A stretch of 39,188 bases of DNA from a virus. Location of the stretch: IMG/VR virus record IMGVR_UViG_3300024999_000221, positions 1 through 39,188 of that record; one strand, written 5' to 3'. The translations under genes and the position numbers were made by a program. Shown piece by piece: positions 1-39,188 of this stretch. A model generated the notes under the pieces. The model made no database searches. It was not told where the DNA came from and saw only the letters and a program-made list of their open reading frames with translations. The stretch's first letter is position 1. Each line of letters opens with the position of its first letter.

Positions 1-96
1 AATAAGTTCTTTTGCTTTATTTTTATCAACAAAAAAGTCTTGCCGCATCCCCGCCGCATTCATTCTCTCAAGAAGTTTTTGAGTATTGGCGTGCAT
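1..96 (-). CDS. Start of a 180-aa phage protein that runs across the window ends
   Basis: An ATG at 96 opens a frame of 32 codons (begins MHANTQKLLERMNAAG) that is still open at base 1. The frame continues in phase from base 39188 down to a stop at 38742, so the two pieces make one 180-codon gene if the molecule is circular. The ATG lies two bases after the stop of the gene at 99-440, as expected inside an operon. The function is not recognised. Its place just before the terminase genes suggests a packaging or virion role, but that is inference. Confidence 0.7.
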   Translation of the reverse strand, partial: MHANTQKLLERMNAAGMRQDFFVDKNKAKELI

Positions 97-98
97 AG

Positions 99-440
99 TT
101 AATCTTGGACTTTCCTGTCGGCAATTTCATCAAATTCTCTTTGAACATCATTAACATAAATGCCCGGAGTAAAAGTAAATACTCTATGGGTGGCGGTCGG
201 CCCGGAATGTTCCACGACGGCGTTACCGCCTTTAACTTCAAAGTAATGCCGACCTTGAGCGTCTTTAAAAAGCCCAATCTCAACGGTTTCGTGTTCTTTG
301 GTGAGAATATGGCTATTACCCGAACCCTCGCCTAAAGCGAGCGTAAACTTGTCTTTAAATTCTATTTTTTGAAGATTATCGGGAAGTTTATCTAACTTGA
401 TAAATCCTAAGTCTCCTTGCCTGTCAATTATTGTTTTCAT
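99..440 (-). CDS. Conserved phage hypothetical protein, 113 aa
   Basis: The protein begins MKTIIDRQGDLGFIKLDKLP and has the pattern of a small beta-rich protein seen in many phages: an N-terminal RQGD segment, a central GEGSGNSHIL segment, then a C-terminal PGIYVNDVQREFD segment. From memory, related proteins carry a GEATGHAH-like motif in the same place. No catalytic function is known to me. It is expressed with the small early genes and lies two bases upstream of the junction gene. The leader has no clear Shine-Dalgarno sequence. Confidence 0.7.
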   Translation of the reverse strand: MKTIIDRQGDLGFIKLDKLPDNLQKIEFKDKFTLALGEGSGNSHILTKEHETVEIGLFKDAQGRHYFEVKGGNAVVEHSGPTATHRVFTFTPGIYVNDVQREFDEIADRKVQD

Positions 441-466
441 ATTGTTTCTTTAGAGGATTATAGGGA

Positions 467-655
467 TTAGAACAACTGATTTCTCATTTTTGCAACCATC
501 ATTTCAACTTCTTCAAATGCTTTATCTTTCATTAACATTTTTTCTGATTCAGATTTCTCCGCAAGGTCATCTAAATAAAATCTTGCCCGCAACTTTCCCC
601 CATCGTTCTCTAATGTATCTGGCTCACAAATCTTAATTAAGTCGTCGTTGTTCAT
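467..655 (-). CDS. Small acidic hypothetical protein, 62 aa
   Basis: This is a short charged protein beginning MNNDDLIKICEPDTLENDGG. Its C-terminal half is predicted helical and rich in Glu, Lys and Met. I do not recognise it. It lies in the array of tiny genes at the end of the early unit and starts five bases after the stop of the 53-aa gene upstream, with an A-rich leader and no Shine-Dalgarno sequence. The position and absence of a competing frame support it as real. Confidence 0.55.
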   Translation of the reverse strand: MNNDDLIKICEPDTLENDGGKLRARFYLDDLAEKSESEKMLMKDKAFEEVEMMVAKMRNQLF

Positions 656-659
656 ATTT

Positions 660-821
660 TTATTGGTTAATTGTTATTTCAAAACTTGGCAACTCCATCT
701 CAATTTTATGAAGCAACCATCTTGGCAATTCATCCCATAGAAGCGTTGTAGCCGACCAACTAAAATGCTTTCCTGTTCGCAAGCATATCGCTTCAATTCG
801 CCGTATCTTTTCTTTTTTCAT
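660..821 (-). CDS. Small basic hypothetical protein, 53 aa
   Basis: This short frame starts MKKEKIRRIEAICLRTGKHF and includes a Trp-rich middle (WSATTLLWDELPRWLL). It fills the otherwise empty gap between the genes at 467-655 and 835-1047. Its ATG follows the A+T-rich linker repeated at neighbouring junctions. The function is unknown. The amphipathic middle could be a binding helix, but nothing more can be said. Confidence 0.5.
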   Translation of the reverse strand: MKKEKIRRIEAICLRTGKHFSWSATTLLWDELPRWLLHKIEMELPSFEITINQ

Positions 822-826
822 ATATT

Positions 827-840
827 TTAATTATTTAATC
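827..840 (-). repeat. A+T-rich gene-junction linker, copy 1
   Basis: The plus-strand sequence TTAATTATTTAATC supplies the stop codon of the gene at 835-1047 and the initiation leader of the 53-aa gene. It matches the core of the longer copies at 1162 and 1450. Confidence 0.6.
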
Positions 841-1047
841 TTCTATCAAATCTTCTTTCGCTACATATTTCATTAAGAAATTCGCTAACTTGTCCAAGTC
901 CACAATCCCAGCATCTTGATATATTAAATTACTATAATGAGCATTAGATGGTATAGTAATTTGGTTTTCAACATTTTTAAATTCAGTCCTTATCGGAATT
1001 GATATGCTTCCCATTATCATTTGTTTTATTATTTCTTGCTTTTTCAT
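835..1047 (-). CDS. Hypothetical protein, 70 aa
   Basis: The protein begins MKKQEIIKQMIMGSISIPIR and ends in an acidic segment (KYVAKEDLIED). There is no recognisable domain, signal or membrane segment. It belongs to the string of tiny early genes, is bracketed by linker copies at 827-840 and 1052-1064, and is preceded by an A+T-rich leader without a Shine-Dalgarno sequence. Confidence 0.55.
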   Translation of the reverse strand: MKKQEIIKQMIMGSISIPIRTEFKNVENQITIPSNAHYSNLIYQDAGIVDLDKLANFLMKYVAKEDLIED

Positions 1048-1051
1048 AGTT

Positions 1052-1064
1052 TTAATTATTTAAT
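1052..1064 (-). repeat. A+T-rich gene-junction linker, copy 2
   Basis: The plus-strand sequence TTAATTATTTAAT sits between the 24-aa frame and the gene at 835-1047. It again holds the upstream stop and the downstream initiation region. Confidence 0.55.
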
Positions 1065-1134
1065 TTTCCGTGTATTCGTCCTTTGAAACTTCACTGTCTG
1101 ACAATAACGCTTTTACAATTTCTAATTTATCCAT
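1060..1134 (-). CDS. Possible 24-aa microprotein
   Basis: The frame MDKLEIVKALLSDSEVSKDE plus four residues lies in the 114-base gap between two small genes. Its ATG is preceded by the bases AAATAT, like several neighbours, and its stop overlaps linker copy 2. The length alone is weak evidence; the setting and the lack of any other content in the gap make it plausible. Confidence 0.35.
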   Translation of the reverse strand: MDKLEIVKALLSDSEVSKDEYTEN

Positions 1135-1161
1135 ATATTTACGCAGTAAGATGCAAGCTGT

Positions 1162-1179
1162 TTAATTATTTAATCTTGA
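1162..1179 (-). repeat. 18-bp direct repeat, left copy
   Basis: TTAATTATTTAATCTTGA (plus strand) is identical at 1450-1467. The two copies bracket the 94-aa gene. This copy encodes its last codons and stop. Confidence 0.7.
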
Positions 1180-1446
1180 TAATTTTTTAATTTCTTCAAC
1201 ACATAAATTCCAACCGTAATTTTTAGCTCTTATTTTTTGTTTGCCACAATCATCTAATCTTTTTGGAAAATTTTGGATTTCTTTCTCTATTGTTTCATCG
1301 GATATTTTTTTAGGCAATCTATTCAAAAAATCATTTTCAATTAAATTTGTTACTTTGCTTTCAAGCCAAATTTCGGCTTCTCGCCAAACAAAATCTTCCT
1401 TAAATTCTTTTTTAAAATCTTTTACTATTTTTTTTATCTTATTCAT
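1162..1446 (-). CDS. Hypothetical charged protein, 94 aa
   Basis: The protein begins MNKIKKIVKDFKKEFKEDFV, is rich in Lys and Glu and is mostly helical by eye, with a conserved-looking C-terminal stretch (NYGWNLCVEEIKKLSRL). I do not recognise it. The gene is exactly bracketed by an 18-bp direct repeat whose inner copy forms the 3' end of the gene, which suggests it came in as a module. An extended -10 promoter lies just upstream in the end of the annealing-protein gene. Confidence 0.6.
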   Translation of the reverse strand: MNKIKKIVKDFKKEFKEDFVWREAEIWLESKVTNLIENDFLNRLPKKISDETIEKEIQNFPKRLDDCGKQKIRAKNYGWNLCVEEIKKLSRLNN

Positions 1447-1449
1447 ATA

Positions 1450-1467
1450 TTAATTATTTAATCTTGA
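1450..1467 (-). repeat. 18-bp direct repeat, right copy
   Basis: This is identical to 1162-1179. Here the sequence lies in the leader of the 94-aa gene, between the ATG and the extended -10 box. Confidence 0.7.
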
Positions 1468-1468
1468 A

Positions 1469-1477
1469 ATTATAACA
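1469..1477 (-). promoter_or_regulatory. Extended -10 promoter candidate
   Basis: The minus strand reads AATGTTATAAT here, a perfect TATAAT with the TGn extension. The same 11 bases occur at the promoters at 17174 and 29556. A TTGACA lies 21 bases upstream, too far for a standard -35, so the extended -10 would have to suffice. Initiation would fall near 1462, about 15 bases before the ATG of the 94-aa gene. Confidence 0.4.
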
Positions 1478-2036
1478 TTGAGTTTATCTCGTCTATGTCA
1501 AGACTCTCTTCAAACTCTTGCTCTTTTTCTGACGGCTTGGCGGTTAAGTTGATGTATTGTCCTTTCGGGTGAGTCTGGAATTTCGGGCAATAAGGTTTGC
1601 CTGTTTTTTTGGAAATAACCGCGTTTACCTCGCAAAGCGGACACCATAGATTTTGCATTACTGATGGATTGGCTGGATTATAAATCGGTTGTGTTTCCGC
1701 CTTGTTTACTTCATCGGCGGACGCTATGCTTTCTATCACTCCAATACCCATAAATCCCAACGCTCGGCCAACGGCTGATGTTTCACAATTCTCAAGCGCG
1801 GCGGTTTTATTCACTCCCGTCCCGCCTTTGACCGCTTGCGAATGAGCGATGAAGTGTCTTTCTGGTTTGTCTATGTCCGGCGTTACTTTAGCTCTCACGA
1901 CCACTTCTTCATTATTTTGCAACATCTCTGTTTCTATTCTTCCGTTGATAAAGACTTCATTGAAGTGTAAGATCCTTGTGCTGACCAAAGTATATTCTTT
2001 GCCGTGTATGTCTATTGTTGGTAATTTTTTATCCAT
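1470..2036 (-). CDS. ERF/Rad52-like single-strand annealing protein, 188 aa
   Basis: The segment LENCETSAVGRALGFMGIG (residues 81-99) is the hallmark I associate with phage ERF/Rad52-type single-strand DNA annealing proteins, which pair complementary strands in phage recombination and replication. The N-terminal ~110 residues form the presumed annealing domain. A short zinc-ribbon-like part follows (C132, C135, C150, H156), and the tail is acidic (EFEESLDIDEINSML). The gene is about the size of small members of the group. It lies in the early unit with zinc-ribbon proteins. The family assignment is from motif recognition, not a search. Confidence 0.6.
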   Translation of the reverse strand: MDKKLPTIDIHGKEYTLVSTRILHFNEVFINGRIETEMLQNNEEVVVRAKVTPDIDKPERHFIAHSQAVKGGTGVNKTAALENCETSAVGRALGFMGIGVIESIASADEVNKAETQPIYNPANPSVMQNLWCPLCEVNAVISKKTGKPYCPKFQTHPKGQYINLTAKPSEKEQEFEESLDIDEINSML

Positions 2037-2045
2037 AAATTTTAA

Positions 2046-2342
2046 TTATTTTTCAAAGTATTGCCTTTCGGCCTCGTATCTGTTCCTGTCATCACGATCT
2101 CGATCCGCTTCATATTCCCCGTCCGGGTCTTTGCTCTCTAATTGAGGTTCCAACTCATAATTCATTACTCTTTCATCTTTTTGTTTTTGCCAATTTTCTT
2201 TTTCTTCCGCACGCCTTTCTGTTTCAATCAGTATATCCTTTTCGTGTTCCTGCCAGTCAATCGTTTCGCCGCAGTATTCGCAAACATCAATGTCTTTCCC
2301 GCCGTAACTTTCCGTATACCAATTTTTATGTTCGCAAATCAT
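2046..2342 (-). CDS. Zinc-ribbon protein with charged tail, 98 aa
   Basis: The N-terminus has a treble-clef or ribbon-like metal site (C3, H5, then CEYCGETIDW). The rest is very rich in Glu, Asp, Arg and Lys, probably a charged coiled helix. Such proteins in phages are usually early DNA- or RNA-binding or host-takeover factors, but no function can be assigned. The stop and next start are joined by a linker like the A+T-rich junction repeats. The start overlaps the preceding gene by four bases. Confidence 0.6.
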   Translation of the reverse strand: MICEHKNWYTESYGGKDIDVCEYCGETIDWQEHEKDILIETERRAEEKENWQKQKDERVMNYELEPQLESKDPDGEYEADRDRDDRNRYEAERQYFEK

Positions 2343-2548
2343 AGAAATTTAGAATAAAGTTTTTTCTCGTAAACTTCCCCGCAAATTTCACAGCCCTCTT
2401 TGTGGTCGTGATTATTGAATTTAATCCACGCCTGATATTCGTTTTGCTTTCGTTTATTGTCCATTATTCTTTTAACGATTTTTTTCATTCGGTGGAATTT
2501 CCACAGTATCAGTTTAAATCGTATTTTTTCAAAAAATTCGTGAAACAT
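2339..2548 (-). CDS. Small basic protein with a CxxC pair, 69 aa
   Basis: The N-terminal half is strongly basic and helical (KLILWKFHRMKKIVKRIMD). The C-terminal half carries H-H-x5-C-x2-C (HDHKEGCEICGE), a probable zinc site. It overlaps the next gene by four bases (translational coupling). A nucleic-acid-binding role is a guess from charge and metal ligands. Confidence 0.55.
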   Translation of the reverse strand: MFHEFFEKIRFKLILWKFHRMKKIVKRIMDNKRKQNEYQAWIKFNNHDHKEGCEICGEVYEKKLYSKFL

Positions 2549-2675
2549 AAATAATTGAATGAATTAAAAGATACCACGCTCCGAATAAGATAACCGACCC
2601 GCATATCTTATCCATTACCCTATCTGTCTTTTGTTGTCGTCTTTTCTCTCTATATTCTAATAATGTTTCCTGCAT
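2529..2675 (-). CDS. Small single-pass membrane protein, 48 aa
   Basis: The frame starts MQETLLEYREKRRQQKTDRV and continues into a hydrophobic segment (residues 24-45, VILFGAWYLLIHSIIYV), giving a basic cytoplasmic head and one membrane helix. It is the first start codon after the early promoter and structured leader. The same frame stays open for another 32 codons upstream (to 2771) without ATG, GTG or TTG. Its 3' end overlaps the next gene by 20 bases. Small membrane proteins in this position are often host-interaction factors; the function is unknown. Confidence 0.5.
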   Translation of the reverse strand: MQETLLEYREKRRQQKTDRVMDKICGSVILFGAWYLLIHSIIYVSRIF

Positions 2676-2695
2676 AGTTTTTTGCGGTGCGGTGA

Positions 2696-2739
2696 GGGAG
2701 TTCGCAAAAGCCAGTAATACCAGCTCTCCGTTTGCTCCC
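2696..2739 (-). promoter_or_regulatory. Leader hairpin upstream of the first early gene
   Basis: On the minus strand GGGAGCAAA can pair with TTTGC-GAAC-TCCC, with inner pairing AGAGC/GCTTT, giving a long hairpin with one small internal loop. It lies in the 172-base transcribed leader between the early promoter and the ATG at 2675. A GGAGG sequence at 2756-2760 has no start codon at a usable distance, so this part of the leader is more likely RNA structure than a gene. Confidence 0.45.
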
Positions 2740-2780
2740 TTGCCTACTGAAGTTTCCTCCAGCCCGCCTTGTTAAGCAAA

Positions 2781-2843
2781 AGTCCCGCTTCTTGGTAAAA
2801 GAGGGGCGGGACTCGTGCTTTATATAAAAATGCCTCTTTTACC
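2781..2843 (-). terminator. Interleaved stems: attenuator or pseudoknot in the early leader
   Basis: Two perfect inverted repeats interlock. AGTCCCGC/GCGGGACT (2781-2788 with 2806-2813) forms a hairpin followed on the minus strand by TTTTGCTT, a terminator-like end. GGTAAAAGAGG/CCTCTTTTACC (2794-2804 with 2833-2843) pairs the loop of that hairpin with sequence further upstream. In RNA order this is a-b-a'-b', so it can form either an attenuator switch or an H-type pseudoknot. The start predicted from the adjacent promoter falls just before the first arm. Confidence 0.6.
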
Positions 2844-2852
2844 GTGCTTTAA

Positions 2853-2881
2853 AGTATATGCTATTTAGTTTTTAATGTCAA
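2853..2881 (-). promoter_or_regulatory. Near-consensus sigma-70 promoter of the early unit
   Basis: The minus strand has TTGACA (2876-2881), exactly 17 bases, then TATACT (2853-2858): eleven of twelve consensus positions at ideal spacing. Initiation would be near 2845-2847, at the first base of the structured leader. The -35 box overlaps the stop of the gene at 2878-3078. A 9-bp direct repeat, CGTGCTTTA, occurs at 2814-2822 and 2843-2851 just downstream. Confidence 0.7.
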
Positions 2882-3078
2882 TAGAAGTTATCCCCAGCCC
2901 TCATTTTGGCTATTTCGTCCTCCGGCGCGAAAGTCATTACTGTTCCCGTTGGAAAAACAATCTTCAAAGCTCGTTTATCTTTTCTCATAAAAATTGTCGT
3001 GCCGAAAGTTGTTACTTCGTCCATAATCACTCTTTCGTAATCAGGAAATCTTTTTGTTTTCTTTTGATTTTTTTTCAT
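2878..3078 (-). CDS. Hypothetical protein, 66 aa
   Basis: The protein has a basic N-terminus (MKKNQKKTKRFPDYERVIMD) and a beta-rich middle (TTIFMRKDKRALKIVFPTG). It is not recognised. The start overlaps the methyltransferase stop by four bases (ATGA), so it is the last gene of the DNA-metabolism unit. Its stop overlaps the -35 box of the early promoter. Confidence 0.55.
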   Translation of the reverse strand: MKKNQKKTKRFPDYERVIMDEVTTFGTTIFMRKDKRALKIVFPTGTVMTFAPEDEIAKMRAGDNFY

Positions 3079-3590
3079 ATCAATTTTATTTCAACCGTAA
3101 CAATCGTATCCGAACGAGAACCGCCGTGTGGAACTAATAATATGCGAGTCATTTCAAATCCCCGATTTTTTCCTAACCCCATAGAGTTCCAACCGAAACA
3201 AATTGCTTTACCACCGGGCTTAATAATTCTTGCCACTTCATCTTTAATCTTTGAACCCCACGCCATTGATGTATGCCAACCGGTAACTTTTATTCCTGCT
3301 TTTTTATAATGTTCCGATACTTGCCTTAGAGAATATGGAGGATCAAGTAATACACCATCAATTTTTCCTGATGGAAAACCTTTCAAAAATTCAAAAGCGT
3401 CCAAATGAAATTTAGCCGGACTCTCTAAATCCAAATCATTAGTAATTGTCGCGAATGAATTAAATCCAGCGAAAGGATCAACCCATATTTTAGTCGTATT
3501 ATCAGATATTTCTTCTAATAATAACTCTTTTATTGGTTTTATGGTGAATGTCCAAGCTGAAGGCATTGCCCATTTTCTTTCTATTTTCAT
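3075..3590 (-). CDS. Orphan DNA methyltransferase (probable N6-adenine/N4-cytosine type), 171 aa
   Basis: The protein has a class I methyltransferase core with a SAM-binding motif I-like segment (VDPFAGF, residues 37-43) and a catalytic motif IV (DPPY, 83-86), in the order I then IV. DPPY is characteristic of adenine-N6 or cytosine-N4 amino-methyltransferases. At 171 aa it is short and has no obvious target-recognition domain. No restriction endonuclease lies nearby, so it is best read as a solitary phage enzyme that marks or protects its DNA. It overlaps neighbours by four bases on both sides. Confidence 0.75.
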   Translation of the reverse strand: MKIERKWAMPSAWTFTIKPIKELLLEEISDNTTKIWVDPFAGFNSFATITNDLDLESPAKFHLDAFEFLKGFPSGKIDGVLLDPPYSLRQVSEHYKKAGIKVTGWHTSMAWGSKIKDEVARIIKPGGKAICFGWNSMGLGKNRGFEMTRILLVPHGGSRSDTIVTVEIKLI

Positions 3591-3817
3591 ATCAATTTTA
3601 CCTGTTCCGGCCGGCTTAATTTGTAAGCGGAGTATTGTTTGCCTTGATGCGGAATATCGTCAATCCTGTAAAATGTTCCGTCATATTTCCCGTGTCTTAA
3701 TTCGTAAACTCTCGCGCCAAGACGAAAACAACTGAAACGGTTTAATGCGTCAATGGGAGTTAAAATTTCCCCATTTTTCAGAGCTTCTAATATCTGGCTT
3801 GTCTGGCTTTGTTGCAT
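3587..3817 (-). CDS. Small helix-turn-helix protein, 76 aa
   Basis: The pattern ILEALKNGEILTPIDALNRF...RLGARVYELR (residues 9-40) matches the short winged-helix-like phage HTH family (HTH_39-like) that I recognise from many phages. The second part (FYRIDDIPHQGKQYSAYKL) gives the wing. These proteins are presumed DNA-binding regulators. It overlaps the methyltransferase start by four bases. Its target is unknown. Confidence 0.65.
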   Translation of the reverse strand: MQQSQTSQILEALKNGEILTPIDALNRFSCFRLGARVYELRHGKYDGTFYRIDDIPHQGKQYSAYKLSRPEQVKLI

Positions 3818-3818
3818 A

Positions 3819-4163
3819 TTAAATCTTTAACAATCCACCTATCTTTTGAAAACTACCGACCTTTGAATTTTCTTTTGGCGGCAATAAATCCTCGTAGACT
3901 TCCAACGGACACCAGAGTTTATTATTTTCTTCAAACCATTTTTGCATTCTTTCTTTTATCATCTCCACTCTTTGCGGGTTAGGTTGCCGCCAATGATTGC
4001 GGAGCAAGTATCTGGTTAAAGTAATGCAGTTCCAGTTTCTTTCGGTTTTTTGTTCGGGAGTCTGGGATAGCCATAATTTTGTATCTTCGGAATGCTCACG
4101 ATTGATTTTATCCCAATAATCATCTCGCTCTTGTTTAACTTGTTCCCATATTTCTTCTTTCAT
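3819..4163 (-). CDS. Hypothetical protein, 114 aa
   Basis: The protein is Trp-rich and helical, beginning MKEEIWEQVKQERDDYWDKI and including NHWRQPNPQRVEMIKERMQKW. I recognise no domain. It overlaps the gene upstream by four bases and is separated from the HTH gene by one base, so it belongs to the replication operon. A replication accessory role is possible only from position. Confidence 0.55.
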   Translation of the reverse strand: MKEEIWEQVKQERDDYWDKINREHSEDTKLWLSQTPEQKTERNWNCITLTRYLLRNHWRQPNPQRVEMIKERMQKWFEENNKLWCPLEVYEDLLPPKENSKVGSFQKIGGLLKI

Positions 4164-4480
4164 TTGAGTTGTTTTAAATTGATAATGGACATAAGTTTAT
4201 ATTTCGGATCGTCCATTTCTTCAATTATTTCATTGCCGTCAAGCCACACAACATCGCCATCCCGCAAAAAGCTTCGGCCGTCTTTACGCAATACATATCC
4301 GCCCCAGTGTTTCACTTTATCCAATGAGCCGACCTTTGAGATTGAATTTATGTTTATCACATCGCCGTTTGAAAGCGTGATAAAATTTGTTTTGCCTTTA
4401 ATGATAATATCCGACAAATAATCGCTTTCTTCGTCTAAAATAAGATATTCTTGACCGCTAATCAGTCTTAATGTTTTCAT
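4160..4480 (-). CDS. Beta-rich hypothetical protein, 106 aa
   Basis: The protein begins MKTLRLISGQEYLILDEESD. Alternating hydrophobic strands (SDIIIKGKTNFITLSNGDVININSI is the type) suggest a small beta-barrel or SH3-like fold. Its function is unknown. It is translationally coupled (ATGA) to the initiator gene upstream and to the gene downstream. Confidence 0.55.
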   Translation of the reverse strand: MKTLRLISGQEYLILDEESDYLSDIIIKGKTNFITLSNGDVININSISKVGSLDKVKHWGGYVLRKDGRSFLRDGDVVWLDGNEIIEEMDDPKYKLMSIINLKQLK

Positions 4481-5286
4481 TTTGGTTGATACGCCGGAGC
4501 CACTCTTTGTTTCCCGACGCTTTGTTTATTTTTTTCTTTTGTATAATAAGCAATTAAACTACTTAATTTTTCTTTTAATTGGTATGGGGTTGTGATTGTT
4601 GGGGAATATGGTTGCCCTTGCACCAATACCGCGTATAAAGCGGAATCCCGCGTTTTCTCAAAGCCCATCTTTTTAATCATCTCGGTAACCGCCGACCTTT
4701 GGGTTTTATTCCCGTAGTTGATTGTTGGATTGATTTTTTGAAATATCTCAAAGATGCTAACCATATCCCGCGAGCTTTGCTCGCAAGATCTTATTGGTTC
4801 TTTTTTAAATGGTTCTTCTTCACTATAGTTCTTCTTAGTTGTTCTTTCAGCATACCCTTTGGCTTCCTTTTGGCATACCCTTTGATTACTTTCAGCATAC
4901 CCTTTGGCTTCAAGGGGTGTTCTTTCAGCATACCCTTTATAATACTCATTATTTAATTTCCAAATATCAATAATTGCGTATATTCTTATTTTTTGAATGC
5001 CTCCTTTTGTTTGAATTTCTTTAAAACCTTTTTCTCTTATCCATTTATGGTCTAAAAGATATTGGATTGATTTTTTAAGAGCTTTTGTCCCTATTCTAAG
5101 TTTTTTTCTTAATAAAACCTCACTTGCAAAACAAATACCTTTTTCTCCGGCAAATCTTTTCATTTGAAAATATAAAGCTTGGTCGTTTGCGGTTGAATGA
5201 TTGGCAATATAATTAGGAATTATCGTAAAATAATTCTTATCGCCGCTGTCATCTTCAATTATGATTTTTTCTTCTTCTTCATTCAT
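4477..5286 (-). CDS. Lambda-O-like replication initiator with internal iterons, 269 aa
   Basis: Residues 20-100 form a winged helix-turn-helix domain (IIPNYIANH, DQALYFQMKRFAG, KKSIQYLLDHKWIREKG), the usual N-terminus of phage and plasmid initiators. Residues 117-150 form a low-complexity linker with KGYAE repeats. The C-terminal domain (from ~175, SIFEIFQKINPTINYGNKTQRSAV) resembles DnaD/DnaB-like parts seen in such proteins. The start at 5286 is chosen because the frame upstream overlaps nothing useful and MNEEEEK precedes the domain well. The linker DNA contains four iterons, as in the lambda O gene. No helicase loader or helicase is recognisable nearby. Confidence 0.65.
   Translation of the reverse strand: MNEEEEKIIIEDDSGDKNYFTIIPNYIANHSTANDQALYFQMKRFAGEKGICFASEVLLRKKLRIGTKALKKSIQYLLDHKWIREKGFKEIQTKGGIQKIRIYAIIDIWKLNNEYYKGYAERTPLEAKGYAESNQRVCQKEAKGYAERTTKKNYSEEEPFKKEPIRSCEQSSRDMVSIFEIFQKINPTINYGNKTQRSAVTEMIKKMGFEKTRDSALYAVLVQGQPYSPTITTPYQLKEKLSSLIAYYTKEKNKQSVGKQRVAPAYQPK
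4844..4938 (-). other. Putative replication origin: four iterons inside the initiator gene
   Basis: On the minus strand AAAGGGTATGCTGAAAG occurs exactly at 4844-4860, 4889-4905 and 4922-4938, and with two changes at 4867-4883. Core spacings are 23, 22 and 33 bases. The degenerate copy is read in a different frame (QRVCQ) from the other three (KGYAE), so conservation is at DNA level rather than protein level. A purine-rich, A+T-rich stretch follows at 4780-4840. This is the layout of the lambda origin. Confidence 0.6.
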
Positions 5287-5398
5287 AATTTTACAAACAA
5301 AATTCCCATAAGGACTGAAATGGCCTACAAGAGCCAATATCCCTATGGGAATGCTGATTACAAAAGATTAAATTATCTTGTAGTTTATTCATATCCCC

Positions 5399-5427
5399 AC
5401 TCTATCACATTTTTCCAATCAAATCAA
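5399..5427 (-). promoter_or_regulatory. Weak promoter candidate before the initiator gene
   Basis: TTGATT (5422-5427), 17 bases, then TAGAGT (5399-5404) on the minus strand, four of six matches in each box. It sits at the end of the nuclease gene, upstream of the largest gap in this unit (5287-5423). A TCCC-TAT-GGGA palindrome near 5340 could be an operator. Confidence 0.28.
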
Positions 5428-5756
5428 ACATCATCTGGGGATAACTTTTTAATTACATCTTCCAATGTTCTGGCAATGAAATATACCCCGCCGGCTTTTT
5501 CAAATTGCTCTTGAAATGCCTTTTGGCTCTCGCTTTGTTTGCCTTTTTCATTTTTCACTTCGCAAGCGTAGATTATGCTTTTGCGTAATATGAATATATC
5601 GGGTGCTCCAATAATGCCGATCCAGTAGAAACCGCCAGCATCGGTTTTAAACGCTCCGCTGTTTTGCCGCCACGCAAAGATTTTTCTTAATTTTAAATAT
5701 TCTAAAATAACTTTTTGAATATCTTTTTCTTTAATTGTCGGTTTTCTCTCTTTCAT
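5424..5756 (-). CDS. VRR-NUC family nuclease, 110 aa
   Basis: The VRR-NUC signature is visible: GAPD (residues 50-53), E-V-K (66-68), then Q (74/78), the metal-binding and catalytic core of this PD-(D/E)XK branch. Stand-alone phage members are thought to cut branched DNA such as Holliday junctions, so it may resolve replication intermediates before packaging. The start at 5756 (MKERKPTIKEKD) fits the family length; upstream in-frame sequence lies inside the neighbouring gene. It overlaps that gene by 26 bases. Confidence 0.8.
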   Translation of the reverse strand: MKERKPTIKEKDIQKVILEYLKLRKIFAWRQNSGAFKTDAGGFYWIGIIGAPDIFILRKSIIYACEVKNEKGKQSESQKAFQEQFEKAGGVYFIARTLEDVIKKLSPDDV

Positions 5757-5937
5757 AAAACATTTTCCGCCACTTGCTAAAAGGCATTCCTTTGGGAGAA
5801 GAAGGCGGTTTTTTCTTTGACGAGATATTTCCGCTATGGGAGCTGGTGTGTAAATTATGACAGTAACTTTTCTCAATCGTTTCTTTAATTGTGGATTGCA
5901 CGCCGCAAATATCGCAGGTGAATAATGGGTCTTTCAT
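5731..5937 (-). CDS. Small Cys/His protein, 68 aa
   Basis: The N-terminus has CDICGVQST, then YCHNLHTSSH, a plausible zinc-binding site. The rest is basic (SSKKKPPSSPKGMPFSKW). The start overlaps the preceding stop by four bases. I infer nucleic-acid binding from charge and ligands only. It sits directly before the VRR-NUC gene. Confidence 0.5.
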   Translation of the reverse strand: MKDPLFTCDICGVQSTIKETIEKSYCHNLHTSSHSGNISSKKKPPSSPKGMPFSKWRKMFYEREKTDN

Positions 5938-6140
5938 ATTTTATCACGGTAATTTAATTCAATCCTCTCATTACCAAAATCGTTTTGCGTGCAATAAAGC
6001 TCATCAGCGTGAAGTTTGTCGGAGATAATTAAGCCATTTTGAACCACGCCGAAACAAGACGGGCATCCGCACCCGCTATCATCGCGAAATATCCGCTTTC
6101 CGATCCTTGCTGTGAACCATTTCAAAGTATGGTGGGTCAT
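5934..6140 (-). CDS. Conserved phage hypothetical protein, 68 aa
   Basis: The protein begins MTHHTLKWFTARIGKRIFRD and has a CGCPSC cluster followed by NGLIISDKLHADELYCTQND. This arrangement (basic start, Cys cluster, ISDKLHA, YRDK end) is one I recognise in many phages, without a known function. The start at 6140 is preferred because it overlaps the lysozyme stop as ATGA. Confidence 0.65.
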   Translation of the reverse strand: MTHHTLKWFTARIGKRIFRDDSGCGCPSCFGVVQNGLIISDKLHADELYCTQNDFGNERIELNYRDKI

Positions 6141-6598
6141 TTTTGTATTAACAAATAGCACGACCAAGGTTGAAACCCCCGTCTCTGATACATCTCAAAC
6201 GCCACATTCAAGTTATATTTCCAATTAAATAATTCCTCGTTATAAGGCGCATTAATTTGAGCAATACCTTGTGAAGGCCAACCTGTTATCGTAGCGTCTT
6301 GCCAATTAATGGCTTCCGACCGGAAGTTACTCTCACAAGCCACGATTTTAATCATCGTTTCGGCCTGATTGCCCCATAATACACGAATATAGGTCTTGAT
6401 GTCGTCTGATGGCGTGGCGGGGCGATTAGAGGCCATAGCCGGCATTTCTATCGGCGACCCTGCCTGCCAAGTTTCGTAATAATCTTTAGTTTCAGTTTTT
6501 AGAAGACGGCCGTTACTGATAACACTTATCCTTTCGCCTTCCGCTTTTAACGATAGAAGCAAAAAAAGCAAAAATATGAGGAATATCAATAAGACCAT
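6137..6598 (-). CDS. Lysozyme-like (SLT) peptidoglycan hydrolase with signal-anchor, 153 aa
   Basis: The first ~20 residues (VLLIFLIFLLFLLLSL) form an uninterrupted membrane segment, a signal peptide or anchor. The C-terminal ~70 residues have the lytic transglycosylase pattern: IVACESNFRSEAINW with the catalytic Glu, then GWPSQGIAQINAPY, then FEMYQRRGFQPWSCY. This would cleave the glycan backbone in the periplasm or outside. ATG 6598 is taken as start; a TTG five codons upstream is the alternative. The gene is part of the lysis cluster. Confidence 0.75.
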   Translation of the reverse strand: MVLLIFLIFLLFLLLSLKAEGERISVISNGRLLKTETKDYYETWQAGSPIEMPAMASNRPATPSDDIKTYIRVLWGNQAETMIKIVACESNFRSEAINWQDATITGWPSQGIAQINAPYNEELFNWKYNLNVAFEMYQRRGFQPWSCYLLIQK

Positions 6599-6644
6599 CC
6601 TTCCGGTGCGCAATAAAATATGTCATTAAATTAAGTTATAGTAT

Positions 6645-6869
6645 TTAGTTTTTTACAATCTTGGAATGATCGTAAAGGCCGGACGCTGTCAGGCCGAATA
6701 TAACGCCTTTCACCGCTCCTTCAACCGACAATCCCGAAAGGATTATCCCTCCGACAATCCCGAAAAACAAGGAAATCAACGGCGTATATTTATCGTTGAT
6801 GTATCCTTTCATCATCTGGGTTAGTCCGATGACTAATCCGATGGCTACCGCGTCGTCAATGTATTGCAT
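6645..6869 (-). CDS. Holin-like membrane protein, 74 aa
   Basis: There are two to three hydrophobic segments (AVAIGLVIGLTQMM; YTPLISLFFGIVGGIILSGL; GAVKGVIFGLTASGLY) and a charged C-terminus (DHSKIVKN), the topology of small phage holins. It lies directly upstream of the lysozyme gene, where a holin would be expected to time release of the enzyme. The leader contains one copy of a repeated hairpin (6878-6905). Confidence 0.65.
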   Translation of the reverse strand: MQYIDDAVAIGLVIGLTQMMKGYINDKYTPLISLFFGIVGGIILSGLSVEGAVKGVIFGLTASGLYDHSKIVKN

Positions 6870-6877
6870 AATTATTT

Positions 6878-6905
6878 GCTAATTCGCATTTTAGCGTGTT
6901 ATTTG
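6878..6905 (-). repeat. Repeated leader hairpin, copy 1
   Basis: The plus-strand sequence GCTAATTCGCAT followed by TTTAGCGTGTTATTTG is nearly identical to 7133-7162 (two single-base gaps). GCTAA/TTAGC forms a hairpin. The copy lies between the ATG of the holin-like gene and the end of the 74-aa gene, whose stop codon it contains. Confidence 0.65.
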
Positions 6906-7123
6906 CTAAGATTTATTTCAAGATCAACAATCTCAACTGGCTCCGGCTCTTCTTTCCCAGCGATAAATTGAGGCATTATAAAATGGACTTCTGGTGAACT
7001 TAATGTTTTTAATCTCACACCACACTCACACTCATAACTATCATCGCATTGATACCCTTTGTTTTTATCATCGCCTAATCCGCAACCACCTCCTGTGTGT
7101 TGGAATAAGTGTATATGTTTCAT
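6899..7123 (-). CDS. Small Cys/His-rich protein, 74 aa
   Basis: The N-terminal half has several metal-type residues (HIHLFQHTGGGCGLGD, then CDDSYECECGVRL), suggesting a zinc site. The C-terminal half is acidic and Pro-rich. It is not recognised. The gene is bracketed by near-identical hairpin repeats at 6878-6905 and 7133-7162, so it may be a mobile cassette. No Shine-Dalgarno sequence is visible at the start. Confidence 0.5.
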   Translation of the reverse strand: MKHIHLFQHTGGGCGLGDDKNKGYQCDDSYECECGVRLKTLSSPEVHFIMPQFIAGKEEPEPVEIVDLEINLSK

Positions 7124-7128
7124 AAAAT
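7100..7128 (+). promoter_or_regulatory. Plus-strand promoter candidate before the structured RNA
   Basis: TTGGAA (7100-7105), 17 bases, then TAAAAT (7123-7128): nine of twelve consensus positions. Initiation would fall near 7135, at the first hairpin of the structured segment. Chance matches of this quality occur in A+T-rich DNA, so this is only supportive. Confidence 0.3.
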
Positions 7129-7132
7129 TCCC

Positions 7133-7162
7133 GCTAAATTCGCATAGTTAGCGTGTTATTTG
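7133..7162 (-). repeat. Repeated leader hairpin, copy 2
   Basis: GCTAAATTCGCATAG followed by TTAGCGTGTTATTTG on the plus strand, matching 6878-6905. It lies directly upstream of the 74-aa gene and at the edge of the structured RNA segment. Confidence 0.65.
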
Positions 7163-7433
7163 TTTATAATCAATCTTACGGGCAAGCAGGTCAGTGCCTA
7201 TACCCGTAAAATCGCTGTCCCCAAGATTAACGCTTGGACGCTCGGCAAGAGATGACCGCTCTTGCCAGCAAACGCGCTAATTCTTAGTCATCGGACAGAA
7301 ACTTCTAAGATATACGCGAAGCAAGTAATATTCCCAGTTATTCGCTGGCGGGGAAGGCGACCTGTTCGGCGACTCGCCACCCGCGCTAAGGGTTGGATTC
7401 CCCCGTCAGTGAACAAATCTAATCTTGTTTTTT
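7135..7433 (+). ncRNA. Candidate structured noncoding RNA with long-range and pseudoknot pairing
   Basis: This ~295-base gene-free segment is ~53% G+C in a ~40% genome and folds densely. Perfect stems are 7176-7182/7203-7209, 7221-7225/7233-7237, 7244-7251/7259-7266, 7282-7287/7305-7310, 7356-7360/7374-7378 and 7379-7382/7390-7393. A 10-bp closing helix joins 7158-7167 to 7409-7418, and 7347-7353 pairs with 7401-7407. CTGTCC (7215-7220) can pair with GGACAG in a hairpin loop (7293-7298), and loop GGTCA (7189-7193) with loop TGACC (7253-7257). Several hairpins have 7-base loops. The wobble pairs are G-U only if the RNA is read from the plus strand, and a T-run follows at 7428-7433. It is not recognised as tRNA, tmRNA or RNase P. 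Confidence 0.55.
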
Positions 7434-7604
7434 GTCATACATTGAATCAATAAGAGTGAGAACTTGTTTTTTCGTTCCATCAAATACTGTTTGAGCGACA
7501 AAATCAGCAATGCCGGAATCTTGTCCTTTAACGCCCACCTTTGGCTTTGACATCGCCTCAACCTTTTCCTTTAGTTCATCAAGCTCCTTTTGATACTTTT
7601 TCAT
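7419..7604 (-). CDS. Small helical protein, 61 aa
   Basis: The protein begins with a charged coiled-coil-like segment (MKKYQKELDELKEKVEAM) and ends DSMYDKKQD. It is not recognised. It lies in the lysis cluster between a small membrane-protein gene and the structured RNA segment, whose plus-strand T-run overlaps the end of this gene. Confidence 0.5.
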   Translation of the reverse strand: MKKYQKELDELKEKVEAMSKPKVGVKGQDSGIADFVAQTVFDGTKKQVLTLIDSMYDKKQD

Positions 7605-7618
7605 ACTCTGAATATTTT

Positions 7619-7658
7619 AAAAATAAGCCGGCGATACCAAGATGCTTTGGCGGGCTTC
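7619..7658 (-). terminator. Weak terminator-like hairpin
   Basis: On the minus strand AAGCC pairs with GGCTT around an inner CCAA/TTGG stem, followed by ATTTTT. It separates the 48-aa membrane-protein gene from the 61-aa gene. Stem strength is modest. Confidence 0.35.
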
Positions 7659-7661
7659 AGC

Positions 7662-7808
7662 TTAAGAAAATAATAATAATATTGATAAAATAATTCCAGC
7701 ACACATCACCCAATAATCAATCTTAAAAGGAGTTCTTCTTAACTGTCCCTGTCTTATTCCGTACAATACACAAATAGTAAACATAATTATTCCTATTATT
7801 TCTTTCAT
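7662..7808 (-). CDS. Two-pass small membrane protein, possible holin or antiholin, 48 aa
   Basis: Two hydrophobic segments (IIGIIMFTICVLYGI and VMCAGIILSILLLFS) flank a basic loop (RQGQLRRTPFKIDY). The gene lies immediately after the M23 peptidase gene in the same unit, a typical holin or antiholin position. A second holin-like gene is at 6645-6869. The start ATG at 7808 has an A+T-rich leader without a Shine-Dalgarno sequence. Confidence 0.5.
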   Translation of the reverse strand: MKEIIGIIMFTICVLYGIRQGQLRRTPFKIDYWVMCAGIILSILLLFS

Positions 7809-7827
7809 ATTTTGCGTCTTTTTTTGT

Positions 7828-8553
7828 TTATTTAATTACGCCTTCTAATTCAATCTTTGCGTCTGTTTCAACAACATCCGCCCAGCTGGCCAGTTCTTCG
7901 CCGATCAAGTCTCCCATTGCTTCCGCGCTAATCCAGTAATAGTGGCTATTGATAACGGCATAAATGGCGTTTCGGTTTTTTTCCTTGACAAGTTTAAGTT
8001 TCATATTTAATAATTTCATCGGGTCAATGTATCCATTCACGATATTGTTTATTACCGAAAACGAATAACCCGATGAATAGCTTATTTGATAAGTATTCGG
8101 TTTAACATCGGTTAGATACCTTACTCCGAAATGAAGATGGACTCCTTTACCGGCTGGAGCGTTTCCCCAGAACGAAGTGGAATTGCTCACCACGAAACCG
8201 GAGTTACTTTCCATTCCCAAATAAGTTTCACCGCCTTTCACTTTATCGCCGACCTTTACCAGCATATCTTCTCTCAAATGTCCGTAAATAGTTTCAATAT
8301 ATTTATCGTCAATCTTATCCGATACAACTCTGATATGATGACCATATCCTTTAGGAGCGTTGTAAACCTCAACCACCTTCCCGTCGTGCGCCGCTACCAC
8401 CAAATCGCCGTCGTAAGTGCCGATGTCTATGCCATTATGGAAAGCGATTCCGGCATATAAAGTATATAGGGGGGGGTTTTCGCCGTACCATTGAAATACA
8501 TTCCCTTCCGGCCATTTTTCAAGTTTTGCGTTTGGAAGCGGGTTTTTGAGCAT
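7828..8553 (-). CDS. M23-family metalloendopeptidase (endolysin or virion peptidase), 241 aa
   Basis: The zinc-binding motifs of the M23/LytM family are present: HNGID (H39, D43) and HLH (139-141), with YGHL at 90-93. Such enzymes cut peptide cross-links of peptidoglycan. A C-terminal ~60-residue domain (KEKNRNAIYAVINSHYYW) may bind the cell wall. There is no signal peptide, so a holin would be needed for release. ATG 8553 is chosen because it lies about ten bases after the predicted start of transcription from the promoter at 8570-8598 and because the domain begins soon after. With the SLT gene, both glycan and peptide bonds are attacked. Confidence 0.85.
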   Translation of the reverse strand: MLKNPLPNAKLEKWPEGNVFQWYGENPPLYTLYAGIAFHNGIDIGTYDGDLVVAAHDGKVVEVYNAPKGYGHHIRVVSDKIDDKYIETIYGHLREDMLVKVGDKVKGGETYLGMESNSGFVVSNSTSFWGNAPAGKGVHLHFGVRYLTDVKPNTYQISYSSGYSFSVINNIVNGYIDPMKLLNMKLKLVKEKNRNAIYAVINSHYYWISAEAMGDLIGEELASWADVVETDAKIELEGVIK

Positions 8554-8569
8554 ATTTTCTATTTTTAAA

Positions 8570-8598
8570 ATGATAGCATAAAAAGAGTAAAAAAGCAA
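8570..8598 (-). promoter_or_regulatory. Promoter of the lysis and DNA-metabolism unit
   Basis: TTGCTT (8593-8598), 17 bases, then TATCAT (8570-8575) on the minus strand. Initiation near 8563 gives a leader of about ten bases. It follows directly after the strong terminator of the late structural unit. Confidence 0.5.
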
Positions 8599-8618
8599 TC
8601 AAATTGGGGATAACTTTT

Positions 8619-8694
8619 AAAAGAAAAAGAGAAAGTTTTAAAATCATATTTAACGGCAAAGTGAATTTGTTCCGTTATGATTTTAACTTTCTCT
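8619..8694 (-). terminator. Strong intrinsic terminator ending the structural unit
   Basis: Long arms 8628-8637 (AGAGAAAGTT) and 8685-8694 extend through AAAATCAT and TAACGG to give a stem of roughly 22 pairs with small bulges. The minus-strand side ends in TTTTTCTTTT. It closes the transcript coming from the tail and zinc-ribbon genes. Confidence 0.75.
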
Positions 8695-8736
8695 TTCAAG
8701 TTTCTGACAAGTCCGCAGTCATCGCTGACGGACGAG

Positions 8737-8934
8737 TCAATAACCGTATTTGTGTCTGGGAGGCGGAGCGTCTGAAGGGGGATTTTTGTTAAGTTTCTTA
8801 TTAAAAAGAGTAAGAGAATCATATTTAGAACCGCAACTAACGCAAGAAACTTGATAGAAAAATCCCGTAGCGAATTCTTTGATTGTCGTGCAAATGTAAA
8901 GAAACCCCCCGCATTTTGGACATCTATTTTCCAT
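8737..8934 (-). CDS. Zinc-ribbon protein, 65 aa
   Basis: Two CxxC pairs (C5-C8 and C31-C34: RCPKCGGFL and SCVSCGSKY) form a rubredoxin-like zinc ribbon. The tail is Pro-rich (NKNPPSDAPPPRHK). The start at 8934 is set by an unusually perfect Shine-Dalgarno sequence, AAAGGAGGTGAT, just upstream, inside the end of the preceding gene. It is probably a nucleic-acid- or protein-binding accessory factor; the target is unknown. Confidence 0.65.
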   Translation of the reverse strand: MENRCPKCGGFLYICTTIKEFATGFFYQVSCVSCGSKYDSLTLFNKKLNKNPPSDAPPPRHKYGY

Positions 8935-9109
8935 CAAAATCACCTCCTTTAATGAAATCATCTCGGCAAGTTGGACAGAATATGTCTCGCCAAAGAACTT
9001 TGTATAAATGCAAAATTAGTCGTTTCTGATATTCGTTTATCTCAATCCAGCCGCTATGTTTTTTTACCTTTTTGCAATATAAACATCTCATCATTATAAT
9101 TTCTTGCAT
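8924..9109 (-). CDS. Zinc-ribbon protein, 61 aa
   Basis: Two CxxC pairs (C9-C12 and C45-C48: RCLYCKKV and FCPTCRDD) again make a zinc ribbon. The ATG at 9109 has GAAAGGAGG seven bases upstream; the ATG at 9115 would be too close to it. It overlaps the next zinc-ribbon gene by 11 bases. The function is not recognised. Confidence 0.6.
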   Translation of the reverse strand: MQEIIMMRCLYCKKVKKHSGWIEINEYQKRLILHLYKVLWRDIFCPTCRDDFIKGGDFDGK

Positions 9110-9275
9110 TTTCATTCCTCCTTTCTATGTCATTATCTCTGCCAAACTTTCTCATTTTTCTTTCCACCCGCCAGACTTGGAAACGAAGCCAAGAGCATTC
9201 ACATTTCAAACACCAATTGATTAGCTTGCGATCAGCTATCAGAACTCTTTTTTTTATGCAAATACCTTTTAGCAT
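9054..9275 (-). CDS. Small basic protein, 73 aa
   Basis: The protein starts MLKGICIKKRVLIADRKLIN after a strong AAAAGGAGG site, which decides the start at 9275. It has a C-x-C pair (NWCLKCECSW) and a very basic body (RVERKMRKFGRDND). Its last 18 codons overlap the following zinc-ribbon gene by 56 bases, more than elsewhere in the genome. The true 3' end may therefore differ, or overlapping frames are really used. Confidence 0.45.
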   Translation of the reverse strand: MLKGICIKKRVLIADRKLINWCLKCECSWLRFQVWRVERKMRKFGRDNDIERRNENARNYNDEMFILQKGKKT

Positions 9276-9355
9276 AAATCCTCCTTTTTGGTTGATTGTT
9301 AAAGTGCTTTTAAAGAGAGACGGGATCGATGCCACCTCCCTTTAAAAACAAATGA

Positions 9356-9496
9356 TTATCGCTTCCAATACTTCGTCCAATCTTCTTTTCTTTTGGTTTC
9401 GGATTCTCTTTTAATTCTTCTCAATAATTGCCTCTTGCCCAGCTTATATTGCAGTCGTTCCAATTCGTCTATGATTTTGATGATGAGTTTTATCAT
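9356..9496 (-). CDS. Small basic coiled protein, 46 aa
   Basis: The frame begins MIKLIIKIIDELERLQYKLG and is almost entirely basic helix (KRQLLRRIKRESETKRK). Its ATG overlaps the stop of the upstream membrane-protein gene (ATGA), strong support for translation. The function is unknown. Confidence 0.5.
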   Translation of the reverse strand: MIKLIIKIIDELERLQYKLGKRQLLRRIKRESETKRKEDWTKYWKR

Positions 9497-9735
9497 TCTT
9501 TGAAAATTTGTTTATACATCAGTATCAATGAGCCGATGGCCGCTAAAATGCCCAAAAACCACATCAAAAGTTTTCTTGAATAATTTAATCCGTTAAACCA
9601 GTCTATCATCGGCTGGCTCTTTTCTTTGAAATCGTTTAAATCCTCTCGTAAAAGCATAATTTCCTCCTTGATTTGCAGGAGATTATGCTGTTCCATTTCG
9701 TGGCTGTGTTTTGATTCTATTTCGTGGAAACTCAT
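9493..9735 (-). CDS. Coiled-coil plus C-terminal membrane helix (XhlA-like), 80 aa
   Basis: A heptad-like segment (LLQIKEEIMLLREDLNDFKE) is followed by one C-terminal membrane helix (LLMWFLGILAAIGSLILMY) and a short basic tail. This matches the layout of XhlA-like phage membrane proteins linked to lysis. The start at 9735 overlaps the HNH gene by 53 bases; earlier starts lie inside that gene. Its distance from the M23 gene makes the lysis role uncertain. Confidence 0.5.
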   Translation of the reverse strand: MSFHEIESKHSHEMEQHNLLQIKEEIMLLREDLNDFKEKSQPMIDWFNGLNYSRKLLMWFLGILAAIGSLILMYKQIFKE

Positions 9736-10213
9736 CTTTTTTGTAGTTGAAAATTTTACTAAGGTAAGTATCTGTCGTTTTATGACAATCAATGCAAAGA
9801 GTTCTCCCATTGTCAATTGCAAATCTTAACTCAGGAAATAGCGCGAATGGCTTTATGTGGTCAGCGTGTAAAATAATCTTTACTCCTTTCCCGCTTCTCA
9901 TATTGCACCAAATGCAAGTATAGTTATCTCTTTCAAAAACTGCTTTTCTCCATAGTTTATATTCAAGAGATTTTCTTATTTTCTTATTTATTGGAGTTAT
10001 CCCTCCCTTCCAATTATAGTGTTTTTCTCCTTTTTGCCATTCACTCATCTTTCGTTTAGTTTCTTTAGAAAGTTTTTTACCTTTATTCCAAGCAGGATGT
10101 CCTCTCATTGCTAAACCAATTTTCCTTCTCGCTTCTTCTGAATGCTTATATCCCAAGGAATTAGTATTTCCTTTTTTTGATTCACTCATTTTCTTTCTTG
10201 TTTCATTAGTCAT
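9683..10213 (-). CDS. Free-standing HNH homing endonuclease with NUMOD3 motifs, 176 aa
   Basis: The N-terminus has repeated NUMOD3-type DNA-binding motifs (HSEEARRKIGLAMRG, residues 24-38; SKETKRKMSEWQKG, 49-62). The C-terminus has an HNH nuclease with zinc ligands C100, C103, C140 and C143 and active-site region HADHIKP (116-122) with N135. Such genes insert themselves between phage genes by cutting uninserted relatives. It sits between the ejection-protein gene and small late genes, next to a 12-bp palindrome at 10272-10301. Confidence 0.85.
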   Translation of the reverse strand: MTNETRKKMSESKKGNTNSLGYKHSEEARRKIGLAMRGHPAWNKGKKLSKETKRKMSEWQKGEKHYNWKGGITPINKKIRKSLEYKLWRKAVFERDNYTCIWCNMRSGKGVKIILHADHIKPFALFPELRFAIDNGRTLCIDCHKTTDTYLSKIFNYKKDEFPRNRIKTQPRNGTA

Positions 10214-10271
10214 ATTGCTTTTTTAGACGGGATGTGGTATAGAGAGGGTATGGTAGAAACTATTATTTTAG

Positions 10272-10301
10272 TGATATTTATAACCTTATTTATAAATATC
10301 A
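10272..10301 (-). repeat. Perfect 12-bp inverted repeat beside the HNH gene
   Basis: TGATATTTATAA (10272-10283) and TTATAAATATCA (10290-10301) are separated by six bases. It lies in the 96-base gap between the ejection-protein gene and the HNH gene. The arms are all A+T except one pair, and no T-run follows, so an operator or insertion-site role is as likely as a terminator. The gap also holds a 30-codon frame of doubtful value. Confidence 0.6.
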
Positions 10302-10309
10302 TAATCTTT

Positions 10310-11707
10310 CTATTTCCTCCCCATTAAGTTATTTATCAGTGTTATCACTGCCGTTTTACTAATTCTCCCAGCTGTGTCAGTCGGGATTTTATTTATCTTA
10401 GAGATAGCTTGAGCTATCCCAGTTCGTATTGCTGGCGATGTAATTCCTCGTTCCAAAACAATACCAGCAGTGCCACCCACAGCGGCTCTTTTTATTCTTT
10501 CTCCGGCACCTCCTTCCCCAGTCAACGCTCCAGTTACAGCCCCTCCCACGCCAAAGATTGAATCATATAATCCGAGCCCATATTTACTATCGGCTATACT
10601 GATAGCTCTCTTAACCGCCTTACTTGTCTCTATCCATTGAGACTCCCTCGCAAAATTATTCCCAGTTTTACTCACTCTTTTAATCATATCAGCCATTGCA
10701 CCATAAACAGCTCTCATTACTTTTACCTTTTCCGACGGTGTAGTTGAAAGCCATTTGCTATCGCCTATATAACTGCCAAGAGCGCTTCTTGATTCATTTA
10801 ATCCAATCCAATCTAATTGTTGAGCCGGCGCATTTTTCAAACTTGCAAGCGGAACTTCATCTATCATTTCAATTAGTTTGTCTTTCCCGAATAATTTACT
10901 CAAATCTCCTATCATAAGTTTTTGAAGAGCGGCACTTTTAACTTCTGGGTAAGTCGCGCCTCCTTCCACAGATTTTAATGCATTATTTATAATAGAGTTT
11001 TCTTGTTTGATTCCTTCTATGGCAGTTTTTTGAAAAGTGCCTAAATTACCCCATACTCCTTCTTTGACTAAAAAGTCTGATGGTGATTTCCCTGCCATTT
11101 TTATTTTTTGAGTAACTCTTAGTGCATTGTTATAAGTTGATTGCGGTGTTTTTTGAGCGAATGTTTTTAGTCCTTTGCCAATAACTCCAATAGTTCCTCC
11201 GATTGCCGCGCCAGTTAAACCAGCATAAAAAGCATTTTTGGCAGTTTCTTTCATTCCTCCGCCTTCAGCCATTGTTCTTGCCCCAGCGCCTAAAGCAGAA
11301 AGTCCGCCAAATTGTGTTGCTTTGCCAACAATAGTGGCCGCACCCTTCATTCCAAATGAAGCGATTGTTGAAGTAATAGCCCCCACATCTCCAGCTGTCT
11401 TGGCGATTCCTTTCCCAATAGTTCCACCTTGCGTTCTTAACGCTTGCGGTAAAGATTGCCCGGCTAAAAGCGAACCGCCAATTTCAGCGATGTTTTTTCC
11501 TCCGGTAAATCTTAAAATCTTTTCTCCGATTCCGGCGGCTTTTGAGAGCAAGTCTTTTTGCGGTTGAGATTGTTTCTCGTTTACTGTTTTTATTGCGCTT
11601 AACTTCCCTTGTTTTTGCATAGATTGAAAAACCTCCTCAATGTCTTTTTCGGTGGGAGTTCCTTCAAATTGCACTTTTACGCCATTTTCAAATTGAATTA
11701 TAGACAT
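10310..11707 (-). CDS. Internal virion / DNA ejection protein with glycine-rich membrane segments, 465 aa
   Basis: Residues ~60-190 hold Gly/Ala-rich hydrophobic stretches (IAEIGGSLLAGQSL, GLTGAAIGGTIGVIGKG). A second such region lies near the C-terminus (DSIFGVGGAVTGALTGEG). The middle is helical and charged. This is the composition of podovirus ejection proteins (P22 gp16/gp20, T7 gp15/gp16 analogues), which leave the virion and form a channel across the envelope. It is adjacent to a long Gln-rich coiled-coil protein, the usual partner. Assignment is from composition and context. Confidence 0.55.
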   Translation of the reverse strand: MSIIQFENGVKVQFEGTPTEKDIEEVFQSMQKQGKLSAIKTVNEKQSQPQKDLLSKAAGIGEKILRFTGGKNIAEIGGSLLAGQSLPQALRTQGGTIGKGIAKTAGDVGAITSTIASFGMKGAATIVGKATQFGGLSALGAGARTMAEGGGMKETAKNAFYAGLTGAAIGGTIGVIGKGLKTFAQKTPQSTYNNALRVTQKIKMAGKSPSDFLVKEGVWGNLGTFQKTAIEGIKQENSIINNALKSVEGGATYPEVKSAALQKLMIGDLSKLFGKDKLIEMIDEVPLASLKNAPAQQLDWIGLNESRSALGSYIGDSKWLSTTPSEKVKVMRAVYGAMADMIKRVSKTGNNFARESQWIETSKAVKRAISIADSKYGLGLYDSIFGVGGAVTGALTGEGGAGERIKRAAVGGTAGIVLERGITSPAIRTGIAQAISKINKIPTDTAGRISKTAVITLINNLMGRK

Positions 11708-11708
11708 A

Positions 11709-13166
11709 TTATTCTATGACTTTATATTTCATTCCGCTTGAAGTCGCACCTTCAAGAATTATTTTGCCCCCAGTTTCATTTAATAGTTCATCAACAGATT
11801 GATATGCGTTGCCAGACGCTTTTCTTAATGCTGAATACACAAGGTCTCTATTGGCTTTTTTGCTTGCTAAAACTTCATCAGAATCTCCCGCTTGCGGAAG
11901 ATATTGCTGTCTTGCTTCAACAAACTCCGAATTGGCGATAACTGCGCCGGATTCTCGGCGGAGTTTCGCGTTGATAAAGTTTCTCGCGGCTTGCATATAT
12001 TGCTGAATGTCAGTGCTTTGAAATGCTGAAGGAAGTTTAAGTTGCGCGGCAAACGAAATATAATTCATATTTTTAATAGAATCCTGCAATGATTCAATCA
12101 TCGGGTTTGCCTGTTCTATTCTTGCGGCATACTCTGACACAGTTTGTTGGGCTTGTGTGGGAGCTTTTATATTTTGTTCTTTAAGCCAATTAGCGTAAGT
12201 TCCAGGTTTGCCCGCAAGTTCCCATTCTTGATAACTGACCGGCGGTTTATAGGTATCTTCTTTCTCCATTTCTTGTTTCTTTAAAGCATAGTTCACCCCA
12301 AACTGTCTTTTATCTTCTTCAAATTTCTTTTGAGCTAAGTCTTGAGAAAATTGCTGTTGTTTAATATCCCCCCGTATTTTTTCAAACTCCAATTCTTGTT
12401 TTTTCAATTCAATGTCTTTTTGGTCTTTTTGGGCATTCATTGCTTCAGCCAATACTTGCGTCGGCACGCCGGCTTGCATCGCGGTCTGCGCCAGTTGCGT
12501 TTGAGCTGAAGGGCTTAATTGATCCCAACCCATTCCGTCAAATTGTTGTAAAATCGTCCCGAATACTTGTCGGGCATTATCCGATAGTTTTAAAGAATAA
12601 TCCAAAATACTTTGATTTATTCTCTGTTGGTTTTCTTCAATCTTTTGTATCCGGTCAAGGTCTGTTTCAGCGAATCCAAGAACCGCTTTTGCTTTAGCCA
12701 TTATTCCTTCCCGTTTGGCGAATTCAAAACCTAACGCTTTTTGTTTGCTTTCCAGTTGAGCCAAAACATCTCCCCGTTCCAGTTGGGCTTGTCTTTGTAA
12801 AGCAGATTGCTGACCGGTGATAAGAGGCATAGCGATTCTTTGCTGTTCAATGTTTAAAAGTCCTTTCTGCTCGCTTTGGCGAAGGTTTGACAGTTCGGTT
12901 TCTAAATCTATTGATTCCTGTTGAAGCTGTTGCTCCCGCGCGGTCTGTTGGAATGAAGTCAGATATTCCTGCCGTCTTTGCTGGAGTTCATTTTCTATTC
13001 TTTGCCTGTCGGCCGAAGGAGGCCGGTTGAAAAAGTCCGGCGTGATGACATCGGGAATGTTGATGGCCGGATAAGTTGGTTGAGGAACTGCGGGAACTGC
13101 TCCATTTTTTTCTTGGAGTTGAGTCTGTCCGCCGCCTTCTCGGTTGATTGGAAGTATTTCTGCCAT
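11709..13166 (-). CDS. Coiled-coil, Gln-rich ejection or internal virion protein, 485 aa
   Basis: The N-terminal ~60 residues are Pro-rich. Residues ~50-330 are a long Gln/Glu/Lys coiled coil. The C-terminal ~130 residues (QYMQAARNFINAKLRRESG) form a more ordered helical part that I have seen in podovirus-like internal proteins. It would form the second component of the ejection machinery with the following gene, from which it is separated by one base. No peptidase or transglycosylase motif is visible. Confidence 0.5.
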   Translation of the reverse strand: MAEILPINREGGGQTQLQEKNGAVPAVPQPTYPAINIPDVITPDFFNRPPSADRQRIENELQQRRQEYLTSFQQTAREQQLQQESIDLETELSNLRQSEQKGLLNIEQQRIAMPLITGQQSALQRQAQLERGDVLAQLESKQKALGFEFAKREGIMAKAKAVLGFAETDLDRIQKIEENQQRINQSILDYSLKLSDNARQVFGTILQQFDGMGWDQLSPSAQTQLAQTAMQAGVPTQVLAEAMNAQKDQKDIELKKQELEFEKIRGDIKQQQFSQDLAQKKFEEDKRQFGVNYALKKQEMEKEDTYKPPVSYQEWELAGKPGTYANWLKEQNIKAPTQAQQTVSEYAARIEQANPMIESLQDSIKNMNYISFAAQLKLPSAFQSTDIQQYMQAARNFINAKLRRESGAVIANSEFVEARQQYLPQAGDSDEVLASKKANRDLVYSALRKASGNAYQSVDELLNETGGKIILEGATSSGMKYKVIE

Positions 13167-13185
13167 ATGTTTATTTTAACGTTTA

Positions 13186-13419
13186 TTATGTTCCAGTGGA
13201 ATATCGCCACGCGCCATTATCTCTGTCATACCAATAAAAGCGATAAGTCGCGCCGGAAGTATAAATCGCGAATTGTTCGCTGAATTTTCTGGGTGTCCAA
13301 GTTGGAACCGCTGATACTGTCGGAATAAGTCCGACTAAATCTCTGAAATCGGTTTGTTTAATTTCTTCAAATTTCGGTTCCTGATATTCTGTTTTATAAC
13401 TCGTTTGTTTTTGTTCCAT
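13186..13419 (-). CDS. Small tail-module protein, 77 aa
   Basis: The N-terminus is charged and extended (MEQKQTSYKTEYQEPKFEEI). The C-terminal part is beta-rich with many aromatics (YRFYWYDRDNGAWRYS). It overlaps the preceding tail-protein gene by 26 bases. It is probably a minor virion component, from position only. Confidence 0.5.
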   Translation of the reverse strand: MEQKQTSYKTEYQEPKFEEIKQTDFRDLVGLIPTVSAVPTWTPRKFSEQFAIYTSGATYRFYWYDRDNGAWRYSTGT

Positions 13420-14821
13420 AAAGAATTACATCTTTGATTTTTACATTGCCCGCTATGCCGGAAACTGAAAAAGTAAATCGCACTTCGTGTCCTCTTAATT
13501 CAAGCGGGAAAAACGCTCTGGGCACGGCGCCTAATCCGGTAAAAGTCGGATTGATATTTTGAGTGAAAGCGCTTGTGCCGTCATATCCTTCTACGGTAAT
13601 CGTCATATCATCTCCTGACGCAAGCCGCGTCCCGAAATTTATTCTAATGCCGGTAATTTGATAAACGTCTTTTAAATCTATCCAGTGGGTAATCGCATTG
13701 TTTAAATCATTCACATTCCCACCCGATAATAAACTGGCCGTATATGTTTTTGAATCATTGCCCGCGATGTAAATTTTTCCGTATGAAGCATTAGAATTAA
13801 GTGCGTTAATTGTTGTCGCCCGCAAAGCAAAACTTAATGGTTGGGAATATGCTTTTGGAATCCGCGAGTTTAATCTTCCATACATATTGATGTCTTTCGC
13901 TCCCCACATCACCGCGTCCCCGACTTGCGTTATAGCGTTATACCCATTGACATTAACCGTATGATTTGAATCAAGGTCTAAAATTTTTACGGGCGAAGTA
14001 GAAAAATTAAAAGCATACAGGGTGTTGCTACAAATGGCATAAAATATATTCCCCACTCTTTGAATCGCTTGAATGCTCGGTTCGGGAATAAACCATTCTT
14101 TATTCCAAGAAGGAGAAAATCCATCCCAGAAAACTACTTTGGTCGTCCCGCCTAACGTCTGGGAGGCGGTCTGGGTTGAAACGCCGACCACCAGATGATA
14201 ATCATCATCAGATAAACATTTAACGGTATATTCGGGGTCAAAATCCAAAACATTCAAATTAGCCGCTCCCAATGCTCCTGTGCCCGGGAGTGAAGCTGGC
14301 ACAAGTTTTCCCACCGTAGACACATTCCCGAACCAAAAAGTTTGCGCCCAATAATGCACGGGTCTGATTGTGGTGGAAGTTAATGCCGTCCAAAAAGCAT
14401 CGGTATAAGTTGACGCTAAATCATATCGGCCTATCTGCGTTTCTTGAAAATAGTAAAAGTATTCCGTCCCTCCGCCTTTGGAAAAGAACCCGTTTTGGAT
14501 ATTAACTCCCCGATTGCTTTTAACCGTAACCGCGTCGTTTGAAAGAGCTATGGAATAAATATCTCCCGATGTCCCTAAAGCATACATTTCAGTGCTATTG
14601 CGCGGAACAAAAGCGGTAACCACTTCATCAGCCTCGGCTGAACCTATCTGCGTTGCCGCGGAACCAGTTTGTAAAAGCCCGAAATCATTTGAAGATAAAG
14701 CTGGGTTTACATACGGATTCCAACCTTCCTTTTGATAAAAAATTCCCGCGCCTTCCATATGCCGGCCAATCCCGACACCCGTAATCCAATCCTTAACTCC
14801 AAGTTGTAAGATTTTTTGCAT
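13394..14821 (-). CDS. Tail hub/nozzle-like beta-propeller protein, 475 aa
   Basis: The protein is a series of short beta blades with recurring patterns (MYALGTSGDIYSIAL, YHLVVGVSTQ, NIFYAICSNTLYAFNF, KIYIAGNDSKTYTASL) followed by a C-terminal beta-sandwich (QITGIRINFGTRL, EVRFTFSVSG). This is the architecture of podovirus tail-tube or nozzle proteins (P22 gp10 or T7 gp12 type), which sit below the adaptor. The gene follows the adaptor and fibre genes. The exact equivalent is inferred. Confidence 0.5.
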   Translation of the reverse strand: MQKILQLGVKDWITGVGIGRHMEGAGIFYQKEGWNPYVNPALSSNDFGLLQTGSAATQIGSAEADEVVTAFVPRNSTEMYALGTSGDIYSIALSNDAVTVKSNRGVNIQNGFFSKGGGTEYFYYFQETQIGRYDLASTYTDAFWTALTSTTIRPVHYWAQTFWFGNVSTVGKLVPASLPGTGALGAANLNVLDFDPEYTVKCLSDDDYHLVVGVSTQTASQTLGGTTKVVFWDGFSPSWNKEWFIPEPSIQAIQRVGNIFYAICSNTLYAFNFSTSPVKILDLDSNHTVNVNGYNAITQVGDAVMWGAKDINMYGRLNSRIPKAYSQPLSFALRATTINALNSNASYGKIYIAGNDSKTYTASLLSGGNVNDLNNAITHWIDLKDVYQITGIRINFGTRLASGDDMTITVEGYDGTSAFTQNINPTFTGLGAVPRAFFPLELRGHEVRFTFSVSGIAGNVKIKDVILYGTKTNEL

Positions 14822-14822
14822 T

Positions 14823-15503
14823 TTAAATTATAATTATTTGAGGGATGAAAGAACACTCCGAATTATCATCAGTGAAAGTCGTTGAAGCATCCGTCCCGTC
14901 CATATGAGCCATTAAGACTGTGTATGTATCATTATTAATATCGCAAGCGTAAGCAGAAGTCTCGGGAGTAAAATTGGCTGTCCAGCGAGCGATGCCTTTT
15001 GAAACGCGGAACTCGTCAATCCAGCCATTTAATGGTTCGGCTGGCGTGGGGTGGTCTCCTATTCCAAAATTACTCTGATTATAATTAGTGCTGTTGGTAA
15101 CTTCGGCTTTTTTCACGCCATCAACGAATCCTCTTAGCGTAGTCCCGCTTCTTGTTACTGCGATATGATACCAAGTGTTTAATGAAAAAAGACTGGCTAC
15201 GGTGAAAACAGTCCCTTCGGTTATTGAATAAAAAGTAAATCCCGCGTCAGCATTAGTGCCTATGTTAAATCCTGTTCCGCCATCTCTTTGCGACCACCAA
15301 GTTTCATAATTGACAAAAGCGGAATTGTGTCTAACCCAAAAATCTATCGTGAAGTCCCCTGTTCCGAAAGCATCCGAACCTAACGCTCCAGTCACATAAT
15401 CTCCTGTTCCGTCAAACAATCCCGAAGCCCCGCCAAATTTACTTTGAGCGGTGTCTATTTGAGCATCCCCGTTTGCTGTTAAAGTTTTAGCAGTTCGCGC
15501 CAT
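14823..15503 (-). CDS. LamG/concanavalin-like carbohydrate-binding virion protein, 226 aa
   Basis: The LamG/ConA-like jelly-roll pattern is clear: GASGLFDGTGDYV, FTIDFWVR, WYHIAVTRSG, LRGFVDGVKK, GWIDEFRVSKGIARW. Such domains in phage tails usually bind surface glycans of the host. It lies between a fibre-like protein and the hub protein, so it is a likely receptor-binding component. The final ~30 residues are outside the domain (hydrophobic IPQIIII end). Confidence 0.75.
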   Translation of the reverse strand: MARTAKTLTANGDAQIDTAQSKFGGASGLFDGTGDYVTGALGSDAFGTGDFTIDFWVRHNSAFVNYETWWSQRDGGTGFNIGTNADAGFTFYSITEGTVFTVASLFSLNTWYHIAVTRSGTTLRGFVDGVKKAEVTNSTNYNQSNFGIGDHPTPAEPLNGWIDEFRVSKGIARWTANFTPETSAYACDINNDTYTVLMAHMDGTDASTTFTDDNSECSFIPQIIII

Positions 15504-15504
15504 A

Positions 15505-16257
15505 TTAAGTAAGTCTGATTGCTAAAAATAAAGTCAATCCTTTGGATTTTGTGGTGTGATTCGTATCAATATCCACCGTGATTATTCCCCCAGCCGTTAC
15601 CGCTGTCGTAGTCAATCCGGGGGCTGTTCCTGAATAATCTCTTGTGCTTTTTTCAGTAGAGTCCCATTTCAATTTATTGGTTGTCATTATCGTTGAGCCA
15701 TTTAGATTGACATCCACGATAGCCGTGCCAGTCGTGCCTGCGGTGTCCACATCGGCTTCTATATCTACAATCGTGCCAGTGAAAGGTATGACTAAATCAC
15801 CGCCTACCGCCGCAGTTGCGTCAGCGTCCCAGTCGGTTGCTTTGGCGATAACTCTAAAAAGAATATAGCGGACATTCCTCGCCGAAGCGACAAACTGGTC
15901 AATCGGTATGGCTCGCCCAGTATCCGTGCCTGTGTCTATCTCGGCAGTGGTGGCAAGCTCCACTTTACCGGCCGCAGTCAAAGAAGCGGCCGCCACAATA
16001 TCAGTAACATCGGAGTCCACTGATACAACGCCGGTATCCGCTCGTAAAACACCGGTCAGTCCGACTGGCACAGTTACCGTTCCCGTAAAAGTCGGAGAGG
16101 CTTTTGGCGCTAAATCCGTTGTCAGGTTGGCTTTTGTAATCTTGCGAGTTGAGCCGTTAGCGCTTTGAGTCGTGTCGCTTATATCCACGACAGGAATTAA
16201 ATCTCCGTCTGCTATCGCTCCCGAAGCCGTCAAATTGTATATGCTTGTATCAGCCAT
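15505..16257 (-). CDS. Tail fibre-like protein, 250 aa
   Basis: The N-terminus follows a widespread phage fibre pattern (ASGAIADGDLIPVVDISDTT, then PTFTGTVTVP), with short Thr/Ala/Gly/Val-rich repeats. Cysteine and tryptophan are nearly absent. The C-terminal half is a beta-structured domain (IVDIEADVDTAGTTG). It is probably a trimeric fibre or its adaptor. The gene overlaps the 66-aa repeat protein by one base. Confidence 0.6.
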   Translation of the reverse strand: MADTSIYNLTASGAIADGDLIPVVDISDTTQSANGSTRKITKANLTTDLAPKASPTFTGTVTVPVGLTGVLRADTGVVSVDSDVTDIVAAASLTAAGKVELATTAEIDTGTDTGRAIPIDQFVASARNVRYILFRVIAKATDWDADATAAVGGDLVIPFTGTIVDIEADVDTAGTTGTAIVDVNLNGSTIMTTNKLKWDSTEKSTRDYSGTAPGLTTTAVTAGGIITVDIDTNHTTKSKGLTLFLAIRLT

Positions 16258-16457
16258 TATGTATTGCGCGCTTGATTAGAATAACTGGCGGTGTTTTTTG
16301 ATTGGTTGGAATAACCGGTTAAAGTTTCCATTCTGATTTTGTCTCCACTCTCCATTAAAATCGCGTCTCCGCTTTCCATCAAAATATCGTCAAAAGCAAC
16401 ATTTCTTGTTTGATTAGAATAACTGGCGGTGTTTTTAGTTTGATTGGTGTAAGCCAT
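16257..16457 (-). CDS. Tandem-repeat virion protein, 66 aa
   Basis: The unit YSNQTKNTA / YSNQTRN recurs four times, two at each end, around a central repeat ILMESGD-AILMESGD-KIRMET. The repeat period of 8-9 residues suggests a short beta-fibre or stapling peptide. It is located between adaptor and fibre genes with one-base overlaps. I recall similar NQTKN-type repeat proteins in other phage tail modules, without known function. Confidence 0.6.
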   Translation of the reverse strand: MAYTNQTKNTASYSNQTRNVAFDDILMESGDAILMESGDKIRMETLTGYSNQSKNTASYSNQARNT

Positions 16458-17152
16458 TATGAATAATCCTCCGGGATAATGTTAAATCTCACCCGTTTAT
16501 CGCGGGACTTTTTACCGTAAAAACTTATCAATCCTTTTTGCAAATCCGTAATCTGCGCTTGGAGGTGATTCATTACGGGAAGTCCTTTAGCCAAAGCGTA
16601 ATCGTAAGCCGCGCCCAGAGAGAGGAGGCGATGAAAGGTTGAAGGAAATCCCGGCTCTTGCGTGGTGTCGTTGGCCGTGAAGTAATCCGGCTCGCGCAGG
16701 AAATACACTTTCAAGCCGTTGGTTGAAGCATAACTGGGCGCGGGGTAAAGAAAAATAGAATTGGCTAATTTATCGTAATAAATCGGAGTAGAGGCGGTTT
16801 CAAAAAATTCTCCGAGTGCGATAGAAACATCCTTTTGGTCTAAAGGCTTGAGTAAAATCCAATCCCCCGCGGAATCCTTGCATTCCACGCGAGTGATAGT
16901 GAGAGAAGTCGGTTCGGGATAATCTTGCTGGGAAGCGACCAGATTGATTGTTCCTATGGGCAAATCAGTCTGATTGGTGTCGTCCCATTGCCAATCATCC
17001 TGCGCTTCTAAAATCCACCCGATAACGCGGTTATACCACTCATTGATATTACGGGTTTTTTGAGCGGTGGGATAAGAAGTGGAGTTCGTATTAACTAAAA
17101 AATCTATGTCTTCAACTATGCCTAATTTGTTGGTTGAATCGCTGAATACCAA
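16457..17152 (-). CDS. Head-tail adaptor/connector protein, 231 aa
   Basis: The helical N-terminus (NINEWYNRVIGWILEAQDDW) is followed by LPIGTINLVASQQDYPEP, ITRVECKD, PIYYDKLANSIFLYPAPS, and FHRLLSLGAAYDYALAKG. This order matches P22 gp4/T7 gp11-like adaptor proteins that sit under the portal and recruit the tail. The start is TTG at 17152; there is no in-frame ATG nearby. Transcription from the promoter at 17174-17202 would give a leader of about 15 bases. Confidence 0.65.
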   Translation of the reverse strand: MVFSDSTNKLGIVEDIDFLVNTNSTSYPTAQKTRNINEWYNRVIGWILEAQDDWQWDDTNQTDLPIGTINLVASQQDYPEPTSLTITRVECKDSAGDWILLKPLDQKDVSIALGEFFETASTPIYYDKLANSIFLYPAPSYASTNGLKVYFLREPDYFTANDTTQEPGFPSTFHRLLSLGAAYDYALAKGLPVMNHLQAQITDLQKGLISFYGKKSRDKRVRFNIIPEDYS

Positions 17153-17173
17153 ATTTGCGGTGTTGTTGAACGC

Positions 17174-17202
17174 ATTATAACATTTTCAATATCTCTTTGC
17201 AA
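17174..17202 (-). promoter_or_regulatory. Promoter of the tail unit
   Basis: TTGCAA (17197-17202), 17 bases, perfect TATAAT (17174-17179) with a TGn extension (AATGTTATAATGC). The last 13 bases are identical to those of the promoter at 29556-29584, at the other border of the sugar island. Confidence 0.65.
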
Positions 17203-17244
17203 CCGCCAACTTCCCTCCAACACATTAAAGGTGGTTAGCGGTTG
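17200..17244 (-). other. Inverted repeat at the end of the sugar island
   Basis: CAACCGCCAAC (17200-17210) and GTTAGCGGTTG (17234-17244) pair over 11 positions with one mismatch or wobble. It overlaps the aminotransferase stop and the -35 box of the tail promoter. No T-run follows, so it could mark the end of the island transcript or act as an operator. Confidence 0.4.
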
Positions 17245-18329
17245 CGGTCAGCGGCTGCAAAGAAATCCGCAACTTTCCCCGCGATGTGTTGAATATCTTC
17301 TTTAATTAAAGAAGTATAGGTAGGCAAATAAAATCCCCGTTTTGAAAATTTATGCGCGTTTAATTTTTCGTATTCTTTTTCCACTCCCGCCGGGTGAACT
17401 CCATTGTAATACATCGGTTGCATACTCATCGGTTTAAAATAATGGCGAGTGTCAATTTCGTTCTTTTTCAAGTAAACCATTAAATCATCTTTATGTTCTT
17501 CGGGAACTAAAATATCATACACCCAGAGCATTTTTCTTTTAGGCATTATGGTTACTTGTTTAATGTCTTTAAACGCTTCGTCATACCATTCTTCAATCCG
17601 CGCTCTTTTGGCAAGGAATTCGTCAAGCCGTTCCAGTTGCGCGCAAAGTATGGCGGCTTGGAAGTTAGTCAGCCGATAATTAAATCCCAATTCTTTATGC
17701 AGAAAAGTATGATTGAGGTCAAAAGCCATATTTTTCAAATATCGCAATCGTTCTTCCAAATATGGATTATCGGTAATACAAATCCCTCCTTCCCCTGAAG
17801 TTAAAATCTTATTGGCAAAGAAAGCGTAACAGGCTATGTCTCCGCTCGGCTTATGCCCGTGAGCCAGCGCGGCGTCTTCTATGACCCGCAAGTTGTATTT
17901 AGCGGCGATTTTCATAATCGCGTCCATATTGGCTATTCTGCCGAATATATGAACGGGTATGATGGCTTTTGTTTTTTTGGTGATTTTCGCTTCAATCTTA
18001 TCCACATCAATTAAGAGATTGTCATCGCAATCCACGAATACCGGAGTAGCTTTGTTGTAAGTAACCGCCCAAGCGGTGGCGACCATAGTGAATTCCGGCA
18101 CAATTACCTCATCACCTTCGCCGATGCTTAAAGCGGCTACCGCCAAAGCTAACGCGGTCGTTCCTGAAGTCGTCCCCACTCCGTATTTCCGACCGTGCCG
18201 TTCAGCGAAACCTTCTTCAAACAAATCGCAAAATTTTCCGTGCCAAGAGACTTCATTTTTCTCAATCGCTTCTAAAATATATTTTTTTTCATTGCCCGTT
18301 AAATCGGGTTTGGCTATTTCGTATTTCAT
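17235..18329 (-). CDS. PLP-dependent sugar aminotransferase (DegT/DnrJ/EryC1/StrS), probable GDP-perosamine synthase type, 364 aa
   Basis: The family pattern is complete: TSGTTAL (54-60), FTMVATAWAV (80-89), EDAALAHG (151-158), and FFANKILTSGEGG with the PLP lysine at K174. Lysine here indicates transamination; ColD-type dehydratases carry histidine. Length is normal. With a GDP-mannose dehydratase gene two genes upstream, the likely substrate is GDP-4-keto-6-deoxymannose and the product GDP-perosamine. The substrate is inferred from context. It is the last gene of the sugar island. Confidence 0.85.
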   Translation of the reverse strand: MKYEIAKPDLTGNEKKYILEAIEKNEVSWHGKFCDLFEEGFAERHGRKYGVGTTSGTTALALAVAALSIGEGDEVIVPEFTMVATAWAVTYNKATPVFVDCDDNLLIDVDKIEAKITKKTKAIIPVHIFGRIANMDAIMKIAAKYNLRVIEDAALAHGHKPSGDIACYAFFANKILTSGEGGICITDNPYLEERLRYLKNMAFDLNHTFLHKELGFNYRLTNFQAAILCAQLERLDEFLAKRARIEEWYDEAFKDIKQVTIMPKRKMLWVYDILVPEEHKDDLMVYLKKNEIDTRHYFKPMSMQPMYYNGVHPAGVEKEYEKLNAHKFSKRGFYLPTYTSLIKEDIQHIAGKVADFFAAADRNR

Positions 18330-18343
18330 AAATTTTATAGAAA

Positions 18344-18363
18344 GCCCGTATTAGGAGACGGGC
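18344..18363 (-). terminator. Short hairpin before the aminotransferase gene
   Basis: GCCCGT/ACGGGC with an 8-base loop, followed on the minus strand by TTTCTAT. It could be a weak or partial terminator inside the island, or a leader hairpin 15 bases before the ATG. Confidence 0.4.
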
Positions 18364-18387
18364 GGCTCTTTTAGAAATTAACTCCTT

Positions 18388-18402
18388 AAAAATGTGCTAA
18401 TC
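18388..18402 (-). repeat. 15-bp direct repeat, copy 1
   Basis: AAAAATGTGCTAATC is identical to 18444-18458. This copy spans the stop codon of the 51-aa gene. Confidence 0.7.
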
Positions 18403-18552
18403 TGACCAGTATTTATGGTCGTAAACTATCTCCATATATCCGCAAAAATGTGCTAATCGCATATAAAGAGCTTTAATAATTTCCTGTTTGTCCCGCATAC
18501 CGACCGGCACTTCAATCAAGACTCTGATAAGGTCATACTTCGTATCTTCCAT
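18397..18552 (-). CDS. Small hypothetical protein, 51 aa
   Basis: The frame begins MEDTKYDLIRVLIEVPVGMR and ends FCGYMEIVYDHKYWSD. It starts within the last codons of the upstream gene, overlapping it by 20 bases, and fills most of the 200-base gap before the aminotransferase. It contains one copy of a 15-bp repeat and ends in the second. The function is unknown. Confidence 0.5.
   Translation of the reverse strand: MEDTKYDLIRVLIEVPVGMRDKQEIIKALYMRLAHFCGYMEIVYDHKYWSD
18444..18458 (-). repeat. 15-bp direct repeat, copy 2
   Basis: Identical to 18388-18402 and 56 bases away. Here it lies inside the 51-aa gene (codons for RLAHF). Confidence 0.7.
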
Positions 18553-18769
18553 CGGACACCTCCTCTCTTAATTGTCTTAAATGTTTTAGATATTTTATCA
18601 CAAAGTCTTTTTTCTTCAAACTTTCCAAGTGTTGTTTTCTGACTTCATCTTTCGGGTTTAAAATCGTTTCACTTTGCATATATCGGCATAATGCTTCCGT
18701 TCCAACGATAATCTGTTCGTGTTTGATTATCTCGTTATCAAGAAAGATTAGCAAGTTTTCTTTGTTCAT
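18533..18769 (-). CDS. Small helical hypothetical protein, 78 aa
   Basis: The protein is all-helical by eye (MNKENLLIFLDNEIIKHEQI; KYLKHLRQLREEV), with no known domain. Its start lies inside the end of the interrupted gmd gene (overlap 32 bases) and its end overlaps the 51-aa gene. It has no evident link to sugar metabolism. Confidence 0.5.
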   Translation of the reverse strand: MNKENLLIFLDNEIIKHEQIIVGTEALCRYMQSETILNPKDEVRKQHLESLKKKDFVIKYLKHLRQLREEVSDGRYEV

Positions 18770-19748
18770 CTAAATCGTGTTGAACCATTATGGCGATTAA
18801 CTCTTTAAATCGCGTTTTTGGCTCAAAATTTAATTCTTGGCGGGCTTTAGCGTTATCAGCTCTTAAAATATCCACTTCGGCGGGACGATATAAAGAAGGG
18901 TCGGAAATCACGTAATCTTTCCAGTTTAAATCAACCAGATTAAACGCCTCATTGACCCATTCTTCAACCGTGTGAGTTTCACCCGTGCCTATCACATAGT
19001 CATCGGGTTTGTCTTTTTGAAGCATTGCCCACATTGCCTCCGCGTATTCTTTGGCGTAACCCCAGTCCCTTTTGGCTTCTAAATTTCCCAGTCGCAGTTC
19101 TTTCTGAAGCCCCAGTTTAATTCTCGCCGCAGCCTTAGTAACTTTGCGGTCTAAATAATCATCGCCTCTCCGTTCCGAAGCGTGATTGAAAAGTATCCCG
19201 TTGCAAGCGAATAGCCCGTGCATTTCTCTGTATTTTTTAACCGCTTGAAAGCCGACATACTTGCCTATGGCATAAGGACTCTGCGGATTAAATCTTGTGT
19301 TCTCATTCTGGGGAGTTTCTTCAACTTTCCCGAATAATTCCGAAGTGGATGCTTGATAAAATCTCGCGTTGGGTTTCTCTCGTTTAATAATTTCCAATAA
19401 ACGGATAACCGCCGTGCCGTTCGTTTCTATGGAGTATTCAGGCATTAAAAAACTCTCCATCACATCGGCTTGCGCCGCCAGATTATAAACTTCATCCGGC
19501 TGGACTTCTTTGATAATTCTTTGAAGCGAAGAAGCGTCTCCCAAATCACCGGAATGCAAAAATAATTTCTTTCGGTAGATATTTTCATCGCGGACTAAAT
19601 GGATTATGTTCCGCAAATTATGGTATCCCGAAGAAACACGGCGGACTAATCCGTGAACTTCATATCCTTTAGAGAGCAATAGTTCGGTCAAAAAAGAACC
19701 GTCTTACTATTGCCCGCCAATGCCGGTAATAAAAGCCGTTTTAGACAT
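18738..19748 (-). pseudogene. gmd: GDP-mannose 4,6-dehydratase interrupted by two in-frame stops
   Basis: The frame from ATG 19748 reads MSKTAFITGIGGQ, then TAG TAA, then DGSFLTELLLSKGYEVHG and a full-length C-terminal part. Against the usual GITGQDGS, exactly six bases (TAGTAA, 19704-19709) are inserted in phase inside the NAD(P)-binding loop. All else looks intact: ASTSELFG, SPYAIGKYVG (active-site Y-x3-K), NGILFNHASERRG, and RPAEVDILRAD. The intact enzyme makes GDP-4-keto-6-deoxymannose, the substrate expected for the aminotransferase. A restart at TTG 19691 would lack the first strand and the glycine-rich loop. It is either inactivated, read through, or a sequence error. Confidence 0.85.
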
Positions 19749-19781
19749 TAGCGGTTTGAGGAAAACATTTATAGGTGAATT

Positions 19782-19801
19782 TCCCAGATATATCTCTGGG
19801 A
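19782..19801 (-). other. Hairpin between methyltransferase and gmd
   Basis: TCCCAGA/TCTGGGA with a 6-base loop, two bases after the methyltransferase stop. There is no T-run, so it may be a processing or stability element. Confidence 0.35.
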
Positions 19802-19802
19802 G

Positions 19803-20942
19803 CTACACTCGCTTCGTGTTTCCTATTTGTTTAAATTCAGGAAACGGCGTAAGAAACTTCCCGCCTTGAGCGAGCCATTTTTTTTCCCGTTCCTTGAATA
19901 GGTTTATAAATCCGTAAGGCATAACAAAAGCATATTTAAACATTGACAGATTTTCTTCCGGTAAAATGGGGATATTTGACCCGACCATATATTTTCCCCA
20001 TTTCTCTTTGCTTTTGTCTATGGCGCAAACAATGTTTTTTGAGTTCATTCCGTAGTATTGGGCGATGGTATTGCCTTTGGTTGAAGCTCCATAAATACAA
20101 ACATTTTTTCCTTTGATGAATTTCATCGCGTCGGCCTTGTTTTTTTTCATCGCGCCGACAAATTTTTTCCAATCAACTTTCGGTTCTTTATGACGCACGC
20201 TCCCTTTCTGATAATGTCGCGCGTAAAGCCGATAACTCCCGCCGTTGATTTTATTCTCTTTTACTTTGTAAATTTCCAGTCCGTTTTTTTCGTAAAGATA
20301 AACGAGAGACTTGTAATCGTAATACTCAAGATGTTCGGCGCAGATGTTCCCGATGTCGTTCATTTCAACCATTTGCTTGGCGGTCATCAGTTGAGCAATG
20401 AAAACCCCGTCGTCTTTTAAGTGATTTTTAACATTAGAGATAAAACCGTTTGGATTTTTACTGTCGTAAAACATACCGATGGCCGTGATTACATCGGCTT
20501 TGTCGGTTTTCACCTCTTCCCAGAATTTCACGAATACTTTTTCGCAATGCTTTTTAAGTTCTTTAGTCAGATTGGTCGCCGGCTCAACGCCAATCCGCTT
20601 AAATCCTCTGACGAAAGATAAAAGCGCGCCGTCGTTCGCCCCGACATCAATCCAAACGGCTTTTCTTTTTTTAATATCTTTGACGATGCTTTTTAAATCA
20701 TCCGTAATTACTTTATTCAGCCCGCTCCGATACCAGTAATGTTTGGAATACATCAAGTCATAATCCGCCGTGTGCCTCAACTGGACAAGCCCGCAATCTT
20801 TATTTTGGCATTGAGTCATTTCCAACGGCGCTTTGACGCATTTTTTCAGCTCTTTGACGAAAGTGGAAACGCATAAGTTTCCCAATGAGAACAGGGTCTT
20901 TAATTTTTCTCCGCAAACGCGGCAAGTTTTTCGCGTTATCAT
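19803..20942 (-). CDS. Sugar C-methyltransferase-like protein (TylC3/Methyltransf_13+14 type), 379 aa
   Basis: The N-terminus is a zinc-binding domain (CRVCGEKL and CQNKDCGL). The middle is a SAM-binding core (VWIDVGANDGALLSF). The C-terminus contains HLEYYDYKSLVYLYEKNGL and the Rossmann-like NVCIYGASTKGNTIAQYY. This three-part architecture belongs to C-methyltransferases acting on NDP-4-keto sugars. Start 20942 gives an ATGA overlap with the upstream glycosyltransferase. It may methylate the 4-keto product of the gmd step; this is inference. Confidence 0.75.
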   Translation of the reverse strand: MITRKTCRVCGEKLKTLFSLGNLCVSTFVKELKKCVKAPLEMTQCQNKDCGLVQLRHTADYDLMYSKHYWYRSGLNKVITDDLKSIVKDIKKRKAVWIDVGANDGALLSFVRGFKRIGVEPATNLTKELKKHCEKVFVKFWEEVKTDKADVITAIGMFYDSKNPNGFISNVKNHLKDDGVFIAQLMTAKQMVEMNDIGNICAEHLEYYDYKSLVYLYEKNGLEIYKVKENKINGGSYRLYARHYQKGSVRHKEPKVDWKKFVGAMKKNKADAMKFIKGKNVCIYGASTKGNTIAQYYGMNSKNIVCAIDKSKEKWGKYMVGSNIPILPEENLSMFKYAFVMPYGFINLFKEREKKWLAQGGKFLTPFPEFKQIGNTKRV

Positions 20943-21916
20943 AAAACTTTTAAATAATCGGGTAATAATTTTTCCCAAGAATGTTTTTCTCCGTATATTT
21001 TACCATAACTGGAAACTTCCCGCAAGTCATTTTTATTCACCACCTCGTCAATCTTTTCGGCTAAAATCTTGGGGTCTAAAATCGGGTCTTCCACTTCTCT
21101 TAATTTTGCTCCCATTCTTATTTTTCTAAATCCCGAAGGTTTGAATAAAAGTTCTTTGGGCATATATTCGTTAAAAGGAAATATGTCGGTGGTAATCACT
21201 CCCAAACCGGAAACCATCGCTTCCACGATAGGCAAACAAATCCCGTTCGCCCCTTGCGGATAAACCAAAACATCGCCCTCTCTCCATAATTGCCAGTAGT
21301 TTTTGAAATTCACCTGCTGGACTTCCACTCTCGGATCGTTGGCTTGAAACTGTTTCCACGAATAAATAATCAATTTAAAATCGCTTCGGGTATGCTTCAG
21401 GGCGTCTAAAAGCAGTTGCGTGCCTTTTCTCCCGCCCATTCCCGAGTGCGAACCGGAATGAATTAAAGTTTTAACTTCTTTCCTTTCTTTCCAAATCAAT
21501 CTGTCTTCAGCCAAAGGTATCGGCAAATAAACAACCTCCGCGCCAAAATCTTTAAACGTTTCGTAATCAAGTTTAGAAGGGCAGAGCAAAACATCGGGTA
21601 TGTAAGGCAGAGGGTCTAAAGTCATTTCAACCATTGTCATTAAAACAGTCTTAATTCCCCTTGCTCTGGCTTCTTTGACTAATGTCCAATCATAAAACGT
21701 TTCTACGGTGAAAAGAACGTCCAATCCATTCAACCAATCATAATTTATTTTAAATTGCGGCCGGGTTACTTCAAAATCTTTATATCTTTCGGGGAATACC
21801 TGAAATACTCCATTTTCCACTAAAAGTGCTTTTTGGGGTTTCAGATGTCTGGCAAATTCCCAGCTTAAAGTTCCCAATCCCGAATTATCGCCCCGGCATA
21901 TCATTCCTAAATTCAT
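20939..21916 (-). CDS. GT-B glycosyltransferase (GT4-like), 325 aa
   Basis: A two-domain GT-B layout is visible: N-terminal DNSGLGTLSWEFARHL, linker LPIPLAEDRLIW, and C-terminal KTLIHSGSHSGMGGRKGTQLLLDAL, GDVLVYPQGANGICLPIVEAM (the nucleotide-sugar-binding E region) and SGLGVITTD. It transfers a sugar to an unknown acceptor with retention of configuration, as usual in GT4. It overlaps the GT-A gene upstream by 32 bases. Confidence 0.8.
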   Translation of the reverse strand: MNLGMICRGDNSGLGTLSWEFARHLKPQKALLVENGVFQVFPERYKDFEVTRPQFKINYDWLNGLDVLFTVETFYDWTLVKEARARGIKTVLMTMVEMTLDPLPYIPDVLLCPSKLDYETFKDFGAEVVYLPIPLAEDRLIWKERKEVKTLIHSGSHSGMGGRKGTQLLLDALKHTRSDFKLIIYSWKQFQANDPRVEVQQVNFKNYWQLWREGDVLVYPQGANGICLPIVEAMVSGLGVITTDIFPFNEYMPKELLFKPSGFRKIRMGAKLREVEDPILDPKILAEKIDEVVNKNDLREVSSYGKIYGEKHSWEKLLPDYLKVL

Positions 21917-22445
21917 ATAAATCCACAGTTTTAAAATGACGGCAGGGATAATTCCACGCCACCCAAATTTTAAAACCTTTTTCTTTAGCTTTTTGGCAAA
22001 ATCCGAAATCAGTTCCGTATTTTAAATCATCATCTTTCAAAACAGGGTGGAAATCGTTTACCTGTTCCAAAACCCGGCGGGCGATTAAAATACAGCCCGT
22101 TCCTATCACGTCAACTTCTTCCAAATCCTTTTCCATTCGCTTAATGCTTCCATATTCCATATCCGGGAAAGGTTTTTTGTAAACATTCCATCTTAACTGT
22201 CCGTTGGTAAAAAGCGGCGTCGGACAACCGACAACATCCAAATCCAATTCAGCCAGTTCTCTCGGGTCTTTCACGGGGACGACATCGTGGTCAATCATTA
22301 AAAGATACGCGCCATCGGTTTTTAAAAAATCTTTGACGATGTTTCTGCGGTTTAAATAGATAGGGTGAAATTCGGGAAATTGACCGTCGTAAACCGCTAA
22401 TTCCTTGCGGATAAATCCCGTATTGGGAATGTATGTTTTAACCAT
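21885..22445 (-). CDS. GT-A glycosyltransferase-like protein, 186 aa
   Basis: The core is short: YLLMIDHDVVPVKDP with a DxD-like metal site, VGCPTPLFTNGQLRWN, DVIGTGCILIARRVLEQV, and GTDFGFCQKAKEKGFKIWV, the GT2-type acceptor and base region. It is smaller than most GT2 enzymes and starts directly at a late part of the fold, so the donor part may be compact. It overlaps both neighbours. Confidence 0.65.
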   Translation of the reverse strand: MVKTYIPNTGFIRKELAVYDGQFPEFHPIYLNRRNIVKDFLKTDGAYLLMIDHDVVPVKDPRELAELDLDVVGCPTPLFTNGQLRWNVYKKPFPDMEYGSIKRMEKDLEEVDVIGTGCILIARRVLEQVNDFHPVLKDDDLKYGTDFGFCQKAKEKGFKIWVAWNYPCRHFKTVDLYEFRNDMPGR

Positions 22446-23274
22446 TTTCCAATCCTTTAATTTTAATCCGATTCCGTCCTTCTTCTCTCACTCGTTCAGC
22501 TTCAACTTTATCATAATCAATTCCTTCCAAAACAGTCTCCAGCCATTCCCGCCATTTGTCTAAATCCTGATAAAGTTCCCTCCTCCAGCCCCTCTGTTCT
22601 CCTATCCCCGTGAAGCAATCCCAGATGGAACCTAAATCAAGAAACCAAGAATTGGGTATCTTCCCGTGAAGATTGGCGATTAAAGGCGCGGCGGCAAACC
22701 CAGCGGAAAAAATATACGCCGCCGGCCGGCCGTAATCCAACACCTTTTGAGAGTATTTATTAAGCCAATCCTCTTCCTCATAGACATCTAACTTGGGAAT
22801 TTCCACGAAATGCTTGTAAGGCATAAAATACTTGATATTTTTAACGAATTTATTGCTGATAAATACCGTGTCCATCTTTCTTAATTGCTTAATCCACGCG
22901 CCAATTCCTTTTAAACGAGCCAAATCATCGGTTACCATATCTCTTTCGTAAAATACCCAATCTTTTTCAGGCACTTTGTTTTGAATCAATAATTTAACCA
23001 TTCGCCTTGCTCCATAAACCCAATCCTCATCATACATACACAAAGGAGCGGCTTTATAATAATTCGGAGCGGAAAATTTTAACGCTTTTAAAAGGTTATC
23101 GCCGATTATCTCGGTATAAAGTTGTCCTCCGCCCGTTCGGTTGTCATTGCCTATTCTTGATTTTTCCATTGCCAACCATTCGGCGTCGGAAAACCCAGAG
23201 AAAGAAAAATACTCATTATTCTTTAACTTTTCCACATACCAATCCACCGGATTTTGATGAAAAATTATAGGCAT
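22438..23274 (-). CDS. GT-D-fold glycosyltransferase-like protein, 278 aa
   Basis: FSFSGFSDAEWLAM (residues ~23-36) has the D-x-E metal site of GT-D (DUF1792-type) glycosyltransferases. Later AAYIFSAGFAAAPLIANLHG and NSWFLDLGSIWD fit the nucleotide-binding and conserved C-terminal parts of that fold. The acceptor is unknown. It lies among GT-A and GT-B genes with small overlaps. The assignment is by motif only. Confidence 0.5.
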   Translation of the reverse strand: MPIIFHQNPVDWYVEKLKNNEYFSFSGFSDAEWLAMEKSRIGNDNRTGGGQLYTEIIGDNLLKALKFSAPNYYKAAPLCMYDEDWVYGARRMVKLLIQNKVPEKDWVFYERDMVTDDLARLKGIGAWIKQLRKMDTVFISNKFVKNIKYFMPYKHFVEIPKLDVYEEEDWLNKYSQKVLDYGRPAAYIFSAGFAAAPLIANLHGKIPNSWFLDLGSIWDCFTGIGEQRGWRRELYQDLDKWREWLETVLEGIDYDKVEAERVREEGRNRIKIKGLENG

Positions 23275-24113
23275 AATTCTTTTAATCTGTTATGTATCTC
23301 CAAAGCGTGTTTATCGGGAGTCATCGCCATTACCAGCTCTTTGGCTCTTTTGGTATCGGTTTTTAATTCCCCTTTATGCATTTTAAGCATTTTGTCTTTC
23401 AAATCCTCAAAGTCGTCCCACTGAAAATAAGCGATGGAGTCTCCCAGATAATCCACTGCGCCCATATACGGAGAATTGGAAGCTAAAATCGGTTTTTCAA
23501 ACATCGCCCCTTCAAATAAAAACATTCCCCCGGTGGACATTTCATAAATCGCCGATACGAGAAACCTCGCGTTGGCCAACGTTTCCCTGAAATCTTCTTC
23601 AGTCATCGGGAAGTTCGGATCGGTCAAAGCGTAAGGAATGCCTATTTCTTTCGCCGCTCTCTGAAACCAATCCATATGAATGTCGGGATTGATTCTTAAC
23701 GCCTGAAACGCGTATCCTTTGTCTCCGACTTTATCAAACGGCTTAGTCGGAAAAAAGCATTTCATCACTCGGCTTTTCATATTCCAGTGGTCTTCCAACA
23801 TTTTCTGAACCGCTCTTGAAGGCACCCATACTTCCAAACTTTCCTCGCAGAGCTTCTTGTAACTTTCATAATCGTATTCATTCGGTCTTGGATTTTTCAA
23901 AGCCCAAGAATAAACATCCCACACATACTCTATAACGGGAATTTTAGGGAACATCTTATGAGCTTTCCACGCCTGATTCATCATAATCACCGAACGCGTG
24001 AAAATTAAATCGGTGGTTTCATCGCAATCGGGAGAAACTTGATGTCCCAACTTCTCCAGTTCGGGAACCAGTTGCCATTGCCAGCCCGGGGTTGATAAGT
24101 AACAAATTTTCAT
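23265..24113 (-). CDS. GT-B glycosyltransferase-like protein, 282 aa
   Basis: The start MKICYLSTPGWQWQLVPELE is Rossmann-like. The C-terminal half has TLANARFLVSAIYEMSTGGM, FLFEGAMFEKPILAS and YFQWDDFEDLKDKM, the donor-binding helices of GT4-like enzymes. Start 24113 gives an ATGA overlap. It is shorter than typical GT4 enzymes (~350 aa). Confidence 0.65.
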   Translation of the reverse strand: MKICYLSTPGWQWQLVPELEKLGHQVSPDCDETTDLIFTRSVIMMNQAWKAHKMFPKIPVIEYVWDVYSWALKNPRPNEYDYESYKKLCEESLEVWVPSRAVQKMLEDHWNMKSRVMKCFFPTKPFDKVGDKGYAFQALRINPDIHMDWFQRAAKEIGIPYALTDPNFPMTEEDFRETLANARFLVSAIYEMSTGGMFLFEGAMFEKPILASNSPYMGAVDYLGDSIAYFQWDDFEDLKDKMLKMHKGELKTDTKRAKELVMAMTPDKHALEIHNRLKELCL

Positions 24114-24706
24114 TTTTTCACCCACCCTATTATGAATTTAACCGCCGCTCCGCAATCGTATTCCTCAAGCTCAACCTTTGAAAATTCGGGAAACATCCGT
24201 TTAATTTCATCTGATTGAAACCAATTAACGTGCAATTCCCCGCCTTGTTGTTTTCCAAATTCATTCAAAGGAACGGAAAATGCCATAATTCCTTCCGGTT
24301 TCAATACTCTGAATATCTCATCAATAAGTTTATTTGGCTCGTCAAGATGTTCAAGAATTTCGGAAGCCACCACATATTGGAAAAACTCATCTTTAAACGG
24401 CATTTGATAACAATCGGAACAAACATAAATCACTTTGGGACAAAGTTTCTGAAAATGATTGATTACATCGCAAGCGTGATCTAAACCGTAAAAGTTATAT
24501 TTTGGAAACTTCGCCTTTAATTCGGCGCAAATCGGCGAATTTAAACATCCCGCATCCAATAAATCTCCATCAGTGTAATACCGCGTTAATTTATTAAATC
24601 TGTCTAAATCCTGATAATTCAGTTTTCGCACGTGTTCTTCTTCCTTTAATCCTTTATTCATCAGTTCTGGCGTATTAGGATTGCGCGCGACATTGGGATA
24701 TCTCAT
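24110..24706 (-). CDS. SAM-dependent methyltransferase (Methyltransf_11/25), 198 aa
   Basis: The class I pattern is clear: LLDAGCLNSPICAEL (motif I), YNFYGLDHA, YVCSDCYQMPFKDEFFQYVV, ASEILEHLDEPNKLIDEI and RVLKPEGIMAFSVPL. Within the sugar island, the likely substrate is a glycan or sugar nucleotide. It is coupled to both neighbours by four-base overlaps. Confidence 0.8.
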   Translation of the reverse strand: MRYPNVARNPNTPELMNKGLKEEEHVRKLNYQDLDRFNKLTRYYTDGDLLDAGCLNSPICAELKAKFPKYNFYGLDHACDVINHFQKLCPKVIYVCSDCYQMPFKDEFFQYVVASEILEHLDEPNKLIDEIFRVLKPEGIMAFSVPLNEFGKQQGGELHVNWFQSDEIKRMFPEFSKVELEEYDCGAAVKFIIGWVKK

Positions 24707-25266
24707 ATATTGGGATTGATAATTTCATCTTGGATTTTTCCTCCCCGCAATTTATCCCCGTAAAATACGCAGGGTTTCTCGGAAGCATATATATTTCCGT
24801 TCACTTTTTCTTTGATTCTGTTTCTTTCGGCGTCCCACGGATTTTCATTCGGTTTTAAATGTTTTAAAAGAAATTCCCTTTTTTGAATGGACGCTTCAAA
24901 TGATAACTGATAAGGCATATCGGGAAGATACTTGTAAAATCCTTCCGTTGGAAGAGTGCGATAAGGACTATGATTGCCCATTAAAGATACTCTGTCCGCT
25001 CTTTTCTCTTTCGCCAATTTAACCAATTCTCTTATCAATTCCAAGTTCGGCGGTTCGGTTAGATAAAAATCTTCGTGAAGCAAAATAAAGTATTCGTCTT
25101 GAATGGAATTTAAAAAATCTATCACTCCATTGCTCCAGTGGTCTATGTCCGTGTTGGAAATATAAGCGAAAAACGGCGCGCCCCAATGCTTCTGAAACCG
25201 CTCGGCAAATTCTCCGAATAAATGAGCGTATTTAACGCAACCCAGAACATAAATGTTAATATCCAT
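24703..25266 (-). CDS. GT-A glycosyltransferase-like protein, 187 aa
   Basis: The N-terminus INIYVLGCVKYAHLFGEF is followed by VIDFLNSIQDEYFILLHEDF (metal-type ED), RVSLMGNHSPYRTLP and ASIQKREFLLKHLKPNENPW. This pattern is one I associate with small phage and bacterial glycosyltransferases acting on surface polysaccharides. Confidence in the fold is moderate. It overlaps neighbours at both ends. Confidence 0.6.
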   Translation of the reverse strand: MDINIYVLGCVKYAHLFGEFAERFQKHWGAPFFAYISNTDIDHWSNGVIDFLNSIQDEYFILLHEDFYLTEPPNLELIRELVKLAKEKRADRVSLMGNHSPYRTLPTEGFYKYLPDMPYQLSFEASIQKREFLLKHLKPNENPWDAERNRIKEKVNGNIYASEKPCVFYGDKLRGGKIQDEIINPNI

Positions 25267-25594
25267 ATTCCCCGTATTGTTTCACTTCCAATGGTTCATT
25301 GCATATTTTGGCGATAGTGTGTTTGGCTTTGGTGCGTTCGTGGGTCAATCCCCGCAAAACATAGTAAAGGTGTCCGGCCATTTCGTAATTCTTCAATTCA
25401 AACGCTTTACTGATAACATCTTCCATTTCAAACATAAACAGATTTATCCGATAGAGATTATCAAATAATTCTTTCGGCACTCGTTTAATGTCTTTAGCGT
25501 ATTCTGAAAGTTGCCCGTCAACCGGCAATCCCTTATTTTGTTTTACTTTCAGAATAGTCGCCTTATCGGCCGCTTCCCATATTTGCATTATCAT
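25256..25594 (-). CDS. Helical hypothetical protein within the sugar island, 112 aa
   Basis: The protein is helical (RVPKELFDNLYRINLFMFEM; NYEMAGHLYYVLRGLTHERT), with no recognised catalytic motif. It is tightly embedded (overlaps 11 and 4 bases) between a glycosyltransferase and an FkbM methyltransferase, so a partner or scaffold role is possible. Confidence 0.5.
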   Translation of the reverse strand: MIMQIWEAADKATILKVKQNKGLPVDGQLSEYAKDIKRVPKELFDNLYRINLFMFEMEDVISKAFELKNYEMAGHLYYVLRGLTHERTKAKHTIAKICNEPLEVKQYGEYGY

Positions 25595-26271
25595 ATTTGT
25601 CTTTTTAAATATAAATCAATTTTGCTTCCTTTGGGATTAAAAATATCTCGGCCATTCGGAATACTCCCGTCAAGATTCAGCACGTCATATCCGCTTATCC
25701 GTATATCGTCTATAAATTCATAAGGGTTTACTCCCGCGTCCGCTTGCATAATAGTCGGCATAAATTCCATACAAATATCCCTGAATTGTCTTAAATGCCT
25801 TTTCATTCCTTTCCACACGAACCACTCGCTTAATTCAACGTCCAATTTCATAACTATATCGCCCTTTATTTCATATTCGTCAAGAATATCGTCAATCGTT
25901 ATCGTTTCCATTTCAATTTTTTCCACCGATTCTTTATTGGGCGAGAATCTGTCGTATAACGACGCCTGAATGTGAGAATCGGCCGGCACGGTAAAAGTTA
26001 CATTTCTTTTCTCGCTGTAAGCCGCTTTATTGATAATCACATAAGACTCTTTTATATCCCGACTGTTATCTTGTAATATCTTCGCGGAAGCGGGCGTGGC
26101 TTCAATCAAAATGGAAAACTTTGGCTTTTTCTCAATAATCACGGGAAGGGAAGCTCTCCCGATATGCGCTCCGCAATCAATAAACACATCGGAACTTTTA
26201 ACTCGTTTCATACACCATTCTCGTATCGGATCAATATCTTTAGGATTTTGCGTTTCTTGATTCTTGAACAT
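25591..26271 (-). CDS. FkbM-family methyltransferase, 226 aa
   Basis: The family pattern is clear: DVFIDCGAHIGRASLPV (motif I), ILIEATPASAKIL, IINKAAYSEKRNVTF, ETITIDDILDEY and IVMKLDVELSEWFVWKGM. FkbM enzymes methylate sugar hydroxyls. At 226 aa the length is normal. It is probably responsible for an O-methyl on the phage- or host-derived glycan. Confidence 0.85.
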   Translation of the reverse strand: MFKNQETQNPKDIDPIREWCMKRVKSSDVFIDCGAHIGRASLPVIIEKKPKFSILIEATPASAKILQDNSRDIKESYVIINKAAYSEKRNVTFTVPADSHIQASLYDRFSPNKESVEKIEMETITIDDILDEYEIKGDIVMKLDVELSEWFVWKGMKRHLRQFRDICMEFMPTIMQADAGVNPYEFIDDIRISGYDVLNLDGSIPNGRDIFNPKGSKIDLYLKRQI

Positions 26272-27184
26272 AATCTAATATGACTTGTATCCTGTGTTTA
26301 TAAGTATAATTTTCTTTACAAAACTTAAATCCTTCTTTCCTGATAAACTCTCGTTCTTCCGCGTGAGTCAAGTAATATGAAATTTTATCCGTTAAATCAT
26401 TAAAATTATTAAATTCATACGGCGCGTAATGTTTAAACGGGATAAATTCTTTTTCCAGTCCGGGAATGTTCGGCATAATCAAGAAAGCGCCCCGACCAAT
26501 CATCTCATAAACTCGGTTAGACCAGTAATCAGGCGAATATACGGAGTCGCCTATCATAATCTTTATTGAAGCGCAAAAACCGTTTAATTCAAGTCCGGTA
26601 AATATCCCGTTGGCCGATCCCGGCCCCACCCACCGAAAATCATCTTTAAACGCTCCCTGCAGAAATCCTATCAGTTCCCCCCGATACGGCCAAAATCTCT
26701 GGTTATTTTCTCCCACAAATCCGACATTGAATTTATTAAGCCCGCCGCTATTCGTCATTAACGCTTCTTTTTGGTAAATCCCCTGCCTTAAACATTCAAT
26801 GTTATTCCCTTTCAGCCCGCCGTCGGTGGTAAAGACTCTCGGCGCTTTGAATATGGGATTTTCATCAATCAAATGTTTTCTTTCCGGTATGGCTTGAATT
26901 AAATTAGTCAGCCACGGCACCACAAGAATTTTGTCCATCACCTCTTTAAATCTTCCGCCTACGCGGTCAAGCTGTTTTTTCTCCCAATTTCCATACGCGT
27001 AATCTCCTTTCATCCGCGCTTCTTCGCATAAAACGAAATCATATCCTTTCAGATTATCAAGCACCCAATCAACAGTCGTAAAGTCTTCGTGCCGCCGTTT
27101 CACGTAATGCCCCAGCTCCTCAAAACTTTTAGCGACGTATTCCGCCGCCGGACTGCCAAAATTTCCAATGTAAAGAATGTTCAT
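26240..27184 (-). CDS. CgeB-like GT-B glycosyltransferase, copy A, 314 aa
   Basis: The N-terminal half begins NILYIGNFGSPAAEYVAKSF. The C-terminal half has FRWVGPGSANGIF, SIKIMIGDSVYSPDYWSNR, VYEMIGRGAFLIMPNIPGLE and TYKHRIQVILDYV, the CgeB/GT1-type donor-binding region. It is clearly paralogous to the next gene upstream (SPxYWSNRxYExxGRGxFLI in both). Donor and acceptor are unknown. Confidence 0.8.
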   Translation of the reverse strand: MNILYIGNFGSPAAEYVAKSFEELGHYVKRRHEDFTTVDWVLDNLKGYDFVLCEEARMKGDYAYGNWEKKQLDRVGGRFKEVMDKILVVPWLTNLIQAIPERKHLIDENPIFKAPRVFTTDGGLKGNNIECLRQGIYQKEALMTNSGGLNKFNVGFVGENNQRFWPYRGELIGFLQGAFKDDFRWVGPGSANGIFTGLELNGFCASIKIMIGDSVYSPDYWSNRVYEMIGRGAFLIMPNIPGLEKEFIPFKHYAPYEFNNFNDLTDKISYYLTHAEEREFIRKEGFKFCKENYTYKHRIQVILDYVQESRNAKS

Positions 27185-28068
27185 TTTATAATTTCTAAAA
27201 ACTGCCGACAGCGATTCAAAAGAGTGTGATGTTCTTTCGTGTAGGCCATCGCTTCGTTACTTATCTTACGCCGCTCTTCGGGACGGTTTAGGAAGTATTC
27301 TATCTTTTCGCTTAACGATTGAAACCCATAAAATTTGAAAGGAATAAAATGTTTATAAGGTTCGTATTCTTCGTTTAATCCTTCTATGTCGGTGAATATA
27401 AGAAATCCGCCGCGTCCCAAAGTTTCATAAAATCTGTTTGACCAGTATCTCGGAGAAGGAAACGAATCTCCAATAATAATGCTTGCGGAAGCGTATAAAT
27501 CATTCAACGGGTCTCCCCGAATATGGTCAGTCGCCAATTTCCCATACCGTTTAAAATCATATTTTTGAAGATATTTGCACATCACCTCTCTATGCCCGTA
27601 TTGCATTCCCCCGACATAGGCTACATCGGAACTGAAATCTTTGACCCATTTTCCTTTATAACAATACTCGTCATAAATTCCTTGTCGCAGAAGATGATAG
27701 TTAATGCCTTTGTCTCTGAATCTTTGAATGTTTCCCCCATCGGGGCCGAAGACAAAATCAGTTTTAAAGATAATATCCTCGTCTATCTTTGATTCTCGTC
27801 TGTGCCCGAAATACAAATCAAATGTCCAGCTAACCGTCGGAATCCTCATTTTCTTAATTTCTTTGACAAAGAACTCTCGGTGGTCTATCCGCAGTTTTGC
27901 CGTCAAAACCATATCGGGTTTCTCATCGGCGATTATTTTTAACGCCGTTCTCGCGTCAAATCCTTCCTCTGGGAAACGAATAATCTCAATCCCCAGCTTT
28001 TCAAAACTTCTGGCTATCCCTTCTTCATTCCATAACTTTGTAAACTCTCCGATAAAAGCTATTTTCAC
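27181..28068 (-). CDS. CgeB-like GT-B glycosyltransferase, copy B, 295 aa
   Basis: The protein begins MKIAFIGEFTKLWNEEGIAR. It has VSWTFDLYFGHRRES, FVFGPDGGNIQRF, SIIIGDSFPSPRYWSNRFYE, LGRGGFLIFTDIEGLNEEY and a C-terminal HHTLLNRCRQFLEII. It is a paralogue of the following gene, arranged in tandem with a four-base overlap, indicating an old duplication and divergence. It may add a related sugar in sequence. Confidence 0.8.
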   Translation of the reverse strand: MKIAFIGEFTKLWNEEGIARSFEKLGIEIIRFPEEGFDARTALKIIADEKPDMVLTAKLRIDHREFFVKEIKKMRIPTVSWTFDLYFGHRRESKIDEDIIFKTDFVFGPDGGNIQRFRDKGINYHLLRQGIYDEYCYKGKWVKDFSSDVAYVGGMQYGHREVMCKYLQKYDFKRYGKLATDHIRGDPLNDLYASASIIIGDSFPSPRYWSNRFYETLGRGGFLIFTDIEGLNEEYEPYKHFIPFKFYGFQSLSEKIEYFLNRPEERRKISNEAMAYTKEHHTLLNRCRQFLEIIK

Positions 28069-28394
28069 CCGTGTATTTTGATTTTATGCCCTTTTAATTC
28101 ACTTTCGCCTTTGGCGATAAATCCGCATAAAGGGCATTCAAACGGGTCTTCTTTCACCGGCACGCCGGCTATAACCTCTTGCGGGGCTTCCATCGCTTCC
28201 AAATCAACCAACCGAATATATTCAAACTGTTCCCGTCTTTTGGGATTTTTTTGAATATCTATCCAATCGTGATACGGCATATCGTGAACTTGGCCTGTTT
28301 TTAACTGCCGATAATACACGAATGCTTTAACCGCTTTGGGTTGTTTGTTTTGATATTTAACGAAATCGGGGTGAATAATGTTTTTTTGAATCAT
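28065..28394 (-). CDS. Protein with a C-terminal C2H2 zinc finger, 109 aa
   Basis: Residues 87-108 form a textbook C2H2 finger, C-x2-C-x12-H-x4-H (C87, C90, H103, H108), with KGESELKGH in the helix. The rest is beta/helix of no known family (PKAVKAFVYYRQLKTGQVHD). It is located between two glycosyltransferases, overlapping both. Whether it binds nucleic acid or is a structural zinc knuckle is unclear. Confidence 0.65.
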   Translation of the reverse strand: MIQKNIIHPDFVKYQNKQPKAVKAFVYYRQLKTGQVHDMPYHDWIDIQKNPKRREQFEYIRLVDLEAMEAPQEVIAGVPVKEDPFECPLCGFIAKGESELKGHKIKIHG

Positions 28395-29088
28395 CCGCTA
28401 TTTTTCCGTGCATATTATCTTCATTGAATAAATGCACGGATTTATTATTTTTTAACGCTTCGTAATAACTTCTATCCTTAAATATCGCTTTAGGGTCGTA
28501 TTTTTCGTATCTTTCTATTTTTTTCTGCCGGTCTTCGGGCTTCATCAATCCGTAATGTTTCAGCAGAAATGGCGCGTAATGTCCGTATTTGTAGATAAAC
28601 GGGGGAGCTAATCCGCAATGCAATCGTTTCCGTTCAAAGTAAAGTCCCTCTCTTTGGGCGATTTTGAAATTAAAAAACCGCACATTCCAAAAAGAAAGGT
28701 CGTGGCGGTAATGCTGTTCGTCATCCCATAAATTGATAATTGCGAAATAATATCCGGGCACATTGCGTTGGGCTAATTTTTCAGCTTCTTGACGGGTAAA
28801 GTATTTATCGTATAATTCATCGGCATCCGAAGGCAGTATCCAATCGGGTCTCAACTTGGCTGCTCTGTCCAGCAAGTCCTTTTTAATGTTGGGCTGTTCT
28901 CTGCCCCATTCCCGATCGTCGGAATATATCCAATAACCACTTTGTTTTGCAATCCTTTCTGTCTTCTTATCAACATTATTTAAGCACAGTATCATATCAT
29001 CAACCAATTCTTTTCTTTGCTCCAATACTCGCGCCAGCCATCTATCGCCTTCGCCTTTCCCCACCACCATCATTCCGATTATTCTCAT
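28357..29088 (-). CDS. GT-A (GT2-like) glycosyltransferase, 243 aa
   Basis: The protein begins MRIIGMMVVGKGEGDRWLAR, then DDMILCLNNVDKKTERIA, WILPSDADELYDKYF with the DxD (DADE) metal site, and YYFAIINLWDDEQHYR and FFNFKIAQREGLYFERKRLH. This is the common GT2_4 layout in phages and bacteria for surface glycan assembly. It overlaps the zinc-finger gene by 38 bases. Confidence 0.8.
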   Translation of the reverse strand: MRIIGMMVVGKGEGDRWLARVLEQRKELVDDMILCLNNVDKKTERIAKQSGYWIYSDDREWGREQPNIKKDLLDRAAKLRPDWILPSDADELYDKYFTRQEAEKLAQRNVPGYYFAIINLWDDEQHYRHDLSFWNVRFFNFKIAQREGLYFERKRLHCGLAPPFIYKYGHYAPFLLKHYGLMKPEDRQKKIERYEKYDPKAIFKDRSYYEALKNNKSVHLFNEDNMHGKIADDSKKHYSPRFR

Positions 29089-29549
29089 TCGTAAAAATTC
29101 ATTGATTGTTTATGGAAAACTATATTCCCGGCGACAATCGTTTTTTCTTGGGTAATGATTCTGACAATCAAAAAATAAGAAGGGTCTAATTTAATTCCGT
29201 CTTTTTCATCAACGCAATTATAAGGATAAGAAATATACGCCTGTTTAATAAGAGTAATTAGAGGCATTCCCTCATCATTGGTTTCATTTAAAATTTCCGG
29301 CTCGGATAGAATCTTGAAAGTCATCGGAGGCACGGGACGACTGATGCGAGAATTGGCCGTCATTTCCGATATGTCTTCTCCGTTTAAGTTAGATTCCTTA
29401 GTGGAAATAATCTTAACCAAAATAGGTAAAGAAGACGAGAGTTCTATTTTAACCACCAGCAAAGGAGAATCATCGGCCAGAATGTTCCCCACCGCCGCAA
29501 TATCGTGAGTGCCTTTGTCTAATTTTTTACTGAAAGGAAAAATAATCAT
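29085..29549 (-). CDS. Hypothetical protein, 154 aa, first gene of the sugar island
   Basis: The protein is beta-rich (MIIFPFSKKLDKGTHDIAAV; LLVVKIELSSSLPILVKIIS; YFLIVRIITQEKTIVAGN), suggestive of a virion or decoration protein rather than an enzyme. It is not recognised. The promoter at 29556-29584 would start transcription at or within a base of its ATG, giving a leaderless message. It overlaps the GT2-like gene by four bases. Confidence 0.5.
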   Translation of the reverse strand: MIIFPFSKKLDKGTHDIAAVGNILADDSPLLVVKIELSSSLPILVKIISTKESNLNGEDISEMTANSRISRPVPPMTFKILSEPEILNETNDEGMPLITLIKQAYISYPYNCVDEKDGIKLDPSYFLIVRIITQEKTIVAGNIVFHKQSMNFYE

Positions 29550-29555
29550 AAATGC

Positions 29556-29584
29556 ATTATAACATTATTTTTTAGTTGGCGCAA
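29556..29584 (-). promoter_or_regulatory. Promoter of the sugar island
   Basis: TTGCGC (29579-29584), 17 bases, perfect TATAAT (29556-29561) with the extended context AATGTTATAATGC shared with 17174. The predicted +1 coincides with the A of the ATG at 29549. Confidence 0.6.
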
Positions 29585-29806
29585 TCAGCGGGGAAAAATA
29601 ATAAACCCTCCGCCTATGATGTCTTTAATGGATGTTCCGCTTACCACTTCTTTCTGCACCGCTCCGATATTCAAATACCCTATCGTATATCCACCCTGAA
29701 AAGTCCCTGGAAAGCCTGCTGAAGTTACCTGTTTCTGAACGGCTCCAATACTTAAATATCCTGTCGTATATCCACCTTGAAATTGTCCTGGGAATGCTAA
29801 TGTCAT
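29585..29806 (-). CDS. Tandem-repeat virion-type protein, 73 aa
   Basis: Two ~25-residue units are nearly identical: FPGQFQGGYTTGYLSIGAVQ and FPGTFQGGYTIGYLNIGAVQ, each followed by KQVTS or KEVVS. The end is IKDIIGGGFIIFPR. Gly/Tyr-rich repeats suggest a short fibre or a surface-stapling peptide. It lies three bases upstream of the beta-helix gene's stop partner and directly before the sugar-island promoter, so it closes the head unit. Confidence 0.55.
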   Translation of the reverse strand: MTLAFPGQFQGGYTTGYLSIGAVQKQVTSAGFPGTFQGGYTIGYLNIGAVQKEVVSGTSIKDIIGGGFIIFPR

Positions 29807-29809
29807 AAA

Positions 29810-31282
29810 TTATATCGCTCCTGTAATAGCAAAATTCCGCCCTATGGTTATCTGCCAGACCTTATCGGCTGTGGCATCTGTGCCAGGGGCTATGTCAAGC
29901 GTAATTGTGGTGGCAGTATGGGCAGTGATGCCGTAAATCCCAGCGGTAATACCTGTCCCTGAAACCAGATATAGAAAATCCCTGCCATCTACAACTGAAC
30001 TAAAATCACCGCCAGATTGAGTCAAAACAGAACCCGAAGTTGTGGCAGTAGTTCCTGTTAATTGAGTTACGCTCGCAAACGCAGGATCAATAGCCGCGTC
30101 ATTAGAACCTTTTTGCCAGTTGGCGGCGGCATTGACATCGTTATCATTATTGAAATAATCATTATAATCGTCAAAACCTTCGGTGTTGGCGTCTATATGG
30201 GATACGCCAGTTGCAAAACCATAAATAATGTTATTTAATACTCTAAAATTAACCGCACCTGCACTTGTAATATCAATACCTATCCCTGTTGTATTTTCAC
30301 TGCCATAAAGAGTATTGTTTTTAACCATTGCAAGATTTACTTTAACTCCTGAAAACCTAATTGCCGCCGTTACACAACTTTCAATGATATTAAAATCAAT
30401 TATTGCCATTACTACTCCAGTGTCTTGTATGCCCATATTACAATCGTGAATATAACAACCAACGATAGAATATCTGCCCGAACCTCCAAAGCCGCTACCT
30501 CTATAAGATATTGCTTCACAATTAAAAGCCATACTATCTCCGCCAGGACCACTGATAGCACTTCTGCTGGCAGTAGTGGAAGTATTAGTTGATTTAACAT
30601 TAACTGCTAAAATCTCTCCATTAGCTATACTTAATCCATTAGATGCTGTTCCGCTAAATCTTAAATTCTTCCAATACCAGCCTGCCGCGCTGGTAAAAGC
30701 ATTTGCCCCGCAAATAAATATCGGTCTATTCGCTCCAGTGGGATTATCGCCTCTGGTAGTTTGGTAGCCATAAACCTTACTTGGATTTGCTCCTGAAGCA
30801 GTAAGAGAAATAGAAACTGCTTCGCCTAAAGTATAACTTCCTGATTTGACATAAAAAGTATTGCCAACAGCAGACGCCTCAAACACATCATCATCTCCGC
30901 TTGCTCCGCTCGTTCCTAAAGATATAGCTCCGCCGACATTCATTACTCCAGTCGCTCCGACACCTATTGAAATAGAAGCTCCTGCGGCGTTAGTTGAGCA
31001 AGTAATGCTAACTCCGACAACAACTGATGTTATTTCAAACCAAGAAACAGTAAAATTGGTGCCTGAAATTACTTTAATTCCATTACCCACCATATCAGCG
31101 GCGGCAGAAGCTGTTAATATAACATTTCCCGCTCCCGAACTCGTCACTCCAGTTAAAGCGTATTGAGGAGCATCTTGTTGGCTAAAATCAGAACCAGAAG
31201 CACCAGCCTTAAAAAAACCTCCGCCAACATTTCCAGCGTTAGCCGATGTTCTAATCTCCCAAATTGAAGCTGCGGCAATCAT
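29810..31282 (-). CDS. Right-handed beta-helix virion protein (pectin-lyase-like fold), 490 aa
   Basis: The middle and C-terminal parts show successive short strands typical of a parallel beta-helix (YWKNLRFSGTASNGLSIANG, YSIVGCYIHDCNMGIQDTG, AIIDFNIIESCVTAAIRFSG, VKNNTLYGSENTTGIGIDI, FRVLNNIIYGFATGVSHID). The N-terminal ~150 residues are Ala/Gly/Ser/Val-rich fibre-like sequence. It is located right after head genes, so it could be a head fibre, a decoration, or a tailspike. Catalytic residues for depolymerase activity cannot be identified. Confidence 0.7.
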   Translation of the reverse strand: MIAAASIWEIRTSANAGNVGGGFFKAGASGSDFSQQDAPQYALTGVTSSGAGNVILTASAAADMVGNGIKVISGTNFTVSWFEITSVVVGVSITCSTNAAGASISIGVGATGVMNVGGAISLGTSGASGDDDVFEASAVGNTFYVKSGSYTLGEAVSISLTASGANPSKVYGYQTTRGDNPTGANRPIFICGANAFTSAAGWYWKNLRFSGTASNGLSIANGEILAVNVKSTNTSTTASRSAISGPGGDSMAFNCEAISYRGSGFGGSGRYSIVGCYIHDCNMGIQDTGVVMAIIDFNIIESCVTAAIRFSGVKVNLAMVKNNTLYGSENTTGIGIDITSAGAVNFRVLNNIIYGFATGVSHIDANTEGFDDYNDYFNNDNDVNAAANWQKGSNDAAIDPAFASVTQLTGTTATTSGSVLTQSGGDFSSVVDGRDFLYLVSGTGITAGIYGITAHTATTITLDIAPGTDATADKVWQITIGRNFAITGAI

Positions 31283-31283
31283 A

Positions 31284-31715
31284 TTATATAATTTCTAACT
31301 TTTTAATTTCCGCGACCTTGATTAAATCTATCGGCTCATCTGATTTTATTTGCGGTATGTCTTCTGGTAAAGGCATTGGCAAGTTAAACTTCGTAAAATA
31401 CTTATGATTAACTGGCATAATTGGTTCGTTTTTTTCATTTATCAGCCAATCATTTTTATCGTTCTGAACGAAAAATCTTCTTTGAGAACAATCAATTATT
31501 GTATTGCCCGCAGGGATAAAAACATTATCCAAATTGCATTTTATGAAAATTACACCAGTCATATCGTCTGGGAATATATGATTATCGGTAATTTCTTGTG
31601 AAAAGCAAGAACCATAAACTACCCCCGACACTTCTAAATTACTTCTTCCAGTGAAGTTTTGAAAAGAATAATCATCATTAAGATTGTATTCAGTTTGATT
31701 GTAAGTTTTAATCAT
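31284..31715 (-). CDS. Hypothetical protein in the head/decoration module, 143 aa
   Basis: The middle has beta-solenoid-like repeats (GVIFIKCNLDNVFIPAGNTI; SGVVYGSCFSQEI), followed by NDWLINEKNEPIMPVN and a Pro-rich end. I have seen this N-W-L-x-N-x3-E-P-x3-V pattern in other phage head regions without known role. It is coupled to the decoration gene by a four-base overlap. Confidence 0.55.
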   Translation of the reverse strand: MIKTYNQTEYNLNDDYSFQNFTGRSNLEVSGVVYGSCFSQEITDNHIFPDDMTGVIFIKCNLDNVFIPAGNTIIDCSQRRFFVQNDKNDWLINEKNEPIMPVNHKYFTKFNLPMPLPEDIPQIKSDEPIDLIKVAEIKKLEII

Positions 31716-32419
31716 ATTTCAATTCCTGAACAGGTGATATAAATGTTACCCGCATTTGTGGTAACCAAAAGATCAGCCTGATCTTCCCCGCTCGCCCACG
31801 GATATTTTTCAGGAAAAGTCATCACTAATCCTGCATTAGCCGCCAATTCAGCTTTCCAGATCACCGAGTCGCCAGCCGCTAAATCATCTTCCAATGTTAC
31901 TGTTGCCGCCGCCGATACTTGAATAAATATAGTATGAATATGCCACCTCTTGCCTGCGGCGGGACTCCATATAATTCCATCCGTTACTGCTCCTGCACTG
32001 GTGTAGTATTTCTTGGCGTAATTAGTATTGGTGGTTACATCTATGTCGGGCTGTAAAAGTTTGCCAAGAGCGTTTGTGCCAGCTGGAAGCGCGGCTACCA
32101 CATCAACCTGCATCTCTGTTCCTGCTATAGCGTTGTCAATTAACTCCACTGCTGTCTTAATGGCAGAAGCCGATGTTTCAGTTATTGTCGGCATTGTTAA
32201 AACATCTACCTGTAAATCTCCGGCCGTATCAGTGTGTAAGGCATATATATTCGCGCCGTCTGTTCCCATCGCCACTGTGCCTGTCGGGTCAGCATTGGCG
32301 TCCGCATCGCTATATTGAGTCCCCCCGCCAATTCCCGCGTTATCCGTTTCAATAACAACACTAATGTGTCCTTGATCGTTCGTGAGTATTTGTTGCTGGT
32401 CTATGTATTTTTTAGGCAT
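31712..32419 (-). CDS. Putative head decoration or fibre protein, 235 aa
   Basis: The N-terminus (PKKYIDQQQILTNDQGHISV; GGGTQYSDADANADPTGTVA) has an Asp/Ala/Thr-rich composition common in phage surface proteins. The C-terminal ~110 residues form a beta-sandwich (WHIHTIFIQVSAAATVTLED; LVMTFPEKYPWASGEDQADL). No Cys except one near the end. It is presumably displayed on the capsid; function is inferred from position. Confidence 0.5.
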   Translation of the reverse strand: MPKKYIDQQQILTNDQGHISVVIETDNAGIGGGTQYSDADANADPTGTVAMGTDGANIYALHTDTAGDLQVDVLTMPTITETSASAIKTAVELIDNAIAGTEMQVDVVAALPAGTNALGKLLQPDIDVTTNTNYAKKYYTSAGAVTDGIIWSPAAGKRWHIHTIFIQVSAAATVTLEDDLAAGDSVIWKAELAANAGLVMTFPEKYPWASGEDQADLLVTTNAGNIYITCSGIEI

Positions 32420-32744
32420 TTCTTGCGCGTTTGATAATTTCCATAAATTTTGAATCTATTACCGGCTTGGGAAGATCACCCCGCCTGATTGCTTTATCCA
32501 TTTCGTAAGTTATTGCTTCATCATATTTTTGGGAAAGTTTATCATCCACCACTAACCTTTTTTCGGTCAAGCCGCCTCTGTCTAAAATCTCTCGCAGTTT
32601 CTTTCGCGCTGATTTGGAAACGCGCCCGTCTTTGGCAAATGTTTCAACCTTCTCCCGTTCATCCTTATAAACATCTTCCTCTTTGAAGATTTTTTTAACT
32701 CCATACTTGCGAGTCATTTTCTCGCTGAATTGCGTTAAATTCAT
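32412..32744 (-). CDS. Charged hypothetical head-module protein, 110 aa
   Basis: The protein is highly charged and helical (KKIFKEEDVYKDEREKVETF; RKKLREILDRGGLTEKRL), with no known domain. It overlaps neighbours by 8 and 4 bases. It lies in the unit following the major capsid gene, in the place of head-completion proteins. Confidence 0.5.
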   Translation of the reverse strand: MNLTQFSEKMTRKYGVKKIFKEEDVYKDEREKVETFAKDGRVSKSARKKLREILDRGGLTEKRLVVDDKLSQKYDEAITYEMDKAIRRGDLPKPVIDSKFMEIIKRARNA

Positions 32745-33091
32745 AGCGCTTTTAGATAGCGTTGAATATCCCCGTCCATCTGCCCGCCGTCCAAATTCAT
32801 CTTGGTATGATTGATGGGAATAAGCCGATTGGCACGAGCGAACCCTATCTCTTTTTCAATCGCTTCTCTGATTATTTTCTTTTTAGATTCAGAAATATCA
32901 TCATTGATACCTCTGTCTTTTTTAATAGTTACTTTTTTCTGGGCTTCTTTGATAAATCGCCCGTCAGAACAGCCGATGTAAAGGAAATTTCTCGGGATAT
33001 TGTAATAATCCCAAGCTGTCCTTGCATCCACATCTATAATCTCCCCAAAGGGCTGTCCATTTATGTTTTTTCTTTGAAAGAAATATATCAT
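32741..33091 (-). CDS. Hypothetical head-module protein, 116 aa
   Basis: The N-terminus MIYFFQRKNINGQPFGEIID is followed by ARTAWDYYNIPRNFLYIGCS and a charged helical part. It is not recognised. It is the first gene after the promoter at 33159-33187, with a leader of about 60 bases. A head-completion or closure role is possible from position. Confidence 0.5.
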   Translation of the reverse strand: MIYFFQRKNINGQPFGEIIDVDARTAWDYYNIPRNFLYIGCSDGRFIKEAQKKVTIKKDRGINDDISESKKKIIREAIEKEIGFARANRLIPINHTKMNLDGGQMDGDIQRYLKAL

Positions 33092-33158
33092 TGTGTTGAT
33101 AATTTAATTTTATTGTCCGCTCTATCCATAAGGCATATTGATAAATGATTATACATCC

Positions 33159-33187
33159 ATAATACACCCTACAGGATAAAGTATCAA
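33159..33187 (-). promoter_or_regulatory. Promoter downstream of the major capsid gene
   Basis: TTGATA (33182-33187), 17 bases, then TATTAT (33159-33164): ten of twelve positions. It lies in the 107-base gap between the capsid stop and the next gene; no other feature is seen in that gap. Confidence 0.6.
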
Positions 33188-33198
33188 TGCTTTTATTG

Positions 33199-34131
33199 TT
33201 AGCTGGCAATAAACGCATTAGACCCTTGTATCAAACAAGCGGCTTCCTCTCTGACTTCCGAAACGCCGTAAATCATATCCCACACCGCCAGAATACCAAG
33301 ATTAGCCAGCCATTTTTCAGATTGGAATCTGATGCGCTGACCGCCCGGAGTCTGGGTGGCGAACATAAAAGCGTTTTTGTGCGCCAGAAGGTTCTTAGTG
33401 GCAAGCAAAGTATTTACGACTTTTGAAGAAGTATATACCGGCATACCGTAAAGTTGCCCGCGAAGCGATTTCATCTGTCCATTGGTAGTTCCGAAGTTAC
33501 CCGATACGGTCGGAGTCTTAGCGGAATTCCAACCGGCTTGAGCGGCATCGTAATACTTTTGGATAGCGTGAATCTGCGTCCAGTAAGCATACGGATGAAA
33601 GAACCACGCGCACTCGGAAAGCGGAGTATCGGCTGAATCCAGCTTCTCCACCGCTCCGCGAAGGTCGGTATCATTGATGACTGAAGCGGTATCGTTCACG
33701 GTATTGGTGGAAACCGATGACTGTAAAGCGAAAATAGTCGCTTCAAGGTCTTCAACCATCGTCCCGCCGGCTTTGCGAGCGTAGATTTCATTGAGATTAT
33801 ACACCGAAGCAATCTGTTGCGCGTCCTTGTCGCCAAGAAGCGTCGCGATATACTTATGGGTGTTAATCGTCAATGTGTCGTCTACGACAGTCGCGTCGCC
33901 AGTGGTGATTTCCGCGCCTTGCGTTGATTGGGAATTCACTGTGAATACATTGGTAAACACATTCGGTATGTGGACAATATCACCGCCATTCTGCGCGTAA
34001 GGGCTTAAATCCATAAAGAAATTGGCGGCCACGGCTCCAGCAAAGAACTCTTCATTCGTCGGGCCTGGCCAAATTTCATTAATATAAGCCACTAAAGATG
34101 TCGCATCCCAGGGATTTGTAGTAAGAGCCAT
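33199..34131 (-). CDS. Major capsid protein, HK97 fold (P22/N4-like coat), 310 aa
   Basis: The sequence pattern fits phage coat proteins of this group: GGDIVHIPNVFTNVFTVN, TLTINTHKYIATLLGDKDAQ, YNLNEIYARKAGGTMVEDLE and C-terminal KNLLAHKNAFMFATQT and RIRFQSEKWLANLGILAVWD. It forms the icosahedral shell. It follows a scaffold-like gene by 17 bases, the classical order. Length is normal for such coats. No N-terminal delta domain is evident. Confidence 0.85.
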   Translation of the reverse strand: MALTTNPWDATSLVAYINEIWPGPTNEEFFAGAVAANFFMDLSPYAQNGGDIVHIPNVFTNVFTVNSQSTQGAEITTGDATVVDDTLTINTHKYIATLLGDKDAQQIASVYNLNEIYARKAGGTMVEDLEATIFALQSSVSTNTVNDTASVINDTDLRGAVEKLDSADTPLSECAWFFHPYAYWTQIHAIQKYYDAAQAGWNSAKTPTVSGNFGTTNGQMKSLRGQLYGMPVYTSSKVVNTLLATKNLLAHKNAFMFATQTPGGQRIRFQSEKWLANLGILAVWDMIYGVSEVREEAACLIQGSNAFIAS

Positions 34132-34148
34132 AAATTCGTGTTGTCAAT

Positions 34149-34652
34149 TTACCTCCCTTGTCTCCACTCTTCAAAACTTAATTTTTTATCAGATTTGACG
34201 GTGGGAGAACTGTTTGAAGGAGGAGGAGTCGCCGCCGCGGCCTTTGCCTTAGCGCGAAGCCCCTCAATGCCGGATAAAATAAAAGGGTCGTTGGATACTT
34301 CCGACAGTTTCTTTCCTTGCCCTTTCGCATAAGTTTCCATATGTGAAATTTCATCTTTGGAATGACCCGCTAGTCGTAAATCAACTCTTGCTTCTATCTC
34401 ATCGGCTGAAAAACTTTTGGTTTCTTGAGGTTTTTCATAGGCCGACAGCTTCTCCTGAAGCGTCTTATTGTCTTCCGCTAATTTAGCGGTTTCATCGCTT
34501 TTCTTCTGAAACTTTTCCCGCCAGTGTTTCTTGCGGGCAATTTCAGTTTGAAGCGATTGCCTGACTGCCTCGTCTTGGACTTGAGGAATGATTTCCGTCT
34601 CAACGACATTATCATCGCTTTCAAGCTCAAGTTCGGTAATTTCATTTCCCAT
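34149..34652 (-). CDS. Scaffolding-type protein, 167 aa
   Basis: The protein is a highly charged, almost wholly helical protein with a coiled-coil centre (KFQKKSDETAKLAEDNKTLQ), and an Ala/Pro/Ser-rich linker before a basic C-terminal segment (KLSFEEWRQGR) that would contact coat protein. It lies directly upstream of the major capsid gene. There is no protease motif. Confidence 0.7.
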   Translation of the reverse strand: MGNEITELELESDDNVVETEIIPQVQDEAVRQSLQTEIARKKHWREKFQKKSDETAKLAEDNKTLQEKLSAYEKPQETKSFSADEIEARVDLRLAGHSKDEISHMETYAKGQGKKLSEVSNDPFILSGIEGLRAKAKAAAATPPPSNSSPTVKSDKKLSFEEWRQGR

Positions 34653-34715
34653 AGTTTTGTCTATTTAATGATTTATTGGTTTTCTCCATTCTTTGGTGTT
34701 TAGAGAGGTTTGCCA

Positions 34716-34838
34716 TTACCTCTTGGGCTTCCAACCCGTTTTTCTTAGAGTTCCGTAAACATACGCGCCAGCGCGTTTTTTACTTAATCCTTTCTTCTTG
34801 GCTTCCGTTTTTAATTTTTGTTCAAGTGCTTTAGGCAT
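34716..34838 (-). CDS. Very basic small phage protein, 40 aa
   Basis: The frame MPKALEQKLKTEAKKKGLSK with KRAGAYVYGTLRKTGWKPKR overlaps the upstream stop as TAATG. I recall near-identical small proteins (KxAYVYGTxRKxGWKP) between portal and scaffold genes of other phages, so it is likely real. It may be a nucleic-acid- or capsid-interior-binding peptide. Confidence 0.65.
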   Translation of the reverse strand: MPKALEQKLKTEAKKKGLSKKRAGAYVYGTLRKTGWKPKR

Positions 34839-35029
34839 TATCCCTCCGCCATTCCGCCGAAGTTGCCGTTTTTCCAAGATTGAATTTTTGCCTCAAGCCG
34901 TTTAATGAATGACGCTCGTTCGTCTCCCGACATATTGCCGGCCAGTCTGTCCAATTCGGCCAGTTCAAATGGAGCATTGCCCCTCACGACGAGTGTGGCG
35001 CTTTCCGCGTGTTCCCCTGATGTCGCCAT
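34838..35029 (-). CDS. Small head-module protein, 63 aa
   Basis: The protein begins MATSGEHAESATLVVRGNAP and continues ELAELDRLAGNMSGDERASF, mostly helical. It is not recognised. Spacing to neighbours is tight (overlap 1 base, gap 12 bases). Confidence 0.5.
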   Translation of the reverse strand: MATSGEHAESATLVVRGNAPFELAELDRLAGNMSGDERASFIKRLEAKIQSWKNGNFGGMAEG

Positions 35030-35041
35030 ATATGGTGTTGT

Positions 35042-35272
35042 TTAATTATATTCCGATACATTACTGTCAACCTCGCCGCTCATAATTTTAAGCGGATTCA
35101 ATAATGCGTTTTCAATGAATAAAATAGCGTCTTTTTTGGATTGCAATGATTCTGAAGTTACGTTCCTGATGTCGGCAAATTCCCTTATCTGTTTTTCAAG
35201 ATATTGCCGGTAAACCTTTCCCAGCGCGGAATGGGATAAATTGACAAACATTTCTTTTTCTTCATCGGTCAT
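35042..35272 (-). CDS. Small helical protein after portal, 76 aa
   Basis: The protein is helical and charged (MTDEEKEMFVNLSHSALGKV; YLEKQIREFADIRNVTSESL), with no domain recognised. The start overlaps the portal stop (ATGA). Similar short genes after portals often encode chaperones or head accessory factors; that is inference. Confidence 0.5.
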   Translation of the reverse strand: MTDEEKEMFVNLSHSALGKVYRQYLEKQIREFADIRNVTSESLQSKKDAILFIENALLNPLKIMSGEVDSNVSEYN

Positions 35273-37080
35273 AGTGTCATTGGTTGAGCGGTGGGCACTT
35301 GAAAGCCCGCCGACTCTTGAGCCGGTTGGGTTGGCTGTCCCATCGGTTGTCCCATCGGTTGTGCTGGTATGGATGATAAGACACTGTCAACATTTTCACC
35401 GGCCAGTCCGGCAATCTTTTTCAAAACATTCCGTGAATTCGGATCGGCTAAAGCCATCGGGTTAGCGGAAACAATCTGAAATATGTTCTTCCAAGTTTCA
35501 ATCTTTGAGGCAATATCAACTTCTTCTCCGGTGATTACCAGTTCAAGGTGATATTTCATATTTTTATACATCTCTTTGAGAATCTGCACGAATAAGAATG
35601 GTCTTCGTTCTATCTCTTGCAATGCTCTGGCTTTGATTGAAGGGTAATCGGGCGGATTATCCGTCATCACCGCTTCGCGAGCGGCGTTATAGGCCGCTAC
35701 TTCGGCAATCGCTTCTTTCATATCGTTCATTCCGTCTTCATCCATTTGGAACGTCAGTATTTTTTCTTTTTCCGCTTGAGCTTTGAAAATCGGTATCATA
35801 AATTCCATTACTACCCGCTTAAAGAATAAGCCCAGTTTTTCCCTTTTTAAGTCAAAGTGAGAACGAACGGCGGCCGCCAGTTGCACTCCCAATCTAAATG
35901 GCGTGCCTGAAGGCAAAGTTTCGCCGGTGGCCACCTCGTAAGTAAATGATTTTTGCTGGGCGTTAGCGTCCCAAACTTGCTCATCGGAATTGAATTCCGC
36001 CAAAGTTCTGGTCGCTGTGTCCACTTGAGTAACTTGCCCATTGGGCGAAATTCGTAAAATATCCCCGTCTTTGACATCTTTGAGCAGGTTCTTGGCAATG
36101 CCATCGTCGGGCGATTGATAAACCTTTCGGGAAGCCCACATTAAAGCTCTGCGGCGAAGATTAGCCAATTCATTAAGAGAGAATTGATTTTCAAACAAAT
36201 TTTCTATTTCTCCGATTCCCAGCCACCGACCGTCTTGTTTCGCCCAATGGACTTCCTCATAAGGATATTCGTCCACTTCGGCGCAATATAAAATCTTTTC
36301 AGTAACTTTATTAGTCTGGTCTTTAGGAGTTTGGCTAATGGGGCGTTCTTCATCAACGACAACAATAGTCATTGCTTTGGCCATATCATCATCTTCCGCT
36401 TCATAAACTCCTTTTTTCCATCCTTGAATAATCTTTCTCGGCACTTCTCCGTATCGTTCAAATACTTTTATTTTATCTCCGTAATCCGCCACTCCTTTAG
36501 TGTCCCATTCTTCAAATTCTTTCAGTTGGCTTTTGGAGTATTCGTGTTCTTCAATCACATAATCGGCCTCTTTGAGCGTTTTGCAATCCTGCTGGTTTCT
36601 TAAATTTTTTAAAGGCACGGGCTCCAATTTATCTTTAAGCCGTTTCAAAACCGCCGTGCCGTATTTAGGATACCGTTCCACAGTGTCATTGATAAGTTCT
36701 CCAAAGAAATTGTCTTTTGACCATTGTTTAAAATCTTTTGAGAAAAAATAAGACGGCCAGATTGAAGTATGATTATCAGGGATAAACACAAAATCTTTAG
36801 TGTCCAAATCAATCATCTTGGAAGCCACATCGGAACGAAATCGGCACACATTTAAGAAGACCTTGCGCTGTCCTTCTTTGTCGTAGGGGCCGGATTGAAA
36901 CTTGGAATTATAATAAAGCTCAATGAGATTGATTATTTCCCATTGAGAATAGAGATGATAACTGAGAGTTTTACTTAGAGTCGCTATTCCGGCGACATTC
37001 TGAACATCAAATAATTTCAACTTGCCGGTAAAAAAATCATCCAGTTCCTTGTGAGTTTGAGCGAAGATATTAAAATTCAA
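35269..37080 (-). CDS. Portal protein, 603 aa
   Basis: The size, the place right after the terminase and the pattern fit a podovirus portal. The N-terminal domain includes WEIINLIELYYNSKFQSGPY; the core has GTAVLKRL and HWAKQDGRWLGIGEIENLF and the wing-like LRRRALMWASRKVY. The C-terminal clip and barrel region is helical, with a Gln/Pro-rich repeat (PAQPMGQPMGQPTQPAQ). The ring of twelve subunits is the DNA gate for packaging and ejection. The start is TTG at 37080, overlapping the terminase stop as TTGA; the next Met is too far inside. Confidence 0.8.
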   Translation of the reverse strand: MNFNIFAQTHKELDDFFTGKLKLFDVQNVAGIATLSKTLSYHLYSQWEIINLIELYYNSKFQSGPYDKEGQRKVFLNVCRFRSDVASKMIDLDTKDFVFIPDNHTSIWPSYFFSKDFKQWSKDNFFGELINDTVERYPKYGTAVLKRLKDKLEPVPLKNLRNQQDCKTLKEADYVIEEHEYSKSQLKEFEEWDTKGVADYGDKIKVFERYGEVPRKIIQGWKKGVYEAEDDDMAKAMTIVVVDEERPISQTPKDQTNKVTEKILYCAEVDEYPYEEVHWAKQDGRWLGIGEIENLFENQFSLNELANLRRRALMWASRKVYQSPDDGIAKNLLKDVKDGDILRISPNGQVTQVDTATRTLAEFNSDEQVWDANAQQKSFTYEVATGETLPSGTPFRLGVQLAAAVRSHFDLKREKLGLFFKRVVMEFMIPIFKAQAEKEKILTFQMDEDGMNDMKEAIAEVAAYNAAREAVMTDNPPDYPSIKARALQEIERRPFLFVQILKEMYKNMKYHLELVITGEEVDIASKIETWKNIFQIVSANPMALADPNSRNVLKKIAGLAGENVDSVLSSIPAQPMGQPMGQPTQPAQESAGFQVPTAQPMTL

Positions 37081-38426
37081 ACATATTGCGTTGGATTGCT
37101 TATGGTTTCAGTTTTTGATAAAAGTTCTTGAAACTTGTTTTTGGGAGCTTCAGGGACGCTTCTTGACTTGGAAAGCCCGTTTATTAAAGAATAACCCCAC
37201 TCCATCAAAGCCCAAGAGTCAGGATAATCATCGTGATAATTTCCTTCAGGATGATTTACCATTATTATATCACCTTTCCGTTCTTGTTGCAAATCAATCA
37301 TTTCTTTCAGAAATTTCTTGCTTTCGTCGGTGTCAGGTTCGGGTAATTCGGTTAATCTGTTTTGAATCACTTGCTGTAAATTCTTATACAGCGCGTCTTT
37401 TTGTTGGGCGGTGAATTTAATTCGGGCGACATACCATCGGGAGTTTCTTTCAAACCAATCGGGCATATAATCGCCTATCCCCGTTGAATCAATGGCGATG
37501 CATTTAATCTTATTGGCGGAAGGATTGAATATCCTGTCCGCCGCCACGGTTACGATCGTTTTATCAATCTGCTTGGCAACGTCTATCCCAACGTATAAAT
37601 TCCTTTTTTCATATTCTTTCTCCAATCCCAGAAGCCAGCTTTTAATGATTTCCGCTTGGTCTATGTAATTGACTCCTTGAAGCTCCAGCCAAACAGCCAA
37701 TTTTTTGTCGTTATTGCTAAATCCCATCATCGCTTCCAATTTATCTTTGGAAGTAAAGGCGTTTTGCTGTTTTCTGAAGTTGGCCAAGTATTCCTGCTCA
37801 AAAGCGTCTTCCATCCCCTGCTCTATATATTGTTTTCTGGCTTCTTCAATTTCATTTTTATCCAAGTAAGGATTGGTATAACTGGTGAAATGAAAAGATT
37901 TCCATTCTTTATTAGAATCTTGCTGATTGTATAAATCGTAGAAATGATTAAATCCTTGAGGAGTTGATATAAACCACGCGAATCCTTGATAATCGGATAA
38001 CGCCGGTCTTAACACTTCCGCCCAAGTATAATCCCAGTTTCTGAAAGAAGCCACTTCATCGCAAATCATCCCGTGCAAGCCCGAGCCCCGCAATGAGTCC
38101 TCATTATCCGCGCCTTTAAGAGAGATTCGGCTTTTATTGATTTCAATCCATAACTCTTGCTCGTTTGAATCACCTCGGGCTTCCGCCGGCAAGGAATACC
38201 AAACTTGTTTTAAAATTCTCCAAGCAATTTCTTTAGCTTGCCGATAAGTGGGGGCGATATACCAATAATTCCCCGGTTGTTTGTTAAGTAACGCTTCTAA
38301 AATAAGTTTATGAATAACCAGGGTTGTTTTACCCCACCGTCTCCCGCAAGCCATTACGATAAATCTTTCAGGGCTGTTTAGAATCGCTTTCTGGCCGGGG
38401 TGCGGAGTGAATGCGTATTGTTCCAT
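37077..38426 (-). CDS. terL: Large terminase subunit, 449 aa
   Basis: The ATPase motifs are GRRWGKTT (Walker A, 28-35), MICDE (Walker B, 120-124) and ISTPQG (coupling motif, 153-158). The nuclease part has VGIDVAK (D282), AIDSTG (D313) and HDDYPDSWA (398-406), the RNase H-like metal ligands. It cuts the concatemer and pumps DNA through the portal. Length is normal. It overlaps the small-terminase gene by 59 bases. Confidence 0.95.
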   Translation of the reverse strand: MEQYAFTPHPGQKAILNSPERFIVMACGRRWGKTTLVIHKLILEALLNKQPGNYWYIAPTYRQAKEIAWRILKQVWYSLPAEARGDSNEQELWIEINKSRISLKGADNEDSLRGSGLHGMICDEVASFRNWDYTWAEVLRPALSDYQGFAWFISTPQGFNHFYDLYNQQDSNKEWKSFHFTSYTNPYLDKNEIEEARKQYIEQGMEDAFEQEYLANFRKQQNAFTSKDKLEAMMGFSNNDKKLAVWLELQGVNYIDQAEIIKSWLLGLEKEYEKRNLYVGIDVAKQIDKTIVTVAADRIFNPSANKIKCIAIDSTGIGDYMPDWFERNSRWYVARIKFTAQQKDALYKNLQQVIQNRLTELPEPDTDESKKFLKEMIDLQQERKGDIIMVNHPEGNYHDDYPDSWALMEWGYSLINGLSKSRSVPEAPKNKFQELLSKTETISNPTQYV

Positions 38427-38724
38427 CTTTATTTGTTACTTCAAAAATTTTCTCGCCTTTGGAGGTTAAGTCGGTATTGTTAGCTGGGTTGCCTTCAGCC
38501 ATTCTATATCTCATTTCTGCCGATATTTCTTTTAGAAACTTTTCTTTTTCTTCATCAGCCATACTAGCAAATTTCTCTCGATCATATTCTTTTAAACTTT
38601 TTCCTTTTGGCCGGCCGTTTGGATTGGCAGTATAGCCGGGAAGCAATCTTCCAAGCTCATCTCTTTGCGGCTTGTTTTCTACTTGCTTATCAAGATTTTG
38701 AGCAGTGGTTGGGTCAATTTCCAT
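38368..38724 (-). CDS. terS: Probable small terminase subunit, 118 aa
   Basis: The segment RDELGRLLPGYTANPNGRPK is a widespread N-terminal tag-like pattern of small terminase or related DNA-binding proteins, followed by a helical domain (EYDREKFASMADEEKEKFLK). Its position directly before terL is the main reason for the call. The last ~19 codons overlap terL. Confidence 0.65.
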   Translation of the reverse strand: MEIDPTTAQNLDKQVENKPQRDELGRLLPGYTANPNGRPKGKSLKEYDREKFASMADEEKEKFLKEISAEMRYRMAEGNPANNTDLTSKGEKIFEVTNKDGTIRIHSAPRPESDSKQP

Positions 38725-38741
38725 ACTCTTTATTATCTCAT

Positions 38742-39188
38742 TTATTTTTTAAATTGTCCAGTGGCTTGTTTCCAAATGTCGGTAAGTTGAGAAGTATAAT
38801 CTGCTTCTGATTTTGATCTATGGTTTATTTTTGCTATTTCATTTTCAAGTGGCGTGAGTTTTTCTCCCCCGAATGCTTTAAGTGCTAATTTTGATTGAGA
38901 TTCTTTCACAAACTCTTCCGCACTCTTATACTTCCTTGCTTCTTGAACAAGAGGTTGTAATCCTTTAATAGCTTTTAAACCCCCCGTCATTCCCATTATC
39001 ATACTGCTCGCTAATTCTGATTTGGCTTTGTATTGAGCCATTTGTTCGGGGGCGACATTGAATTTCCGCGTATATGCCTGTTCTATTGGTTGGATAAGTT
39101 TGTTAAATGGCTGGTCTATGTATTTCTCGCTTAATCCTTGAATTTTCTGCCACAAAGGCACGACATTGCCCACCCCTTGAGTAAGAGA
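38742..39188 (-). CDS. C-terminal part of the 180-aa protein that crosses the window ends
   Basis: The frame is open to base 39188 and continues in phase at base 1 to an ATG at 96. A GTG at 39173 would be an internal start. The protein has IDQPFNKLIQPIEQAYTRKF, a small Ala/Gly/Met-rich helix (SSMIMGMTGGLKAI) and a helical end (EIAKINHRSKSEADYTSQLT). It is not recognised. The stop lies 17 bases upstream of terS. Confidence 0.65.
   Translation of the reverse strand, partial: SLTQGVGNVVPLWQKIQGLSEKYIDQPFNKLIQPIEQAYTRKFNVAPEQMAQYKAKSELASSMIMGMTGGLKAIKGLQPLVQEARKYKSAEEFVKESQSKLALKAFGGEKLTPLENEIAKINHRSKSEADYTSQLTDIWKQATGQFKK

Follow-up and report, generated by a model that had tools for sequence, protein, structure and literature searches.

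A compact 128-nt RNA fold, made up of the adjoining hairpins HB (84 nt) and HC (44 nt), lies on the minus strand (7298-7171) of the window, by which we mean the whole IMG/VR virus record analysed here (39,188 bases; 40.2% G+C overall). The minus-strand fold, its strand preference and its position in the late operon are well supported, and we tentatively favor the view that the element is a cis-acting intercistronic processing and stability structure of the RNase III type, situated in the late mRNA upstream of the lysis module. The original prediction had described a compact structured RNA of no known class on the plus strand; the structure and the absence of an Rfam match stand, but the strand is the minus one, that is, the coding strand of the late operon.

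On the minus strand the combined HB and HC region has an MFE of -60.2 kcal/mol in a structure identical to the centroid (z = -6.16 against dinucleotide shuffles), whereas the lowest energy among 2500 such shuffles is -50.3 kcal/mol. In a scan of both strands in 16-nt steps, no other 128-nt stretch of the record is as stable. The same region on the plus strand yields -42.8 kcal/mol (z = -3.48); the fold is thus better than its shuffles on both strands, but much more so on the minus strand. The minus-plus energy gap of -17.4 kcal/mol is matched by 0.25% of the shuffles, and arises because G-U pairs of the minus-strand fold (seven, versus two in the plus-strand fold) turn into A-C mismatches on the plus strand. 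Both the energies and the wobble pairs therefore speak against the plus-strand assignment. HB is an interrupted duplex of 31 bp, built of five helices of 6, 6, 7, 4 and 8 bp (Table 1), which bears an asymmetric internal loop (3 x 5) and a 7-nt apical loop, CGGUCAU (7258-7252, minus strand). HC, separated from it by zero bases, comprises 18 bp in two helices (7214-7201/7184-7171 and 7198-7195/7188-7185) and is capped by a 6-nt loop, CUGACC (7194-7189, minus strand).

Table 1. Coordinates of the structural elements and neighboring genes, numbered from the first base of the window
Feature	Positions	Strand	Description
Hairpin HB	7215-7298	-	MFE = centroid, -38.4 kcal/mol, z -5.16; pair probabilities 0.91-0.99
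Helices of HB	7298-7293/7220-7215, 7287-7282/7226-7221, 7280-7274/7233-7227, 7270-7267/7242-7239, 7266-7259/7250-7243	-	
Hairpin HC	7171-7214	-	-21.2 kcal/mol, z -5.69; main helix p 0.97
Probable kissing contact between apical loops	7189-7257	-	GGUCA 7257-7253 (HB) with UGACC 7193-7189 (HC)
Domain HA, weaker hairpin	7335-7421	ambiguous	Inner stems ACCC(7-nt loop)GGGU and GGCGA/UCGCC
Leader repeat with hairpin HD (7153-7148/7137-7132)	7132-7161	-	Immediately before the 74-aa start codon; HD p 0.75
Alternative closing helix P1	7130-7325	-	7325-7320/7135-7130 and 7319-7313/7146-7140; mutually exclusive with HD
Gene-free intercistronic region	7124-7418	-	Flanked by the 61-aa gene (7604-7419) and the 74-aa gene (7123-6899); from ORF lists and translations
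Holin gene	6645-6869	-	Downstream of the element; phrog_1299, E 2.6e-15
Lytic-transglycosylase-like gene	6137-6613	-	Name based on the appearance of the sequence; no Pfam or PHROG match

The apical loops of the two hairpins can form five contiguous Watson-Crick pairs, for which the chance is ~0.005 with random 7- and 6-nt loops; judging from this complementarity, HB and HC are probably locked to each other by an apical kissing contact. The stems and complementary segments on which the original prediction was built are present in the sequence, and its kissing pair GGTCA/TGACC is recovered in a better form, namely between these two apical loops (chance ~0.5%). Its pseudoknot CTGTCC/GGACAG dissolves, because the two segments constitute the nested bottom helix of HB, which makes a pseudoknot unnecessary. 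The long-range helix 7158-7167/7409-7418 is likewise complementary in sequence, but enters the MFE structure of neither strand, being outcompeted by better pairings.

All credible genes of the window are carried by the minus strand, as noted earlier. In the late operon the terminase (38 kb) is followed by the portal, capsid-like, glycan and tail genes and then by an M23 peptidase gene (8598-7828), after which come the 61-aa gene, the gap, the 74-aa gene, the holin, the lytic-transglycosylase-like gene and the replication genes. That the gap is free of genes is confirmed by ORF lists and translations, in which 7124-7418 contains no credible ORF and no open frame. The enrichment in G+C, previously put at 53%, holds for the core (52% in 7200-7399) but not for 7133-7433 as a whole (47.8%). 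ARAGORN detects no tRNA or tmRNA in the window. A degraded gene was considered as the origin of the gap and rejected, there being no open frame and, as the sole resemblance, 37 nt inside HA that recall a dehydrogenase gene. Shine-Dalgarno sites are absent from most genes in the window, whose leaders are A/T-rich, and this suggests a host from a group making little use of such sites; since most genes here do without one, a hidden Shine-Dalgarno site is given no weight as an argument. A second long hairpin, rich in A/U, is found on the minus strand at 8697-8622 (stretch z -6.45), shortly before the M23 peptidase gene, whose start is probably ATG 8553.

No minus-strand promoter-like site is found inside the gap or just upstream of it, and no U-run follows HC on the minus strand, as it would in an intrinsic terminator with its stem and U-run. 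The element is therefore most simply regarded as part of the late mRNA rather than as a separate transcript or a terminator. The same signals bear on the idea of a stand-alone minus-strand small RNA, excised from the late mRNA and acting in trans: the compact, stable and self-contained fold would suit such an RNA, but it has neither a promoter nor a terminator of its own and no conserved copy among the relatives of the phage, and we hold it to be distinctly unlikely. An RNA transcribed from the plus strand, the version first proposed, is very improbable. In its favor, the flanking domain HA, which is real but weak, folds slightly better on the plus strand (z -2.75 versus -2.12 on the minus strand, computed over 7335-7416), and a weak promoter-like site and a T-run lie on that strand. 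However, HB/HC is 17.4 kcal/mol worse there, the supposed promoter at 7100-7128 is at chance level (a 9/12 match; 12 such sites occur in 3 kb, where 7.5 +/- 2.7 would be expected), and the T-run (7428-7433) has no terminator-like stem ahead of it.

On the other side of HC the element adjoins the leader of the 74-aa gene. The leader repeat AAATAACACGCTAA recurs exactly at 6904-6891 (minus strand), ahead of the holin gene, and the 74-aa gene and the holin are each preceded on the minus strand by the longer arrangement AAATAACACGCTAA..ATGCGAATT..AGC (at 7161-7133 and 6904-6878, respectively), which can form a small hairpin. An alternative helix, P1, would close HB and HC as a three-way junction; it is part of the MFE structure of the 299-nt fold, and with 24 added bases its p is ~0.2 versus 0.75 for HD. 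This raises the possibility of a regulatory leader, riboswitch- or sensor-like, in which the kissing HB/HC pair and P1 would form a three-way junction that precludes HD and hides the sequence ahead of the 74-aa start codon, with a ligand, a protein or temperature picking P1 or HD. Such a switch would accommodate the presence of P1 in the 299-nt MFE, the kissing loops and the repetition of the HD leader ahead of the holin; it is nevertheless unlikely, given the low probability of P1 once the 24 further bases are included, the very unequal lengths of HB and HC, the absence of a match to any riboswitch family and the placement of the element ~30 kb into the late operon. It is likewise unlikely that HB/HC, together with HD or P1, represents a new class of kissing-loop regulatory RNA, acting as a late-mRNA switch that times the adjacent lysis genes.

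The statement that the gap matches no RNA class is borne out by Rfam 15, in which no family reaches its gathering score for the gap and a relaxed search (E up to 10) returns only a meaningless 16.5-bit match to Trp_leader. Queries with the M23, terminase, capsid-like, holin and lytic-transglycosylase-like proteins gave no close or useful relatives of the phage; a hand-made terminase pattern led to G051, a single true relative (47% for both portal and rep, 45% for the capsid-like protein). The portal alignment with G051 in turn uncovered a phage family in viral contigs, with portal identities of 41-49% for the nearer eight and 25-33% for the rest; no portal relatives were found among bacterial genomes, and no cultured member of the family was found. 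In the 12 family records that were read whole, blastn detects no copy of the element. The element covariance model (R1), built from one sequence, so that its failures exclude recognisable copies only, matches just the copy in the window and nothing in 50 + 50 + 16 (116) related viral records. Since neither method located a copy, the element is, as far as these comparisons reach, an orphan with no recognisable counterpart in the relatives read. Matches to the gap in phage DNA are short and attributable to chance, and no plasmid match spans the element. A viral scan for CTGTCC..ATGACCG..GGACAG returned 43 stretches, none of them element-like, a scan with the leader repeat gave two matches, both coincidences within coding sequence, and a genome scan for the HB/HC junction gave eight, approximately the chance number, with a best covariance-model E of 0.39 among them.

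The one resemblance to a gene lies in HA, where 34 of 37 nt (7338-7374) are identical to the final part of a glucose 1-dehydrogenase gene from Sinorhizobium (E 1e-4); the likeness stops there, and would be due either to chance or to a gene fragment. Together with the lack of a homologue and a G+C content above that of the surroundings, it could be taken to mean that the element has no function as RNA, its stable palindromes being sites in DNA or a recent non-functional insert. We regard this as the foremost of the alternatives, although still an unlikely one: the G-U-dependent strand asymmetry and the kissing loops are unexpected of DNA palindromes, and HB/HC matches no dehydrogenase-type gene.

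We rank the RNase III-type structure first because of the length and internal loop of HB, its intercistronic site and the absence of a promoter or terminator; the readings behind it, from more to less likely, are an element that does not act as RNA, a regulatory switch, a small RNA set free from the mRNA, an antiterminator like put and, lastly, a plus-strand RNA. RNase III sites of phages have a similar hairpin length and an asymmetric internal loop. Taking a stem of at least about 20 bp in a phage transcript as the mark of such a site, HB surpasses it with its five stacked helices. The setting between co-directional genes and beside the holin is also supportive, and the second long hairpin, before the M23 peptidase gene, is counted in favor of processing as well. 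We infer action in cis on the mRNA along the following lines. The minus-strand late mRNA would hold HB/HC between the 61-aa gene and a lysis module made up of the 74-aa gene, the holin and the lytic-transglycosylase-like gene. A host RNase of the RNase III type, specific for double strands, would cut or bind the interrupted duplex of HB (~31 bp), and a cut there would detach the message for the lysis genes from the late message that precedes it. The compact HB/HC fold would then shield the new 5' end, and this protection may influence the timing and amount of lysis protein. If the element does process or gate the lysis message, it would offer an RNA-level handle on lysis timing.

The larger value lies in the phage family, several of whose members have structured gene-free regions of up to ~900 nt that match nothing in Rfam, as well as leader RNAs in which a terminator-like hairpin would pair, through its loop, with the first bases of the transcript. 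The longest such region, L231:10380-11330 (minus strand; G051 30380-31330), is almost gene-free over ~900 nt, has a computed energy of -345 kcal/mol (z about -9 to -10) with no Rfam match, and is a candidate giant phage RNA. Other gene-free, strongly structured regions (z -6 to -9) are seen at G113 12325-12917 (L261), G116 5806-6522 (L263), G108 16136-16790 (L257) and G102 20795-21071 (L251); they have no Rfam match, and their mutual similarity amounts to no more than short words. A 355-nt gap between two same-strand ORFs, L232 10657-11011 (z -5.9), looks by eye like a group I intron (..AGGTGTAGAGACTT..AAAGTCCG..), with no Rfam match at gathering score.

The window itself contains a gene-free structured region at 2560-2885 (minus strand), which follows an 11/12 promoter (TTGACA 2881, TATACT 2853), equalled by no other minus-strand site of the window. 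There GGUAAAAGAGG (2843-2833) and CCUCUUUUACC (2804-2794) are complementary, and the latter sits in the loop of a hairpin, AGUCCCGC/GCGGGACU (2813-2806/2788-2781), that is followed by UUU. Thus, 2853-2778 (minus strand) is predicted to be a pseudoknotted terminator-like leader, the first bases of the transcript being complementary to the hairpin loop. The same arrangement, in which the first transcript bases are complementary to a hairpin loop and the hairpin is followed by a U-rich run, is seen in G102 from 20811 on (plus strand; L251) and in G116 from 6066 down (minus strand; L263), with the pairing segments CCUUGCG/CGCAAGG and UUGCUAUAA..CUCACG/CGUGAG..UUAUAGCAA. Read by eye in these three phages, it may merit a study of its own more than the present element does. 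The DnaA-box-like motif TTATCC(A/C)CA occurs in the window at 2888-2896, 5436-5444, 8605-8613 and 17998-18006 (four found versus 0.9 expected), and in several relatives (G102, G104, G113, G116) it precedes strong promoters by a few bases. In G104 a 12/12 promoter lies just before the portal gene (~18716-18640, minus strand; L252) and is followed ~40 nt on by a hairpin plus U7, so that its late operon appears arranged as if attenuated.

Phage operons of the T7 and lambda type have RNase III processing hairpins. HB shares with these its long interrupted hairpin form and its intercistronic location in a phage transcript, but here two abutting hairpins have complementary apical loops, there is no homology, and cleavage is our proposal. 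Purine-type riboswitches have a three-way junction with a closing P1 and kissing P2/P3 loops; our element is similar in its two helices with complementary apical loops and a possible closing P1, but differs in the lack of an Rfam match, its very unequal arms and the low probability of P1 (p ~0.2). The put RNA of phage HK022 consists of two stem-loops within ~70 nt, near early promoters (PMC9378689). As HB and HC, too, are bulged stem-loops lying side by side in a phage transcript (cf. PMC9378689), a put-like nascent-RNA antiterminator is conceivable, in which they would bind RNA polymerase, as put RNA does at the beta' zinc-binding domain to suppress termination, and promote read-through into the lysis genes; a terminator-like hairpin with a U-run (7659-7617) does precede the 61-aa gene. 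However, this sole nearby terminator-like stem is upstream of the element, which therefore could not suppress it, and the element is ~128 nt long, in a late operon and with no early promoter nearby, which makes such a role quite improbable. GOLLD and ROOL are ornate RNAs of ~600-800 nt or more, often near tRNA islands (PMC12286853). The gap of 295 nt is much shorter, lies in a window devoid of tRNAs and is not matched by their Rfam models, but the element shares with GOLLD and ROOL, whose function is likewise obscure (PMC12286853), both its phage origin and its probable use of kissing loops.
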